From NCBI RefSeq assembly GCF_011064285.1, contig NZ_CP049331.1, positions 2,666,001-2,730,000 on the forward strand: a stretch of DNA of 64,000 nucleotides, in the 5' to 3' direction. The notes beneath the pieces were generated by a model that made no database searches, had not been told where the DNA came from, and saw only the letters and a list, made by a program, of their open reading frames with translations. This DNA is from Vibrio ziniensis (GTDB lineage Bacteria > Pseudomonadota > Gammaproteobacteria > Enterobacterales > Vibrionaceae). The number at the start of each line of letters is the position of its first letter. Positions within the stretch are counted from its first letter, which is position 1. The position numbers and the translations under genes were made by a program. This document shows, in pieces, positions 1-64,000 of this stretch.

Positions 1-84
1 ATAAGGAACGGCAACACCACCAATAATGACAGGGCCTTCACCACCAAATTTATGCACATCAAAACCATGGCCAATTCGTATCAT
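1..84 (-). CDS. ispF: 2-C-methyl-D-erythritol 2,4-cyclodiphosphate synthase, N-terminal fragment
   Basis: Only the first 28 codons lie in the window; the gene runs off the left edge. The start reads [13 protein letters not shown], the conserved IspF opening with the metal-binding Asp and His (DVH). IspF cyclises CDP-methylerythritol 2-phosphate in the MEP isoprenoid pathway. It follows ispD in the same direction, and the ispD stop overlaps the ispF start (ATGA), so the two are translationally coupled. Confidence 0.93.
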
Positions 85-782
85 GTTTGTTCCTTATTTC
101 GGCTTAAATAGAACTCAGCCAACGCAAGATCTTCTGGCTGAGTAATTTTTATATTGTCTGCTCGACCATTGACTAAAGCCGGGCTTAAATTCAGTCTTTC
201 AAATGCAGAAGCTTCATCAGTGATGTTAGCCTTACAAGCTAATCCATCAATTAAGGCATCACGTAAAGGTACCGTGCGGAACATTTGTGGTGTGAGTGCG
301 TGCCAAAGATTCACACGCTCAACCGTATGATCAATGTTCTGCTGCTGATTGCTGCGCTTCATGGTATCTCGAACAGGTGCTGCGAGAATCGCCCCAACCG
401 AGTGAATTTGCGCGCTTTCAATTAATCGAGAAACGTCCTGCTCAGTAAAACAAGGCCTTGCCGCATCGTGAACTAAAACCCAATCGCTGACTTCGTGTTT
501 ACAGATGTAATTTAATGCAGATAGCACTGAATCGGCCCTTTCCTTACCACCATTGACTCGAATGACTTGAGGATGATTAGCCAATGCTAGCGTAGAGAAA
601 TAGGGATCCGTTTCGCTGACGGCAACCACCACTTTCGATACTCTGGGATGCGCCAGCAATTTAGAGACCGTGTGTTCTAATACCGTTTTACCTAAGAGTT
701 TTAAATATTGTTTCGGACGGTCAGCCTGCATTCGACTGCCAACACCGGCTGCTGGCACAACCGCAATAATTGCTTGATTCAT
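81..782 (-). CDS. ispD: 2-C-methyl-D-erythritol 4-phosphate cytidylyltransferase
   Basis: A 233-residue protein of normal IspD length. The N-terminus has the nucleotidyltransferase signature PAAGVGSRM followed by RPKQYLKL, the CTP-binding Gly-rich loop and Lys. VHDAARP near residue 105 is the second family motif. IspD transfers CMP to methylerythritol 4-phosphate in the cytoplasm. It sits between ftsB (1-bp junction) and ispF (4-bp overlap), the usual gammaproteobacterial order ftsB-ispD-ispF. Confidence 0.97.
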
Positions 783-1081
783 TAACGGTTGTCCTCTCCA
801 GTAACTCGGTAGAAAGTCTCACCACTTTTCACCATACCTAATTCATGACGTGCTCTTTCTTCTATGGCATCAAGACCTTGGCGCAAATCATCAATTTCAG
901 CAAACATCTCTTGGTTACGTTGATGTAAGTTAGTGTTTACTTGCTCTTGAACTTCTATCTCAGCCGCAACAGCATGAAAATCAGAAATCCCGTTTTTCCC
1001 CTGCCATAAGCTGTATTGAAGGAAACCGAACAGCAGGGTTAATGTCACCGCAAGAACTCGCATTACTTTCACACTCGTCAA
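782..1081 (-). CDS. ftsB: Cell division protein FtsB
   Basis: A 99-residue bitopic membrane protein. One transmembrane segment lies at about residues 7-25 ([18 protein letters not shown]), followed by a periplasmic coiled coil rich in Glu, Gln and Leu (residues 35-75) and a short tail ending in GETFYRV. This is the standard FtsB plan. FtsB forms the FtsQLB subcomplex that activates septal peptidoglycan synthesis. It is first in the ftsB-ispD-ispF run, and the conserved neighbours support the call. Confidence 0.94.
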
Positions 1082-1188
1082 TATTGGTAGAAATCTATGT
1101 ATATAGAAAAAAGGCCGAATAACACGGCCTCTTTTATCAATTTGGATAGAAACGCTCTATTTATACCATAAGCACCGTTTTCAGGCGA

Positions 1189-1992
1189 CTAACGGCTTAG
1201 TAGAAAGGCAAATAAGCCTACACCTAAAATCAAACGATAAATCACAAATGGCGTCATGCCCATTCGAGAAATCAACTTCAAGAAAAAGAAAATACAAAGA
1301 TAAGCGCTCACAAATGAGGTCAGAATACCGGTTAGAAGAAACCCTAAGTGGATAGGCTCACCGCTAGTGACCAGTTTCAAACCTAAGTAGCTGCCCGCCA
1401 ATACGATAATCGGAATCGACATCAAAAATGAAAAACGTGCTGCCGCTTCGCGAGTAAAACCAAGATAAAGAGCCGCTGTAATGGTAATACCTGAACGAGA
1501 GGTGCCCGGAATCATAGCCACAGCTTGCGCAAAACCGATGAAAAGCGCTTTCTTCCAGCCAGCTTGATACTCATGAATATCCTGCTTAGCTGTTTTATCC
1601 ACATACCAAAGAGGAATACCGAAAATAATAGTGGTCGCAGCAATTACCCAAGCACTACGTAAGTAGACTTCGATAAAATCTTTCATTACCAAGCCAAAGA
1701 TACAAGCAGGGATCGTTGCTAAAATGATGCACCATGCCAAATTCGCTTCTTTACTTCTATCTCCTTTGAAGATCGAGGCAAAAAATGCACTCAACAGCGC
1801 TTTTACTTCGTTTCTGAAGTAAATCACAACCGCTGTCAGAGTTCCGACATGCACAGCTACGTCAAACGCTAAACCTTGATCAGCCCAACCCAATACTGCC
1901 GAAGGCAATATTAAATGAGCAGAGCTAGAAATTGGCAAAAATTCGGTAAACCCTTGAATTAAAGCCAACATAAATGATTCAAAATAACTCAT
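1189..1992 (-). CDS. uppP: Undecaprenyl-diphosphate phosphatase
   Basis: A 267-residue polytopic membrane protein of the BacA/UppP family. Signature motifs are visible: an N-terminal [15 protein letters not shown] (Glu-rich catalytic segment and Ser cluster, residues 14-28) and PGTSRSG near residue 163, which supplies the catalytic Arg. The enzyme dephosphorylates C55-PP to recycle the lipid carrier for cell wall synthesis and gives bacitracin tolerance when overexpressed. It lies 9 bp upstream of folK's stop on the same strand and may be cotranscribed with folB-folK. Confidence 0.96.
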
Positions 1993-2001
1993 TGTTTTCT
2001 C

Positions 2002-2493
2002 TTATTTCACACTAAACCAAAGCGGTATTGGTTTTAGTTGTTCTAAAAGCGCAGCTTCTTGCCAAACTTTTTTAATGGATAAATCGGTTCCTGGAATATT
2101 GAGTTCTGGACATAACTCATACAAAGGCTGGATCACAAAAGGATATTGATAAATATCCGGACGAGGGACAGCCGGAGAACTCGGAGATATGACATCACCA
2201 AACAAAATAATATCCATATCTAATGTGCGATCTTGATACTTTTTCGCGTCGGCATCTCGCCCCCAACGATACTCCACCTTTTTTAAAGACTGCTGAAAAT
2301 CGTTAAGGGAGAGCGAAGTTTTTAACTCCACCACCAAATTGAAAAATGGATGGCTATCAAACCCTTGCGCTGGACACTCATAAATCGTTGAAAGACGAAG
2401 TTCATCTCCCAGCAGACTTAGCTCTTTGATCCCCGCTTCAATATGACGGTATCGCTCCAAATTAGAGCCAACACCAACATATGCAGTGATCAT
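2002..2493 (-). CDS. folK: 6-hydroxymethyl-7,8-dihydropterin pyrophosphokinase (HPPK)
   Basis: The open frame extends upstream to 2574, but the family start is MITAYVGVGSNLERYRHIEAG, so I place the ATG at 2493; it overlaps the folB stop as ATGA. The protein is about 163 residues, normal for HPPK. Motifs seen are VGVGSNLERYR, FFNLVVEL, EYRWGRDADAKKYQDRTLDMDIILFG (shown here in two parts: WGRDADAKKYQDRTLD and DIILFG) and the substrate-loop VPRPDIYQYPFV. It transfers pyrophosphate from ATP to hydroxymethyldihydropterin in folate synthesis. Confidence 0.95.
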   Translation of the reverse strand: MITAYVGVGSNLERYRHIEAGIKELSLLGDELRLSTIYECPAQGFDSHPFFNLVVELKTSLSLNDFQQSLKKVEYRWGRDADAKKYQDRTLDMDIILFGDVISPSSPAVPRPDIYQYPFVIQPLYELCPELNIPGTDLSIKKVWQEAALLEQLKPIPLWFSVK

Positions 2494-2843
2494 AGAGATC
2501 CTCTTTCGATGATCACACCGACACCTTTTGCCTGCGGAACAGCACCCGGTTTGGTTAGTCGAATACGAATCCAAGGGACACTAAAGCGTTGCATAATGAG
2601 CTGTGCTACTTCTTCTGCAACTCTTTCTACTAATAAGAAACGACCTGATTCGATATGTTCAATGACAGCTTGGCTAACCTGTGCATAGTCCAAGGCATGG
2701 GCGACATCATCGCTGTTCCCTGCTGGCTTATTGTCATGCGCCATTTCCAAATCGAGAACCAACTTCTGTTTAATGGTTTGTTCCCAGTCATACACACCTA
2801 TGGTGGTAATAACTTCTAGCTGCTCTATAAAGACTTTATCCAT
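2490..2843 (-). CDS. folB: Dihydroneopterin aldolase
   Basis: A 117-residue FolB: starts MDKVFIEQLEVITTIGVYDWEQ, with the catalytic Glu in IGVYDWEQ and LDYAQV in the mid-domain, then the C-terminal Lys of IRLTKPGAVPQAKGVGV. It cleaves dihydroneopterin to hydroxymethyldihydropterin, the substrate of the next gene, folK. The two overlap by 4 bp, indicating coupled translation. The gene is divergent from plsY across about 200 bp. Confidence 0.96.
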   Translation of the reverse strand: MDKVFIEQLEVITTIGVYDWEQTIKQKLVLDLEMAHDNKPAGNSDDVAHALDYAQVSQAVIEHIESGRFLLVERVAEEVAQLIMQRFSVPWIRIRLTKPGAVPQAKGVGVIIERGSL

Positions 2844-3045
2844 CTTCTATCGAATTCCTTACAACAGTTAGACTCAATCACAGGTCGGATACCTAAATTG
2901 AGTAAAAAAACGTACTATCGTCGCCAATCGCGATATCATATACGAAACAGCCTCCAGATGGGTAAATCAAACAGTATTTTTACTTAAAGGTTTGCTGACC
3001 GATTTATAAAGACTTCGCTTAAGTAAACAAAACAGCGAGACAACA

Positions 3046-3642
3046 ATGACAGCAGTGGCACTCATAATGATAATTTCCGCCTATCTACTGGGTTCAATAT
3101 CCAGTGCGGTGCTGATCTGTCGACTATTACGTTTACCTGATCCTAGAAACGTTGGCTCTAATAATCCCGGGGCGACAAACGTATTACGTATTGGTGGAAA
3201 AAAAGCGGCCGCATCTGTACTGCTATGCGACATGCTAAAAGGTACTATCCCTGTTTGGGCAAGCTATTTTCTTAAAATTGACCCCTTCATTTTAGGTATC
3301 ATCGCTATCGCGGCCTGCCTTGGCCACATGTACCCTATATTTTTTCACTTTAAGGGGGGCAAAGGTGTTGCAACGGCCTTAGGAGCCATTGCTCCTATCG
3401 GTTTAGATTTAACAGCTATGATCATGGCGACTTGGTTATTTGTCGCGGTCATCTTCCGCTACTCCTCTTTAGCGGCAATTGTTACGGTGCTGCTTGCGCC
3501 TTTTTATACTTGGCTAGTGAAACCCCAATATACTCTTCCGGTTGCGATGCTCTGCTGCTTAATCATTTTACGACACCATCAAAATATTAAGCGTCTTTTT
3601 GCTGGAACTGAGCCTAAAGTCGGCGAAAAAAAGAACACTTAA
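3046..3642 (+). CDS. plsY: Acyl-phosphate:glycerol-3-phosphate acyltransferase
   Basis: A 198-residue inner-membrane protein with about five hydrophobic segments. The three PlsY glycine-rich motifs are present: [27 protein letters not shown], and [14 protein letters not shown] near residue 105. PlsY acylates glycerol-3-phosphate from acyl-phosphate, the first step of phospholipid synthesis. Divergence from folB and convergence toward tsaD are common in gammaproteobacteria. Confidence 0.97.
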
Positions 3643-3700
3643 TGTCATACCATTCTGGAAAATTTCCTGATCAGTGAATAGGCGTCGATAAGCAAACCCT

Positions 3701-3720
3701 CCGAGCCATGGATGGCTCGG
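3701..3720. repeat. Palindrome in plsY-tsaD intergenic region
   Basis: CCGAGCCATGGATGGCTCGG is an inverted repeat with 9-bp arms around a central GG. It lies between the convergent genes plsY and tsaD, so it could help transcription stop, but no T-run follows. It sits directly beside the dispersed repeat at 3738-3816. Confidence 0.6.
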
Positions 3721-3737
3721 CGGAGCTTCAGGGACGA

Positions 3738-3816
3738 ATGAATGCGCGTTTGCGTTTGACGCCCATTCGCTTTTCTGCCGATGCTAAGTCTGATCATATT
3801 TTTATCTAGGTTGGTA
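3738..3816 (+). repeat. Dispersed intergenic repeat, copy 1
   Basis: This roughly 79-bp stretch recurs in inverted orientation at 29277-29352 with about five differences and a 1-bp indel. It opens ATGAATGCGCGTTTGCG and ends near TTTTTATCTAG. Both copies are intergenic, downstream of a coding gene. Its 5' half can fold imperfectly (GAATGCGCG against CGCCCATTC). I see no ORF in it, so it looks like a short non-coding genomic repeat. Confidence 0.75.
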
Positions 3817-3868
3817 TCAGATATAAAAAAACGGCCGCAACTGCGACCGTCTTATTGGCTGAGCTGAT

Positions 3869-4885
3869 TTATTCAACAGGCGTGAGTTGATCAATCGGCC
3901 AACGAGGACGAGCTTCAACACTCAAGTCCGTAACATCACCATTTTTCAAACGTTGCATACCAGCAAAAGCAATCATCGCTCCGTTGTCGGTACAAAATTC
4001 GGTACGTGGGTAATACACTTCACCACCGATTTTTTCCGCCAGCTTAGCTAAATCAGCACGTAACTGTTTATTTGCACTTACACCACCGGCAATCACAATT
4101 CGCTTCATCCCTGTTTCTTCAAGAGCGCGTTTACACTTAATCACTAAGGTTGAACACACCGCTTCTTGGAATGCATAGGCAATATCAGCACGTGTTTGCT
4201 CATCATCGCCATTTGCAGCGATAGTATTAGCCGTAAAAGTTTTCAAACCCGAGAAGCTCATTTCGAGCCCAGGACGGTCCGTCATTGGACGAGGGAATTT
4301 AAAGCGACCTGGAGTTCCCTTTTCAGCTAAACGCGAAAGCAAAGGGCCACCAGGGTAATCCAGTCCCATCAATTTTGCTGTTTTATCAAAGGCTTCACCA
4401 GCAGCATCATCAATTGATTCACCAAGAATACGGTATTCGCCAATACCTTTGACTTCCACCATCATGCTGTGGCCACCAGAGACAAGCAAAGCGACAAATG
4501 GAAATGGAGGTGGATTATCTTCAAGCATTGGCGCTAAAAGGTGACCTTCCATATGGTGTACTGCCACAGCAGGAACATTCCAAGCGTAAGCAATACTGCG
4601 GCCAATGGTTGCACCAACTAATAAAGCACCAACCAGACCAGGACCTGCAGTATAAGCAACACCATCAATATCTTTCGGTGTTAAATTCGCTTCAGCCATA
4701 GCCGCTTTAATCAGTGGAATCGTCTTTTTTACATGGTCACGCGACGCAAGTTCTGGCACGACACCGCCGTAGTCCGCATGAAGTTTAACTTGACTATAAA
4801 GCTTATGAGACAGCAATCCCTTTTCGTCATCGTAAATCGCTATACCCGTCTCATCACAAGAGGTTTCAATACCAATAATACGCAT
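3869..4885 (-). CDS. tsaD: tRNA N6-adenosine threonylcarbamoyltransferase
   Basis: The frame is open up to 5083, but the upstream part is not family-like. The conserved start [20 protein letters not shown] sets the ATG at 4885, giving 338 residues. Metal- and nucleotide-binding motifs: HMEGHL near residue 111, VSGGHS near 134, and the C-terminal AGGVSAN and [10 protein letters not shown]. TsaD, with TsaB and TsaE, installs t6A37 on ANN-decoding tRNAs. It is divergent from rpsU, the classical arrangement beside the macromolecular synthesis operon. Confidence 0.97.
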
Positions 4886-5125
4886 ATTTTTCTCAGCACA
4901 CTGCCATCTATAATTTGAAATTGGCGCAATGTTACAACGCCTTCGCTTCACAAACAAATTTTGTACAAGCTGTAGGCGACAAAGTACTTTACAAAGGCAC
5001 AACGATCGGATTAAAATTCCGCACCATTTTTGATCTAGCTGATTAAAGACCAAACGGGTAAGAAATCTTATTGATTTGGTCACTGATTGTCAGCATTAAC
5101 GAATAACCCCTGAGGTGAAAGGCAT

Positions 5126-5341
5126 ATGCCAGTAGTTAAAGTACGTGAAAACGAACCGTTCGACGTTGCACTACGTCGTTTCAAACGCTCTTGCGAAAAA
5201 GCAGGTATCCTTTCTGAAGTGCGTCGTCGTGAGCACTACGAAAAACCAACTACAGTTCGCAAACGCGCTAAAGCAGCAGCTCAAAAGCGTCACGCTAAGA
5301 AGCTTGCTCGCGAAAACGCTCGTCGCGTTCGCCTGTACTAA
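5126..5341 (+). CDS. rpsU: 30S ribosomal protein S21
   Basis: A 71-residue, Lys/Arg-rich protein: [21 protein letters not shown] at the start and [12 protein letters not shown] at the end, the full S21 sequence plan. A strong ribosome-binding site (GAGGTGAAAGG) lies just before the ATG. S21 joins the 30S platform near the anti-Shine-Dalgarno region. First gene of the rpsU-yqeY-dnaG-rpoD operon. Confidence 0.98.
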
Positions 5342-5368
5342 TAACTTTTCCTAATTAAGGAATAAGTT

Positions 5369-5812
5369 ATGGCTCTTATTGATAATCTCAGAGAAGAGCA
5401 AAAATTAGCGATGAAAGCCAAGGACAAAGCGCGCCTTGGCACTATTCGTTTAGCCCTTTCAGCTATCAAACAACGTGAAGTTGACGAGAAGATTACTCTG
5501 ACCGATGACGACATCGTTGCTGTACTGACCAAAATGGTTAAACAACGTCGCGACTCTGTATCGCAATACGAAGCAGCAAATCGTTCAGATCTCGCTGAAG
5601 TGGAGCAAGCAGAAATCACTGTACTTGAGGAATTTATGCCTCAACCATTGAGTGAAGAAGAAGTGGCAGCACTGATTGACAGTGCAATCGCAGAATCGTC
5701 ACCAGCGGGCATGCAAGACATGGGTAAAGTGATGGCTATCTTGAAACCACAAATTCAAGGGCGTGCAGATATGGGTAAAGTCAGCGGTTTAGTTCGCGCT
5801 AAACTGGCTTAA
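5369..5812 (+). CDS. yqeY: GatB/YqeY domain protein
   Basis: A 147-residue YqeY-family protein: MALIDNLREEQKLAMKAKDKARL at the start, EEFMPQPLSEEEV in the middle, and the C-terminal helical domain MGKVMAILKPQIQGRADMGKVSGLVRAKL. The C-terminal fold resembles the tail domain of the GatB amidotransferase subunit. Its cellular role is unclear. It lies 27 bp after rpsU and before dnaG, a placement found in vibrios; an AAGGA ribosome site precedes the start. Confidence 0.93.
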   Translation: MALIDNLREEQKLAMKAKDKARLGTIRLALSAIKQREVDEKITLTDDDIVAVLTKMVKQRRDSVSQYEAANRSDLAEVEQAEITVLEEFMPQPLSEEEVAALIDSAIAESSPAGMQDMGKVMAILKPQIQGRADMGKVSGLVRAKLA

Positions 5813-5919
5813 TCCAGAACTCTATTGCAGCAAGCCGTGCTATTCTTTGAATGCACGGCTTGTTTGTATCTAAGGTCTATGGACCTTGCGTTTTCGTTTT
5901 TATCTCTTTTTTAGGTTTT

Positions 5920-7665
5920 ATGGCAGGACAAATTCCTCGTAGCTTCATCGATGACCTCCTAGCTCGACTTGATATTGTCGATGTTATCGACGCACGTGTG
6001 AAACTTAAAAAAAAGGGCAAAAACTACGGTGCATGCTGTCCATTCCATAATGAAAAGACCCCATCATTTAGCGTAAGCCAAGAAAAACAGTTCTATCATT
6101 GCTTTGGTTGTGGTGTGCACGGCAACGCTATCGACTTCATGATGGAATATGAGCGTCTTGAGTTTCCTGAAGCGATTGAAGAGCTCGCCTCTTCGCTTGG
6201 TTTAGAAGTACCACGTGAAGAACGCTCGAATAATGGCTTTAAAGGAAACACCCCAAAAGTCAGCAGCGACGAAAAACGAAGTCTCTATGATTTGATGGGG
6301 AGTATTGCTCAGTTTTACCGTCAACAACTGAAAGTTCCAGCTAACCGTCATGCGATCGAATATTTGAAAAATCGCGGTTTATCCGGCGAGATTGTGCAGA
6401 AATTTGGCATCGGTTATGTGGCTGATGAATGGGATTTAGTTCGTAAGAATTTCGGACAACAGAAACAGGCACAAGAGATGCTAGTTTCTGGCGGCATGTT
6501 AATTGAAAATGATAGTGGCAAACGCTATGACCGTTTTCGTGGCCGAGTCATGTTCCCAATCCGAGATCGTCGAGGAAGAGTGATAGGCTTTGGGGGTCGT
6601 GTTATTGGCGACGGCACACCTAAATACCTCAACTCTCCAGAAACACCTATCTTCCATAAAGGTAAAGAACTGTACGGACTCTTCGAAGTTTTACAGGCTT
6701 ACCGTGAACCACCACAAATCCTTGTGGTCGAAGGTTATATGGATGTGGTGGCTTTAGCGCAATATGGTATTGATTATTCTGTTGCGTCTCTAGGAACATC
6801 AACCACAGGTGATCACCTGCAGTTGTTGTTCAGACAGACCAATACTGTTGTCTGCTGCTATGACGGTGACCGAGCAGGCCGGGAAGCCGCATGGCGAGCA
6901 CTGGAAAACGCACTTAGCTATCTGAAAAGTGGAAATATTTTAAAATTCCTTTTCCTTCCAGATGGTGAAGATCCAGACAGTTTTGTACGTAAAAACGGTA
7001 AAGATGCGTTTGAAGAAATGGTTCGAAATGCCGAACCATTATCAAAATATCTGTTTTCTAATTTGCTGACTCAAGTTGATGTGGGTAATAACGAAGGCAA
7101 AGCCGCATTAGAAGCGCTTGCTCTCCCTTTAATTAACAAAGTACCTGATGAATCTATGCAAAATCAGCTACTTAAAATTTTAGGGCAAACAACCGGGATT
7201 TATAAAAAGCCAACGCTGCCAGCGGATTCTAAAACTAGACCTCAGCCGCATAAAGAAATAAAGCGAACGCCAATGAGAGATGTTATCGCTTTGCTTCTAC
7301 AGAATCCGAGCTATGCTGATATGGTGCCAGACCTTTCCACTACAGAAGGTCTAGAAATTCCTGGATTGAAATTGTTGACAGAAGTGCTTGAAAAATGCAG
7401 ACAACAACCCCATATAAAAACTGGTCAATTATTAGAACATTGGCGAAACACAAAAAACGAGGCACTAATGTCTCGACTAGCAAGCTGGGATATCCCGCTT
7501 GTAGAAGATAATCAAAACGAACTATTTTTTGACTCATTGGACAAAATTATTGCCCAGTGCGTAGAGAAACAAATTGAAAACCTGCTGGCTAAATCAAGAA
7601 GTATCGGTTTATCAAGCGACGAAAAAAGGGAGCTTCAAGATCTCATGAGAGATTTGAAAGCGTAA
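5920..7665 (+). CDS. dnaG: DNA primase
   Basis: The frame is open from 5851 but the family start is MAGQIPRSFIDDLLARLDIVDV, so I use the ATG at 5920 (581 residues). Zinc-binding domain: CCPFHNEKTPSFSVS with CFGCG (residues 38-63). TOPRIM core: VVEGYMDVVAL and CYDGDRAGREAAWRA. C-terminal DnaB-binding helical domain. DnaG lays RNA primers for replication. It sits between yqeY and rpoD, the canonical order. Confidence 0.98.
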   Translation: MAGQIPRSFIDDLLARLDIVDVIDARVKLKKKGKNYGACCPFHNEKTPSFSVSQEKQFYHCFGCGVHGNAIDFMMEYERLEFPEAIEELASSLGLEVPREERSNNGFKGNTPKVSSDEKRSLYDLMGSIAQFYRQQLKVPANRHAIEYLKNRGLSGEIVQKFGIGYVADEWDLVRKNFGQQKQAQEMLVSGGMLIENDSGKRYDRFRGRVMFPIRDRRGRVIGFGGRVIGDGTPKYLNSPETPIFHKGKELYGLFEVLQAYREPPQILVVEGYMDVVALAQYGIDYSVASLGTSTTGDHLQLLFRQTNTVVCCYDGDRAGREAAWRALENALSYLKSGNILKFLFLPDGEDPDSFVRKNGKDAFEEMVRNAEPLSKYLFSNLLTQVDVGNNEGKAALEALALPLINKVPDESMQNQLLKILGQTTGIYKKPTLPADSKTRPQPHKEIKRTPMRDVIALLLQNPSYADMVPDLSTTEGLEIPGLKLLTEVLEKCRQQPHIKTGQLLEHWRNTKNEALMSRLASWDIPLVEDNQNELFFDSLDKIIAQCVEKQIENLLAKSRSIGLSSDEKRELQDLMRDLKA

Positions 7666-7762
7666 CCCTGTTTGAATAGTCAGCAACAATTTAATTTGTT
7701 ATTATCCGTGGTTTGCATTTCGCATACTATTCCTTCACCAGATACGAAGTTGGATACCGTCT

Positions 7763-9634
7763 ATGGATCAAAATCCGCAGTCACAGCTTAAGCAACTTGT
7801 CATTCGCGGCAAGGAGCAGGGCTATCTGACCTACGCCGAAGTAAATGACCACCTACCAGCAGAAATCGTAGATTCTGAGCAGGTAGAAGATATTATTCAG
7901 ATGATCAACGACATGGGTATTAAGGTTGTAGAAACCGCCCCTGACGCTGATGATCTAGCTCTTAATGATGATGAAACCATCACCGACGAAGATGCAGCAG
8001 AAGCTGCTGCTGCTGCGCTATCTAGCGTAGAAAGCGAGATTGGTCGAACGACTGACCCTGTACGTATGTATATGCGTGAAATGGGTACAGTAGAACTACT
8101 GACTCGTGAAGGTGAAATCGATATCGCGAAGCGAATCGAAGATGGTATCAACCAAGTACAAAGTGCTGTCGCTGAATACCCTGGAACGATTCCATACATC
8201 CTTGAGCAATTCGATAAAGTTCAAGCTGAAGAACTTCGCCTAACCGACATCATCAGTGGTTTCGTCAACCCAGATGATATGGAAAGCGAAGCGCCAACAG
8301 CTACACACATCGGTTCAGAGTTAACAGGTTCAGACCTCGATGACGAAGATGATACCGATGATGATGACGACGACGAAGATGAAGATGGCGACGACGATAG
8401 CAGCAGTGACGAAGAAGAAGTTGGTATAGACCCTGAACTAGCTTTAGAAAAATTCACTGAACTACGTAATCAGTACCAAAATCTTCAACTAGCGATCAAC
8501 GAACACGGCGAATCAAGCAGCAAAGCTCAAGAAGCGACTGAGCTTGTATTGACTGTTTTCCGTGAATTCCGTTTGACGCCAAAACAGTTCGATCATCTTG
8601 TAAATACGCTACGCAATTCGATGGATCGCGTACGTACACAAGAACGCTTGATCATGCGCGCTGTTGTTGAAAAAGCTAAGATGCCGAAAAAATCATTTAT
8701 CTCGGTATTCACTGGTAATGAATCTGATGAAGCTTGGTTTGAACAAATCCTCGCATCAGATAAACCATACGCAGCGAAGATCCGTGAAGATGAAGAAGAT
8801 ATTCGTCGTTCAATTCAAAAACTTCGTATTATCGAGCAAGAGACATCTTTAACCGTAAACCGTATTAAAGATATCAGCCGTCGCATGTCTATCGGCGAAG
8901 CAAAAGCTCGTCGTGCGAAGAAAGAGATGGTTGAAGCGAACTTACGTCTGGTTATTTCTATCGCTAAGAAATACACAAACCGTGGTCTACAGTTCTTGGA
9001 TCTAATCCAGGAAGGTAACATCGGTCTGATGAAGGCTGTAGATAAGTTTGAATACCGTCGTGGTTACAAGTTCTCAACTTATGCAACTTGGTGGATCCGT
9101 CAGGCAATTACTCGTTCAATTGCAGACCAAGCACGTACGATCCGTATCCCAGTTCATATGATTGAAACGATCAACAAGTTGAACCGTATCTCTCGTCAAA
9201 TGCTACAAGAAATGGGCCGTGAGCCACTGCCAGAAGAGTTGGCAGAGCGTATGCAAATGCCGGAAGATAAGATTCGTAAAGTACTGAAAATTGCTAAAGA
9301 GCCAATCTCTATGGAGACACCAATTGGTGACGACGAAGATTCGCATCTAGGTGATTTTATCGAGGATACCACGCTAGAGTTACCATTAGATTCTGCAACA
9401 GCGACTAGCTTGCGCGCAGCAACTCGTGACGTTCTAGGCGGTCTGACTCCTCGTGAAGCAAAAGTACTACGTATGCGTTTCGGTATCGATATGAATACTG
9501 ACCACACTTTGGAAGAAGTTGGTAAGCAGTTCGACGTTACTCGTGAACGTATCCGTCAGATCGAAGCAAAAGCGCTACGTAAACTTCGTCACCCAAGCCG
9601 TTCAGAGACTCTGCGCAGCTTCCTAGACGAATAA
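7763..9634 (+). CDS. rpoD: RNA polymerase sigma-70 (housekeeping sigma)
   Basis: A 623-residue sigma-70. Region 1.1 at the N-terminus is followed by region 1.2 ([22 protein letters not shown]). A long acidic non-conserved stretch occupies about residues 190-220. Region 2 carries [27 protein letters not shown] (given here in overlapping parts [12 protein letters not shown] and LDLIQEGN) and [14 protein letters not shown] for -10 binding. Region 4.2 is [18 protein letters not shown] for -35 binding. Last gene of the operon; a terminator follows. Confidence 0.98.
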
Positions 9635-9666
9635 CGTAACACTCTGCTTTAATATGGCATTGAATA

Positions 9667-9694
9667 AAAGGTGAGCGACAGCTCGCCTTTTTTG
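9667..9694 (+). terminator. Rho-independent terminator after rpoD
   Basis: AAAGGTGAGC and GCTCGCCTTT pair around a GACA loop and run into T6. It ends the rpsU-yqeY-dnaG-rpoD operon about 35 bp after the rpoD stop. Confidence 0.9.
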
Positions 9695-9790
9695 TTATTC
9701 ATCGTTCTAAGTGGATAAAAACTAAGCGCTATTACCCTACTTTGCGTCTAGACACACACCACCCCTTCCCCTATAATCATTGACCTAATC

Positions 9791-9866
9791 GGCCCCTTAG
9801 CTCAGTGGTTAGAGCAGTCGACTCATAATCGATTGGTCCCCAGTTCAAGTCTGGGAGGGGCCACCA
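9791..9866 (+). tRNA. tRNA-Ile2 (CAU anticodon, lysidine type); integration site
   Basis: A 76-nt tRNA with encoded CCA. Acceptor GGCCCCT pairs AGGGGCC; the anticodon loop is CTCATAA (anticodon CAT); T-stem CCCAG/CTGGG around TTCAAGT. The body matches the E. coli ileX/ileY type rather than initiator or elongator tRNA-Met, so the CAU is expected to be modified by TilS to read AUA. The 7-bp anticodon loop is the crossover core of the integrated element, so the 3' half and the following terminator come from the element side. Confidence 0.94.
9822..9828 (+). other. attL core (tRNA anticodon loop)
   Basis: CTCATAA is the 7-nt anticodon loop, flanked by the symmetrical stem arms TCGA/TCGA. Sequence identity between left and right ends begins exactly here. 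Tyrosine recombinases of tRNA-targeting islands commonly use a 7-bp overlap at the anticodon loop flanked by symmetrical arms. Crossover position is inferred from the identity boundary, not measured. Confidence 0.75.
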
Positions 9867-9875
9867 AATCTCGAT

Positions 9876-9910
9876 AAGGCGTATGAAGAAATTCATGCGC
9901 CTTTATCTTT
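9876..9910 (+). terminator. tRNA terminator hairpin, inside the duplicated att region
   Basis: AAGGCG.ATGAA pairs with TTCAT.CGCCTT around GAAA, followed by a T-rich tail. It terminates the tRNA transcript. The same hairpin is repeated in the internal inverted copy (about 15671-15705) and at the right end (23396-23430), so the element carries the tRNA terminator along with the tRNA 3' half. Confidence 0.8.
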
Positions 9911-9913
9911 TCT

Positions 9914-9933
9914 GGTCCGGTCTATATCCGGTC
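9914..9933 (+). promoter_or_regulatory. Candidate recombinase arm-type site
   Basis: GGTCCGGTCTATATCCGGTC, which contains CCGGTC twice in direct orientation 11 bp apart. A near-identical site lies inverted at 10672-10691, and the same pair occurs in the other IR1 copy; a fifth copy lies at 23434-23453 beyond attR. Placement next to the core suits an integrase arm site, but binding is inferred. Confidence 0.5.
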
Positions 9934-10269
9934 CGCGATTACTTCCTGTAAGCTCTGGTCCATCAGGTCAGCCGAAAAACTCCACGTACTAACCACAGTG
10001 ATGTATTTCCTAGTCCGGATTGATATCCACCATCAGAACCTTCTCTCGTCTGTACAACGCGAATCAGAGCAGATACATACCACTCAACACCAGAACTAAA
10101 CCCCAGAAAAACTTCGCGCTGGAACCAACAAAAATATAACCAACATTCTGTCCCATTAGGTCTAGTTATTAATATAAATATAATTTAGATACCTGAATGG
10201 GGTTCTAGCTGAGATTACGCAGGAGACTCAGCACCGAAGATTAGGACAAGATGAATGTTGAATCATGAT

Positions 10270-10297
10270 GACCGATTACCCTCAGTGGTAATCGGTC
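10270..10297. repeat. Perfect hairpin in IR1 left
   Basis: GACCGATTACC, a 6-nt spacer CTCAGT, then GGTAATCGGTC: an 11-bp perfect stem. Identical at 15284-15311 in the other IR1 copy. No T-run follows, so it is not a typical terminator; a replication initiation structure or an operator are possible. Confidence 0.75.
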
Positions 10298-10490
10298 TGT
10301 CTTTCTCTAATGTAATTTCGACTAGTAATCAGCGACACTCAACCACAGCTCCAGAAACAGCAGCTAATCACAGGACTGGTATTCATACTGAAACCGGAAA
10401 AAACAACGGCACACTGGGCTACAGCGCGGATCTGGTATGAGTTAGGGTGTAGAGTTGGGTTAGTGGAATAGGATGTGAATCTAGCTGGTT

Positions 10491-10562
10491 ACTGTCGGGA
10501 CTGTCACGGCTGTCAGAACCGTCGGCGCTGCCATGACTGTCGCAACTGTCAGGACTACAGGG
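10491..10562 (+). repeat. Eight 9-bp iterons in IR1 left
   Basis: A strictly 9-bp-periodic array of eight units with consensus RCTGTCRNG (unit starts 10491, 10500, 10509, 10518, 10527, 10536, 10545, 10554). It is duplicated in inverted orientation at 15019-15090. Iteron arrays are typical of plasmid origins and of multi-copy regulator sites. The same bases also read as a Cys-rich short frame, so coding cannot be fully excluded. Confidence 0.7.
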
Positions 10563-10671
10563 AAAATACATCTACTGCCGCCGCCGTCGGCAAACTGGAC
10601 GGAAAACCTAAATAGGAAATTTACATTAGGGTTCGTGTCCAGCTCGGTATCTAGCCAAAATTACAGCTAAA

Positions 10672-10691
10672 GACCGGATAGAGACCGGACC
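10672..10691 (-). promoter_or_regulatory. Candidate recombinase arm-type site, inverted
   Basis: The reverse complement is GGTCCGGTCTCTATCCGGTC, 19 of 20 bases equal to the site at 9914-9933. Together the two sites bracket most of IR1. Directly followed by a CG-rich block containing GACGACGCCGTCG. Confidence 0.5.
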
Positions 10692-10839
10692 GACGACGCC
10701 GTCGCGATAATTACAGAAACTACATCACGCAGGAAGTCAGGCAGAATAAGCCTTAGAGAGAGATTACAGGGCCAGTCTGATGTGACCGACCCAGCGATCT
10801 AGGATTTTAGCTTTGGGTGTGGGTTAATCTAAGAGCGGA

Positions 10840-11331
10840 TTACTGGTCACTCGATTTATCTGAACGTATTAATAGTTTCGGCATATTTGACACCAGAGCA
10901 AACATCACATTGATGACCTCAACTATAATTGCCACAGAGAATATAATAGCCGCCAGTTGAACAGCAGTAAAAAAAGCATCCCTATCCGGTACTAAGTTAT
11001 GTTCTGGGTACACCAACAATGGCACTCCAGTTACTCTTAAATATGGAAGCAACAAAGAAACGACAAGGCATGCGACTAAGATCAACATATCCTGCTTCAA
11101 CTTCGAGAGAAAAGGGATAAATTTTTGAAACTTTTCAGCAGACCCCACCTGGGCGGCAGCAGTGATTAATACGCTGAAAATTACAGACACACCAGCCGTC
11201 AGTCCCCCCAAAATTGCACCTAAAATCCCCGGAGTAGCAGACTCCAAAACTTTATATGCAACCTCATTGGATGAGGATAAAGCTAAGCTGATGGCAAAAA
11301 TAATGCCTGTAATTGTTAGCGTTTTAAACAT
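10840..11331 (-). CDS. Small polytopic membrane protein, unknown
   Basis: A 163-residue protein with four predicted membrane segments (about residues 5-22, 32-58, 80-102 and 122-150) and a charged C-terminus. I do not recognise the family. Its start overlaps the end of the 299-residue gene upstream by 8 bp, so the two are coupled. It occupies the cargo region between the inverted repeats. A membrane protein paired with a soluble partner resembles the layout of many two-gene anti-phage systems, with the membrane protein as effector; this is inference. Confidence 0.75.
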   Translation of the reverse strand: MFKTLTITGIIFAISLALSSSNEVAYKVLESATPGILGAILGGLTAGVSVIFSVLITAAAQVGSAEKFQKFIPFLSKLKQDMLILVACLVVSLLLPYLRVTGVPLLVYPEHNLVPDRDAFFTAVQLAAIIFSVAIIVEVINVMFALVSNMPKLLIRSDKSSDQ

Positions 11332-12223
11332 CGGCTATGTCTTCTGAATCATCGTGATAATCGTACTCTTTCCTATATGCACAGAGAATATCAACAACAT
11401 CATCTGCACTGTAGTTTATTAGTTCAATCTCTGTGATACCTTTACCTGTCATAGTAACAACCTTAGCTACTTTCTCGCTACTTACGATTGTCAGTTTGCT
11501 CTTATGCCCTGATAGTATCCCTTTCATTTTCCATTGACCGCCACCTTTACGGCACCAACGGACCATGTTTCCAAACCAACTGTCACTTTTCAGTTTTAGC
11601 GTAGAGTCACGGTTTTCAAAAGTAGTAATGATTTTGTTCGCATTGGTGTTTTCTGCCGTATCATTCAACGCTTTCTTCATTTCTTTTTCAGTGTTGCCAA
11701 ATAGATTTGGTGGGGTAAGTTCAAACTTAACCGACTGAATAGAATCGAATTTGTCGTATTCTTCCCAGAACGTGTGTTCAGACGTATTTAACACAGGCTC
11801 TATGTCCGCACGTAAATTGATTTCAGCTAATTCAATGTTGTTTGATAGGGCTTGAAACGCTTTACAGGCTGCTGTAGGTGAAGAAAATACACTTGTTTTC
11901 TTCTCAACTAAAATCACCTGCTGTTCTCGATCCCATAACCAAACCATTGGAGGAAAGTCCTCCACACTAAATTCCTTAAAGTCTGAATCATGACCATGCA
12001 GAGATTTTGCTTTAGCTACCATCCCCGCCATGACACCTTCATTTCGCCCATCAATCATTACTTTCAATGAAAATAATTTTTCTTTGTGCTCATTCTCTGG
12101 CGGATTTCCTACTGAGTATCGAAGAGCATCTTCAAATGCATATATGTCATCGGACATGTTTTTATGGACAAACAACTGCGGTTCTTTAGCAACTAAAGAG
12201 ACCCTTAAAGCGTAGAAGTTCAT
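11324..12223 (-). CDS. Unknown soluble protein, partner of membrane gene
   Basis: A 299-residue soluble protein without signal or membrane segments. It begins MNFYALRVSLVAKEPQLF, contains PPMVWLWDREQQVILVEKK near residue 95 and a C-terminal half rich in charged residues with KGGGQWKMKGILSGHKSK. I cannot name a family. Upstream AGAGA before the ATG is a modest ribosome site. Its stop overlaps the start of the membrane gene by 8 bp. The beta-rich, charged character suits a sensor or nucleic-acid-associated protein, but function is not shown by sequence. Confidence 0.75.
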   Translation of the reverse strand: MNFYALRVSLVAKEPQLFVHKNMSDDIYAFEDALRYSVGNPPENEHKEKLFSLKVMIDGRNEGVMAGMVAKAKSLHGHDSDFKEFSVEDFPPMVWLWDREQQVILVEKKTSVFSSPTAACKAFQALSNNIELAEINLRADIEPVLNTSEHTFWEEYDKFDSIQSVKFELTPPNLFGNTEKEMKKALNDTAENTNANKIITTFENRDSTLKLKSDSWFGNMVRWCRKGGGQWKMKGILSGHKSKLTIVSSEKVAKVVTMTGKGITEIELINYSADDVVDILCAYRKEYDYHDDSEDIADV

Positions 12224-12387
12224 TGTATCTCTATGATTTCATTTTAAGTATGCTCATTTTACAGACAGATTTTCTGGTTGCATATAAAAAAGAACAAAAT
12301 GAAACTGTTTATATGCACAGTATAGTTAAGGGGTATATTAGTAAAGCAGTAAATTAGATTTACTGCTTTCGTCTCTATCAATGTTTA

Positions 12388-13569
12388 TCAAGCACTACTA
12401 ACCAACTCAGCCACATTTGCACTGACTTCTCTCAACCTACTCGAAGCCAAATGAGCATATCTTGTACTGGTCTGTGGCGACTGATGCCCCAACAAATGCT
12501 GAACATCATAGAGCGTCGCATTTCCGCTGTTGATCAGGATCGATGCGAAGCTATGCCTCAAATCATGAATTCGGAAGTTGTCAGTAATCCCGGCAGCTTT
12601 CTTGATTCGAGCAAAAGCCTTCTTCGGATGAGCGATAGGTCTACCGGGTGCATCTCCGGCAAAGATATAGGGGTTCTTAGGTTGTTGAAATCGTCGTTGA
12701 TCATGGATAACTTCCTTGGCTAGATGGTTGAGCAGGACCGTTCTCGACAGCCCCGACTTAGTGTGTGGTAGAAATAGGCTCCAGTTGCCGTCGTCGTCGA
12801 CGGTAAGACACTCCCATTTCGAACTGGTAATTTCCCCGATTCGCATCCCAGTAAGCAGAGCGAATTTCAATGCGTTAGATTGGGTGCGATTCGGTTCCTC
12901 GTTACATGCCTTGATGAAGCTGGACACCTCGGCCCGTGATAGGAATCGCTGTCTTACATTGTTTTCCTTCAACTTCCTGATGTATTGACCGGGATTAGAG
13001 TCGACATAACCCCATTCCATTGCCAGCCTGAACATACGAAGCACTAAGGAACGTAGACGGTTCACCGTTGCAGGCTTCCTACCTTCTAGTAATCCGTCCA
13101 ACAATTTTTGAATGTCCTGCTGACCGATATCAGTGAGAGGTTTCTTACCCCACTTCGGATAGAAGTGGAGCTTGAGACTACCTGCATCACTTTTAGCAGT
13201 AAGCTTATTCATCATTGCGTAGGGTAAGTAATGCAGCTCTGAGAATTCTTGGAACGTAAGGACGTTGCGCTTCTCATCACGAATAGCCTTGGGGTCATTA
13301 CCTAGAGCAATTTCCCGTTTATGGTCATTGGCAATCTGACGAGCAGTGTTGATATCTAATGCTGGATATTCACCTAGCTGGATAGATTTCTTGGTTCCGT
13401 GGAGTGTGTACCTGAACAAGAAACGCTTCCTTCCTTGGCGGTTGACGATCATCTTGAGGCCAGAACATAACTCATCCGTATATTCCGTTTCCTTACTTTT
13501 GCTCGACGGCGGCGTCGGTGGTAGTGAGTCGAGTTGGCGCTTATTGAATTTGAATTTTCGGGATTGCAT
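12388..13569 (-). CDS. int: Tyrosine-type integrase (P4-like)
   Basis: I place the start at the ATG 13569 because AAGGAGG lies 5 bp before it; an in-frame ATG at 13587 lacks such a site. The 393-residue protein has an N-terminal arm-binding domain (RFLFRYTLHGTKKSIQLGEYP), a SAM-like core-binding domain and a C-terminal catalytic domain. Catalytic residues by motif: Arg in TGMRIGEI, Lys in HTKSG, HDLRHSF, LGHQS and Tyr in TSTRYAHL (about residue 371). It should act on the tRNA-Ile2 core. Unusually it lies mid-way between the inverted repeats, about 2.2 kb from one internal core and 2.6 kb from attL's end of coding sequence. Confidence 0.96.
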   Translation of the reverse strand: MQSRKFKFNKRQLDSLPPTPPSSKSKETEYTDELCSGLKMIVNRQGRKRFLFRYTLHGTKKSIQLGEYPALDINTARQIANDHKREIALGNDPKAIRDEKRNVLTFQEFSELHYLPYAMMNKLTAKSDAGSLKLHFYPKWGKKPLTDIGQQDIQKLLDGLLEGRKPATVNRLRSLVLRMFRLAMEWGYVDSNPGQYIRKLKENNVRQRFLSRAEVSSFIKACNEEPNRTQSNALKFALLTGMRIGEITSSKWECLTVDDDGNWSLFLPHTKSGLSRTVLLNHLAKEVIHDQRRFQQPKNPYIFAGDAPGRPIAHPKKAFARIKKAAGITDNFRIHDLRHSFASILINSGNATLYDVQHLLGHQSPQTSTRYAHLASSRLREVSANVAELVSSA

Positions 13570-13579
13570 CACTGCCTCC

Positions 13580-13942
13580 TTAGTCATTCTCGATGGAGAA
13601 GTATTGGCGTAATTCGGTGAGCAGTATCTTAGGCATCAGTAGATAGATACCCTTACCAGAGTCCTCGACAATGCTCAGGGTCAGCACTGCTCCGTAGTCC
13701 AGATCGTCTTCGAATTCGGTGTAGGTCAGTGCTCGTTTCAGCAGTTCGATATCGTCGACGACGACGGCAGATAGATCCGACATTGAGGTTAGGAACCAGA
13801 GTTCACATTGCAGTTCATCCCATGCTTGTTGGGTTTCTGCATCATCGTGAAATGGTTCGGTGAGTATGGTTTTGACTTGTTCTTGTAGGGTTGTGGTGAT
13901 TGGTAGGGTTGTGATTTGTTGAAGATTGGTTAGCTTAATCAT
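13580..13942 (-). CDS. Small acidic protein upstream of integrase, unknown
   Basis: The start is set at the ATG 13942, preceded by GGAG with 6-bp spacing; an upstream in-frame ATG at 13969 is less likely. The product is 120 residues, acidic (EPFHDDAETQQAWDEL, TEFEDDLDYG), without membrane segments. It ends 10 bp before the integrase start, so the two are probably cotranscribed. A recombination directionality factor would be a natural job here, but no excisionase helix-turn-helix is visible. Unknown family. Confidence 0.7.
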   Translation of the reverse strand: MIKLTNLQQITTLPITTTLQEQVKTILTEPFHDDAETQQAWDELQCELWFLTSMSDLSAVVVDDIELLKRALTYTEFEDDLDYGAVLTLSIVEDSGKGIYLLMPKILLTELRQYFSIEND

Positions 13943-14070
13943 ATTGAACTCCATGATTATCAGTATCATAGTGTTAATATGTGCCTGAAGTTTCGAATGT
14001 TTCGGAATAATCCAGTCAAAGAACTAACATCTAAGTCCTTACAATCGTTTTAACGCATCACGAGGCTCTA

Positions 14071-14742
14071 ATGAATAAATCCCCAACATATTTCATTGAT
14101 TTTACAGAAATAGGCAACGACTCTCGGTTTGAAAAATTTGCAGAACATTTCTTGGAAGATATGGGGTTCAATATCGATACTCCACCTTCATTCGGTCCAG
14201 ATAGAAAGAGAGATTTGGTTGTATCTGAACCAAGCCTTGTTTCTAAAAGGGGATTGCGATGGCTAGTTAGCTGTAAATATTATGGAAGTAGAATCGGCCA
14301 AGATGATGATGAGGCTAATATAAACAAGTTGTATGAGCATGATTGTGATGGATTTATGTTTGTTTACTCTCATGAACCCACGAGTAGCCTATTAGATAGT
14401 GTTGAAGCTGTATGTAAAAGGTCAAACAAACCATATAAGTTTTTTACAGGCTGGAATATAGAAAACGCTCTAATGTCATTCACTGAGCACACAAGGACGT
14501 TTAGATACTTTTTCCCGAAATCATTTCGGATCATAAATGACTTAAAGAAAGAGCCTAAGTGTGAGTGCAAGTTCCACACCATCAGCTATGGAGGCCCTTT
14601 ATTAGTACTAGCATACAAACGACACAGAGATGACGTTCCGCACTATAAAATGGTATGTAACGAGTGCATAAGTGACATTTATGACGATTTAAATAGAGAC
14701 TGTTATAGTTGGTCAACAACAGTTCTATTAGAAGAATTCTGA
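14071..14742 (+). CDS. Mrr-like PD-(D/E)XK nuclease
   Basis: A 223-residue protein. Residues 14-70 have the restriction endonuclease layout: RFEKFAEHFLEDMGF helix, GPDRKRDLVV (Asp48) and LVSCKYYGSRIG (Lys69). The usual Gln/Glu before CK is Ser67. A C-terminal cluster Cys164, Cys166, His169, Cys196 and Cys199 could bind zinc. Such proteins are often type IV restriction enzymes or other defence nucleases. It is transcribed opposite to the integrase, ends just before the right IR1 copy and has GAGG before its ATG. Confidence 0.75.
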   Translation: MNKSPTYFIDFTEIGNDSRFEKFAEHFLEDMGFNIDTPPSFGPDRKRDLVVSEPSLVSKRGLRWLVSCKYYGSRIGQDDDEANINKLYEHDCDGFMFVYSHEPTSSLLDSVEAVCKRSNKPYKFFTGWNIENALMSFTEHTRTFRYFFPKSFRIINDLKKEPKCECKFHTISYGGPLLVLAYKRHRDDVPHYKMVCNECISDIYDDLNRDCYSWSTTVLLEEF

Positions 14743-14889
14743 TGATTTCAGATATCCCACACCCAACTAACTAAAATCCTAGATCGCTGGGTCGGTCACA
14801 TCAGACTGGCCCTGTAATCTCTCTCTAAGGCTTATTCTGCCTGACTTCCTGCGTGATGTAGTTTCTGTAATTATCGCGACGGCGTCGTC

Positions 14890-14909
14890 GGTCCGGTCTC
14901 TATCCGGTC
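14890..14909 (+). promoter_or_regulatory. Candidate recombinase arm-type site
   Basis: GGTCCGGTCTCTATCCGGTC, the partner in the right IR1 copy of the site at 10672-10691. Confidence 0.5.
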
Positions 14910-15018
14910 TTTAGCTGTAATTTTGGCTAGATACCGAGCTGGACACGAACCCTAATGTAAATTTCCTATTTAGGTTTTCCGTCCAGTTTGCCGACGGCGG
15001 CGGCAGTAGATGTATTTT

Positions 15019-15090
15019 CCCTGTAGTCCTGACAGTTGCGACAGTCATGGCAGCGCCGACGGTTCTGACAGCCGTGACAGTCCCGACAGT
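15019..15090 (-). repeat. Eight 9-bp iterons in IR1 right
   Basis: Inverted duplicate of the array at 10491-10562 with the same 9-bp period; on this strand each unit reads CNYGACAGY. Confidence 0.7.
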
Positions 15091-15283
15091 AACCAGCTAG
15101 ATTCACATCCTATTCCACTAACCCAACTCTACACCCTAACTCATACCAGATCCGCGCTGTAGCCCAGTGTGCCGTTGTTTTTTCCGGTTTCAGTATGAAT
15201 ACCAGTCCTGTGATTAGCTGCTGTTTCTGGAGCTGTGGTTGAGTGTCGCTGATTACTAGTCGAAATTACATTAGAGAAAGACA

Positions 15284-15311
15284 GACCGATTACCACTGAG
15301 GGTAATCGGTC
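15284..15311. repeat. Perfect hairpin in IR1 right
   Basis: Same 11-bp stem (GACCGATTACC / GGTAATCGGTC) with spacer ACTGAG, the complement of the left copy's spacer. Confidence 0.75.
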
Positions 15312-15647
15312 ATCATGATTCAACATTCATCTTGTCCTAATCTTCGGTGCTGAGTCTCCTGCGTAATCTCAGCTAGAACCCCATTCAGGTATCTAAATTA
15401 TATTTATATTAATAACTAGACCTAATGGGACAGAATGTTGGTTATATTTTTGTTGGTTCCAGCGCGAAGTTTTTCTGGGGTTTAGTTCTGGTGTTGAGTG
15501 GTATGTATCTGCTCTGATTCGCGTTGTACAGACGAGAGAAGGTTCTGATGGTGGATATCAATCCGGACTAGGAAATACATCACTGTGGTTAGTACGTGGA
15601 GTTTTTCGGCTGACCTGATGGACCAGAGCTTACAGGAAGTAATCGCG

Positions 15648-15667
15648 GACCGGATATCGACCGGACC
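15648..15667 (-). promoter_or_regulatory. Candidate recombinase arm-type site
   Basis: Its reverse complement is GGTCCGGTCGATATCCGGTC, one base different from the site at 9914-9933. It lies about 85 bp from the internal core copy. Confidence 0.5.
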
Positions 15668-15714
15668 AGAAAAGATAAAGGCGCATGAATTTCTTCATAC
15701 GCCTTATCGGGATT

Positions 15715-15759
15715 TGGTGGCCCCTATGTGACTTGAACACATGACCAATCGATTATGAG
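15715..15759 (-). pseudogene. Internal tRNA-Ile2 3' half with covarying T-stem (att')
   Basis: Read on the minus strand: core CTCATAA, anticodon stem 3' side TCGA, T-stem ATGTG/CACAT around TTCAAGT, then AGGGGCC and ACCA. Both T-stem strands differ from the resident tRNA (CCCAG/CTGGG) yet pair perfectly. It lacks the 5' half and so is not a working tRNA here. It is inverted relative to attL and attR. Confidence 0.85.
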
Positions 15760-15943
15760 CGAAGGCCAGCAGCAACCTCCCCGCACAATCAACATAGAAA
15801 CCCTGCCCCGAATCACGCCCATATCCACCAGCAAAATCACATCACCTGATTACCCGCATGATTTTACTGACGTCGCCGACGGGAAATCTACTGAACCTAT
15901 ATCACCGCCGCCACCGTCGAGGAAATGTAGAAAACTGTGTTGG
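15760..15943 (+). repeat. 184-bp inverted repeat IR2, internal copy
   Basis: Reverse complement of 23158-23341; I found no difference over the compared length. It abuts the internal core. In the excised circle IR2 joins IR1 through the core, extending the inverted repeat to about 1,173 bp. It contains a CG-rich block GACGTCGCCGACGGG. A 63-codon proline-rich frame starts in the core, but it has no ribosome site. Confidence 0.9.
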
Positions 15944-15966
15944 TAGCAGCGGTAAGACAGGATCAA

Positions 15967-16530
15967 TCAGTAAGTTGCCACCACATCTGCCTTAGCGAAC
16001 TTACCCAAGATCTCATTACAATCGAGTCGGCAAAAATCCTCAAAGCAACTTACAAACTCCCACATAGCGCCCGTGAGATAAGATAACTTCTCACTATATG
16101 AGAACTCTGTATTTTCTGCGAAGTAGATATACGCTTCATACAAAGCATCAGGATAGCCATTAGCTGTATCCAGTGGATTTATCTCATTAAACAAGTATTC
16201 CCCCTTGAAATATTTCTCATGTACGCCATCGTCACCCGGTAGGTGAACCTTGACTGTAACTTCATACAGTCCGTGCTCTTTCTCTCGGAGTTCAGTAACG
16301 CATATAATTGAGCGAGTATATTCAACCCAAACACCCGGTTCTTTTTCTTCGGAGCTATAGATGTAGTCATTCCCAAACCAGATCTCACTATCAACATAGT
16401 TGTCATCTGTATGCTCAACATCCCAACCAAGTAAATCGACGTTGGCACGTCCCCAATCTTGTAGCATCTGAGATGCAATTGTCTTTAGTTCTGTTTGTAC
16501 TTCCAGTGCATATTTTTTTTTATTGAACAT
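15967..16530 (-). CDS. Hypothetical acidic protein of replication operon
   Basis: A 187-residue acidic soluble protein, rich in aromatic residues (WGRANVDLLGWDVEHTDDNYVDSE is its longest such region, residues 27-50; key residues Trp27, Trp36). GGGGACC before the ATG is a good ribosome site. It is the third gene after the polymerase and ATPase genes, about 150 bp downstream. I do not recognise a family; the acidic surface could suit a partner of DNA-binding replication proteins, which is only a guess. Confidence 0.7.
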   Translation of the reverse strand: MFNKKKYALEVQTELKTIASQMLQDWGRANVDLLGWDVEHTDDNYVDSEIWFGNDYIYSSEEKEPGVWVEYTRSIICVTELREKEHGLYEVTVKVHLPGDDGVHEKYFKGEYLFNEINPLDTANGYPDALYEAYIYFAENTEFSYSEKLSYLTGAMWEFVSCFEDFCRLDCNEILGKFAKADVVATY

Positions 16531-16681
16531 GATGGTCCCCTTTTTAATTTGAATGATTCGACACTAGGCTTGAATGTATCCAAGCCCAGAAGCGTTGATT
16601 TAAAGATGTAATATGTTGTGTTCGATGCTTTTCTAAAAGCACCGTTAAGGCTGAGTAGAAAAATGTAATTTAGAGGTGGTG

Positions 16682-18535
16682 TCAGCCAAGAAATGCCGAT
16701 GTAGCTGCATCAGATTCAGCTTGCGTCATCTCATGCCATTTAGAGGCTGAGTCAAATTTGCTTGTTACGCGCTCATATTCTTCCATCAACTGATCCATCT
16801 CGCTTTCATTCAGCGGGTCAAAATCATCGTCCATGTCGGCAGGGTCGAGTTCTGGGAGTTCTTCAACAACGCGGTTAACTTCTATCAGAGCTGATTCTGG
16901 ATACGTCAGCGGCTCAGAGAACGATGGTTCGTGAGGGATTATGTCTTCGACATTCTGAGCATTCTCGATCGCACGAAGAGTTAGCTTACGCCCGTTAGTG
17001 CCTCGTGTACCACCAGATATAACTTCAACACCATGTTTTTCTAATTGCTCTTTCATACGGTTAAGCTTGGTACTTAAAGCTGACGCATTCTGAGGCCAGT
17101 TGCTTGGTAGACGGCGCATTTCTGACATGATGGCACTATGTAGCATTTTATGAACCTGCGTTGGGCCACCAGTAAAAAGTTTCTCCTGATGAACGATAGT
17201 TATAATGCTCGCCAACAACTCATCATGTTCTAAAGCCTGCATATTCAGGGCTTCTTCCTGCGCTTTGTTTACACCCTGCTGGACTGATTGATCGGTAATA
17301 CCCAGTACAGTTTCGAAGGCTGCTAGAAATGTATTGAAGTCGCCACCTCGGAACTTGGCAATAGATGAAACATCGTCCAACATTGCCATAGCTTTTGCGG
17401 TCATACTGAGCAACCACGACTGGGCATACGGGAGGATTGCACTTAGCTTTTGGTATATCTCTGTGTCACTGGCGTAGGTAATTCGTGGTTTACCCGCTTT
17501 GATGAATATTGAACGAGTGCATAAATCGTATTGTTTAGGGAACTTAATCGCCGTTAATATCATTGGTTGGTGGAGGAGCGTTTCGACCAAATCTACATTC
17601 GTATAGAGTTTACGACCATCAACGGTGCCACCCGTTGCCACGCTACACATACCATTGGCTAACTCGTCACTAATGCGACCACAATTATCGAAACACAACA
17701 TGTAGTTGTGCGAAGCGGTAGCAATAAGATCACGAATATCTTTAGGCTGAGTCTTCACTTTCGTTCCATTTAGTCCCAGTAGCATAGCGACTAAGCGGGC
17801 GACTGTCGTTTTACCAGAGCCAGCATTCCCATGAAGGTAAAGAATCGGATAAGTAAGTCCGTCCGCTCTCGGGTGACTTAATATAAAACCTGCGTACGCC
17901 ATGATGGCTACAAACTGACCATAGCTTAGATTGCTGAAGAGTTCTTGAAGTTTAGACGGTATATCTTGTTGCTCCCAGCCGGATACATATTGGAGGTGTC
18001 CATTATTTGGGGCGTAACGGAAGGTGATATCTGTTTCTTTATCGCTAAGCAGAACTTCACCACCAGCTAGAACCAATCCTCGACCGTCGCTACTACGAGC
18101 ATCGAGCGCAACACCTTTACTTTTGTTGTCAACGTCGATGTAAGCATTGAAGATGTTCACATCTGCATCGGCCCCCTCCAAAACCGCGTCTAGGCTGACA
18201 GTTTCCAGAGCTTTCTCTACACTTTTTACCGTTAAGCCTTTTACGCCAGCAGCGCGCGCAGCTTTAGCCACAACCGCCTGACTAATTTGACCGTTTAGAG
18301 ACGTGCTGTAATTTGTTGTACCACCATCCACGACAAGAACTGGCGTAGAATTGTCGAGCGCAACCGCAGCATTGGGAAGGTTTTGCATAGCTTGTGCAAG
18401 GCTATCACCGAGCTTACCTTCGTTCTCTTTTAATGCTTGTGTCAACATCACCTTAAGGTGACTCTCCACTCGTTGAAAAGGTGTTTTCGGTCCAGTTTTG
18501 TTTTTACTGCTTTTAGTTCGAATACTTAATGCCAT
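16682..18535 (-). CDS. P-loop ATPase, DUF927-like putative replicative helicase
   Basis: A 617-residue protein. Walker A HGNAGSGKTT at residues 235-244 is followed by a Walker B-like strand YMLCFDN at 278-284 and a sensor-like LTAIKFPKQYDLCTRS. The order and the segment with VSGWEQQ and TYPILYLHGNAG resemble DUF927 ATPases of phages and plasmids. The N-terminal 200 residues are probably a separate domain; no primase motif is clear. AGGAG precedes the ATG. It follows the polymerase gene by 25 bp, so a replication role (helicase or loader) is likely. Confidence 0.75.
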   Translation of the reverse strand: MALSIRTKSSKNKTGPKTPFQRVESHLKVMLTQALKENEGKLGDSLAQAMQNLPNAAVALDNSTPVLVVDGGTTNYSTSLNGQISQAVVAKAARAAGVKGLTVKSVEKALETVSLDAVLEGADADVNIFNAYIDVDNKSKGVALDARSSDGRGLVLAGGEVLLSDKETDITFRYAPNNGHLQYVSGWEQQDIPSKLQELFSNLSYGQFVAIMAYAGFILSHPRADGLTYPILYLHGNAGSGKTTVARLVAMLLGLNGTKVKTQPKDIRDLIATASHNYMLCFDNCGRISDELANGMCSVATGGTVDGRKLYTNVDLVETLLHQPMILTAIKFPKQYDLCTRSIFIKAGKPRITYASDTEIYQKLSAILPYAQSWLLSMTAKAMAMLDDVSSIAKFRGGDFNTFLAAFETVLGITDQSVQQGVNKAQEEALNMQALEHDELLASIITIVHQEKLFTGGPTQVHKMLHSAIMSEMRRLPSNWPQNASALSTKLNRMKEQLEKHGVEVISGGTRGTNGRKLTLRAIENAQNVEDIIPHEPSFSEPLTYPESALIEVNRVVEELPELDPADMDDDFDPLNESEMDQLMEEYERVTSKFDSASKWHEMTQAESDAATSAFLG

Positions 18536-18560
18536 GATTTATCTCCTGTTTATTTGTTAG

Positions 18561-19886
18561 TTAGTGATTATTAATTACGTGATATTCACAATCACACCGC
18601 AGGCGGTAGCCTTCTCCTAGCACTTCCTCAGACACATCCGCCATCGCCTTTTCTGCTAAGGCATATGTCTCTGAATCAGTTGCATGGGTCTGGACGCCGA
18701 TACAGTCATGAATTGCAAAAATGAGTGGAATATTGAGTTGCTCTAGCTTGATGCAGAGCTTTCGCAGCATGTAGCTACACACTGCCTGGACATAGAAATT
18801 GCGAAGTGTAGAAGTTTTCGTGTCGGTGTCGACGGCTCGTCGAAAACCGAACACCTCCGCATAACCTTGCTTTCTTGCTTCTTGAACTTTCTGGTCGAGA
18901 TACGCATTCTCCCGAGGGAAAATGACTCGCAGTTCCCTATCCCAAATCGCCGCCACTGTCGGGCTAACACGATACTTTTTCCGAATGCCGCTCGGCGTAA
19001 TACCATAGAGATGAGCAATACACAGACGCTTGAAGCTTGCCCGATCTAGTTCTGCGAATGCCGCAGATCTTGATTGCAGCTCTAGGTACAGATCTCCCTT
19101 CAGGTATGCAGCCCAGAGCTCATGGTCGCCAGTTAATGCAGCTAGTGATGCGGGTTCTTGAGATGAGTAATCGAGCACAAATATCTGGTCGCCCTTTTTG
19201 GGGTGAAGCAGATGATTGCGTATAGTTTTTGATAGGTAGTTGAATGATGATCCCTTAGGTGCTTCTCTACCTGTCGAAGATCCGAACGGGTTAGGCCATT
19301 CGTGGTGTTTACCCCGGAAATCAACTTGCAGGCGTAATATATTTTTGTATCTCGTATACATCATCGAAAAGTACATTCGCTGGGCGAGCTCTACTTTTAC
19401 GTCTTTCAGTTTGCTCCGCTCTGTTACCAATGTCCCATCTGGATTTCTCGGCCAGAGTGTGAGTTCCGGCCCAGAAAGAAAGAACGCTGGATCACCTATT
19501 ACCTGAATTCGATTCTCATCGTCGATGCTAATGAGCCCCATACCGATTAGGTGCTGAAGATTTGCTTCACCTGTTTCTAGGCTTCGCTGGTACTTCATCA
19601 ATCTACCGAGATGGATAGGTATGCCTCTCTGGTAACGTCGAACGCAACTTCTTATATACGCATTGTCTTCATCACCATTCAGCACGTCCGAATCTTTAAT
19701 CAATTCATCCAGTTTTCTAATAAGAAAATCTGGCGGTGGCTCACAGGTCTTATATTGGCTTAGGTATTCATCCAGACGCTTAGCTTTCGCTTTGTTCCTC
19801 AATGGGTTGCACGCCAATATATGTTTTGCTTTTGCTAGAACTGTTCCGGAACGAAACAGTTCTATTGCTCTGATTTCGTTTAGCAC
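18561..19886 (-). CDS. Compact family A DNA polymerase
   Basis: A 441-residue polymerase without a visible exonuclease domain. Family A motifs: SSTGREAP at 203-210; motif A VLDYSSQEPASLAAL with Asp239; motif B RASFKRLCIAHLYG with Arg282, Lys286 and Tyr294; motif C AIHDCIGV with His393 and Asp394. Two departures: Cys395 replaces the usual Glu of HDE, and Ile290 stands where Pol I has Phe762. The start is a GTG with GAGGA 5 bp upstream. It leads the operon with the ATPase and probably copies the element in its circular state. Confidence 0.9.
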   Translation of the reverse strand: MLNEIRAIELFRSGTVLAKAKHILACNPLRNKAKAKRLDEYLSQYKTCEPPPDFLIRKLDELIKDSDVLNGDEDNAYIRSCVRRYQRGIPIHLGRLMKYQRSLETGEANLQHLIGMGLISIDDENRIQVIGDPAFFLSGPELTLWPRNPDGTLVTERSKLKDVKVELAQRMYFSMMYTRYKNILRLQVDFRGKHHEWPNPFGSSTGREAPKGSSFNYLSKTIRNHLLHPKKGDQIFVLDYSSQEPASLAALTGDHELWAAYLKGDLYLELQSRSAAFAELDRASFKRLCIAHLYGITPSGIRKKYRVSPTVAAIWDRELRVIFPRENAYLDQKVQEARKQGYAEVFGFRRAVDTDTKTSTLRNFYVQAVCSYMLRKLCIKLEQLNIPLIFAIHDCIGVQTHATDSETYALAEKAMADVSEEVLGEGYRLRCDCEYHVINNH

Positions 19887-19975
19887 AGAGTCCTCACTTA
19901 TCTAAAGTTCAACACTATTTCCTCTCACTTTTGAGTTATCCAAATTTTTAAAGAACATACGACACTTTTCAAAAA

Positions 19976-19993
19976 GTATCTTAAAAAGATATC
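19976..19993. promoter_or_regulatory. Candidate operator between polymerase and XRE genes
   Basis: TATCTT-AAA-AAGATA forms an exact inverted repeat (19977-19991). TATCTT recurs at 20038-20043. The site lies in the 246-bp divergent region between the polymerase operon and the XRE regulator gene, where a repressor controlling both would bind. Binding is inferred. Confidence 0.5.
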
Positions 19994-20132
19994 GTGATAA
20001 AAAGATTACAGAGCACCTCCGGATGTGTCAACAAAAATATCTTTAAATTTGATTTTTCTAAATAGAGAGTTAAAATAAGAAAACAAAACAGGCCGGTTAA
20101 CGCCTGACGGCAGGACTAAAATGGAGGGTGGA

Positions 20133-20705
20133 ATGAATACCTTGAAGCTAGGAAACCACACAAGCATATCTACTGTGATCGCAGAATTTGTTAAGAAACT
20201 TAGGTTATTTGGGGCTGATTATGTCCGATCAGGTTCCGATGTTAGTAAAGCTGACCCATCTCCAGAAAATCAGGAAAAAGTGGCCAAGGCTCTAAAAATC
20301 ACCAAGGCCGCCTACTCAAAAATCGAAAATGGTGATGTCGCAATCTCCATTTACCACCTTAGCCAACTCTGCACGGGCTATGGCATATCTCTCGGCGAAC
20401 TAATGTCCTGCGTCGATAAAAGAGTCGAACAGTTAGAAAGCAAGGGCGTTAACGTTATCAACGCGAAATTAGAACTCCGTCTCGATTGCTTAAGATGGGA
20501 CGCTAAGGTTAATGAGAAAGCGGAAGCAAACCTGAACAAAGCCAAAAAAGAGTTGAAGAGAACATATACCTTGTACTCAACCGAACAACGCGAATCTCTA
20601 TGGCAAGAATGTCGCGAGAAAGCCTTAGCCGAACTAGAAAAAAAGTATGATTTAAGTGAAGCAATATCTGCTCAGCGGCAATTTCAGGAGACAACGGGTA
20701 ATTAG
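20133..20705 (+). CDS. XRE-family transcriptional regulator
   Basis: I choose the ATG at 20133 (MNTLKLGNH) because GGAGGG lies just before it; an in-frame ATG at 20121 precedes that site. About 190 residues: a helix-turn-helix around VAKALKITKAAYSKIENGDVAI (recognition part AAYSKIENGD) and a C-terminal charged, helical region (NEKAEANLNKAKKELKRTY) likely to form a coiled coil. It is divergent from the polymerase operon and probably controls replication of the element. Confidence 0.85.
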   Translation: MNTLKLGNHTSISTVIAEFVKKLRLFGADYVRSGSDVSKADPSPENQEKVAKALKITKAAYSKIENGDVAISIYHLSQLCTGYGISLGELMSCVDKRVEQLESKGVNVINAKLELRLDCLRWDAKVNEKAEANLNKAKKELKRTYTLYSTEQRESLWQECREKALAELEKKYDLSEAISAQRQFQETTGN

Positions 20706-20805
20706 TGGTGAGTTGACCGTTGTATATGGGGAGCTTCCTCTGTCGTCGCTGTCGAGTTTCCACCCCCCAAAAAAACAGAGGGTACTCCCCCTGCTCTTCT
20801 GACGC

Positions 20806-20988
20806 TCAGTCATCCATCACCTCATCGGCAACGAATCCCACAACAAAGCCAGCAATACCGCCAACGAGAGCGCCGTATGGTCCGTATCGAGCACCAATAA
20901 CAGCCCCAATTTTGGCCGCTTTGAGTCCGGTATCCTTGTTCAATGTCGCTTCTGTATCGCTGGTGAATGTTCTCGTTTTCCTGAACAT
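20806..20988 (-). CDS. Small glycine-zipper membrane protein
   Basis: A 60-residue protein with a good ribosome site (AAGGAAATTAACG before ATG). Residues 27-55 hold small-residue repeats (GAVIGARYGPYGALVGG and GFVVGFVADE), a glycine-zipper pattern that packs helices in membranes. Unknown role; such peptides can be pore-forming or scaffold proteins. Confidence 0.6.
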   Translation of the reverse strand: MFRKTRTFTSDTEATLNKDTGLKAAKIGAVIGARYGPYGALVGGIAGFVVGFVADEVMDD

Positions 20989-21131
20989 CGTTAATTTCCT
21001 TCTAATATGAGAAAGGGCGATACCACTGCTGATATCGCCCTTGTTGATGTTGCATTGCTCTGTTCTAACCGAGAGTCCCCACTTTCAAATCAGAAGCTAG
21101 AGCAATACAACAAACCTGTTTTTCGAAATGA

Positions 21132-21377
21132 TTACTTATCGGTCTTGGGCTGGCATTTCGCTGCATCCATGACTTTGCCATTCATGGTTCCACAGGCATC
21201 GGCATACCACTCAATGCGAGGGCCAGACTGAGAGTAAACTTGTTTACCTGCTTTCCCATTCCAGGATTGTTCTATCTTCGAAATGTCAGTTGGATTACCG
21301 CCGAACGTGCCGCCAGCGAATGATGATGTGGTAGCGAATAGACACGTTAGACCTAATAGGATGATTGATTTTTTCAT
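21132..21377 (-). CDS. Small secreted protein, unknown
   Basis: An 81-residue protein with a clear signal peptide (MKKSIILLGLTCLFATTSSFA, cleaved about residue 21-22) and AAGGAAA upstream. The mature part is about 60 residues with two Cys (ACGTMNGK and AAKCQPK), which could form a disulfide in the periplasm. Family not recognised. Confidence 0.7.
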   Translation of the reverse strand: MKKSIILLGLTCLFATTSSFAGGTFGGNPTDISKIEQSWNGKAGKQVYSQSGPRIEWYADACGTMNGKVMDAAKCQPKTDK

Positions 21378-21610
21378 TGTGTTGTTTCCTTGAATAATGA
21401 CGATACTCAGCGTAGGAGCACGGTTGTTGATTAGTATGATGATTAGGACTGACAGGTTGTGTCAGTCAGGTAAATGATGTTGAGGAAGAAAGGCAGGGCT
21501 TAGGTTTCTTGGGCGATGAAACCTATAACAAAATCGGTCACTTATTCTTGGCGACCACGAAATAATGAGGGCTGACACCACCTGTCAGTGAGTCACTACA
21601 TTATTGAGTC

Positions 21611-22483
21611 ATGAATAAGAGCGAGAAGTTAGCCTACCGATTGAGTCAGATTCTTTCCCGGTTATATGCGGGAGAGAAGTTGAGCCTTATCGACTTAGAG
21701 CAGGAATTCGGAGTGCATGAGAGAACGGTACTTCGAGACTTCAATCGCTTGGCGTTTTTGCCTATCGAAAGAGAAGAGGGTTATTACTACCTGAAGCAAT
21801 TAGATCATCGTAACCCTAAAGCTCATAAAGCTCTTCATGCCCTATCGAACATGGGTATTGATAAGCTGTTTCCAGATAGGAAAACCATGACTCAGGCGCT
21901 GAATCATAAGACACAATCCATACTGTTCCGTCATATTCCTATCGAGGATTCAGCTCGCTTTCGGGATACCTTAATTTTGATTGCGGATGCGATTCATCAA
22001 CGAAATACGCTGACTCTGACTTTTCATAATCGGCGTTATCATCAGATAGAGCCTTACCAACTCATTAACGAGCGGGGTTACTGGTATCTGATTGCTGCGC
22101 AGAGAACACAGCCGCATTCGTTTCGAGTAGCCGAGATTGCTGAGATAATCCGGCACGATGATATTTATACTCCCTCACCTATCCTCTCCGAGAAGCTAAC
22201 CAGAGAAGAGCTACATTGGCAGGCTCACGGTGTTATAGAAGTCATAGCTCAGATTGATTCGGGTCGTATTCGCGATTATCAGGAAACCGAACATCACCTG
22301 ACTATCCGAACCCTGAAAGAACTGGGCTATGGTTCAACGCTTATCAGCATTCAGACCTCGAACATACATTCCCTGATGCCAGTCCTAAAATCCTGGATAC
22401 CGAGTATCGATATCATTTCTCCATTGTGGGTAAAACAGGCGCTGATGAGAGAAGTCGAAGCCTATCTCTCGACCTGTTCGTGA
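21611..22483 (+). CDS. WYL-domain transcriptional regulator
   Basis: A 290-residue protein. Residues 1-60 form a DeoR/HTH_11-type winged helix (LSLIDLEQEFGVHERTVLRD). The middle has the WYL signature region: LTLTFHNRRYHQIEPYQLINERGYWYLIA (key residues Arg of NRRY, Tyr of EPYQL, WYL variant YWYLIA). WYL domains bind nucleic acid or nucleotide ligands and are frequent in regulators of defence and mobile genes. It converges with the next gene. Confidence 0.85.
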   Translation: MNKSEKLAYRLSQILSRLYAGEKLSLIDLEQEFGVHERTVLRDFNRLAFLPIEREEGYYYLKQLDHRNPKAHKALHALSNMGIDKLFPDRKTMTQALNHKTQSILFRHIPIEDSARFRDTLILIADAIHQRNTLTLTFHNRRYHQIEPYQLINERGYWYLIAAQRTQPHSFRVAEIAEIIRHDDIYTPSPILSEKLTREELHWQAHGVIEVIAQIDSGRIRDYQETEHHLTIRTLKELGYGSTLISIQTSNIHSLMPVLKSWIPSIDIISPLWVKQALMREVEAYLSTCS

Positions 22484-22507
22484 GACTGACTTAATGAGCA
22501 GTATCGG

Positions 22508-22529
22508 CGTCGTCATTTCGTCGACGACG
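22508..22529. repeat. CGTCGTC inverted repeat between convergent genes
   Basis: CGTCGTC and GACGACG are paired around 8 bp between the WYL gene and the 154-residue gene. It may be a stem at the end of both transcripts, but it has no clear T-run. It is one of several CGTCG/CGACG-rich blocks in the element. Confidence 0.5.
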
Positions 22530-22541
22530 TCGAGAAACCCA

Positions 22542-23006
22542 TCATGACTTCTGTACGAGCGCTAATAGGTCAGCTTTTTGCTCATCGTAATCTTTCGATT
22601 TGATGTGCAGATAAATAGACGACTCTGCTTTTGTTGCCAGATTAAGGCCCCGAGCAATTGCAGCACAGAATCCTTGATTGTTGGCTGAACCGGAAGAATA
22701 GAGAGATTTATACACCTGACTTTTCCATGGTTTGTCACCCTGTGATTCGATAAGGTCTAGCAGCCTATTGAGCAGAATCCACTGTTTTGAATGCAATCCT
22801 GCCCCGCCACTTTGTCCGGCAATTCGAAAGTAGAGTTGGTCATCTTCGCTGTTTTGAGCAATCTCGTAGAGCACCGTTCCTTGGGACTTTGCTCCTAGTT
22901 TTGGTGCTTCACCTGTTTTGAGAATGGTAGAGAATGGATTGTCTACTGATGTGGTTTTAGATGTGTCTGCCTCTGCATTCTTCCTGCTGGTTTTGGCTTG
23001 GTTCAT
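22542..23006 (-). CDS. Hypothetical protein at right end of element
   Basis: A 154-residue soluble protein with AAGGAG before the ATG. The N-terminal 35 residues are polar and likely disordered. A folded region follows (FRIAGQSGGAGLHSKQWILL, then IARGLNLATKAESSIYLHIKS). I do not recognise it. It is the last gene before IR2 and the right att site. Confidence 0.65.
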   Translation of the reverse strand: MNQAKTSRKNAEADTSKTTSVDNPFSTILKTGEAPKLGAKSQGTVLYEIAQNSEDDQLYFRIAGQSGGAGLHSKQWILLNRLLDLIESQGDKPWKSQVYKSLYSSGSANNQGFCAAIARGLNLATKAESSIYLHIKSKDYDEQKADLLALVQKS

Positions 23007-23157
23007 AGAAACTCCTTTATATGTCGAACTGGAAAGAAGAATACCCTTACCGGACGAAACCAGTGAAAGTTATTCTAATTCAATAATATAAATTCATTTC
23101 TCAGCTTGATACGCCTAGGGGGGGGTTCCTGTCTTTTCCGGTACTGTTCCTGTCTTT

Positions 23158-23341
23158 CCAACACAGTTTTCTACATTTCCTCGACGGTGGCGGCGGTGAT
23201 ATAGGTTCAGTAGATTTCCCGTCGGCGACGTCAGTAAAATCATGCGGGTAATCAGGTGATGTGATTTTGCTGGTGGATATGGGCGTGATTCGGGGCAGGG
23301 TTTCTATGTTGATTGTGCGGGGAGGTTGCTGCTGGCCTTCG
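23158..23341 (-). repeat. 184-bp inverted repeat IR2, right-end copy
   Basis: Reverse complement of 15760-15943, ending exactly at the attR core. It diverges abruptly at 23158, where short GACAGGAA-like repeats follow (23105-23157). Confidence 0.9.
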
Positions 23342-23483
23342 CTCATAATCGATTGGTCCCCAGTTCAAGTCTGGGAGGGGCCACCAAATCTCGATAAGGC
23401 GTATGAAGAAATTCATGCGCCTTTATCTTTTCTGGTCCGGTCTATATCCGGTCTGCAATTACTTCCGGTAAGCTCTGGTCCAT
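23342..23483 (+). repeat. attR: direct repeat of tRNA 3' half plus downstream 97 bp
   Basis: Matches 9822-9963 over 142 bp with four mismatches, all after position 23453. It holds the core (23342-23348), the 45-nt tRNA 3' half, the terminator hairpin and one 20-bp arm-like site (23434-23453). The homology continues well beyond the tRNA, further than a normal att core. Confidence 0.9.
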
Positions 23484-23598
23484 TAGCACCGATAGATGTT
23501 TACAGTATCTTGTTACATCCACAGTTTTGTATCATCGAACCAACAGCGATGGGTGGCTAATCAAGTGGTTTCTTTTTACAGAGATACCTACAAACAGC

Positions 23599-24942
23599 TT
23601 ACTCGCTGAACTTAACAACATTTCGACCAGAGTTTTTTGCTACATATAATGCTTTATCCGCATCAGCTAACAGCTCATCAATAGAACTCTGATCACTCAA
23701 CGTTACAACACCTACACTTACTGTTAAGTTAATAACAACGTCATCAATGAGTAGTGGCGTTTCACTAAGTGACACTCTCAACTTGTTGGCTAACTGCAAT
23801 GCCTTATCAAGCCTCACACCTGGCAAAATTAAGCCAAATTCTTCGCCACCCAAGCGTCCAAATATGTCTGTGTCTCTAAAGAAATTTTTGCAAAGGTTAG
23901 TGAAATGCTTAAGAGCCTCATCACCTACAGCATGGCCGTAAGAATCATTGATAGCCTTAAAATAATCTAAATCAAAAGTTAGCAGCGATAACGGTGTCTG
24001 CTTACGTGTGTGTAGCTGAAGTTCTCTTTTTCCTAAAGCAATAAAGTGACGACGATTAGAAACAGACGTTAGTGAATCCGTCGTCGCAGCGACGAATAGC
24101 TCCTCTTGATACAAATCTCTATCACGAAAATCTTTAGACAATAAGAGACGAGCAAGAACCACGGTAACAGACATAAAAGCAAATAATATGGCGAGCGCGT
24201 AAGGGAACACTTCGTCAGATAATTTCTGAGCATTCCAATAAACGTGTGTCAGTACCGATTCAGGACTGGCTCCACTTAAAACCATAGTGTCATTGTGCTG
24301 ACTGCCTTTTGATATGCTTAGGCTCGGTAGCTTATACTTTTGAGATAACATGGTTAAATATTGAGAATTCAACTCTTTAGCTAACACAAGAAAAGAGCTA
24401 TCGACGATATTACCGGTTGATTCATCGCGGAAAGGCTCTGCTGACACAAGAAAATAGCGCCCATTAAACTCAGAAAAAAAAGCACTACGTGTTATGAGTA
24501 ATTTTTTATTTTTGCTCCTCATTACTCTTTCAAGTATTGAAGAAGACAGCAGTAACTGGGGATCGAAATTATTGGGCTCACCATCGGAACGAGCGATAAT
24601 TTCCACTTCTTCAGCTTTCTTTATAAGCGCGATATAGCTCAAATGATAATGCTCTATCATGTAATCTTGGTATGTGGACTGAAACCAATCTTTATCAGGT
24701 TTAGCAATACTTCGCTCATATCCTTCATCCCAATACGAGTATTCAATATTGAGGTTATAAAGATTCTCCTTTTCCAAAGTAAAAGCGATATCCACGCGTC
24801 TATGGACGTCTTGAATAGTTTTATCATCTAGGACATGAAGGAAGTACATTATTAGTGCTGTAATAAGCATCATTACAGTAATGATTAACCACGTAACTGC
24901 GGATATCACCGAATTTGCAGAAAAATATCTTTTATTGAGCAT
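23599..24942 (-). CDS. Membrane diguanylate cyclase, CHASE4-like sensor
   Basis: A 447-residue protein. A membrane helix (about 12-36) is followed by a periplasmic domain with YSYWDEGYE, typical of CHASE4, and a second helix near 243-262. The C-terminal GGDEF domain carries GGEEF and the upstream RDTD inhibitory site five residues before it, so it should make c-di-GMP with product inhibition. First chromosomal gene right of the element. Confidence 0.92.
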   Translation of the reverse strand: MLNKRYFSANSVISAVTWLIITVMMLITALIMYFLHVLDDKTIQDVHRRVDIAFTLEKENLYNLNIEYSYWDEGYERSIAKPDKDWFQSTYQDYMIEHYHLSYIALIKKAEEVEIIARSDGEPNNFDPQLLLSSSILERVMRSKNKKLLITRSAFFSEFNGRYFLVSAEPFRDESTGNIVDSSFLVLAKELNSQYLTMLSQKYKLPSLSISKGSQHNDTMVLSGASPESVLTHVYWNAQKLSDEVFPYALAILFAFMSVTVVLARLLLSKDFRDRDLYQEELFVAATTDSLTSVSNRRHFIALGKRELQLHTRKQTPLSLLTFDLDYFKAINDSYGHAVGDEALKHFTNLCKNFFRDTDIFGRLGGEEFGLILPGVRLDKALQLANKLRVSLSETPLLIDDVVINLTVSVGVVTLSDQSSIDELLADADKALYVAKNSGRNVVKFSE

Positions 24943-25437
24943 TGATACACATACGTCTAGAGAACTTACTAAATCATAGACTAATTCTTGAGCCTCAATT
25001 AAAGATAATAATTTTCAATATGTTGAACGACTATCACTTTTTCAGTTATTAAAAACATTAATTTTCACAAGCACATAGTTAGCCTTTACCTATTTCTTTC
25101 TCCTTAAATGGCACTCGTTCGGTTACGGAGTCCACTCAATTCTCTACTGACAATTGCAACACAGCGATATTTATATTGCATACATATTCATTCAAAAATC
25201 TGATTAAGCACAGGAAAACAACTGACAGCAGCGTAAGAAAAACCAACAAAATACCTTGTTGAATAAACAATCTCTTCTCAATCACTCACTGAATGGTTTT
25301 TATACATTTTTTCCACACCTCCGCTTTTATATTTATTAAAAGTGGCGAAATACGCATTTAAATCAAAGTGTGAAAAGCTCATAAACACTACATTCAAGGC
25401 AACAATAATCCTAAAAACCAAACATAGAAGTACTGTT
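24943..25437. other. Gene-free divergent region
   Basis: About 495 bp between the divergent diguanylate cyclase and chemoreceptor genes. I see no convincing ORF, RNA or repeat; it should hold both promoters. Confidence 0.5.
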
Positions 25438-26898
25438 ATGCAATTTGACCGAGAACTTTCTTTTTCAGAGAAGACATATGTCATCAGCATCCCGATGACG
25501 TTACTCTCTTTTATCTATTTTGCTCGCTACGGTTACACGACGGCAGATTTGTTTGTAACACTATCGTTGACAGCTCTTTCCTTTTTGCTCAACAAACGCA
25601 CTTTTAGAGTTGCACTGCCTTATGTACTTTACGGCTTTGTGGCACTACATATCCATCAAGCCTATGGCGACATTATGCTGCACTTTGAAGTGTTCATTAT
25701 GTTGGCAATATTAATGCTGTATAACGACTGGCTAATGGTATTGCATGGTCTCGTTGCTGCTGCATTGCACCATATTTTCTTCTTCTGGATGCAATCATCC
25801 GGAATGCCAGTTTTCATTTTCCCGCCAAACAGTAGCTACACCATCGTTATTGAGCACTGTTTATATGCCATTTTCCAGGCCAGTGTATCGATTTACGCTT
25901 GTTTGGTTTTGGATAAAAGTATGAAACGAATGAACTATGTCAATGAAATGGTGGCGAAAATCGTTCAAAAAGATAAGTTGCATTTGAACGTTGAGCTTAA
26001 ATCTAACGATGAGTTTTTTGTTCGTTTTAATCAGATCATCATGCAGTTGCAGAACACAGCTCAAGTTCAAAACCAAGCAATTTCGAACCTTAAAGAGGTT
26101 TCAGGAAGCCTGATCGAAAACGTTGAATTGGTTGATAATGAAATTTCGCACAACGCTTCAAACACAGATATGGTTGCAAATGCGATAGATGAGCTTGGTT
26201 CTTCTTTTAATAACGTTTCAGACTCAACTCGAGTATGTAATGAAGGTACGCAGCAAGCGAATCAGCTAAGCATACATGCCTTGGAACAATCTACGAGATG
26301 CCAAGAAAATCTAGCTAAACTCAAACAAGCGGTTTTAGATACTCGAAACAACGTCGAGAACGTTGTGAGTGATACGCGAAACATCCACAAAATTTTGCAA
26401 GCCATCACTGGTATTTCAGAGCAAACAAACTTGCTCGCTCTCAATGCCTCGATTGAAGCAGCACGTGCGGGAGAAGCGGGACGAGGATTTGCAGTGGTAG
26501 CCGATGAAGTTCGTCTGTTAGCGAACCGAACCAGTACCAGTGTGGAAGAGATTACCCGTTCTCTGTCAGTGTTGGACAAAAACATTAAACTTTCTACCGA
26601 CAACATTAGCAATATGGCTGGATATTCTGATGATGTATCAGGAGCTGTTGATACTATTATTGAGGTCACTGAACAGATTTCTATGAATATCAACCAAGTT
26701 AGCTCACAGATGGATTATGTGGCGTCAGCAGTACAGCAGCAGGGCACAGCACTTAATCAAATCAACCAGAATATGGCTGGTGTTAAAGAGTCTACCCAGA
26801 TCATGGAAGATAAATCAGAAAGCCAGAAAATGTCGATCAAACATTTGTCTGCTTCAATGAATCAGCTCTCTGAACTAACTCAGCGATTTGTACTGTGA
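25438..26898 (+). CDS. Methyl-accepting chemotaxis protein with His-rich membrane domain
   Basis: The frame is open from 25342; I choose the ATG at 25438 ([12 protein letters not shown]), giving 486 residues. The first 165 residues hold about five or six membrane segments and no large periplasmic sensor. They contain conserved-looking [14 protein letters not shown] and [11 protein letters not shown], with several His in or near the membrane. The C-terminal signalling hairpin has the MCP core [20 protein letters not shown]. Signals are probably sensed within the membrane, perhaps through a His-bound cofactor (inference). Confidence 0.88.
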
Positions 26899-27338
26899 AA
26901 GATTGGCTTTTTAAGTTTGTGTTGGTGATTGGCATTTTTGCAGCAGGCTATATTGTTCCAAGCCTGCTGCAATTTGATAAAAAAATGCAGTTTACTCAGC
27001 ATGAAGACAACTACGAACGTGTAGACTGTAAGCTGGTAGATAACCAATGCTCAGTGCAAGATTATAAGCTGGAAATAGTTAAAGGCTCTTTTTCCACTAT
27101 GGAGCAAACCATTTTCAAACTGACCAAAAACAATCATGAGGTAAGTTCGGATATTTTGATTACATCCGACGATAAGATCTTTGGCACTATAGTCAGCCAA
27201 AGAAATGAGGATGCTCCCACACACCATAAAGTGCTTATTCCCTACTGTGGCAACCCTGTCATGCAGATCATTATTATCGACAGTAATACGCAAAAAGGAC
27301 TGGTGATCGACAACTTAACCCAACGCAGTGATACCTAA
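26895..27338 (+). CDS. Membrane-anchored hypothetical protein after chemoreceptor
   Basis: A 147-residue protein starting at a GTG that overlaps the chemoreceptor stop by 4 bp. One N-terminal membrane helix (residues 5-24), then a periplasmic beta-rich domain with Cys48 and Cys55 (DCKLVDNQC) and a third Cys (PYCGNP). Tight coupling suggests it works with the chemoreceptor, possibly as a periplasmic partner. Family not recognised. Confidence 0.75.
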
Positions 27339-27512
27339 CGCATCACTGCTCTTTCCTCCTTGAGAGCACATGTGAAAAATGTGAAACCGATGGATTGCAT
27401 CTTAATAAAGTGACCAAACTCGTAGCAACAAGTGTCAATTCACCAAGGTTTATTCTATCTTCATCTTCTATTCTTAGATTCCAAAATACCCACCTCATAA
27501 TAGGAGCCACCT

Positions 27513-27836
27513 GTGAGTGAATTAATACGCAAAGGCTTTGTGATGCAACTCAATCCGGACTGTAAAGAAGAATACAAAAAAAGACATGATGAAATTTGGC
27601 CAGATCTGGTCGATGTTTTGAAAACACACGGTGGCAGCAACTACTCCATTTTCTTACATGAGCAAACTCACCAGCTTTTCGGCTATGTTGAAATTGAGAA
27701 TGAACAGCAGTGGCAAAAAGTTGCACAGACCGAAGCGTGCCAAAAATGGTGGGCGTTTATGGGAGACATCATGGCAACCAATCCAGATAACTCTCCACAA
27801 TCCATTGAATTGACATCTGTTTTTTATTTGCCATAA
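27513..27836 (+). CDS. rhaM: L-rhamnose mutarotase
   Basis: A 107-residue RhaM: IRKGFVMQLNPDCKEEYKKRH at the start, then IWPDLVDVLKTHGGSNYSIF, and WWAFMGDIMATNPD with the active-site region. Start is GTG with AGGAG upstream. It interconverts anomers of L-rhamnose. No rhaB, rhaA, rhaD or rhamnose regulator is near, so it is an orphan in this window. Confidence 0.93.
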   Translation: MSELIRKGFVMQLNPDCKEEYKKRHDEIWPDLVDVLKTHGGSNYSIFLHEQTHQLFGYVEIENEQQWQKVAQTEACQKWWAFMGDIMATNPDNSPQSIELTSVFYLP

Positions 27837-27855
27837 CACCATTACCCTTTCCTTC

Positions 27856-27886
27856 GAGCCTCACTTTACAGTGAGGCTTCATTTTT
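27856..27886 (+). terminator. Terminator after rhaM
   Basis: GCCTCAC and GTGAGGC pair around TTTACA, followed by TTCATTTTT. Confidence 0.85.
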
Positions 27887-28054
27887 ATCGGCCTGTAACA
27901 ATGTGAAAATTTGAGCTTCAGCATTACTTTCTTGGCAAATTCGCATCATTAATTCGTCAATCAGCAGAAATTTGAAGTTATTACTCAAAAAAACGCGCTC
28001 TAATAACCTTAAATAAAAAATGGTCTATCAAAAATTAAATTTAAGGAAATAACT

Positions 28055-29197
28055 ATGGGTGTATTCAAACTTGCGTTTCCCAAAATCAATTTATCTGGCG
28101 TTGGCTCAATTGAAGCCCTTGTTGAGCGACTTGTAGAAGAACACGGACAAGATAAAGGTCTATTGATTTGTGACCCAACTCTTGTGGAACTAGGCTTTGC
28201 TGACAAACTCATGAACAGCAAACTTAATTTAGCTCTATTTAGTGCAGTGCGTCCAAATCCAGATACCAATACAGTGAACAGTGCATTTGATATGTACAGC
28301 ACCGAAGGCGCCAAATACGTTATCGGATTTGGTGGTGGTAGCTCTATCGATACAGCAAAAGCGATTAAGATCCTCTCTGCGAACCCCGGCCCAATAGCAG
28401 CATATAACGGTATTGAGAAAGTAAAAGTGCTTGGTTCACCACTTTATGCAATTAACACTACCGCAGGTACAGCGGCAGAGGTCACCAGTAATGCTGTAAT
28501 TACCGATACAGCAACTCATGTCAAACACGTCATTATCTCTGACAAAATCATCCCTGACATTTCAGTGAACGATGCGAGCGTTATGCTAGGCATTCCAGCA
28601 TCCGTAACAGCAGCTACCGGCATTGACGCACTGACTCATGCGGTTGAATCCTATGTTTCTGTGGGTGCACATCAGCTCACTGATTATATTTCGCTAGAAT
28701 CCATTAAATTGATTGCGCAAAACTTGCCTCAAGCTGTAGATAACGGTTCAGATGTTCACGCACGTGAAATGATGGCTTACGGCCAATTTGTTGCTGGCCT
28801 TTCATTTAATAGCGCAGGCTTAGGTATGGTTCATGCTATGGCGCACCCTGCTGGCGCTCATAAAGACCTGCCGCACGGTGTGTGTAATGCGATTCTTCTT
28901 CCTATTATCAGCGAATTTAACCGCCCTTACCGTGTAGAGAAATTTGCTAAAGTGGCAGAAGCGCTTGGTGTCGATACTTCTGCGATGAGTGTTGAAGAAG
29001 CAAGTGTTGCGGCTATTGCTGCTCTAAATGCACTAAATCGCCGTGTTGGTATTCCATCAGGGTTTGGTGAGCTAGGTGTAACTAAAGAAGATACGCTAAC
29101 TTGGGTTGATGATGCGATGGCTGACCCATGCGCCGGAGGTAACCCACACCCAATGACTCGTGAACAAGTGATCGAGCTATACGCTAAATCACTATAA
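28055..29197 (+). CDS. Iron-containing (class III) alcohol dehydrogenase
   Basis: A 380-residue protein of the FucO/YiaY group. NAD-binding GGGSSIDTAKAI near residue 94; iron ligands in GIDALTHAVESY, GMVHAMAHPAGA and LPHGVCNA. Likely reduces an aldehyde such as lactaldehyde, or oxidises an alcohol; the exact substrate is not settled by sequence. Lactaldehyde arises from rhamnose or fucose breakdown, which would fit the adjacent rhaM. Confidence 0.88.
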   Translation: MGVFKLAFPKINLSGVGSIEALVERLVEEHGQDKGLLICDPTLVELGFADKLMNSKLNLALFSAVRPNPDTNTVNSAFDMYSTEGAKYVIGFGGGSSIDTAKAIKILSANPGPIAAYNGIEKVKVLGSPLYAINTTAGTAAEVTSNAVITDTATHVKHVIISDKIIPDISVNDASVMLGIPASVTAATGIDALTHAVESYVSVGAHQLTDYISLESIKLIAQNLPQAVDNGSDVHAREMMAYGQFVAGLSFNSAGLGMVHAMAHPAGAHKDLPHGVCNAILLPIISEFNRPYRVEKFAKVAEALGVDTSAMSVEEASVAAIAALNALNRRVGIPSGFGELGVTKEDTLTWVDDAMADPCAGGNPHPMTREQVIELYAKSL

Positions 29198-29219
29198 TCA
29201 AGAGTATCGTTGAAACTTC

Positions 29220-29245
29220 AAGCCCGAGCATCTGCTTGGGCTTTT
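29220..29245 (+). terminator. Terminator after alcohol dehydrogenase
   Basis: AAGCCC.AGCA pairs with TGCT.GGGCTT, followed by TTGTTTTG. Confidence 0.85.
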
Positions 29246-29276
29246 GTTTTGTCTGATACGTAGACTAAGAGAATAA

Positions 29277-29352
29277 TACCATCTAGATAAAAATATGATC
29301 AGACTGAGCATCGGTAGAACAGCGAATGGGTGTCAAACGCAAACGCGCATTC
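29277..29352 (-). repeat. Dispersed intergenic repeat, copy 2
   Basis: Inverted partner of 3738-3816, 25 kb away. It lies between the alcohol dehydrogenase terminator and olsF. Confidence 0.75.
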
Positions 29353-29456
29353 ATCATTTTGCAAAAAATCCGCCATTAAAGACTCACACAATTGCAGCGT
29401 AGATGAAATATTCCCCTTCTAGCATGAACTCATAATACAAGAATTGTGAGGTTAAC

Positions 29457-31202
29457 ATGCTGTCTAATAGCCCTTTTAAATTGCCACGAAAAACACCATT
29501 TGGTTTAGGTGAAAACCTAGCAGAATGGGCAACGGGTTTAAGCCAACTTGATAAATTTTACGCACAACGACCTGCCGGATGTGACACTCGCCAGTTTCTT
29601 CGCTTTACGCTCGAAATTTTAGGTATTGATTACCAACTGATTAAAGGCTCACTCAATAATGTGCCGCAAGTCGGTCCCACTGTCGTGGTTGCCAACCACC
29701 CGTTAGGTTGTGTTGAAGGTGTAATATTGGCAGAGATGCTCCTCACAATTCGCTCTGATGTACAAATACTGGCAAACCAATACCTGAAAACCGTACCAGA
29801 GTTAGACTCTCTATTTATTGGGGTGGATGTCTTTGATACCGATAAAGCACGCAAAGCTAACCTGCAGGCAATGCGTCAGGCTCATAAACATTTAGAACAA
29901 GGTGGCTTACTACTGATGTTCCCCGCGGGAGAAGTATCTCAACTGGTGGACAGCAGGCAACGCCGGCTAGAAGATAAAGAGTGGAGCCAGTCAGTCAGCC
30001 GACTGATCAAAAAACACAAAGCCGCGGCAGTACCCGTGTATATCGAAGGTCACAACTCAACGCCTTTTTATATGGCAGGAAAAATTCACCCGCTACTTCG
30101 AACCGTCATGCTCGGTCGCGAGCTGCTCAATAAGAAACAAACCTGCATTGATATTTCCATCAGCGACGCAATTCACTATCAAGAGCTACAGCACCTTTGC
30201 GATCAGCAACTGGTCAATTATTTGCGTCTGAATACCTATCTGCTCGGCGCAAAAAAAAGTCTTCCACGGGATAAAACTCATCTCGATAATGCCTCACATC
30301 CTATTGCAGACAGATTGCCGCTTAATGAACTCCTGCAAGATCTTGAGTCACTGCCATCATCGGCACTTCTGCTGAGCCTGAATGAGTTTGATGTGTACTG
30401 TACTCATGCCGAAAGCATCCCTTCTTTAATGCATGAGATTGGACGCTTACGTGAAAAGAATTTCCGTCTAGTCGGCGAAGGGACAGGTATGGCTTTAGAT
30501 GTTGACGAGTTTGACCGTGAATACTTGCATCTTTTTATCTGGGATAGAGAGCGTAATGAGATGGTCGGTGCGTATCGACTTGGACTGGTAGATAAAATTG
30601 TTGCATCACACGGTATTAAAGGACTCTATTCCAGCACTCTATTTAACTACGATCCTCGTTTTTTGGAGAATATGGGTAACGCCATAGAGCTTGGCCGCTC
30701 TGTAATCGATTCGTACTATCAGAAAAGCATGGCGCCACTGCTGCTGTTATGGAAAGGGATTGGATCGTTTATACACAGCAACCCTCAATACAGCCACCTA
30801 TTTGGTCCGGTAAGTATCAGCAATGATTACAGTGAACAAGCAAGGCGCTTACTTGCTGACACAATGACGCTGCATTTTTACGATAACGCTCAAGCAAACT
30901 TTGTCGCAGCTTCTAACCCATTACCTGTAATGCAAGCTCAATGGAATGCGAGTTTGTTGACCTCATTGGCGGATTTGCAACTGCTCTCAAGAGTGATTGC
31001 ACGTATTGATGAAGGAAAAGGAATTCCAGTTCTTTTACGACAATATTTAGGATTGAATGGAAAACTAGTCAGCTTCAACGTTGATCCAGCCTTCAACGAT
31101 GCTTTAGATGGTCTGATTGTCGTGGATTTACACAATGTCCCAATGAAAACTCTGGGGCGCTATATGGGCGTGAAAGAGGCTCAGGAGTATTTGACCAAGT
31201 AA
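29457..31202 (+). CDS. olsF: Bifunctional ornithine lipid synthase (OlsF type)
   Basis: A 581-residue fusion. The N-terminal half is a PlsC-like acyltransferase (ANHPLGCVEG near residue 78, FPAGEVS near 158). The C-terminal half is a GNAT/OlsB-like 'haemolysin' domain (FRLVGEGTGMALDVDEFD, AIELGRSVI). OlsF proteins make ornithine lipids by N- then O-acylation; a V. cholerae homologue (VC0489) does so under phosphate limitation. No clear PhoB box is seen upstream. It converges with hutA over a shared terminator. Confidence 0.85.
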   Translation: MLSNSPFKLPRKTPFGLGENLAEWATGLSQLDKFYAQRPAGCDTRQFLRFTLEILGIDYQLIKGSLNNVPQVGPTVVVANHPLGCVEGVILAEMLLTIRSDVQILANQYLKTVPELDSLFIGVDVFDTDKARKANLQAMRQAHKHLEQGGLLLMFPAGEVSQLVDSRQRRLEDKEWSQSVSRLIKKHKAAAVPVYIEGHNSTPFYMAGKIHPLLRTVMLGRELLNKKQTCIDISISDAIHYQELQHLCDQQLVNYLRLNTYLLGAKKSLPRDKTHLDNASHPIADRLPLNELLQDLESLPSSALLLSLNEFDVYCTHAESIPSLMHEIGRLREKNFRLVGEGTGMALDVDEFDREYLHLFIWDRERNEMVGAYRLGLVDKIVASHGIKGLYSSTLFNYDPRFLENMGNAIELGRSVIDSYYQKSMAPLLLLWKGIGSFIHSNPQYSHLFGPVSISNDYSEQARRLLADTMTLHFYDNAQANFVAASNPLPVMQAQWNASLLTSLADLQLLSRVIARIDEGKGIPVLLRQYLGLNGKLVSFNVDPAFNDALDGLIVVDLHNVPMKTLGRYMGVKEAQEYLTK

Positions 31203-31216
31203 CCATTAACATCCTA

Positions 31217-31252
31217 TAAAAAATCCCCGCGCGCTAAACTTGGGGATTTTTT
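31217..31252. terminator. Bidirectional terminator olsF/hutA
   Basis: AAAAAATCCCC and GGGGATTTTTT flank a 13-nt loop, so either transcript ends in a U-run. Confidence 0.9.
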
Positions 31253-31287
31253 ATTATTAACGATTTAGCCAATGACTTGTTGTTCTA

Positions 31288-33372
31288 TTAGAATTCATAC
31301 TTTGCGGTAACAGAGAAGTTACGTTTTGCTTGAGAAAGACTCTTATCTTCTGAAGTCAAATCACGCACATCGTTCCAGTTGTAGTATTCTTCGTTAGTTA
31401 CGTTGAACACACCTACACGCAACGTTAAGTCACTGATTGGTTTGTAATAAGCAGTAATGTCCACAACGGTCGCCGCTGAAAGTGGCAGGTAATCACCATC
31501 TATATCACTGGCCTTTTTCTTCGCAGTGTAATTGACGTTAACTGTGGTGCCCCAAAGGTTATTTGAGTCATAACTTAGCCCTAAAACCGTGTTCCATGGG
31601 CTTACGCTATTTAATGGATTGCCTTCAGCGTCTTCACCTTCCGTATAGGCAGCAGCGATACGCGAGCTAAAACCGTCTATCGGCATAAAGCCGTTCCATG
31701 ATAGTTGGTTGGAAAGTTCAACACCTTTGATGGTTGCTTTATCAATGTTTATTGACTGAGAAACAGCATCCATAGTTGCATAGCTTCCCGAAACAATTTG
31801 TGTGTCGATAAAGTTGTCGTAATCACTATAGAAAACGGCCAACTCATTGCTCATCAATTCAGTGTTATAACGCCAACCCGCTTCGTAAGAAATACTCTCC
31901 TCAGCTTTTAACTCTGGGTTTGGTTTACTCACATAACCATAAGTTGGGTTACCGTAAGAGTAATACAACTCTTCAAAATCAGGAGCGCGGAAACCTTGAC
32001 TCACTTGAGCAAATAAACGGTGTTGTTCTGTCAGCTTATAAACGGTACCTAAGCGCGCTGTTAGCGCAGAATCAGAATAGATTTTGTATTCACTGGCGTC
32101 GTTTAAACTTGGGTTGGCACTGGTATCACCAGGCTTAGTTTTAAATGAGTCAAAGCGAACCCCTGGAGTTACTATGAAATCACTCCAAGAAATTTCATCT
32201 TGGATAAACATTCCATAACGAGTTTCTGCCGCATCTGGGATGTAGAAAATAACTTGGTCACTGCCAACAGAGTTAAATTCTTTGTTGGTATTGGCAATAT
32301 CTTTATCAGAGAAAGAGCCCCCATAAACCAAATTATGCTCAATGTTGCCTGTCATAAAGAACTTATCAAGCTGCATATCAAGCTGAACACCTTCATCCGA
32401 ATAAAGGTAATCTTTCTTCTGCACGTTACTATTAGACACTCGGGTACGATCAGTAACACCGGTTTCGTCTTTACTCATCCAATCAAGCTGCCAAGTAATT
32501 CGGTCAGCAAACATTACTTTCGCATCCCAGATATGCTTAATACCTAGCTGATACTGTTCAGTTTCATCACTTCCAGAAGCATCTTGGTAACCATTGAACG
32601 TCAATGACGCCAACTCATTCTTATTTCGAATATAGTTGCCAGAAAACTCCAATCGATGAGCAGGATTTAGTTGATATTGCAGTTTAACCAATAAATTGTT
32701 TGCACTGCTGTCTTGCTCATCAGGTTCACCAAAGTTATTAACTTCCTCTCCATCACGGCGTGTATATGCAACCAAAGATTCTAGATCACCGAATTTATTA
32801 GCTAATGCAATAGACTCACTGAAGGTTTTATCAGCAGAAGAGTAGCTGAGTTTCGCATAGCCACCGAAGTCTCGGCCTTTAAGAATATCTGCGGGATCTT
32901 TAGTCTCGAAAGCAACGATACCGCCGATCGCATCAGAACCTTGCAAAGAAGAAGAGGCACCTTTTACAATTTCTACCGCCTTTATCATGTCGGTATCAAC
33001 ATCAACACGAGATGAATTGACAAACTCAGCGCCAGAATCAAATTGGTTTGGTTGAGCCACCCCATCAACAATGACTTTTATGCGGTTCCCTTCTATACCG
33101 CGAATATTGATACTCTGTACGCCTTGACGTGAATTGGATTGTAAATTTACACCTGGGGTGTATTTAAAGAGGTCTTCGATATCTTCGATCATATTGCTTT
33201 CGATTGCTTTCTCGTCAATGACAGCAACGGAAGCAGCAGTATCGATAGTTTGAGTATTAAGACGAGTAGCTGACACAACAACTTCGTCAAATGAATAGGT
33301 AGTTTCTTCAGCGACTGCTGGCGCTGATAGCAACGCGCCAATAACTATGGCAAGCGGAGTTTGCTTAATCAT
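31288..33372 (-). CDS. hutA: TonB-dependent haem receptor HutA
   Basis: About 694 residues from MIKQTPLAIVIGALLSAPAVAEE, a signal peptide cleaved near AVA; an ATG 12 bp upstream is also possible. TonB box-like FDEVVVSATR, plug domain with VNLQSNSRQGVQSINIRGIEG (key parts INIRGIEG and VDGV), and a beta-barrel ending in the outer-membrane signature KYEF. It imports haem across the outer membrane with the TonB system next door. Downstream of hutWXZ on the same strand but separated by 183 bp. Confidence 0.92.
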   Translation of the reverse strand: MIKQTPLAIVIGALLSAPAVAEETTYSFDEVVVSATRLNTQTIDTAASVAVIDEKAIESNMIEDIEDLFKYTPGVNLQSNSRQGVQSINIRGIEGNRIKVIVDGVAQPNQFDSGAEFVNSSRVDVDTDMIKAVEIVKGASSSLQGSDAIGGIVAFETKDPADILKGRDFGGYAKLSYSSADKTFSESIALANKFGDLESLVAYTRRDGEEVNNFGEPDEQDSSANNLLVKLQYQLNPAHRLEFSGNYIRNKNELASLTFNGYQDASGSDETEQYQLGIKHIWDAKVMFADRITWQLDWMSKDETGVTDRTRVSNSNVQKKDYLYSDEGVQLDMQLDKFFMTGNIEHNLVYGGSFSDKDIANTNKEFNSVGSDQVIFYIPDAAETRYGMFIQDEISWSDFIVTPGVRFDSFKTKPGDTSANPSLNDASEYKIYSDSALTARLGTVYKLTEQHRLFAQVSQGFRAPDFEELYYSYGNPTYGYVSKPNPELKAEESISYEAGWRYNTELMSNELAVFYSDYDNFIDTQIVSGSYATMDAVSQSINIDKATIKGVELSNQLSWNGFMPIDGFSSRIAAAYTEGEDAEGNPLNSVSPWNTVLGLSYDSNNLWGTTVNVNYTAKKKASDIDGDYLPLSAATVVDITAYYKPISDLTLRVGVFNVTNEEYYNWNDVRDLTSEDKSLSQAKRNFSVTAKYEF

Positions 33373-33440
33373 TATTATGTCCATGTTTAAATGTTTAAGT
33401 GAGCTCAATGATTTTTCTCAAATTTGAAATGCAACAATCT

Positions 33441-33466
33441 AAGCGGCATTCGCATGCGAGCCGCTT
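33441..33466 (-). repeat. Hairpin between hutZ and hutA
   Basis: AAGCGGC and GCCGCTT pair around a 12-nt loop that is itself largely self-complementary (TCGCATGCGA). It lacks a U-run, so it may partly stop readthrough or stabilise the hutWXZ message rather than fully terminate. Confidence 0.6.
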
Positions 33467-33555
33467 TGAAGCATCAATCTGTGAGGATATTGTTATTAGT
33501 TGAGCTGAGTTTTCAGGTTATGTATTTACTTAAAGCATTGGCTATTAAGTACTGG

Positions 33556-34131
33556 TTATTGCTCCATACGCTCTTTTTCAGCTTTAACATGCCCTTCTGT
33601 TAAATGAACAAAATCGAGCATGTCATCACCGGAAATGACAAACGCTTGACCAAATCCTTTGACGTAACGTCCGGATTCAGGCACTAAGCGATAAAGATTA
33701 AAGTCACCAAGCTGGCTTAAATTATCAATAATTTCACCAAAACGAGCTTTCAATGCGGCAACACCTTGGCTCCAATCTTGTGTTTGTTTCTCTACCAACT
33801 CTGCACGTGTATCAAAGGTGAGTCTTTTACGTGCATAAATGTTCTTACATTCACTTTCATCCTCGATCATTAAAATCGATACATTGCGGTTCGTTTTTAA
33901 ATTCTGTCCATGAGCGGCGATATCACTCACGAGGATGTAATACGCTTTACTATCAAAAGCGAATGGAGCGTAAGTAGCATTTGGAATACCAGCAGCGTTA
34001 ATCGTTGCTAACTGCAACGTTTTACGAGAATCGCGGAATTCGCGAACTTCTGGCTCTAATCGGCCTTGTAGTCGTTCGCGACGAATTTCTTGTTGTTGAG
34101 CGTTGTCTTGTGGCTGACTTTCTATATTCAC
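33556..34131 (-). CDS. hutZ: Haem-degrading protein HutZ
   Basis: A 191-residue HugZ/HutZ family protein with the split-barrel fold: RKTLQLATINAAGIPNATYAPF, then YILVSDIAAHGQNLKTN and the C-terminal LVPESGRYVKGFGQAF plus LTEGH, whose His lies in the haem-ligand region. It binds and degrades haem to release iron in the cytoplasm. Its start overlaps hutX's stop by 4 bp. Confidence 0.94.
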   Translation of the reverse strand: MNIESQPQDNAQQQEIRRERLQGRLEPEVREFRDSRKTLQLATINAAGIPNATYAPFAFDSKAYYILVSDIAAHGQNLKTNRNVSILMIEDESECKNIYARKRLTFDTRAELVEKQTQDWSQGVAALKARFGEIIDNLSQLGDFNLYRLVPESGRYVKGFGQAFVISGDDMLDFVHLTEGHVKAEKERMEQ

Positions 34132-34649
34132 GCGGCAAACTCCTTTTTCATTTGCATAAATGCTTCTACCTGTTCAGGGAAAAGCTGGCGCTTCTTGTCT
34201 CGGCCTACATACACTTTGAAAACACAATCTCCATTCGCATTAAAGAAACCAATATAGTGGCTTTCCATACCACGGAATGGCTTGCTAACAAATGCAATGT
34301 GTTCCACTAAATCTAAGCGTAGATGACCATGTAGTTCGCCGTCTCTCCCCATCAAGTTATAGTAGCCGTGTGCTTCTTTGCCTTTAGGGAAATTGGCTTT
34401 TGTTTCAAAAATCGATCCAAAAGAGTGAACGATCGTCGTGACGCTGCCCCACTCTGGTAGTTGTTCTAAAATTGTTTGAGCATGCTTGCCATCAATTCGA
34501 GTCATCATTTCTTCTGGTAATGCTAAGGTAATCGCACCTTCAGATAAGCCTAATTGCTCAGACATGGTTGACACCGGTGTCGCTGAATCCTCAGCTAACG
34601 CCGCAGTCACTTTTTGTTGTACTTCTGTCTCTGAACAAGTGGTGTACAT
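34128..34649 (-). CDS. hutX: Haem utilisation carrier protein HutX
   Basis: The open frame extends to 34751 inside hutW, but TAGGAGTAACT before the ATG at 34649 (MYTTCSETEVQQ) sets the start; 173 residues. Features include WGSVTTIVHSFGSIFE and GYYNLMGRDGELHGHLRLD, typical of HutX/ChuX. HutX binds haem and passes it to HutZ. Middle of the hutW-hutX-hutZ operon. Confidence 0.94.
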   Translation of the reverse strand: MYTTCSETEVQQKVTAALAEDSATPVSTMSEQLGLSEGAITLALPEEMMTRIDGKHAQTILEQLPEWGSVTTIVHSFGSIFETKANFPKGKEAHGYYNLMGRDGELHGHLRLDLVEHIAFVSKPFRGMESHYIGFFNANGDCVFKVYVGRDKKRQLFPEQVEAFMQMKKEFAA

Positions 34650-34675
34650 AGTTACTCCTATTATTTTATTTGTTC

Positions 34676-36022
34676 TTAAGCGCTTTGAAGCATCGCTTGT
34701 GCTTGATTCTGAATCACTTGAATAGCATTCGTTGCTAAAGTCACAGACCAAAATTGTCCTGCCAATGTCAGTTCAACAGCCTGAGGAGTGAGATTTACTA
34801 ATCCCCTTTTCTGCCAAGCAGTGAATAGTGGCATCAGTGCATCAAACCACTCATCTAGCTCATGCTTAAGTAACACTCCGCGGTCAAAAGCCGCTTTAAT
34901 ATCACTGGAAATACTTTCCGACGAAGATGATTGAAATGCCATTGCGCATGGAAACTCATTGGCCTCTATTGCTTTAATGTAAGCATCCAAATCACGATGC
35001 TGCATAGTGCTTATGCCATTAAAGTTACCGCCAGCACCTGCGCCTATCGGCAACACCTGTGCATTTGTTTTGGCTAAGCTGTTGTAAATGCTGCGCTCAC
35101 GGTTTCCCGATGCCCAGTGATTAACACTTAAACGTCGCTGATGATGAGCTGCCATAAATGCCACACCCATTTCATACATAGTCGCTTTGGTTGCTGTGTC
35201 AGCAGGACTTGGCAATTTCCCTTGTTCGACTAAGCGAGCCATAGGCAAATTCTGCAATTCAAGCAACTGGTAAAGATCGACCCCATCCACACCTGATTCA
35301 ATATAAGCTTCTAAATCTCTCTGCCAAACGTCTAGCGTCTGATGAGGTAATCCGTAAAGAAGGTCAATAACAATAGGGGCTGCGTTATAGCTCACCAACT
35401 TTTGCAATGTACGCATCACGGCATCGCCGTCGTCTAATCGCTTGGCACTGCGACGAACTTTGCTATCAAAACTCTGAACACCAAATGAAAAACGATTGAA
35501 ACCGCCTTCTAGTGCAGCTTCATATTTCGGTTCATCAAAGCGATTTAAGCGACCTTCAAGCGTAATTTCACAATCAGGAGTTAAAGGAAAATACTGATGA
35601 ATCAATTCCCCTAGCTGTTTCAACTGTGCGGCATTAAGGTCAGTCGGTGTCCCACCACCAACATAGACAGCTTGGAACGGATAACTTTGCGTCCACTTAA
35701 GTGCTGATTTTCGCTTTATTTCGGTCACTAACGCTTGGAAATAATCAGCAATGAGCTTTTCACTAGAAGCGTATTGGAAAAAGTTGCAATAGGTACAACG
35801 AACCCGGCAAAACGGAATATGAATGTACAAACATCGCCCAGAGGCTTCGCCTGCATAACTCAATGCATCTAATAATACAGACTGAGTGTCATTCGGATTT
35901 ACAGGCTTCATAGCTCCGCCTGCATGAGCACCTCTCTTAGCTGCAAATGCAAAACGAAGGGGATCTGGTGTGTCCTTACCCACAATCAATTCATTGGTGC
36001 TGTCAAAAATCAACGGCTTCAT
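34676..36022 (-). CDS. hutW: Radical SAM haem utilisation protein HutW
   Basis: A 448-residue protein of the HemN-like radical SAM superfamily. The iron-sulfur motif is CRVRCTYCNF (CxxxCxxC) near residue 72; YVGGGTPTDL and FSFGVQSFD follow. HutW/ChuW proteins are linked to anaerobic opening of the haem ring by radical methyl transfer. First gene of hutWXZ, divergent from tonB across a region with a Fur-like site. Confidence 0.93.
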   Translation of the reverse strand: MKPLIFDSTNELIVGKDTPDPLRFAFAAKRGAHAGGAMKPVNPNDTQSVLLDALSYAGEASGRCLYIHIPFCRVRCTYCNFFQYASSEKLIADYFQALVTEIKRKSALKWTQSYPFQAVYVGGGTPTDLNAAQLKQLGELIHQYFPLTPDCEITLEGRLNRFDEPKYEAALEGGFNRFSFGVQSFDSKVRRSAKRLDDGDAVMRTLQKLVSYNAAPIVIDLLYGLPHQTLDVWQRDLEAYIESGVDGVDLYQLLELQNLPMARLVEQGKLPSPADTATKATMYEMGVAFMAAHHQRRLSVNHWASGNRERSIYNSLAKTNAQVLPIGAGAGGNFNGISTMQHRDLDAYIKAIEANEFPCAMAFQSSSSESISSDIKAAFDRGVLLKHELDEWFDALMPLFTAWQKRGLVNLTPQAVELTLAGQFWSVTLATNAIQVIQNQAQAMLQSA

Positions 36023-36158
36023 AAATAACTCGTGCCTTAATCAGAAATAACATTGCTGAACATTCATCAAAACCAGTTCAATCAGCAGAAAATTATTAGC
36101 TTATAAAATTGTAATTAGGATTTTGTTCGATATAATACCGATCGCAAACGATAATGCA

Positions 36159-36177
36159 AATGATATTCGATCTCATT
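36159..36177. promoter_or_regulatory. Fur-like box between hutW and tonB
   Basis: AATGATA-N5-TCTCATT, six of seven bases symmetrical. Located 137 bp upstream of hutW and 58 bp upstream of tonB, it could repress both operons under iron sufficiency. Confidence 0.65.
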
Positions 36178-36234
36178 ATTGTTTGTAAGAATGTGTGACA
36201 ATATGACCTAAACACAAATTGATTAGTGGATAAA

Positions 36235-37035
36235 ATGACAAGGCTTCGTTATCTCATTGCTGGCTTAATAGCATGCCTAATACATGGCATTGCGCTGTCG
36301 TACACCCCACAGAAAAACACAATCAATGTTTCGACAGAGGAAGGCTCTCAATCTCTTCAAATTCAGCTAATATCCATTTCTGCTAATACACCTGTAGACC
36401 CGCTAATAGAAGAGAAGAATAAAGAACAAGTAAAACCCGAAACTGAGCCACTAGAACAAAAGTCCGTGAAAAATGAACCGGCGCTTCCCGTAGAAAAAAA
36501 CAAACCCGTATCTTCTAAAAAATTGAGCCCGAAAAAAGAGCTGCCGAAAAAAGTTATAACTAAAAAAGAACAACCTAAATCCAAAACCAACACTGAAGTT
36601 GTTGAACAAAAAAAAGACATTAAGCCCGAAGAAGCGGTCAGAAAAACTGAAGAAATTGCCTCCACTGAACCTGAGCAAATAAAGGAAGCGGTTAATAAAA
36701 CTGAACAGAAAAAACCAACACCACCAGCAAAAGCAAGTGCTCAAGATAGCAAACCTATGTTGGTGAAAAAACCTCGCTTTAGTGCGAAACCAACGCCAGT
36801 CGCCTACCCACGAGTCGCTAGAAAAAATGGATTGGAAGGTAAGGTTTTGATTGAGGTGTGGCTTGATGAGCAAGGTAATCAGATCAAGCAATTGTTGCTT
36901 GAATCCAGTGGTCACAGTGTACTTGATGAGCGTGCCCTTAGCACAATTAAAGAATGGCGTTTTGCATATCAAGTGGATCAAGGACAAGCCATCGCTCATC
37001 GCGTACAAATTCCGATTAATTTCCAATTACAGTAG
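36235..37035 (+). CDS. tonB: TonB energy transducer
   Basis: I use the ATG at 36235 (MTRLRYLIAGLIACLIHG); a GTG lies three codons earlier. About 266 residues: one N-terminal membrane anchor, a long Pro/Lys/Glu spacer (about residues 50-180) and the TonB C-terminal domain YPRVARKNGLEGKVLIEVWLD (key YP motif) through SSGHSVLDERALSTIKEWRF. It couples proton motive force to outer-membrane receptors. Leads tonB-exbB-exbD-hutBCD, the vibrio TonB1 system. Confidence 0.94.
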   Translation: MTRLRYLIAGLIACLIHGIALSYTPQKNTINVSTEEGSQSLQIQLISISANTPVDPLIEEKNKEQVKPETEPLEQKSVKNEPALPVEKNKPVSSKKLSPKKELPKKVITKKEQPKSKTNTEVVEQKKDIKPEEAVRKTEEIASTEPEQIKEAVNKTEQKKPTPPAKASAQDSKPMLVKKPRFSAKPTPVAYPRVARKNGLEGKVLIEVWLDEQGNQIKQLLLESSGHSVLDERALSTIKEWRFAYQVDQGQAIAHRVQIPINFQLQ

Positions 37036-37043
37036 TCGCTATC

Positions 37044-37727
37044 ATGCAAACACTAACCAATATTCATAGCCAGCTCGGCATCATGACATGGCCACTCATC
37101 ATCATGTCATTTCTCACCGTCGCAATCTTGATAGAACGGACTATCTACATGCTGCTTAATAGCCGAACGCATACTACGGCAATACTAAGAAGCATCCATA
37201 AACTGGATTTTTCTCGCCCGCAAGAAGTGGATGCTTTTATCCAAAACGAACTGAAAGGTCGACAACTAATTTTCCAATCGATGCGTATGCTGCTGGGGCA
37301 TCGCCATTTTACCAAACCACTTCGAGAAGAAGCTGTGGGTATTTGGTTGTTTAAAAAACGTCAGCAGTTTCGTTCAGGAATCCGACTACTATCGATGATA
37401 GGAGTGATCAGCCCACTGATTGGATTGCTCGGTACTGTACTGGGATTAATGGAAATGTTTAGTAGCATGACAGACGCCACAGCCGTTATTTCACCAGCAA
37501 CTTTAGCTGATGGCTTAGGGCTCGCTATGACAACCACCGCTGCAGGTTTAATCATCGCTTTGCCTGCAATAACGGGGGCACAGTTACTAGGAATGTGGGT
37601 TGAAAAGACTCTTGCCAAGATTGAATACACCTTGAACCACAGTAATCTCCATATCGAAGGCATTGTGGTTGATCCCTTCTCGGGAACGCAAAGTTCATAC
37701 ATGGTTACTAGCGATGAGGTGCTTTAA
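37044..37727 (+). CDS. exbB: ExbB proton channel subunit
   Basis: A 227-residue MotA/TolQ/ExbB family protein with three membrane helices (about residues 15-33, 113-137 and 158-180). The conserved GVISPLIGLLGTVLGLMEMF and GLAMTTTAAGLIIALPA motifs are present. Forms the motor with ExbD and TonB. Starts 8 bp after tonB. Confidence 0.96.
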   Translation: MQTLTNIHSQLGIMTWPLIIMSFLTVAILIERTIYMLLNSRTHTTAILRSIHKLDFSRPQEVDAFIQNELKGRQLIFQSMRMLLGHRHFTKPLREEAVGIWLFKKRQQFRSGIRLLSMIGVISPLIGLLGTVLGLMEMFSSMTDATAVISPATLADGLGLAMTTTAAGLIIALPAITGAQLLGMWVEKTLAKIEYTLNHSNLHIEGIVVDPFSGTQSSYMVTSDEVL

Positions 37728-38146
37728 TGATCCAGTCACACTCTCGTTTTATTGAGGATGAATTTAAACCCGATCTTACGCCGATGATCGACATCATATT
37801 TATTGTGATGGTGTTTCTTCTTCTGACTGCGAATGTCAGTGTACAAACTCTAAATGTCGACATACCTAAAACAGAAGAAACCAGTCAGCTGACTTCACCA
37901 GATAAACCGGTTATATCGATCGGTATCTTACGTAGTGAAGAACAGAAATGGGCATTAGATGGTGAGAAATATAACGATTGGGAAGCTTTTACTTCTGCGC
38001 TGCTTAAAGCCCGCAGCAGTTTTCCCGACAAACCTTTTGTGATTGCCGCAGATAAGAAAGCCGATGTGGAATCCATGCTCAACCTCTTTGTATTCATGCA
38101 AAAACACCAAATTTCCGCCACTAATATCGTTATGGAAGAACAGTAA
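37727..38146 (+). CDS. exbD: ExbD proton channel subunit
   Basis: A 139-residue protein with one membrane helix carrying the conserved Asp (LTPMIDIIFIVMVFLLLTAN) and a periplasmic domain ending in MQKHQISATNIVMEEQ. Overlaps exbB by 1 bp and hutB by 1 bp. Confidence 0.96.
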   Translation: MIQSHSRFIEDEFKPDLTPMIDIIFIVMVFLLLTANVSVQTLNVDIPKTEETSQLTSPDKPVISIGILRSEEQKWALDGEKYNDWEAFTSALLKARSSFPDKPFVIAADKKADVESMLNLFVFMQKHQISATNIVMEEQ

Positions 38147-39015
38147 TGAAAAAACTCGCTTTGGCACTCAGTTTATTTTTATGCATTCCTTTTTTATCAA
38201 TGGAATCCGCTCACGCTCAACAAGAAACACCATCAAGTAATCGCATTATCAGTGCTGGCTCTAGCATTACAGAGTTACTTATCGCGTTAGGCGCTAAAGA
38301 TCAGCTTATCGCTGTGGATGTGACGAGCCGAAAATACAACAGTGACGAAGCTCTGCCACAAGTGGGTTACCATCGTCAACTTTCGGCTGAAGGCTTGATG
38401 GCTCTATCACCTACACATTTAATTGGTTCCCATGAGATGGGTCCTGAAAACACCTTAACACTGCTAAAAAGTGGTGGCATCAAAGTGGAGACAGTTCCTT
38501 CAGGCGATACCGAAGAAGACTTATTTGGTCGTATTGACAAAATCGCTCAAATCACTGGGACACAAGAAAAAGCACAAGAACTCAAAGCATCAATAGATGC
38601 ACAACTGAATGCGATGAAAGCTCGTAAGCTAGCACATCCGCCAAAAGTGCTGTTTGCCATGCTCACCAAAGGCAGACCAGCAACTATCGCCGGGGATAAA
38701 ACAACTATCGATGTGATCATCAATTTGGCTGGAGGTCAAAACCCTGCGAAATCAGAAATGAGCTCATACAAACCACTATCTCCAGAAGCCATCGTACAAA
38801 TGCAACCCGATTTCTTATTAGTCAGTGCTCGAGCTTGGGAAGCGTTAGGTGGACATGACGGCATTCTAAAAGAGTTCCCTCTTCTGGCAGCTACGCCTGT
38901 AGCTGGAAAAGACCACATAATTCCCGTTAGCAGCAGTGCCATCATCGGTGGCTTTGGTCTTGAGAGCTTAGAGCTAACCGACGAGCTGTATAAGACATTC
39001 CAGAAGTTCGATTAA
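38146..39015 (+). CDS. hutB: Periplasmic haem-binding protein
   Basis: A 289-residue protein with a signal peptide (MKKLALALSLFLCIPFLSM...AHA). The fold is a class III binding protein: SAGSSITELLIALGAKDQLIAVD, then LPQVGYHRQLSAEGLMALSPT with the Tyr expected to ligate haem. Delivers haem to HutCD. Overlaps exbD by 1 bp. Confidence 0.95.
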   Translation: MKKLALALSLFLCIPFLSMESAHAQQETPSSNRIISAGSSITELLIALGAKDQLIAVDVTSRKYNSDEALPQVGYHRQLSAEGLMALSPTHLIGSHEMGPENTLTLLKSGGIKVETVPSGDTEEDLFGRIDKIAQITGTQEKAQELKASIDAQLNAMKARKLAHPPKVLFAMLTKGRPATIAGDKTTIDVIINLAGGQNPAKSEMSSYKPLSPEAIVQMQPDFLLVSARAWEALGGHDGILKEFPLLAATPVAGKDHIIPVSSSAIIGGFGLESLELTDELYKTFQKFD

Positions 39016-39059
39016 GTTTTCCTACCTAAAACGAAGAGAAATGATTAAGAAAAATAGCC

Positions 39060-40100
39060 ATGACAGATTCTAGAATGGTTTCAGCCAAAACCCTGTGCAT
39101 TGTGGCAGCGCTCGCGCTCTATTGCGTAACCGTTGCCTCCATCAGCATGGGCGCGATGAACATCAGTTTATCTGACAGTTTGAAATCCTTGCTGCCACTC
39201 GGAAGCCATGATCTTCCAGCACATGTAACGATGATCGTTCAGCAAGTACGATTGCCTCGGACTTTGTTGGCCATTGCTGTCGGTGGAATTCTTGCGATTA
39301 GCGGCTCTGTGATGCAGGGACTATTTCGTAACCCACTTGCCGATCCTGGCATTATAGGTGTCTCTTCTGGCGCCGCATTGGGAGCCGCTTTGGCTATCGT
39401 AGTTTTTGGCGATCTAGCTAACCATTATCCAAACTTACTACTATTTGGCACAGTGCCTATGTTTGCCTGTATAGGCGGAGCCTTAACGACGTTCGCCGTC
39501 TATCGCCTTGGCACCAGCAGTAATGGAACCTCGGTCACTATGATGCTGCTTTCAGGTGTTGCGATTTCAGCGCTGGCAGGTGCTGCATTAGGCTTACTCA
39601 ACTATTATGCCGATGACCAATCCCTACGAGATCTATCTCTGTGGACAATGGGCTCATTAGCAGGTGCAAATCAAAAAGGCTTGTGGCTGGCTTTTGCAAC
39701 GCTCATCATTCTGTTTATTGCTTACTATCGTGACGCAGACAAACTCAATGCCATGCTATTAGGGGAAGCGGAAGCCCGTCATATGGGAATTAACGTCCAA
39801 GCGTTAAAACGCCGACTTATTGTTTTAGCGGCGTTTGGTGTCGGAGTCACTGTCGCCTTGAGCGGTATGATCGGCTTTATCGGACTTATCGTCCCTCATT
39901 TGGCACGCATGATTATCGGACCCAACTATCGTTCACTATTGCCGGTAACGCTCTTTCTTGGCGCTTTGTTACTACTCATTTCCGATATGCTTGCTCGCAC
40001 GGTTGTCGCGCCTTTAGATATGCCTGTAGGGATTGTCACGGCTTTGCTTGGTGCACCTTTCTTTGTCTGGCTTCTGATTAAGCAAAAGGGGAGAATCTAA
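39060..40100 (+). CDS. hutC: Haem ABC transporter permease
   Basis: A 346-residue FecCD/BtuC-family permease with about ten membrane segments. Motifs: RLPRTLLAIAVGGILAISG, GLFRNPLADPGIIGVSSGA and GMIGFIGLIVPHLARMI, the last facing the ATPase. Overlaps hutD by 1 bp. Confidence 0.96.
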   Translation: MTDSRMVSAKTLCIVAALALYCVTVASISMGAMNISLSDSLKSLLPLGSHDLPAHVTMIVQQVRLPRTLLAIAVGGILAISGSVMQGLFRNPLADPGIIGVSSGAALGAALAIVVFGDLANHYPNLLLFGTVPMFACIGGALTTFAVYRLGTSSNGTSVTMMLLSGVAISALAGAALGLLNYYADDQSLRDLSLWTMGSLAGANQKGLWLAFATLIILFIAYYRDADKLNAMLLGEAEARHMGINVQALKRRLIVLAAFGVGVTVALSGMIGFIGLIVPHLARMIIGPNYRSLLPVTLFLGALLLLISDMLARTVVAPLDMPVGIVTALLGAPFFVWLLIKQKGRI

Positions 40101-40939
40101 TGCTGTCTCTCTTATCTTCTAAATTATCATTATCCAACACAGCACAAGAATCGATTGAATACTCCGGTATTAAAACGGTCGAAATACGTCATTTGTCCGT
40201 CATTCTTGGTGATAAAAAAATACTGGATGATATTGACCTTACATTAAATCGCGGCGAGTTTACCGTTCTACTTGGCCCTAACGGCACAGGTAAAAGTACC
40301 TTGTTGAAAGCGTTGACAGGAGAGCTCAACGCCAAAGGCGAATTCTCACTCTTTGGTCAAAACAGGGATTCATGGCCTGCGTCATTGCTTGCAAAGCATG
40401 TAGGCGTACTGCCGCAAAGTAGCTCTCTGTCATTTAACTTTATGGCAAAAGAGGTGATTGAGTTGGGCGGAATAGGACTGACCATGTCTAATCATCAACT
40501 AAACGGTGTAGTGACAAAAAACATGCGAGCAACAGATGTTGAACACCTCGGCTTTCGCTCATACCCTACTCTCTCGGGTGGCGAAAAACAGCGAGTACAT
40601 TTAGCTCGGGTACTCACTCAGCTTGAGCAAAGTGGAAAAAATAAAATTTTGTTACTGGATGAGCCAACCTCTGCGCTGGATATTCACCACCAGCACACCA
40701 CTCTAGCCTTAGCTCGTATACTTGCAAATCAAGGAGCAACCGTCGTTGCCGTGCTGCACGACCTTAATTTGGCTTCGCAATACGCAGATAGAATCGTGAT
40801 GTTGAACCAAGGCAAAATCGAGGCAGACGATATTCCGGCTAAAGTACTTAAGCCTGAGATTATAGAAGCAGTTTATCACCATAAAGTGGATATCATTGCG
40901 CACCCAACCTACGGCCATCCTGTCGTAATTGCCTGTTAA
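40100..40939 (+). CDS. hutD: Haem ABC transporter ATP-binding protein
   Basis: A 279-residue ATPase. Walker A GPNGTGKST, signature LSGGEKQRV and Walker B ILLLDEPTSALD, with the switch His in VLHDLN. Powers HutBC. Last gene of the tonB-exbBD-hutBCD operon. Confidence 0.96.
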   Translation: MLSLLSSKLSLSNTAQESIEYSGIKTVEIRHLSVILGDKKILDDIDLTLNRGEFTVLLGPNGTGKSTLLKALTGELNAKGEFSLFGQNRDSWPASLLAKHVGVLPQSSSLSFNFMAKEVIELGGIGLTMSNHQLNGVVTKNMRATDVEHLGFRSYPTLSGGEKQRVHLARVLTQLEQSGKNKILLLDEPTSALDIHHQHTTLALARILANQGATVVAVLHDLNLASQYADRIVMLNQGKIEADDIPAKVLKPEIIEAVYHHKVDIIAHPTYGHPVVIAC

Positions 40940-40962
40940 TTCCAACTGATGGGTTCTAAAGC

Positions 40963-40992
40963 AAAAAAACCTCCTTTCGGGAGGTTTTGTTT
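40963..40992. terminator. Bidirectional terminator after hutD
   Basis: AAAAAACCTCC and GGAGGTTTT pair around TTTCG; it ends hutD and the convergent siderophore reductase gene. Confidence 0.85.
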
Positions 40993-40993
40993 A

Positions 40994-41812
40994 TCAATTT
41001 TGCTCATCCATAATGCGATGTCGCTCTTCATGATAAGCCTCTTCCGTGTTTCCTCGTTTCCAATACGGAATCGCGTAGAGATCTTTTTTCGCCAGCTTAT
41101 ACGTTTCTGCAAGATATTTACGGCAGTTAATCACACTGCGGTTTTCTCCTGCAATAAATGCCGAGACTGAACAGTCAATTTCAGGTTGCCCCGTCGTTTT
41201 TATCGCGTCAACCAAGACTAACGAGCCTTGTTCATCATCGATTTTCAACCACGTTAAAGAGACACCTGCAGGACGCTTAATCTCATGTACATCATCGAAT
41301 GATTCCACTTCGATAAACACTGCACCTTTAGCGTCTTCATGCATATCTTCCAGTATGGCACTAATCGCAGGAACAGCCGTCAAGTCACCAGCCAAAATAT
41401 GCCAATCAGAGGTTTGAAGCAAAGGATCGGGACCCGCAGGGCCAATCAATCCCAGTTCATCCCCTTCTTTTGCCGCAATAGCCCAACCAGAGCCAATGCT
41501 ATCTTCACCATGAGCAACAAAATCGATGTCGAGTTCATTCGTTTCTGGATGATATTTTCTAACGCTATAAGCACGCGGAACGGGCTTGTGCTCTGGGAAT
41601 TCAACACGGTCTTCATAGCGAACTGGAAGTTGTAAAATGCCCGATTCCTGATTTGGGAAAAACACTTTAATGTGCGCACCATTACGAGTTTCAGGAAAAC
41701 CGACAAGTTCATCACCAGAAAAAGTAACTCGGATGAGATGCGGTGTAATGTATTGTTTGCGCTTGCAAACAATTAACTTAGCTTTGATCGGATAGATTAC
41801 TTGTTCACTCAT
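40994..41812 (-). CDS. Siderophore-interacting FAD reductase (ViuB/VuuB-like)
   Basis: A 272-residue SIP-family protein. FAD-binding region VPRAYSVRKYHPETNELDIDF (RAYSVR core) and the NAD(P)-binding LAGDLTAVPAISAIL; a C-terminal FIAGENRSV motif. These cytoplasmic enzymes reduce ferric siderophores to release iron. It lies 89 bp downstream of the receptor gene on the same strand, so it likely serves the same siderophore. Confidence 0.92.
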   Translation of the reverse strand: MSEQVIYPIKAKLIVCKRKQYITPHLIRVTFSGDELVGFPETRNGAHIKVFFPNQESGILQLPVRYEDRVEFPEHKPVPRAYSVRKYHPETNELDIDFVAHGEDSIGSGWAIAAKEGDELGLIGPAGPDPLLQTSDWHILAGDLTAVPAISAILEDMHEDAKGAVFIEVESFDDVHEIKRPAGVSLTWLKIDDEQGSLVLVDAIKTTGQPEIDCSVSAFIAGENRSVINCRKYLAETYKLAKKDLYAIPYWKRGNTEEAYHEERHRIMDEQN

Positions 41813-41900
41813 ACGACTGACTCATTATTGTTTTAAAGGTAGAAAAGCTCGACTCTTCAGAGAAAGAAGCCGAGCTCAGTGGAATTAACTCAGATGACCA

Positions 41901-43967
41901 TTACATGCGGTAAGTTGCATTTAGACCAAAGGTTCTTGTTTGACCAACAGACGCTTTAGTTGCTGTGCCACTACTTACTTGGTACTGATAAATCACATCT
42001 TCATCCGTCAGGTTGGTTACGTAACCATCCAATGTGAAGTCACCAATCGTATATTGAAGACGAGCATCCGCCGTAAAGTAATCACCGGCAGTATAGTCTT
42101 CCGTATTATCTAAGTCAGAGTAGTATTTACCCACATATGTCACATCAGCACCAAATGAGAAGTTTTGTCCTAGATATTGAGTAAAACCTGCTGAAAGGTT
42201 AGTTTTTGGTGCATTTGGTAACTCAAGACCACTTTCGGCGACACTATCTTTAACAATTTCGGTCTCTAAATAGCCAGCACTCGCACGAAGCTCTGTACTG
42301 GTTGTAGCCCAGATAGAACCAGCAAGTTCAATACCGTAGGTACGTGACTCATCGATATTTTCGAAACGATTGCTAACCATCGCCTGATAACCAGAATAAT
42401 CGTTATAGAACACATTTGTACTAAATTGACCACCTTTAAACTCTTTTAAGAATCCAGCTTCATAAGCAATCACTGTTTCTTCATCATACTCATAGTACTC
42501 CCACGGAGTATTGTAGAAATCTAAAGCATGTCCGCCAGCGTTATAGCCTTTACGTACCGTAGTGTTAACGGTTGTTGTGTCGTCAAAGTAGTAAATCGCA
42601 CCAACTTTCGGTAAGAAAACGTTATTACTCTGTTTATCTTGATCGTCAACACGCGAACCAACGGTTGTATGTTCTAGTTTTTCATTCTCAAAACGAGCAC
42701 CTCCGACTAGCTTAAATGCAGGGTTGAGTGTGTAAGTCGTTTCTCCATAAACTGCCGACGTGGTTGTTTTACCTTTAACGTCTGTGGCTCCAGTAATAAG
42801 CGTTGATGTGTCAGCATCTGAATAGTAAAGACCGATAAGAGTAGAAAAATCTGAGCCAGGAGTTTGTATAAAGAGGCGGTTCTCAGCGGTAATGTTCTTA
42901 ATGTCTGAATCAACATAAGTTGTCGTTTCTGGGTACTGCTCAAATGACACATCGGTAGTTAGGTAAGCAATATGTAAGCTGTTGGAAATACCATTATCAA
43001 AGTCGTAATCAATATCTGCAGCAACAGATTGAGCGACTGAGTCTTGTAAACGAGTATTTACGCCATCTCTACCACCATTAGAGTTATACAGAAGCAAAGT
43101 TGGATCATTGACATAGTCAGCAGAAGCCCAAGCAAGGTACTCTCCATCATAAGTATGACGATTGTATGTAAGCTTAGCTTTTAAACCTGGGATAGCTGCG
43201 GGTTCCCACAATAGTTTGAAACGAGCGTTAAGGTTTTCAGATTCGGACACACCTGGATCTGCATCAAGTTCATCCGCTGTAGCTGAATAATTCATCCAGC
43301 CATCACCTTTAGTTCCATCAAGTGCCAAACGAAAAGCCAGTTCATCTTTAATTATTGGGCCTGACGTCATTAGTGCAAGATGATTTTTCACATTACCGTT
43401 TTCGTAGGTTTCAAAACCTGCACGCAACTTAGTTTCCCAGTAATAAGTTGGGTCATTAGTTTGAATAACGAGTGCGCCACCAATCGAGTTTGTACCCTGA
43501 CTGGTTGATTGAGGACCTCTAAGTACTTCTACTTGCTTTACATCCCATGATTTGCTTGGGGTATATCCTTGACCAAACCAAGCTTGGGAGACTCCGTCTA
43601 CTATAGTGGAAACTCTAGCTTTACCACCGCTGTAAAATGCGTGTGCGCCAGTGGCAACCCCCGCGCCCTCAATACCACGAATGCTTATTGATTCGAAACC
43701 TGCGGCAACCACGTTTGGCGCTGACGTTGCGATGTCGTTGATTGATGTTTTCTCGCCATTAGCTAGCTGATCTTCACCAATGACAGTGACTGCCGTTGTG
43801 GTATCTTTCAGGCTTTTATCCATTCTTTCGCCAGTCACCACGATAGTTTCTGTTTGAGACGTTTTTGATGTTTCTGCGCTTAATGCTGGTAAAGATACTG
43901 ACATACCAATAGCCACTGCGATGCTATAGCTTAAGTAATTCATCCTTTTTGCTTGTACCGTTTTCAT
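41901..43967 (-). CDS. TonB-dependent siderophore receptor
   Basis: I choose the ATG at 43967 (MKTVQAKRMNYLSYS) because AGGGAACAG precedes it; 688 residues with a signal peptide ending LPALSAE. TonB box region TETIVVTGERM, plug motif ISIRGIEGAG and VEVLRGPQSTSQGTNSIGG, and a barrel ending in ATYRM. The neighbouring Fes and FepBDGC-type genes suggest a catechol siderophore. A Fur-like palindrome lies 46 bp upstream. Confidence 0.9.
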   Translation of the reverse strand: MKTVQAKRMNYLSYSIAVAIGMSVSLPALSAETSKTSQTETIVVTGERMDKSLKDTTTAVTVIGEDQLANGEKTSINDIATSAPNVVAAGFESISIRGIEGAGVATGAHAFYSGGKARVSTIVDGVSQAWFGQGYTPSKSWDVKQVEVLRGPQSTSQGTNSIGGALVIQTNDPTYYWETKLRAGFETYENGNVKNHLALMTSGPIIKDELAFRLALDGTKGDGWMNYSATADELDADPGVSESENLNARFKLLWEPAAIPGLKAKLTYNRHTYDGEYLAWASADYVNDPTLLLYNSNGGRDGVNTRLQDSVAQSVAADIDYDFDNGISNSLHIAYLTTDVSFEQYPETTTYVDSDIKNITAENRLFIQTPGSDFSTLIGLYYSDADTSTLITGATDVKGKTTTSAVYGETTYTLNPAFKLVGGARFENEKLEHTTVGSRVDDQDKQSNNVFLPKVGAIYYFDDTTTVNTTVRKGYNAGGHALDFYNTPWEYYEYDEETVIAYEAGFLKEFKGGQFSTNVFYNDYSGYQAMVSNRFENIDESRTYGIELAGSIWATTSTELRASAGYLETEIVKDSVAESGLELPNAPKTNLSAGFTQYLGQNFSFGADVTYVGKYYSDLDNTEDYTAGDYFTADARLQYTIGDFTLDGYVTNLTDEDVIYQYQVSSGTATKASVGQTRTFGLNATYRM

Positions 43968-44012
43968 TCTGTTCCCTAATTTTATAATGAACTCCAATTA
44001 AAAGATAATCGC

Positions 44013-44031
44013 AATGATATTAATTATCATT
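44013..44031. promoter_or_regulatory. Fur-like box upstream of receptor
   Basis: AATGATA-TTAAT-TATCATT is a perfect palindrome, the strongest Fur-like site in the window. Confidence 0.8.
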
Positions 44032-44117
44032 TGTAATTTCAAATTAATTTTTAGCACACTATGAATTAAATAAAAGGCAACAAAATGAAAGGGCCCATTA
44101 ATGATGGTTAGAAAAAG

Positions 44118-44954
44118 CTACTTACCGTAAGGAATAACCATTGGAGTATGCGAAATCGGATCGTCCATAATCAAACAATCCAAATTAAAGACTTGCTTGA
44201 TGATCTCACTAGAAACAATATCTTTCGGACCACCTTGTGCCGCTATCTCACCTTCGCTCATCAAGATAATATGATCAGCATAGCGAAACGCTTGGTTCAA
44301 CTCATGCAGCACCGCCACGATAGTGAAATTTTTGCGTCGGTTAAGGTCGCGACATAGCTCCAGAAGATCAATTTGATGTGCTATATCGAGATAAGTCGTC
44401 GGTTCATCAAGAAAAAGAATCGGCGTTTGCTGAGCCAGAACCATAGCAATCCATACCCGCTGACGCTGCCCGCCAGACAACTCTTCAATCAACCTTTCAG
44501 ACAAATGCTCGGTGTCTGTCAATTGCATCGCCTCACAGACAGCTTGCTCGTCTTCAGGACTCCATTGTTGAAATAACTTTTGATATGGGTAACGACCACG
44601 AGATATCAAATCCTTCACACGTATTCCGTCAGGAGCATGTACCCGTTGTGGAAGAAGACCAATTTGCTTTGCTAACGTTTTAGGATGCAATAAATAAATA
44701 TCTTCTCCATCCAACGTAATACCTCCGGTGTTAGGCTTAAGTAGACGACACAACATCCTCAGCAAGGTCGACTTACCACAACCATTGGGCCCAATAATCA
44801 CGGTGAACTTATTATCTGGAATACTCACATCCAAAGAAGAAAATATCTTTGTTGATTCATAACTTAAGCTCAAATTTGAACCAGACAAACGACTACCATC
44901 TTCTTGAAGATTAGGAGCAGCTAAATCAAATTTCTGTTTATTATTCATAATCAT
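44118..44954 (-). CDS. Ferric siderophore ABC transporter ATP-binding protein
   Basis: A 278-residue FepC-type ATPase: Walker A GPNGCGKST, signature ELSGGQRQRV, Walker B PILFLDEPTTYLD and switch His VLHELNQ. A start two codons later is equally possible. Last of the four transporter genes, in the order binding protein, permease, permease, ATPase, as in vctPDGC of vibrios. Confidence 0.93.
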   Translation of the reverse strand: MIMNNKQKFDLAAPNLQEDGSRLSGSNLSLSYESTKIFSSLDVSIPDNKFTVIIGPNGCGKSTLLRMLCRLLKPNTGGITLDGEDIYLLHPKTLAKQIGLLPQRVHAPDGIRVKDLISRGRYPYQKLFQQWSPEDEQAVCEAMQLTDTEHLSERLIEELSGGQRQRVWIAMVLAQQTPILFLDEPTTYLDIAHQIDLLELCRDLNRRKNFTIVAVLHELNQAFRYADHIILMSEGEIAAQGGPKDIVSSEIIKQVFNLDCLIMDDPISHTPMVIPYGK

Positions 44955-44960
44955 GACAAC

Positions 44961-46016
44961 TTAAAAACTTTTACTTCGAGTGAGTAACCAAAGTAAATAT
45001 GCACCACCAACGAGGCTCGTTAACTGCCCTATCGGCAAGTTGAAACCAAAGGGTTTGGTTTGAGAAACCATGTCAGCAACAAGAAGTAGCCCTGCCCCCA
45101 TTACGGCTGAAGCAGCAACAGGAATATGACCAACGCGCAGAATACGAATCACAAGCTGAGGGGCAGACAAAGCAATAAACCCGATAGGACCAGCCGCCGC
45201 AACGGCTAACGCCGCTAATGCAACTGAGAGAAAGGTCATAACCAATCTCTCTCTTTCTACGGAGACGCCAATCTGCGCTGCCATATCATCGCCCATTTCC
45301 AGTAAATGAAGGGTTCTGGCTTTATAAATCACAATAGGAACGATGATAAACACCCCTATCATTACAGGTATCGCATGGTTCCAGTTTCTTGCATTAAGAG
45401 ACCCCGCTAACCACAAGTTGGCAATGACGGCTTGGTCCAAATTACCTTTCACCAGCATCAATCCATTGAGTGCATTTAAAATTGAGCCAATCCCTATACC
45501 AATCAAGATGAGTCGATAACCGCCCACAACACCGTGTTTTCTAGATAGCAAGTACACCACAACCGCAGTGACCATTCCCCCTAGCACAGCCGATAACATG
45601 ACAGCTTGAGCTGAGTTTTGAAAAACGATGATTTGAATCAGCGCACCACTTGCGGCTCCAGTAGTGAAACCAATAATATCCGGCGACCCTAATGCATTTT
45701 TTGATACAGATTGAAAGACAGCACCTGATACCCCCAAAGCAATACCAACAAATAACGCTGTTACCACCTTTGGCAGTCGAATGTTCCACACAATTCGTTC
45801 AGCTATAGGCTCATTCGTTTGACCCAAAAGAACAGCAAACAGTTTTTCAAAAGTCAGTGGAAATGAGCCAACTGTGAGCAAATATAGGCTCATCAATACC
45901 AGAGCAATGATAGCTCCGCCAACAAACAACCATTCCCGACGCGAATAGCGAACTGTGACGCCTTTGAATTGAATCAGTTGATCACTTAACACTGCAGAAT
46001 TAAGAACTTTGCTCAT
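44961..46016 (-). CDS. Ferric siderophore ABC permease (FepG-like)
   Basis: A 351-residue FecCD-family permease: RLPKVVTALFVGIALGVSG, NALGSPDIIGFTTGAA and GPIGFIALSAPQLVIRI, with about nine or ten membrane helices. Overlaps the upstream permease by 4 bp and precedes the ATPase. Confidence 0.93.
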   Translation of the reverse strand: MSKVLNSAVLSDQLIQFKGVTVRYSRREWLFVGGAIIALVLMSLYLLTVGSFPLTFEKLFAVLLGQTNEPIAERIVWNIRLPKVVTALFVGIALGVSGAVFQSVSKNALGSPDIIGFTTGAASGALIQIIVFQNSAQAVMLSAVLGGMVTAVVVYLLSRKHGVVGGYRLILIGIGIGSILNALNGLMLVKGNLDQAVIANLWLAGSLNARNWNHAIPVMIGVFIIVPIVIYKARTLHLLEMGDDMAAQIGVSVERERLVMTFLSVALAALAVAAAGPIGFIALSAPQLVIRILRVGHIPVAASAVMGAGLLLVADMVSQTKPFGFNLPIGQLTSLVGGAYLLWLLTRSKSF

Positions 46017-47032
46017 AGTTCAGTCATCCTCCATTTTCGAACCAACAGTACAAATATTGGACCACCAAGCAGAGCGGTCATAATACCCACACTGATTTCA
46101 TCTGGAGAAACAAGGACCTTACCTACAGTATCAGCAATAGAGATAAGCAAGGCTGATATCACCATTGAATATGGCAACAACCACTTATGTTCCGAACCAA
46201 CGAAAAATCGAGCAATATGCGGAGCAGTCAATCCTATGAAATTTAATGGCCCTACAGCAGCGGTGGCAGAGCCTGCTAGAACAGTAATTGCAATTGATGC
46301 CCTAAGCCAAACACTGGTTTGGTTAACTCCGAGTGATTGGCTGACGTCACGACCAAGAGAGACAGTATTCAACTCTTTAGCTAGACACAGGGTGTAAGTT
46401 AACCCAATGAATACCACTATAGAAATAGGATAAAGCACATCGAAACCACGACCTTGCAAGGAGCCAACGGCCCAATGGCGAAATTGGTTAAAAGCTTCTT
46501 CTTGGCTGTTAACTGTAATGATTTGCGTCAGCGAAAGCAGTATCACAGACATCGCAATCCCCGATAACACCACTTTAACAGGGTTAACTCCACGGCTTAG
46601 GCCAGCGAGTAAATAGATAATAGCCCCAGCGAAAGCGGCGCCAATAATGCTAAACCACATGTAGTGATGAATGTCTGTCAGTCCAAATACGGCAATTGCT
46701 AATACCACCGCGAATGTTGCTCCAGAATTCACCCCTAGTAACCCGGGCTCAGCTAAAGGATTACGAGTAAGAGTTTGCATCAGCACACCAGCAGCACCAA
46801 TTGCCAATCCAACAACTAAGGCTAACATTGCTCTTGGCAAACGCAGGTGATGAACAATTAAATGTTCACTATTGGTTGCAGAATAATGAGTTAATGCTTG
46901 CCAAGTAACCTCAGGAGCAATGTGTCTTGAGCCGAAGAACAGCCCAACAAACGCACAAAGAATGGCGGCTGCGAGTAGTAGCACTAATCCTAAATAATAG
47001 GTCGATGATTTATGACCACTTAACACTGACAT
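46013..47032 (-). CDS. Ferric siderophore ABC permease (FepD-like)
   Basis: A 339-residue FecCD-family permease: RLPRAMLALVVGLAIGAAG, LTRNPLAEPGLLGVNSGA and GPLNFIGLTAPHIARFF. Overlaps the second permease by 4 bp and lies 5 bp after the binding-protein gene. Confidence 0.93.
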   Translation of the reverse strand: MSVLSGHKSSTYYLGLVLLLAAAILCAFVGLFFGSRHIAPEVTWQALTHYSATNSEHLIVHHLRLPRAMLALVVGLAIGAAGVLMQTLTRNPLAEPGLLGVNSGATFAVVLAIAVFGLTDIHHYMWFSIIGAAFAGAIIYLLAGLSRGVNPVKVVLSGIAMSVILLSLTQIITVNSQEEAFNQFRHWAVGSLQGRGFDVLYPISIVVFIGLTYTLCLAKELNTVSLGRDVSQSLGVNQTSVWLRASIAITVLAGSATAAVGPLNFIGLTAPHIARFFVGSEHKWLLPYSMVISALLISIADTVGKVLVSPDEISVGIMTALLGGPIFVLLVRKWRMTEL

Positions 47033-47037
47033 TTGAA

Positions 47038-47973
47038 TTACTTAACCACACCAAATTGCTGTTTCAATAACTCAACAATCTCCATACTGCTGTAATAATC
47101 AATACGGAAAGAATTCAACCCCAATGGGTAAACTTGGTGTTTTTGCACCGAAGGTAAATTGACTAAAACCGGATCGTCCATCACTTTCTGAGCCTTGCTC
47201 TCATCAGCAACAATGACAAACGTGACAGGTGATTTAAGCATTGTTAGAGTTTCAAAATGAACTCGAACGAAGTCACTACGCTTGTCACTGAAAGTCTCCC
47301 AGTCATCTTTCGCACCTTCAATATCAAAGCCAAGCGCATGCAGTAGTTCACTATGAGGACCGGTTACTTTCGCTATCACATTGGCAATACCAGGACCATT
47401 GTAAGCAATGATATTAGCTTTTGTGTCTGGCAAATTGAGCTGAACGCTTTTTAAATAATCGTTAAATTCAGAGATTTTTTGCTTAACAAACGCTTCTCGG
47501 CCCGTTGCAAAGCCGAGTTTTTCAGCTAGCTCCTGCCAAGTTTGAGCGCCGTAATCAACAATAATAACCGGCGCAATTAGCTGAAGTTCCGATACAAGAT
47601 CATAAACAGAGTCACCGCCTGTTGCCGCGACCACTATCAAATCAGGCATCACTGCATAAGCCATTTCAGTATCAACGCTGCCAACAGCCCAAAGCGGCTG
47701 AATATTTCTTTGCTTAGCTATCTTCTCCCACTGAGCAAAAAAGCGACCATCACCCGCAACGGAGCTAGCAGCAACCGGCGCATCAATAGCAATCAAGGTT
47801 CCAGTGACCGTGGTCGTGGTAGAAAGAATTTTCTGTGGTTTATGTGGAATGACTGTGGTCGTTCCATCGGAATTGACAAATGTTCTTGGCCACTGCTCAT
47901 TACTCGCTTGAGCCGCGATTGAATTCGTCACACTGAGCACTGCCGTTAACAAGCAAATGATAATGCGTATCAT
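47038..47973 (-). CDS. Periplasmic ferric siderophore-binding protein (FepB-like)
   Basis: The open frame begins at 48012; I use the ATG at 47973 (MIRIICLLTA region), which gives a signal peptide ending SIAAQA. An ATG at 47985 is possible. The class III binding fold is visible: PQKILSTTTTVTGTLIAID and YAVMPDLIVVAATGGDSVY. First gene of the transporter operon, divergent from fes. Its start codon lies inside a Fur-like palindrome. Confidence 0.9.
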   Translation of the reverse strand: MIRIIICLLTAVLSVTNSIAAQASNEQWPRTFVNSDGTTTVIPHKPQKILSTTTTVTGTLIAIDAPVAASSVAGDGRFFAQWEKIAKQRNIQPLWAVGSVDTEMAYAVMPDLIVVAATGGDSVYDLVSELQLIAPVIIVDYGAQTWQELAEKLGFATGREAFVKQKISEFNDYLKSVQLNLPDTKANIIAYNGPGIANVIAKVTGPHSELLHALGFDIEGAKDDWETFSDKRSDFVRVHFETLTMLKSPVTFVIVADESKAQKVMDDPVLVNLPSVQKHQVYPLGLNSFRIDYYSSMEIVELLKQQFGVVK

Positions 47974-47974
47974 A
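47956..47974. promoter_or_regulatory. Fur-like box at binding-protein start
   Basis: AATGATA-ATGCG-TATCATA. It covers the chosen start codon of the binding-protein gene and is 98 bp upstream of fes. Confidence 0.6.
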
Positions 47975-48071
47975 GGGATTACCATTAATATTAATTTTCG
48001 GTATCCTAACACATATTTTGTTCAGATAAACACTCAGTATTATCTGAAAGTGCTAACTCCTGGAGATAAGA

Positions 48072-49355
48072 GTGGATCTACAAGCTTTAACTCAACAAAC
48101 CGAGCTTAATCAATTTGATATAGGTAGTAGTCAGTGGTGGGACAAGGTTTCTCAAGTTGGGACACCAATACAAATATCCCGTAATGACGGCACGGCTGAT
48201 CTACTATTTTTATGGCAAGAGCAAACCATAGAACCAAAGCACAAGGCGATTTACATCGAAATTAATGGCGTAATAAACCACCATGATTTCAATGCCGCAG
48301 AGCTTACTCACTATAAAAATACCGATGTTTATTACTATGTTTGCAACATTGAAGACACTTGGAATGGTACTTACGCGCTAATACCTGTAACTGAGGAATC
48401 GGTACAACCTGCTTATCTGGGGAATGAACAGCAACAAATCACGCAACATCGCAACTGGATAATGGAACGTAGAAAGCACCATATCGCAGATCCCTTTAAT
48501 AAAATGAATCTCCACTATGGTCCATGGGCAGCAGCACATTCACGCGCCTATCTCGATCCCAACGTAATCCATCCATCCTGGACAGATTTCGATAACAGCA
48601 CAACCAAAGTAGATTGGTCAGAGCTTTGTCGAACACATATTTACCAAAGTAAATTACTGCAACAAAATCGCCGGTTCTGGACCTATTCCACAGCAGAGCA
48701 AACAGACAGTGATCTACCTTTAGTGATCCTGCTCGATGGTGAGTTTTGGGTTGAATCAATGCCAGTTATGAGTCCACTTAGCTCTTGTACTCAAAAAGAA
48801 CTTCTTCCACCAGCAGTCTATTTGATGATCGATGCTATTTCAGTTCAACAAAGAGGCGAGGATCTCACCTGCAATCCCGTGTTCTGGCATGCCGTTATAG
48901 AAGAGATGATCCCTATGGTTGCCCAACACCATTCTATCTCACTGGATAAGGATAAAACGATCGTTACAGGACAAAGCTATGGAGGACTATCTGCTTTATA
49001 TGCAGTACTTAATTGGCCTGAAAGATTCGGTAAAGCACTCTCTCAGTCAGGATCATTCTGGTGGCCACATATGTCTTTAATACACAACTCACATCAAGAA
49101 GACATTGTTATGTCACTTCCAGAATCGCTTTATCTTGATAAATACATCTCATCACTGGATAGCCAATATAAACTGGATGTTTATCTAGAGGTGGGACTGC
49201 GTGAACAAATGATGATACCACTAGCTGAACACATGCACCGAAAACTTAGTACAGAAAACCATAATTCCACTCTCAGCTTTTACGATGGCGGCCACGACAG
49301 ACTGATATGGCGTGAAGGGTTAATTAAAGGGCTAACTTGGCTATTTAAACAATGA
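48072..49355 (+). CDS. fes: Enterochelin esterase-type hydrolase Fes
   Basis: A 427-residue Fes homologue starting at GTG with GGAG upstream. An N-terminal lid domain precedes the alpha/beta-hydrolase: nucleophile Ser in VTGQSYGGLSALYAVLNWPE (GQSYGG), SQSGSFWWP, and catalytic His in YDGGHDRLIW. It hydrolyses imported ferric catechol ester siderophores in the cytoplasm. Divergent from the importer operon, implying shared iron control. Confidence 0.93.
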   Translation: MDLQALTQQTELNQFDIGSSQWWDKVSQVGTPIQISRNDGTADLLFLWQEQTIEPKHKAIYIEINGVINHHDFNAAELTHYKNTDVYYYVCNIEDTWNGTYALIPVTEESVQPAYLGNEQQQITQHRNWIMERRKHHIADPFNKMNLHYGPWAAAHSRAYLDPNVIHPSWTDFDNSTTKVDWSELCRTHIYQSKLLQQNRRFWTYSTAEQTDSDLPLVILLDGEFWVESMPVMSPLSSCTQKELLPPAVYLMIDAISVQQRGEDLTCNPVFWHAVIEEMIPMVAQHHSISLDKDKTIVTGQSYGGLSALYAVLNWPERFGKALSQSGSFWWPHMSLIHNSHQEDIVMSLPESLYLDKYISSLDSQYKLDVYLEVGLREQMMIPLAEHMHRKLSTENHNSTLSFYDGGHDRLIWREGLIKGLTWLFKQ

Positions 49356-49521
49356 AATCAAGGTTAAATATAACGATCAAATGTGAGAAATATAAACCAG
49401 TAAAAATCTGAATAATGACGTGAACTCTTTTCTAAGCAGATCACTGTTTCTCCCAGCTCAATGCATATAATGAAACCATGTTTCTATTTAAAAGACCCTT
49501 CATTTCATAAAGGAAAATACC

Positions 49522-52113
49522 ATGAATAAGTCTTTAGCAAACGGGCTAGGGATTGCGGCTATACTCTACCTTTCTTCAGCTTCTGCCACTGCACTCTATG
49601 ATGTCACCGTATCTCAGGATGGATCGGCTAGTTACACATCAATACAACAAGCTATCGACAGTGCTCCAGATGGAGAACAACCATTTGTCATTTACATAAA
49701 AAATGGTGTGTACCAAGAAAAACTTCATATTACTCGTCCTAATATCTACTTGATTGGCGAAGATCGAGACAAAACGATCATTACAGCCACAACAGCAAAC
49801 AGCATGAAGGATGAGAATGGGAAAAACTTTGGTACATTCGGTAGCCGCACCGTAAGTATTGATGCTCTAGACTTTAAAGCACGATCGTTAACGATCGAAA
49901 ATGGTTTTGATTACCCTGCAAACCAAGCTAAAGCGAAAGACGATCCAACACGTCAAAAGGGGACTCAAGCTGTTGCTCTCCTCGTCTCACATAATGGTGA
50001 TAGAGCCCAGTTTAAAGATGTGAACCTTGTCAGCTACCAAGACACACTTTATCTACGTGCTGGTCGCTCTTATTTCGATGACTCACAAATTAGTGGCACA
50101 GTAGATTTCATCTTTGGTCACGGAACAGCACTAATTGAAAACAGCGATATTGTTGCTCGTTACCGCGATGATGTAAAAGAAGGTGAACCACTAGGCTATA
50201 TAACAGCCCCAGCAACAGATATTGCATCACCATTTGGTTTGGTCTTCAAAAATTGTAACTTAACCAAGGAAACAAATGTCCCAGCAGGAAGCTATGGTCT
50301 AGGTCGCCCTTGGCATCCAACAACACAATTTTCTGATGGTCGCTATGCAGATCCGAATGCGATCGGTCACACAGCCTTTATCAATTGCCAAATGGATGAT
50401 CATATCTATGGCTGGGATAAAATGAGTGGCAAAGATATTAATGGCGAGAAAATCTGGTTCCAACCACAAGATTCAAGATTCTGGGAACATGCCAACCAAG
50501 GCAAAGGTGCAACACAAAGTGCCGAACGTCCACAACTCAACGGCAGTGACATAGCCAAATACACAACTCAAAGTATTCTGTCTAATTGGCAGCCTGATAT
50601 TTCACTTGGTGAACAGAGCCAACTTACTGGCCAAGTGACTCATAGAAGCATGGTCTTCCCTGCTGCTGTTAGCATTAAAGATAGCTTAGGTAAGGTAGCC
50701 ACTACTGAGACGGATGCAAACGGTCACTACCAATTATCAATTGCAACAATGACTCCGCCTCTTTTGGTAACCGTTGATGACCGCAGCGGCAATACCTGTA
50801 TCAACAGTGATACTAAACGATCTATTTGTGCGACCGCGATAGTTCCAGAGGCTAACAATAACCAGATCACCATTGCGAACGTAAACCCCTTCAGTGACTT
50901 GGTAGTATCAAGCCTTGCCGATGCAGAAAATATTGACGGTCCTCAGGTTCTTGCAGCTAAAACACGAGTTCCTGCGCTTTCTCATCAAGCATGGCTAAAG
51001 GCTAACAGTAATTTTAACAACGCATTCAAAAATGTAGTTAAAGCCCACGGACTGAATCCTAATCAGCTTTGGGATCCAGTAAGCTACCAAGAAAAATATC
51101 AACCAGTAATGAATGAGTTGGCTTCTCAGGTTATTCATAACTTGGGACACAACACCAAGACTGGCCAGCTATCAAAGACTTTCTTGGCTGACCTAGCGTT
51201 TAGACCCATCATCAACCTAGATACTATTCCTAATTACGTTTTAAGCGATAATCAGTTAGCAACTGCAGCTAATACCGTCCTCAATGCTAAAACTCGTTTG
51301 TTTATTGTCAGTGATTCTACAGCGTCTAATTATCCTTTAGACGTCTATCCTCGCATGGGTTGGGGGCAAGCCTTTGCAAGTAAATTCAACAATAACGATC
51401 TGACTATCGTTAACGCAGCACAATCAGGTCGCAGTTCTCGTGACTTTATTAATGGTCGTTGGCTGAGCTTTGTTGAGCCACTAGTAAAACCAGGTGATTA
51501 CCTTTTCATTCAATTTAGCCACAATGATGAAAAATGTGATGGTGCAGCTAAAGGACGCGGACCGCTTGATGTTGGTACTTTGTGTACTTATCCAAATAGT
51601 GCTGACGGTAATCCTCAGTTTCCTCAAGGGCAACCTGAATACTCTCTTCAACACTCATTAGAGCGTTACTTAAGCTTTGCTAAACAACATCAACTCAATC
51701 CGGTTATGCTGACCTCACTTCCTCGTGCTCGTACCGCAAATAACAAAGCAGGTACACCAGTAACGTCTAAACAACATGTTACGGCTCAAAATAGTAATAA
51801 CGGTTTCCGTTTCTTTGGTGACTACACAGCAACCGTACGCCAAACAGCAGAAGCTAATAACGTACCTCTGTTAGATATGCAAACACGCGTAATTGACATG
51901 GCTAACGAAAGCTCAAGAGGTGAATGGCAAAACATATGGTTAGCGGTAGATCCTAAGCAATATCCTTATTATCAAGGAAAAACAGGATCAATCGATAAGC
52001 CCGATGTTACACACTTCCAAAAACAAGGTGCTGAAGCTATCGCTGACTTAGTGTTAAAAGAGATAAAAGCCCAGAAATCACTGTCTAAATTGAGTCAAGT
52101 GATTGCTCAATAA
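49522..52113 (+). CDS. Secreted pectin methylesterase fused to SGNH acetylesterase
   Basis: An 863-residue two-enzyme protein. A signal peptide ends near residue 23. Residues 26-335 are a CE8 pectin methylesterase: YQDTLYL near 172, GTVDFIFG near 194 and LGRPWHP near 260. A linker with a short beta domain follows. Residues 590-850 are an SGNH hydrolase of rhamnogalacturonan-acetylesterase (CE12) type: FIVSDSTASNY, SGRSSRDF, FSHNDEK and DVTHF. The two halves remove methyl and acetyl groups from pectin. No pectate lyase is nearby. Confidence 0.9.
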   Translation: MNKSLANGLGIAAILYLSSASATALYDVTVSQDGSASYTSIQQAIDSAPDGEQPFVIYIKNGVYQEKLHITRPNIYLIGEDRDKTIITATTANSMKDENGKNFGTFGSRTVSIDALDFKARSLTIENGFDYPANQAKAKDDPTRQKGTQAVALLVSHNGDRAQFKDVNLVSYQDTLYLRAGRSYFDDSQISGTVDFIFGHGTALIENSDIVARYRDDVKEGEPLGYITAPATDIASPFGLVFKNCNLTKETNVPAGSYGLGRPWHPTTQFSDGRYADPNAIGHTAFINCQMDDHIYGWDKMSGKDINGEKIWFQPQDSRFWEHANQGKGATQSAERPQLNGSDIAKYTTQSILSNWQPDISLGEQSQLTGQVTHRSMVFPAAVSIKDSLGKVATTETDANGHYQLSIATMTPPLLVTVDDRSGNTCINSDTKRSICATAIVPEANNNQITIANVNPFSDLVVSSLADAENIDGPQVLAAKTRVPALSHQAWLKANSNFNNAFKNVVKAHGLNPNQLWDPVSYQEKYQPVMNELASQVIHNLGHNTKTGQLSKTFLADLAFRPIINLDTIPNYVLSDNQLATAANTVLNAKTRLFIVSDSTASNYPLDVYPRMGWGQAFASKFNNNDLTIVNAAQSGRSSRDFINGRWLSFVEPLVKPGDYLFIQFSHNDEKCDGAAKGRGPLDVGTLCTYPNSADGNPQFPQGQPEYSLQHSLERYLSFAKQHQLNPVMLTSLPRARTANNKAGTPVTSKQHVTAQNSNNGFRFFGDYTATVRQTAEANNVPLLDMQTRVIDMANESSRGEWQNIWLAVDPKQYPYYQGKTGSIDKPDVTHFQKQGAEAIADLVLKEIKAQKSLSKLSQVIAQ

Positions 52114-52126
52114 AATAACCATCTGA

Positions 52127-52160
52127 AACAAAACAGCCACTTTATAGTGGCTGTTTTGTT
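52127..52160. terminator. Bidirectional terminator after pectin esterase
   Basis: AACAAAACAGCCAC and GTGGCTGTTTTGTT are perfectly complementary around TTTATA; it serves both convergent genes. Confidence 0.9.
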
Positions 52161-52182
52161 AAACTTCATTTGTACTCGAACA

Positions 52183-54486
52183 TTAACTTTCCAACACTTG
52201 TCGACTGAGTGTAAGTGAATCAAGCTCTGACAATTTGAGCTGCTGAGGTAAAAAAGGAATCACACCCAACGTTTTATTCGAGAACATCTTTAATTGCCTC
52301 GTTCTCCCTTCCGAAGCAACAGCATCTCGCTGTCCGTGACTTAAAAGTCCTTCGACAACAATCTCACTATTTTCCCAGCGAGAAAGCTGAATATATGCTG
52401 TACCAAACAGAATGTAAGGAAATCCAGACTTTTCTAAAGGTGCTGGCATTTCACCATTAAGAATCCCTTCCAGATAGGAGCCGCCATGAAGTTGGATTGT
52501 TTCACCATTTTCAGTTTTGCACAGAACATCGCCCCAAGCTTTATCCAGCTCAAACTCAAATTGCTGTAATTCTGCTACGGTCTCTTCCAACGCTTGCTGG
52601 ATTTGTTCAACACAATCAACAGTTAGATTTAATTGAGTACCTAACTCTGGATCTCCGCTACTTGGCACACTCAACAGATTGAGCTGTACCACTTTGTTCC
52701 AAAATAGATGGAACAATAGAGCGCCTCGGCTATCAGAGTTATTCTTCCTATCCCATTTCGCTAATACTTTACTTGCCGCTTGAATAGACAGAGATGAAGA
52801 CGGTTGCAGATGAGACAGAATATCCTGCAAGAAAGTTTCTGCCGCATAATTTCGGTTATCAAACAACACTTCTAATGCATTGCTCGGTGTAATAAAAGGC
52901 GCTTGGCTTAGCTCTTTCATTCGAATTGCCGACATAGCTAATCGAGGATCATAGCTAAGCCTAGCTGCAATACTCTTCGCGATTTGATGTTCTGGTTTGT
53001 GCTGCCCAAATACTGAAGGGAAATCAGGCTGACAAACACCATATTCGGTGTACTTGTAACTATTGTTCGCGTTGTGAATGATCCCACGGGAGAACACATT
53101 AGGATAAAAAGAGGTCGGTGCCGTTAAAGGACGACGATTTTCGTCTCGAAATGAACAAACGCTTCGAGTTCCATCTAACACATTAAATGCCGCAGCATGA
53201 TCACCAATATGACATGCAGCCATCTGTTCATCCGTAATCGGCGGAACATTGCCCGCCATCACATAAGCAATATCACCGTGCCTGTCAGCGACAATCAACT
53301 GACATAAAATGCCTCGATTAGACTCTATCGATTGAACAAACTCGCTTGTTGTATGCGTTTTTGCTGCCGCCAAAAACTGATCTATACCACGCGCATTGCG
53401 CTCGCCAGGGTTGGTAATTGCATACCATCCTTCAGGTTTACCCTGTCTTTGTGGCAGCTTAAACAAGAACCCCAGCTCCGAGTGAAGGAAATGATAACGA
53501 CGAGTTTCAATCTCTCCGTTATCTTCTAGAACATCAATATTGATCTCTTTTATCTCGAGCGGCTTCAGCTTCCCATCCATAAGATAGGTTGGATTTAGTT
53601 CAGTTTCTTGAATATCCATGAGTTGAAGAACAAAAGAGGTTACTGTTGCCGCATCCAAAATGGACCATGACACGTCAGCATTGTAGCCTGTAAGAGGAAG
53701 CGGAAAACCTAAGAAAGAAGTACCAGCGACATCTAATTCCCCAGGGATGGTGAGATGATACTGATGCATATAGATACGCTGCTGATGTGGGGTTCTTTGC
53801 CATGCCGAGTGAGGATTGCCAAGAAGAATAGCTCCCTCACCTTCAATAACATCACCACCAAATGCCCACGCATTACTACCAAAACCACCTTCAACAATCA
53901 CCTCTTCACTATGGCAAGTGTGGTGATTACTTGCCAAATCAGCTCGCCACGCTCCTGATGATGCAACCAGATAAGGACCAATTTCGATCAATTCTTTCAT
54001 AATGCCAAATCGCATCGCAGAACGAATCACATCCTCTGCCTCGAAAGTGATTAACGGCTCTGCACTGTTCCTTTCGTGCCATTCTTCTTCTGTCAAAGAT
54101 TGAACGAAGTGATTTAGACCATTCACATAACCAACAACATAAGCTCGTGCATCATCGCTGAGGTTTGCCAATTCTTCCTTTGCCCATTCCACTGGCATGC
54201 GTAAGCGGAACATTAAATCTGAATTCAGGTTGGTCGTTTTTAGAAAGCCAATAGTTGAGAACTGTTCAGCGCCGTAATATTTGGAACGTTCGCCGCGTAA
54301 CACAATCGCCTGTGCCGATATTTCCGCCAAACGATCTCGAGCATGAACATAACCATAGCCAAAACCAAGAGATTGGTAATTGCCCGCTTCAATATGAGGA
54401 ATATCGTTTTCTGTCCAACTGATTTTGACAGTATCTAAGTTTTTTTTGAGCATACATAGCGCCTGTTTTGGGACGATAGTCTTCAT
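52183..54486 (-). CDS. Penicillin acylase-family Ntn-hydrolase
   Basis: A 767-residue protein of the penicillin/AHL acylase family. The alpha-chain motif YGYVHARDRLAE is at residues 44-55; the autocatalytic nucleophile is Ser204 in EGGFGSNAWAFGG; LTGYNADVSW follows. Family members are normally exported, but here the N-terminus (MKTIVPKQALCMLKKNLD) has no hydrophobic segment, so it looks cytoplasmic. A Fur-like palindrome sits 56 bp upstream and siderophore genes lie nearby, suggesting an amide hydrolase in siderophore use. Substrate unknown. Confidence 0.85.
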   Translation of the reverse strand: MKTIVPKQALCMLKKNLDTVKISWTENDIPHIEAGNYQSLGFGYGYVHARDRLAEISAQAIVLRGERSKYYGAEQFSTIGFLKTTNLNSDLMFRLRMPVEWAKEELANLSDDARAYVVGYVNGLNHFVQSLTEEEWHERNSAEPLITFEAEDVIRSAMRFGIMKELIEIGPYLVASSGAWRADLASNHHTCHSEEVIVEGGFGSNAWAFGGDVIEGEGAILLGNPHSAWQRTPHQQRIYMHQYHLTIPGELDVAGTSFLGFPLPLTGYNADVSWSILDAATVTSFVLQLMDIQETELNPTYLMDGKLKPLEIKEINIDVLEDNGEIETRRYHFLHSELGFLFKLPQRQGKPEGWYAITNPGERNARGIDQFLAAAKTHTTSEFVQSIESNRGILCQLIVADRHGDIAYVMAGNVPPITDEQMAACHIGDHAAAFNVLDGTRSVCSFRDENRRPLTAPTSFYPNVFSRGIIHNANNSYKYTEYGVCQPDFPSVFGQHKPEHQIAKSIAARLSYDPRLAMSAIRMKELSQAPFITPSNALEVLFDNRNYAAETFLQDILSHLQPSSSLSIQAASKVLAKWDRKNNSDSRGALLFHLFWNKVVQLNLLSVPSSGDPELGTQLNLTVDCVEQIQQALEETVAELQQFEFELDKAWGDVLCKTENGETIQLHGGSYLEGILNGEMPAPLEKSGFPYILFGTAYIQLSRWENSEIVVEGLLSHGQRDAVASEGRTRQLKMFSNKTLGVIPFLPQQLKLSELDSLTLSRQVLES

Positions 54487-54541
54487 TTTTCAATGTGATA
54501 TAAAACCTCACATTTCAAGAACATCAATCGCACTTGGTAAT

Positions 54542-54560
54542 AATAATGATTTGCATTATT
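54542..54560. promoter_or_regulatory. Fur-like box upstream of acylase
   Basis: AATAATG-ATTTG-CATTATT, a perfect 7-5-7 palindrome, 56 bp before the acylase start. Confidence 0.7.
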
Positions 54561-54714
54561 ACACAGTTAACTCAAAAATAATAAAAACCTGCATCAATTT
54601 GTCTGCGAAGCTCCGCTCAGACTCCATTGGTTTGTAGGGTTCGCATGATCAATGCTCACATTCATCAATGATTTTTCTAGAGTGGTACGAGAAGGGGCAT
54701 TGCACTCGCCAATA

Positions 54715-54756
54715 TGAAAAAAGAAAATGGCAGCGACGTGAGTCAAACTGCCATTT
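54715..54756 (-). terminator. Terminator after glmS
   Basis: On the minus strand AAATGGCAG and CTGCCATTT pair around a 15-nt loop and run into TTCTTTTTTC, 33 bp after the glmS stop. Confidence 0.8.
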
Positions 54757-54788
54757 ACATATCCGGTTAGAATCAAATAATTTATTGA

Positions 54789-56621
54789 TTACTCAACAGT
54801 AACTGCTTTTGCCAAGTTACGAGGTTGGTCAACATCAGTACCTTTAATTAATGCTACGTGGTAAGAAAGTAGCTGCATTGGCACTGTGTAGAAGATCGGT
54901 GCCGTAATTTCACTAACGTGCGGCATCGGAATAATCTTCATACTTTCATCCGCCTCGAAACCTGCTTTCTCATCGGCGAAAACATAAAGCAAACCACCAC
55001 GTGCACGCACTTCTTCAACGTTTGATTTTAGCTTTTCAAGCAAGTCGTTATTTGGAGCAATAACAACTACCGGCATATCCGCATCAATTAACGCTAAAGG
55101 ACCATGTTTTAGTTCACCAGCAGCATAAGCTTCGGCATGAATGTAAGAGATCTCTTTCAGCTTAAGAGCCGCTTCCATAGCAATTGGGTAGTACTCACCG
55201 CGACCAAGGAACAATGTGTGGTGCTTATCAGCAAAATCTTCTGCTAGCGCTTCAATCTGTTTATCAAATGCTAATGCACTTTCAATTTGAACTGGCAGAG
55301 CATGAATCGCTTCAACAATTTCAGCTTCTTTCACGGCATCAATACGGCCTTGCTCTTTACCAATCGCTGTCACTAACATCAGCATTGCTGCCAGTTGAGT
55401 GGTAAATGCTTTGGTTGAAGCAACACCAATTTCAGTGCCAGCACGAGTCATAAATGCAATGTCCGATTCACGAACTAGCGAAGAGCCAGATACGTTACAG
55501 ATTGTCATTGCTGCCATGTAGCCCTTTTCTTTCGCAATGCGCAGCGCAGCAAGTGTATCTGCCGTTTCACCTGATTGAGAAAGAGTAATTAGCAAGCTAT
55601 TTGGACGAGTCACAAAATTACGGTAACGGAACTCAGAAGCGATCTCTACGTCGCAACTAACGCCAGCGATATCTTCAAACCAGTAACGAGCAGCCATACC
55701 AGAGTTATAAGAAGTACCACATGCGATGATCTGTACGTGTTCTACTTTCTTCAGAATCTCAACCGCATTCACGCCAATGCTTTCTGTGATTACTGTGTCA
55801 CGAGTGATTCGACCTTCCATAGTGCTTTTCAGCGCCATTGGCTGTTCGAAAATCTCTTTCTGCATGAAGTGACGATATTGACCTTTATCACCGGCATCGT
55901 GTTCAATGTTGGATTCAATGATTTCACGCTCAACAAGCTTGCCAGCCTGATCGTAGATAGTCACATTGCGGCGCGTAATTTCTGCCACGTCGCCTTCTTC
56001 TAGGAACATAAAACGACGAGTAACACTGAGTAGTGCAAGCTGGTCAGACGCTAGGAAGTTCTCACCAATACCTAAACCAATAACAATTGGGCTGCCAGAA
56101 CGAGCAACAACGATACGGCTTGGATCTTTACGATCTAGAACTACAGTACCATATGCACCATCCAGTTGAGCTGCCGTTTTTTGTAACGCTTCCAAAAGCG
56201 TTTCAGATGTGCGTAGCTCCCATTCAACAAGGTGTGCAATCACTTCTGTATCGGTTTGAGAGACGAATACATAACCACGTTCTTGAAGTAGAGTACGAAG
56301 CTCTTCGTGGTTTTCGATAATACCGTTGTGAACCACAGCAATATCGCCAGAAACATGTGGGTGAGCATTCACTTCAGAAGGAACACCGTGTGTTGCCCAA
56401 CGAGTATGAGCAATACCTGTACCGCCAGAGACTTGCTCTGAATTCACAGCATCCGCTAGCTCCTGAACCTTACCTAAACGGCGAATACGAGTTAAGTTGC
56501 TCTGTGCATCAACAACCGCTACACCCGCTGAGTCATAGCCGCGATACTCTAGACGGCGTAAACCTTCAACCAGAATTTCAGCTACATCGCGCTGCGCAAC
56601 AGCGCCAACAATTCCACACAT
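54789..56621 (-). CDS. glmS: Glutamine-fructose-6-phosphate aminotransferase
   Basis: A 610-residue GlmS. The N-terminal glutaminase domain begins MCGIVGAV with the Cys nucleophile. Two SIS domains follow ([37 protein letters not shown]) and the C-terminus is [11 protein letters not shown]. It makes glucosamine-6-phosphate for cell wall and LPS synthesis. It lies downstream of the DeoR regulator with an 81-bp gap. Confidence 0.98.
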
Positions 56622-56702
56622 GTTATCACTCCAATATTTTCGTTATCTAATGCACTCTACGCATGCAAGCAACGCTATGGTGTAGAGGCCGATTAATTTT
56701 TA

Positions 56703-57464
56703 TCAGGCTCGAATCACTCGAACCTGATGAGATTCTATTTTTGCAACGAGTTCGTCAGACAACCCTTTATCCGTCACCAGAACATCAATGTCGTCCCAAG
56801 GCAGTTCCAAATTCGGAATTTTTCGCCCTACTTTGTCTGATTCGACCATGACAATCACTTCTCTGGAAACTTCTGCCATAACCTTACTTAGGCCGACTAA
56901 TTCATTAAATGTCGACGTTCCTCGTTCAAGGTCGATACCATCTGCACCGATAAACAACTGATCAAAATCATAGGAACGAAGAACAGATTCGGCGACTTTG
57001 CCTTGAAATGATTCGGAATGTGTATCCCATGTACCGCCAGTCATCAGCAGAGTTGGCTCGCTTTCAAGCTCATTAAGTGCATTCGCAACGTTCAATGAGT
57101 TGGTCATCACAATAAGTCCGTGCTTACTATTAAGCTGATTAATTAGTGCTGCAGTGGTACTTCCGCTATCAATAACAATACGATTATGGTCTCTAATCAG
57201 TTTTGCAGCGGCTTTTGCCAACGCTTCCTTTCGAACTGAAACTTTTGAGTTCAATTCGTCATTCACCACTTCTTTAGGCAAAGCAATAGCGCCACCATAG
57301 CGACGCAGTAACTGACCATTTTGTTCTAGTGACGCCAAATCCTTTCTAATCGTGACCTCTGATGTCTCAAATTGAACGGATAGCTCTTCAACACTGACTT
57401 CACCTAATTGATTAACTAAGTTCACAATCGTGTGTCTTCTTAATTGTGTATTACGTTTTGACAT
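56703..57464 (-). CDS. DeoR-family regulator upstream of glmS
   Basis: The ATG at 57464 (MSKRNTQLRRHTIVNLV) fits the family; 253 residues. The N-terminal winged helix is EVSVEELSVQFETSEVTIRKDLASLE (core TSEVTIRKDL). The sugar-phosphate-sensing domain has the DeoR motifs IVIDSGSTTAAL and DQLFIGADGID. Its position directly before glmS, conserved in vibrios, suggests it senses an amino-sugar or sugar phosphate and controls glmS (inference). Confidence 0.9.
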   Translation of the reverse strand: MSKRNTQLRRHTIVNLVNQLGEVSVEELSVQFETSEVTIRKDLASLEQNGQLLRRYGGAIALPKEVVNDELNSKVSVRKEALAKAAAKLIRDHNRIVIDSGSTTAALINQLNSKHGLIVMTNSLNVANALNELESEPTLLMTGGTWDTHSESFQGKVAESVLRSYDFDQLFIGADGIDLERGTSTFNELVGLSKVMAEVSREVIVMVESDKVGRKIPNLELPWDDIDVLVTDKGLSDELVAKIESHQVRVIRA

Positions 57465-57891
57465 AACATTCACTAGAGCAAGTTTCGAAACGAAAGAAAT
57501 TATATTCAAAACGAAACATTCATGTCTATTTATTTCGATCTAAAAAATTAATATTTCTGGCTAAAACCTTGTCCTAAGACAATTCTTAAGCAGTGATATT
57601 GGAATGATTAGATGTTAGAATTCGCACCCTAAAGAAAAAAAATTACAGAATGGTGTGTGATACTTTTGTAATTTACACCAAACATGGTGATACAGATCAC
57701 ACTAACGTGATAATACACCCTCACTAGGTAGTCATAAAATGACTAAACCTTTTGTAAGACTTTCAGTTTTGGAGTGAGCAGTACTCGAGAAAGAAATGTG
57801 GTAATGAAGAGATAAAATTGCCGCCATCGAGGCCATTCTTAAGCTATATATTAACTTTCAAATTGATAATATTCACCGGAGAGACTCTTCC
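57465..57891. other. Gene-free divergent region between DeoR regulator and pykF
   Basis: About 427 bp without a gene. It holds a CRP-like site and a GGAGAG ribosome site for pykF; promoters for both genes must lie here. AT-rich elsewhere. Confidence 0.6.
57684..57702. promoter_or_regulatory. CRP-like site upstream of pykF
   Basis: TGGTGA-TACAGA-TCACAC matches the TGTGA-N6-TCACA consensus at nine of ten symmetric bases. It is about 190 bp before pykF and 220 bp before the DeoR gene. Confidence 0.55.
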
Positions 57892-59304
57892 ATGAAAAAG
57901 ACCAAAATCGTATGTACGATTGGCCCTAAAACTGAATCTGTAGAAAAATTAACAGAACTTGTTAATGCAGGCATGAACGTAATGCGCCTTAACTTTTCTC
58001 ACGGAGACTTCGCAGAGCACGGTACTCGTATTGCTAACTTCCGTAAAGTTATGGAAAACACTGGCAAACCACTAGCGATTCTTTTGGATACTAAAGGTCC
58101 AGAAATCCGTACTATCAAACTAGAAAACGGTGATGATGTTGAACTAGTTGCTGGTCAAGAGTTCACTTTCACAACTGATACTTCAGTTATCGGTAACAAA
58201 GACAAAGTAGCGGTAACTTACGCTGGTTTCGCTAAAGACCTATCTGCAGGTAACACTATCCTTGTTGATGACGGTCTAATCGAGATGGAAGTTGTTTCTA
58301 CAACTGCCACTGACGTTATCTGTAAAGTTCTAAACAACGGCGCACTAGGCGAAAACAAAGGTGTTAACCTACCTGGCGTTTCAGTAAACCTACCAGCTCT
58401 ATCTGAAAAAGATAAAGGCGACCTTAAGTTTGGTTGTGAGCAAGGCGTTGACTTCGTTGCTGCATCTTTCATTCGTAAAGCTTCTGACGTTCAAGAAATC
58501 CGTGAAGTTCTAGCAGCACACGGCGGCGCAAACATCCAAATCATCTCTAAAATTGAAAACCAAGAAGGTGTGGACAATTTTGACGAGATCCTTGAGCTAT
58601 CTGACGGCATCATGGTTGCACGTGGCGACCTAGGTGTTGAAATCCCAGCAGAAGAAGTTATCTTCGCTCAGAAGATGATGATCGAGAAATGTAACCGTGC
58701 ACGTAAAGTTGTAATTACTGCAACTCAGATGCTTGATTCTATGATCAAAAACCCACGTCCTACTCGTGCAGAAGCGGGTGACGTTGCGAACGCAATCATG
58801 GACGGTACTGACGCAGTAATGCTTTCTGGCGAAACAGCAAAAGGTAAATACCCTGTTGAAGCGGTAACTATCATGGCGCAAATCGCTAAACGTACTGATT
58901 CAGTACTTAAAGCTGAACTAGGTTCTCGTCTAGACAGCCCACGTCTACGTATCACTGAAGCGGTATGTAAAGGCGCTGTAGACACTGCTGAGAAACTAGC
59001 TGCTCCACTTATCGTTGTTGCAACTGAAGCAGGTAAATCTGCTCGTTCAGTTCGTAAGTACTTCCCAACTGCGAACATCATCGCTGTAACAACTAATGCT
59101 AAGACTGCTGCACAGCTTGTTCTTTCTAAAGGTATCACTCCAGTAGTTGTTGATGCTTACGAAAGTACTGATGATTTCTACCGTCAAGGTAAAGAAATTG
59201 CACTTTCTTCTGGTCTAGGTAAGAAAGGCGACATCATCGTTATGGTTTCTGGTGCTCTAGTTGCTTCAGGTACTACTAACACTGCATCTGTACACGTTCT
59301 TTAA
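57892..59304 (+). CDS. pykF: Pyruvate kinase I
   Basis: A 470-residue PykF. Starts [16 protein letters not shown]; substrate motifs MRLNFSHGD and [11 protein letters not shown]; the active-site region [17 protein letters not shown] (Lys of ISKIEN) and [11 protein letters not shown]. The PykF-type C-terminal allosteric domain ends TNTASVHVL. It makes pyruvate and ATP from PEP. Codon use is strongly biased, as in highly expressed genes. Confidence 0.98.
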
Positions 59305-59321
59305 TTAGAATTCCAGATACT

Positions 59322-59352
59322 AAAAAGCCGGAGCATCTGCTCCGGCTTTTTT
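59322..59352 (+). terminator. Terminator after pykF
   Basis: AAAAAGCCGGAGCA and TGCTCCGGCTTTTTT pair around TC and end in a T-run. Confidence 0.92.
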
Positions 59353-59719
59353 ATTTGATAAATTTTCTGTCGTTACTTGTAATAACTCTACCAGCCAAAA
59401 AATTCTTTATGGTGGGTGTTAAGTAATAACACCATAAGAAGAAAATAAAGCGCGCTTAATTTTATTCCTAGCACCAATAAAGAACTAATTGTCAGCCTCA
59501 CTAGAAAATGATTAACCATACCCTGCCTCATGTTGCCCAGAGTGCTTGATTTCCTTTCTACTTAGTCTGGTTTGTTTTACCTTGCCAGACTCGTAAATCG
59601 CCATAAACGGGAAAACCGGATCACTACTGATGAAAAAAACAACAGTTTACTTATTGTACAGTTTAGCTCAAGTGAAATTTTAAATTAGACTTTAGTCGAC
59701 TCGTAACAAAAACATGACA
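59353..59719. other. Gene-free convergent region
   Basis: About 367 bp between pykF's terminator and the end of the next gene. No ORF, RNA or repeat is evident. Confidence 0.5.
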
Positions 59720-61603
59720 TCAAGCAACTTCATCCGTCGTAAGACATAGAGAAACTTGATTTCGGCCAAGGGTTTTGGACTCATAGAGTGCAATATCGGC
59801 ACACTTATAGGACCGCATGCTGTCTTGAGAAAGGTCTGAAATACCTGCACTTATAGTGATAGTTAGACTTTCGTCTAATTCGATTGCCAACCTCAAACGC
59901 TCAACCACCACCTTAGCTTCCAAGGTTGAAGTATGAGGCATGATCACCGCAAATTCTTCGCCACCAATACGAGCGAGAAAATCGGTAACACGGAGCTTCT
60001 CAGAAAGCACCTGTGCCACTTTGATAATCACTCTATCACCTTGGTCATGCCCCTGCTCGTCATTGACGCGCTTAAAATAATCAATATCAATTAAGCACAG
60101 GCAGGCAGAATAATCATTAGGGTAACGTTCAATCAGCTGCGTCTGTAGATTAAGCTCTCGTTCGAATTTACGGCGATTCCAAAGATGGGTTAACGAATCT
60201 TTTTCACTCAACTCTCTCAGCTTGTTTTCAAGCTCTTTACGCTCAGAGATATCGACGATAGAGGTAATGTAGTAACTCACCTTATTCGCTTCAATGATGG
60301 CTTGGATGCGCATGATCGTCGTCAGCAACTGCCCTTCAGGCGTCACACATTCAACTTCACCTTCCCAAAGATTATTCTTATCGACTTGTTCAAGCACATT
60401 AAGAATAAACTCCATACCGTTATGACTGAGCAGCGTCTTAAGAGCATTGTGCCCACGAACTTGTTTGCTCGTTAGGCCGATCATGGTTTCAAATTCACCA
60501 TTAACCATGATGACTTGGTGCGACTTATCGGAAATCATCACAGCCGTCATGCCATCTAGAGCGGCTCGTGCGAGCTTACTTTCGATATTACGATGGTAGT
60601 AATGCAGTGACATAGAAACCGTTGGTAGAGCAAATACCAGCATGATCATGAAAACAAAAAAGCCTTCTTTAACCAGGTCATTGAGTTCATGGGAAGCTCT
60701 ATCATTTAATTGTTGAGGCGTTAAGCGAATGACTAAATGGACATTTTGGCCGAAGAATTTATCAACAGGCTTAAATACAATGGCATTCATTTCCTCCATC
60801 ACATATTGAACATCTGATGTTTTCATTGCTTCCCAAGTTTTTGGGAAGGACTTAGCGAGGTCAAAGCCATGGTCTTGATTAGTAACATCACCATAAAATG
60901 GCAGAGTCGTTGTTCCGGTGATCAAGTACCCATTATCCCCAACAATTGCCGGAGATAAATCAGTTCGGTGTACGTAATTTAACTTATTAGCCAGTATCGA
61001 CATATCGACTGAGATGACTATGTAACCCTTACGTATGCCGAGAATAGAGACAGGAGTTACCACCTGTATGGCTGGTGTGTAAGGTTTGGCAAAGGTATCA
61101 ATATCACTAGATAACTCTTCAGCCCACACGCCAATTTCATCCTCTGTTAGTGACTGGAGATATTGGAAAAATTCTGATCGAGATACATCTACCACGCCTT
61201 CGAGTACATTCGCTTTATGGGTGCTCGGTAGATAATTGATATTGACGGTACCACGACCTTCAGCGTCGATAAATCCAATGCTATCAAACCACTTTTGTCC
61301 ATTAGCAGCAGAAGCTAATGAAAGTTGAAGTTGATTACGAGTGTTGTCACTGGGCGACTCGACGTAGCGGTACGTGCTACTACTGTGGCTTAAAAGAGAA
61401 ATAGTCGAAAATATCTGATCTCTTAGATTCCGGTATTCATTTTCGCTGAATGAAAGCTGTTTAATCGCTTCATGAATAGACTGAAGATGACTATTTTCTT
61501 TTACTTGCTCGTAACGGTAGGAATAGAAAGAGACAATGCCGATTGTGATTAAAGCACAAGCCATGAGAAACGCGACAATGATTTTAGTATATCTCATAAG
61601 CAA
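59720..61603 (-). CDS. Membrane diguanylate cyclase with dCache and PAS domains
   Basis: A 627-residue sensor. Membrane helix at about 7-28; a periplasmic dCache-like domain (about 35-300) with FDSIGFIDAEGRG and IRKGYIVISVDMS; second helix near 312-333; PAS domain (about 345-460); then GGDEF with IGGEEFAVIMP and the RVTD inhibitory site five residues upstream. Makes c-di-GMP in response to an external small molecule. Confidence 0.93.
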   Translation of the reverse strand: MLMRYTKIIVAFLMACALITIGIVSFYSYRYEQVKENSHLQSIHEAIKQLSFSENEYRNLRDQIFSTISLLSHSSSTYRYVESPSDNTRNQLQLSLASAANGQKWFDSIGFIDAEGRGTVNINYLPSTHKANVLEGVVDVSRSEFFQYLQSLTEDEIGVWAEELSSDIDTFAKPYTPAIQVVTPVSILGIRKGYIVISVDMSILANKLNYVHRTDLSPAIVGDNGYLITGTTTLPFYGDVTNQDHGFDLAKSFPKTWEAMKTSDVQYVMEEMNAIVFKPVDKFFGQNVHLVIRLTPQQLNDRASHELNDLVKEGFFVFMIMLVFALPTVSMSLHYYHRNIESKLARAALDGMTAVMISDKSHQVIMVNGEFETMIGLTSKQVRGHNALKTLLSHNGMEFILNVLEQVDKNNLWEGEVECVTPEGQLLTTIMRIQAIIEANKVSYYITSIVDISERKELENKLRELSEKDSLTHLWNRRKFERELNLQTQLIERYPNDYSACLCLIDIDYFKRVNDEQGHDQGDRVIIKVAQVLSEKLRVTDFLARIGGEEFAVIMPHTSTLEAKVVVERLRLAIELDESLTITISAGISDLSQDSMRSYKCADIALYESKTLGRNQVSLCLTTDEVA

Positions 61604-61751
61604 AACTAATAATTAACCACAAAGCAAAGCGCGCATTATATCACCATTGACAGTAATCTGAATAAAAAAGTAGCGCTTAAATACCACTGCAATTATTAAA
61701 AATCGTTAAAGGCGTCGCATAATATTACAATAAATTTCAATAAGTTACATT

Positions 61752-62447
61752 TCAATTGAGCTTATAAACAACACTAACATTGTCACGAATAATCAACGTC
61801 GAATCTTGATAACTATTGTTTACTGCTGAATCCTCACTAAATGTTGCGGCTCGAGCCAGTACCGCCTTTCTCATGGGCGCGTTGTATTCGATTCGCCATA
61901 CACCATCAAGCTTACGTCCAAAACCATCCGCTAGAGACTGCGCTTTTTGTTGAGCGTCTTTAATCGCCGCCATACGCGCTTGTTGTTGATATTTTTCTTC
62001 GTCACGAACTTTTAACTGAATATCGTCAACCTGATTGATTTTCTCTTCCAAAGCGATATCCAAATATTGATTGAGTTTTGCGAGGTCATCAACTTCGACG
62101 GATACGTTCCTAATGGCTCGGTAGCCCACCAGCTCTGGTTTTCCCGTTTTGGGATAGTGGTACTGAGGAGTTAAATAGAGATTTGAGCTAGTAATTTGAG
62201 ACTCTTTGACTCCAGCCTGAGTAAGACGCTTAATAAACGAAGTGACGATGCTATCAACACTCTCTTTGGCTCGTTCCGCATTCATGGTAATTTCGACAAC
62301 TTTCACCGAAAACTGAGCCATATCCGGCGTTGCAATAACTTCACCATAGCCTGATGTAGTCACATGCGGAAAATCGAATTCTTGAGCCTGAACAAGCATT
62401 GAAACTGAGCTCAATACAACTAAAGCCATTACAGAAAGTGCTTTCAT
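61752..62447 (-). CDS. yggE: SIMPL-domain (DUF541) periplasmic protein, YggE-like
   Basis: A 231-residue protein with a signal peptide (MKALSVMALVVLSSVSMLVQA). The SIMPL/DUF541 core: VTTSGYGEVIATPDMAQFSV, SNLYLTPQYHY and AQSLADGFGRKL. YggE is linked to oxidative stress tolerance in E. coli, with unclear mechanism. Same gene group (yggE, argP, argO) as in E. coli. Confidence 0.9.
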   Translation of the reverse strand: MKALSVMALVVLSSVSMLVQAQEFDFPHVTTSGYGEVIATPDMAQFSVKVVEITMNAERAKESVDSIVTSFIKRLTQAGVKESQITSSNLYLTPQYHYPKTGKPELVGYRAIRNVSVEVDDLAKLNQYLDIALEEKINQVDDIQLKVRDEEKYQQQARMAAIKDAQQKAQSLADGFGRKLDGVWRIEYNAPMRKAVLARAATFSEDSAVNNSYQDSTLIIRDNVSVVYKLN

Positions 62448-62557
62448 TTCATTCCCCTAATTAGCAACACATGTCTAAATAAACTACTGCTAAATAATAG
62501 ATGAAAAAGATTTCAGTCCCAGTATCTGTGCATGTAAATCACACAAATTTGACATGC

Positions 62558-63454
62558 TTACTGCGGTAAAGTTTTTATCGCATATGCAACAATAGCTTGA
62601 GAGCATTTCTTCAATCTTCCGGTCTCTAACTGCCAATGATGCCAATAGAGCTGCTGATCGATATAGCTACCCGGTGTGATATCCACAAGCAGCCCTTGTT
62701 CTAATTCATCAACAATTTGAATCTTCGGAATCATACAATAACCAAACCCGGCTAGTGCCGCTTTTACACACGCTTCAGAACTACCAACCGTATGTTTCAC
62801 CTCGCTGACCATTTCACAACCCAAATGATCGTAAACAAAACGCTCGTTAACAAAGTCATGCCGATCAAATGCCACTGCGGGTGCTTTCTCAAATGCTTCA
62901 ATCGTTACACCTTGAGAAAAGTATTGTTGATAAAACTGCGGAGAAGACACACAGAGATAAGGCATATCACCAAGTAAAACCGCACTACAACCAGGTAGAG
63001 TTCGAGATGACTGACTGATTGCGCCTATTACTTCTCCATTTTTGAGTTTATCAAGCGTCCGATGCTCATCATCCACAACAAGGTGAATCTCCAAATTGCT
63101 TTGTCTCATCGCATCAGCAATTGCAGGTAACAACCATGTAGCCAAACTGTCAGCATTGGTTGCGATAGAAACTGAAATAGGCTTTTCACCTATGTAATCG
63201 CTTAATTCAGGCAAGATATCTTGTTCCAACACGCACACCTGACGATATAGACCAAGCAACTTTTGTCCTGCTGGAGTGACTCTAGGGGGAGTTTCTCTCA
63301 CTAATACTGGTTGAGCTAACCATTTTTCCAATTGTTTAATTCTTTGTGAAACCGCAGATTGCGACACACACAAAACATCAGCGGCTTTCTCAAAGCTTCT
63401 TTGCAAAATAATCTGGTCCAAAGCTTCAAGCCATCGGTAATCTAATCCACGCAT
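62558..63454 (-). CDS. argP: LysR-family regulator ArgP (IciA)
   Basis: The family start MRGLDYRWLEALDQ sets the ATG at 63454; 298 residues. The N-terminal helix-turn-helix includes FEKAADVLCVSQSAVSQRIK. The effector domain follows. ArgP activates the arginine/lysine exporter gene argO in response to arginine; argO lies divergently next door, as in E. coli. Confidence 0.93.
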   Translation of the reverse strand: MRGLDYRWLEALDQIILQRSFEKAADVLCVSQSAVSQRIKQLEKWLAQPVLVRETPPRVTPAGQKLLGLYRQVCVLEQDILPELSDYIGEKPISVSIATNADSLATWLLPAIADAMRQSNLEIHLVVDDEHRTLDKLKNGEVIGAISQSSRTLPGCSAVLLGDMPYLCVSSPQFYQQYFSQGVTIEAFEKAPAVAFDRHDFVNERFVYDHLGCEMVSEVKHTVGSSEACVKAALAGFGYCMIPKIQIVDELEQGLLVDITPGSYIDQQLYWHHWQLETGRLKKCSQAIVAYAIKTLPQ

Positions 63455-63566
63455 TGTCAAATCATAAGTATCTCTAATGGTATATTAATATTATTAGTTT
63501 TATTTCTATTCATCTATACCGTATTTTTCTTTCAACCTTTTCTAACTCAGACTTGAAACAATAACG

Positions 63567-64000
63567 ATGAATTTATGGATACTGCTACAGGGATTTAGCT
63601 TAGGTGCGACAATGATTATCCCTATCGGTGCACAAAATGCGTATGTCCTAAACCAAGGCATCAAAAGAAATCATCACCTAACTACGGCAACAATCTGTAG
63701 TTTTATGGATGTCTTTTTTATCTCTTTGGGCATTTTTGGCGGCGGTGCTCTACTTTCTCAAAACGAGACTCTGCTGACTGTGGTGACTTTAGGCGGGATT
63801 GCCTTCCTGTCATTTTACGGCTGGCTTTCACTTCAAACCGCATTACAAAGTTCAGAGACACAGGAGAGCCAGCCTCAGAAACTCGCTAGAGGGCGCAGAG
63901 CGGTTATATTAGGCGCGCTTGCAGTTACAGTACTTAACCCACACCTTTACTTAGATACGGTGGTGATTCTAGGTTCGATTGGTGGGCAGTTTGAAGGAAG
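63567..64000 (+). CDS. argO: Arginine exporter ArgO (LysE family), N-terminal part
   Basis: The frame starts at ATG 63567 and runs off the right edge (about 144 residues seen). MNLWILLQGFSLGATMIIPIG (first helix) then GAQNAYVLNQGIKRNH, the LysE signature, and NPHLYLDTVVILGS. An inner-membrane amino-acid exporter, divergent from its regulator argP. Confidence 0.93.
   Translation, partial: MNLWILLQGFSLGATMIIPIGAQNAYVLNQGIKRNHHLTTATICSFMDVFFISLGIFGGGALLSQNETLLTVVTLGGIAFLSFYGWLSLQTALQSSETQESQPQKLARGRRAVILGALAVTVLNPHLYLDTVVILGSIGGQFEG

Follow-up and report, generated by a model that had tools for sequence, protein, structure and literature searches.

We describe a family of mobile islands in Vibrio and related bacteria that carries a second copy of its own integration site, in inverted orientation and conserved across species. 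One would expect duplicated att sites to be harmful, since direct copies delete DNA and inverted ones scramble it. Here the inverted second site is kept and its two copies are alike while the integrase has diverged to 75% identity, which implies that the second site is used.

The window, by which we mean the whole stretch of 64,000 nucleotides of Vibrio ziniensis that was analysed, contains a 13.5-kb element in a tRNA gene with a CAT anticodon (Table 1). The preliminary description had reported two pairs of inverted copies, IR1 and IR2, and both were found: IR1 (9822-10810 / 14771-15759) spans 989 nt at 99% identity with 3,960 nt between its arms, and IR2 (184 bp, 100%; 7,214 nt between arms) lies within a longer inverted pair of 329 nt at 96% identity (15615-15943 / 23158-23486). 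Read on the minus strand from 15943 to 14771, the internal copy is right end, core, left end, the order of the junction in the circularised element but in inverted orientation. A conserved end motif of the left arm begins 969 bp from the core start. The direct repeat described at the two ends is present, but as 145 bp at 97% identity and not as 7 bp. Furthermore, the 7-mer CTCATAA occurs 15 times in the window against 10.8 +/- 3.0 in shuffles, a count so close that we dropped the significance of the 7-mer by itself; the weight of the observation lies in the long arms. Excision at the outer cores would, in silico, join 23341 to 9822 and yield a circular molecule that has a pair of almost identical inverted repeats of ~1.17 kb, one recombinase site in each, and two unique regions: region A with int, F2 and cargo, and region B with the helicase-like ATPase, PolA and regulators. 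While the usual tRNA island has one attP only, this element has an inverted internal site as well.

Table 1. Features of the element and its tRNA gene, in window positions.
Feature	Position	Strand	Remarks
tRNA gene, anticodon CAT	9791..9866	+	ARAGORN: Met
attL core region, starts CTCATAA	9822..9838	+	17-bp width as determined in G273, the window not fixing it
Left arm L (IR1, outer copy)	9822..10810	+	longest listed ORF inside 61 aa
Arm-type motifs TCCGGTC, TCCGGTC, TCCTGTA	9916..9950	+	starts 9916, 9927, 9944
Inverted motif pair	starts 10678, 10689	-	
Cargo, 163-aa protein	10840..11331	-	hydrophobic-looking by eye; without family match
Cargo, 299-aa protein	11324..12223	-	without family match
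Tyrosine integrase (Int)	12388..13587	-	points to tRNA; Arm-DNA-bind_3, Phage_int_M, Phage_integrase
F2, 129 aa	13580..13969	-	overlaps int start; phrog_32947, unknown function; int partner in relatives
Cargo, Mrr-like restriction endonuclease	14071..14742	+	PADLOC candidate PDC-M58A
Left arm L' (IR1, internal inverted copy)	14771..15759	-	
Internal core, inverted	15753..15759	-	followed by alternative tRNA T-stem allele
Right arm R' (IR2, internal copy)	15760..15943	-	
187-aa protein	15967..16530	-	without family match
F5, 617-aa ATPase	16682..18535	-	predicted fold like D5-like/SF3-type primase-helicases (remote)
DNA polymerase, family A	18561..19886	-	
HTH (Cro/C1-type) regulator	20121..20705	+	
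F7, 81-aa protein	21132..21377	-	relatives in other elements
WYL-domain regulator	21611..22483	+	
F3, 154 aa	22542..23006	-	phrog_28971, function unknown
Three-motif array, attR side only	23127..23154	+	starts 23127, 23137, 23148; spacing 10-11 bp
Right arm R (IR2, outer copy)	23158..23341	+	
attR core and chromosomal side	23342..23486	+	97% identical to left-arm start

The insertion leaves the tRNA gene intact. The tRNA is presumably similar to E. coli tRNA-Ile2, and an Rfam search returned the tRNA plus three matches under their gathering scores. In the window, the first 112 bp of attL are the same as in attR, and from position 103 onward attL is identical to the internal arm, the ten positions at which attL and the internal arm differ all lying up to 102; given this pattern, the crossover is not placeable at the anticodon loop from the window alone. 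It can be placed in a relative, G273, where attL and the internal site have one T-stem allele in common and attR has another, so that the G273 crossover falls within the 17 bp starting CTCATAA. A simple core crossover does not account for a window attL whose first 102-112 bp are of chromosomal type, and the comparison with the G273 pattern suggests that the left end of the window element probably underwent a later exchange with the chromosomal copy. The internal T-stem reads ATGTG/CACAT in the window, against CCCAG/CTGGG; the internal T-stems of both the window and G227 are unlike the flanking ones yet fully paired, as expected if they are sometimes exchanged into a tRNA gene. Past attR lie 145 bp of chromosome that are similar to the left arm and include the arm motifs, probably the scar of an earlier insertion. 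A search for an empty site in relatives gave, outside the genome of the window itself, short matches only and no clean comparison.

The best-scoring solved structures for the integrase are XerD and lambda-type Int, and Pfam gives phage-type integrase domains, not membership of the Flp family; what we take to be its catalytic motifs were seen by eye. A phage or plasmid origin of the integrase is unsupported: int had no match at E<=1e-50 in 50,697 phage records, its pattern had none in IMG/VR, and the sole match (37%) was on an Aeromonas caviae plasmid. The polymerase had remote matches only in the plasmid and phage collections (phage: 56 records), and these int and polymerase searches thus found none of the close relatives in phage or viral collections by which a phage or phage satellite would be recognised. 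The fold match of F5 is remote (TM 0.2-0.5, model pLDDT 68), and a PDB profile search with F5 gave weak P-loop matches only; a fold search with F3 had no match at E<=0.001, and an NCBIfam search with F2, F3 and F5 returned nothing informative. Replication after excision is plausible, because the element encodes a PolA-family polymerase and a helicase-like ATPase; the composition profile of the element located no origin of replication.

The same plan was found in relatives. Ten elements could be followed across every junction, seven from the genus Vibrio (among them the window) and three spread over two further families of the same order (in all: the window, two in G044, e1 and e2, and one each in G019, G063, G206, G177, G273, G227 and G397), and all ten have core, inverted internal core and core with paired arms. 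A relative lacking the internal inverted repeat, which had been named as the refutation of the 2-micron-like plan, was therefore not met among the traceable elements. Within the order, three families have the plan and a fourth has part of it, and the plan persists while int identity drops to 75%. Among 227 genomes of the genus, 10 have att-like sites on both strands, and every one of these carries this int. Degraded members were excluded from the ten (G068, G061, G201, G167, G055 and Photobacterium proteolyticum, the last with inverted cores, arms 73% alike and int split in two ORFs), partly assembled ones were kept outside them (G049, G225, G130, G161, G429, Salinivibrio siamensis and P. aphoticum), the contigs of G096 and G599 and the int contig of G161 were too short to inform, and the int matches in G285 (a 64% int fragment), G413 and G560 (both 36%) fell outside the comparison. 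Nine loci with distant integrases (36-40% identical) have F3 in 8 and F2 in 7 cases, and none of the stretches retrieved for them contains a long inverted repeat.

Long inverted repeats are hard to assemble, and several draft contigs end within the arms, so that the layout might be thought an assembly artefact or a one-off rearrangement. The relatives contradict this and leave it a negligible chance: the plan occurs in separately made assemblies, each of 2-5 contigs (window genome, G044, G019, G063, G273, G227), whose arm sequences differ, and the two copies differ in places and were thus assembled separately.

Next, we compared the arms among the ten elements, skipping the tRNA part of the left arms. 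For left arms, the nearest relative is the partner within the same element in nine cases, with 78-100% identity within elements (median 99%) against at most 87.4% between them. For right arms this holds in eight cases, with 58-100% within (median 100%) and at most 92.7% between; the pairing fails for G206 on both arms and for G177 on the right arm. Both left arms of G063 are ~250 bp shorter than those of its kin and are 100% identical over 682 bp. Site positions 8-17 vary among lineages, and in each of the ten elements all three sites agree; the left-arm end motif is present in 20/20 arms. Collectively, these comparisons indicate that the arms evolve in concert and are homogenised within most elements, and with this recurrence in relatives the 2-micron-like plan of the preliminary description stands. 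Homologous recombination alone could keep the arms identical.

The two sites had been supposed to be equivalent, but they are not. A motif, TCC[GT]GT[CA], which was found by inspecting these same arms, occurs 67 times in 12.5 kb of arms against 25 times in the remaining 138 kb, making it ~30-fold denser there. Beside the core it forms triples spaced 10-11 bp, which by the lambda-type criterion are candidate Int arm-binding sites, and we infer that the motif may bind Int. Motifs of the R array are found at attR in nine of the ten elements, as a full triple in seven (G397 has two copies there and G227 one). A full triple is present in eight elements and always at one site only, the eighth being G177, in which attR is without the motif and the internal site has three. 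In the window, a single copy (15962) stands just past R' instead of three. The draft contigs of region B agree: G049, G130 and G161 have the triple at attR, and in G130 and G161 the internal site has none. We rejected equivalent cores on this distribution, the presumed Int arm-site array being complete beside only one of them. The site without the complete array resembles an attL, and the internal site (P2) may serve Int poorly as a substrate, since the R array is largely missing there.

Gene order provides further hints. F3 is on the attR side in 9/10 Vibrio elements having F3 in B (p = 0.02), which together with the R array at attR in 9/10 elements argues that B does not flip freely while integrated. 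Two elements depart from this order: in G206, int points away from attL with F3 still on the attR side, and in G177, whose region B is 2.1 kb with a shortened F3, both int and F3 are flipped. These arrangements, seen between genomes, in collections with a single genome for each species, and in one assembly each, would fit inversion in nature; G206, in which L and R bound an additional unit without int, may instead reflect module exchange, as cargo differs between the elements compared. In G273 and G227, an F3-F7-WYL block is in A and not in B, and B holds, by our own grouping, three types of polymerase/helicase module.

We consider it somewhat probable that the element is a circle with two inverted sites in which Int inverts A relative to B, recombination keeps the arms alike, and inversion may start amplification. 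Int would recognise both cores, and recombination between the arms, via Int or homologous recombination, would hold them alike. P1, with the full set of arm sites, would serve integration and excision, and P2, without the right-arm array, would act like an additional attL. If attR recombined with P2, B would be flipped, the array would move inside and the attR left behind would be non-excisable, as in G177. More speculatively, inversion behind one fork could, with the element's own helicase and polymerase, start double rolling-circle amplification of the excised circle in 2-micron style. Flipping of the halves by Int fits, as far as gene order and analogy go, the G206 and G177 arrangements and the inversion activity of IntpTN3. 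The stronger form, a bacterial counterpart of the 2-micron plasmid in which the tRNA integrase is a Flp-like invertase, inversion starts double rolling-circle amplification and unequal arms give excisable and locked states, we put forward as doubtful.

Three other readings share part of this evidence. The internal site may mainly be a reversible mobility switch and not an amplification device, letting Int flip B and so carry the presumed arm-site array from attR, where the element is excisable, to the internal site, where it is locked, and back. A full triple beside one site only in 8/10, the agreeing draft B contigs and the predicted locked state of G177 point this way, but G177, with its 2.1-kb B and shortened F3, is the one locked example and the binding of the motif by Int is presumed; we regard this as possible, with the chances against it. 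Alternatively, the second site was once duplicated and its arms are kept by host homologous recombination, Int never using the internal core. To keep the arms identical, gene conversion between long inverted repeats is enough, and repeats also recombine during double rolling-circle replication itself (PMC3147054); F3 and the R array have one position in 9/10, and the window attL suggests homologous exchange at the locus. Such passivity is nonetheless unlikely, as the internal core and the ten bases after it are the same as at the outer sites in 10/10, the plan persists despite int at 75% identity, and both copies retain the arm-end motif. Lastly, the arms might be handles for swapping whole A or B modules, with inversion a by-product, in keeping with the varying cargo beside int among mapped elements, the three module types in B, the F3-F7-WYL block in A and the extra unit of G206; swapping would be possible with one att site and shared arms too, which leaves the kept, inverted second site unexplained, and we find this reading quite improbable.

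If, on the inversion reading, amplification is driven by inversion, bacteria evolved the 2-micron strategy independently, and it could be studied in a simple bacterial system; if inversion gates excision, this is a new control of island mobility, here of an island that carries a candidate defence gene. Since several draft assemblies break inside the arms, islands of this type may be under-reported.

Literature searches found no bacterial element of such layout, in agreement with the preliminary description, which knew of no tRNA-integrating one. Like other tRNA islands, the element carries the tRNA 3' end, direct end repeats, one tyrosine integrase and variable cargo, from which the long inverted repeat sets it apart: it is absent from the fetched stretches of the nine loci with 36-40% integrases. 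SE-6945 and SE-6283 are likewise integrative Vibrio elements that circularise (strand-biased), but in the part of PMC9345347 available they have two tyrosine recombinases, IntA and IntB, and 19-bp imperfect inverted end repeats, and the word tRNA is absent from its main text. IntpTN3 of Thermococcus pTN3, a tRNA-targeting tyrosine integrase, inverts DNA between inverted att sites; the natural inversions proposed are chromosomal, and the available portion of PMC5495485 makes no mention of a built-in second inverted att site. Inverted repeats also divide the chloroplast and HSV-1 genomes, and isomers occur, as in the plan here; excerpts of PMC3147054 tie these inversions to hyper-recombination, possibly with double rolling-circle replication, and mention no integrase site within the repeats. 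With the yeast 2-micron plasmid the element shares two recombinase sites in long inverted repeats and a recombinase encoded on the circle. The partition system of the 2-micron plasmid is REP/STB. The recombinase of this plasmid (Flp/FRT) is found on a circle with alternative isomers, in the sections of PMC3147054 consulted. The Vibrio circle, in contrast, is deduced from sequence and integrates into a bacterial tRNA gene, its recombinase is an arm-binding phage-type integrase, and its two sites have unequal arms.

The element, a 13.5-kb island in a tRNA gene, carries an inverted second core (the internal site) between its outer ends, attL and attR. The preliminary description had read it as an integrated circle with recombinase cores inside long inverted repeats, as in the 2-micron plasmid, and we found both repeats where it had placed them, at the lengths and identities listed below. 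On the minus strand the internal copy reads right end, core, left end, which is the junction that would be expected of the excised circle. The core CTCATAA is by itself ordinary (15 occurrences in the window versus 10.8 +/- 3.0 expected). Furthermore, the element ends share a direct repeat, 145 bp at 97%, because the chromosome past attR retains a left-arm-like stretch including arm motifs.

Features of the integration site and repeats (window coordinates)
Feature	Position	Remark
tRNA gene	9791-9866	CAT anticodon
Left arm start	9822	inside anticodon loop
Right arm end	23341	
Inverted repeat 1	9822-10810 / 14771-15759	989 nt, 99%
Inverted repeat 2	15760-15943 / 23158-23341	184 nt, 100%

Ten elements were traced through every junction: that of the window, e1 and e2 of G044, and those of G019, G063, G206, G177, G273, G227 and G397 (G-numbers denote relatives' genomes). 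The order core, inverted internal core, core is present in all ten, which answers in the affirmative the question of conservation raised by the preliminary description. The first core lies within the tRNA in eight of them, coincides with the end of e1 in e2, and lies past another island in G177. Left arms are paired in 10/10 elements (78-100% identity), and right arms are paired at 80-100% in nine and at 58% in G177. From core to core, the integrase-side region A measures 5.9-10.9 kb and the polymerase/ATPase-side region B 2.1-12.5 kb. Seven further loci, truncated by contig ends, display part of the plan; inverted left-arm sequence flanks A on both sides in G130, G049, G225, G429, Salinivibrio and P. 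aphoticum (merely 21 bp in the last), and B is enclosed by inverted cores in G161. Apart from these seven, G201 is a single-site derivative retaining a piece of inverted left arm. The two complete elements of G044 (C1, ~514-545 kb; loci L027 and L028) stand in tandem at one tRNA; their cargo and B modules differ and their right arms are only ~62% alike, but within each element the right arms are 100% identical. The architecture is almost certainly real and conserved.

Integrase matches (E<=1e-60) were found in 18 of 227 genus genomes, 16 of them at >=84% identity across the matched stretch, including G055, G061, G068 and G167, which match only as fragments; the integrases of G220 and G094 are at 37% in this survey. 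At the level of the order, 394 genomes evenly drawn from a larger group gave 17 matches: five from the genus (the window genome, G130, G161, G063, G220), four at 67-75% identity (G227, G273, G397, G429), one 64% fragment (G285) and seven at 36-40%. The integrase is matched in 2/152 genomes of the family of G397 (E<=1e-120) and in 2/11 of the genus of G273. A scan of named genomes yielded 13 loci, nine in Vibrio, one in a Vibrionaceae MAG, and the others in Salinivibrio siamensis, Photobacterium aphoticum and P. proteolyticum.

Nine loci with 36-40% integrases from seven genomes (G458, G359, G394, G559 with two, G404 with two, G220 and G094) served as controls. The 154-aa protein F3 is present in eight and the 129-aa integrase partner F2 in seven, and no inverted repeat >=60 bp was found in their fetched stretches, some of which are short or at contig ends. 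Likewise, the tRNA-Leu (CAA) island of the window's own genome has no inverted repeat within 40 kb. We also surveyed the 227 genus genomes by the tRNA 3' half, independently of the integrase, and found it matched in 198. Sites on both strands, a count for which contig orientation is arbitrary in drafts, occur in 10 genomes, all with the family integrase, and G049 and G225 are weak cases because the sites of the former, and two of the latter's, are on separate contigs. Another 24 genomes have at least two sites, all on the same strand, and 22 of these lack the family integrase; these tallies against the integrase survey were made by hand.

With the tRNA part skipped, the nearest relative of an arm is its own partner for the left arms of 9/10 and the right arms of 8/10 elements, and median identity within elements is 99% (left) and 100% (right). 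Between elements the medians are 57.6% and 52.5%. Trees join outer and internal left arms in six of seven Vibrio elements and in nine of ten overall, the pairing exceptions being G206 (left) and G206 and G177 (right). Both copies of the G063 left arm are ~250 bp shorter than those of its kin and match each other at 100% across 682 bp. All 20 left arms carry a motif at their core-distal end.

Site positions 8-17 vary among lineages, yet the three sites within each element agree (10/10). The internal T-stem of the window and G227 is unlike both flanking T-stems, still fully paired; G273 has one T-stem allele common to attL and the internal site and another at attR, and in G130 internal site and attR differ. 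A tRNA fragment outside the gene would have no reason to stay paired unless it is occasionally exchanged into the tRNA gene or was recently copied. At window 9822-9933, attL equals attR for 112 bp and is of internal-arm type from position 103 on, which strains a simple integration account; this composite suggests homologous exchange, in which the left end appears to have swapped sequence with the chromosomal copy once the element was integrated. The T-stem variant ATGTG/CACAT (window 15726-15742, complement) is also present in at least G130, G061, G068, G051 and G054 among the matches listed, where it lies within or adjoining the element or its remnants in the window, G130, G061 and G068.

The integrase has Arm-DNA-bind_3, Phage_int_M and Phage_integrase domains. 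The window polymerase is of family A, and B of other members carries different polymerase/helicase modules; in B of G063 (L055) a PolA-like gene is split in two ORFs, its G049 relative being one 676-aa open frame. An AlphaFold model of the 617-aa ATPase F5, built from nine sequences (pLDDT 68, pTM 0.57), matches African swine fever virus PrimPol best (E 2e-8), then SaPI5 primase-helicase, NrS-1 and SCCmec Cch (E 4e-7 to 9e-7); with TM of 0.2-0.5 these remote matches consistently point to a D5-like/SF3-type protein. The F3 model (pLDDT 83) had no convincing match in the fold search. Cargo of A includes a Mrr-like nuclease. At window 10840-12223, overlapping genes encode a 163-aa hydrophobic-looking and a 299-aa protein, a layout reminiscent of the Kiwa defence pair; the pair has no match in PADLOC, Pfam or NCBIfam. 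In the same genome (G000:C1 ~389-402 kb, L127), a related island next to tRNA-Leu (CAA) has F3 and WYL homologues, two integrase-like genes (28-30% identity) and 399 bp at 96% identity to window 20995-21393, the region of the 81-aa protein F7, which suggests exchange between island and element.

The presumed Int-binding motif TCC[GT]GT[CA] has 67 copies within 12.5 kb of arms versus 25 in the remaining 138 kb of the ten elements. The Fisher p exaggerates the significance of this excess, since the motif was picked after inspecting these arms and the arms are related. In right arms it forms a triple with 10-11 bp spacing, ~180-215 bp from the core. Seven of the ten elements have the full triple at attR, and G177 has it at the internal site; in that distance range from the attR core, two copies are present in G397 and one in G227. 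The opposite site retains zero or one copy, so that the two sites are not equivalent. Among the draft contigs of B, those of G049, G130 and G161 show the triple at attR, and those of G130 and G161 lack it at the internal site.

The integrase gene is oriented toward the first core in eight of ten elements and away from it in G206 and G177. Nine Vibrio elements have F3 at the attR end of B (those of the window, G019, G063, G206 and G049, both elements of G044, and, by manual reading of contigs, G130 and G161). In G177 it adjoins the internal site, a layout expected if that element had integrated by its other site or if both regions had flipped. In G206, A and B are in the alternative relative orientation. 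Both arrangements are consistent with inversion, short of proof because cargo differs between elements. The 9:1 split of F3 positions (p = 0.02) makes it less likely that B flips freely in the integrated state, and fits a rule by which the array-bearing site alone integrates. We consider that the integrase probably uses the internal site. That an excision lock is a main role of this site is on the doubtful side, and double rolling-circle amplification is similarly doubtful; the three are mutually compatible and their probabilities overlap.

In G273 and G227 (L103-L106) the F3-F7-WYL block is in A beside the integrase, not in B, and the sites are therefore placed differently relative to these genes. 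Past attR in G206 (C4, L057), a left and a right arm bound a unit with two cargo ORFs and no integrase between. This may be a non-autonomous element whose mobilisation is provided in trans.

Searches of an open-licence library, which includes PMC3147054, PMC5495485 and PMC9345347, turned up no bacterial element that carries a second, inverted att site of its own. Because the array stands beside one site only, the internal site resembles another attL more than it does a complete attP. The right-arm triple itself has an arrangement comparable to that of the lambda P' arm sites.
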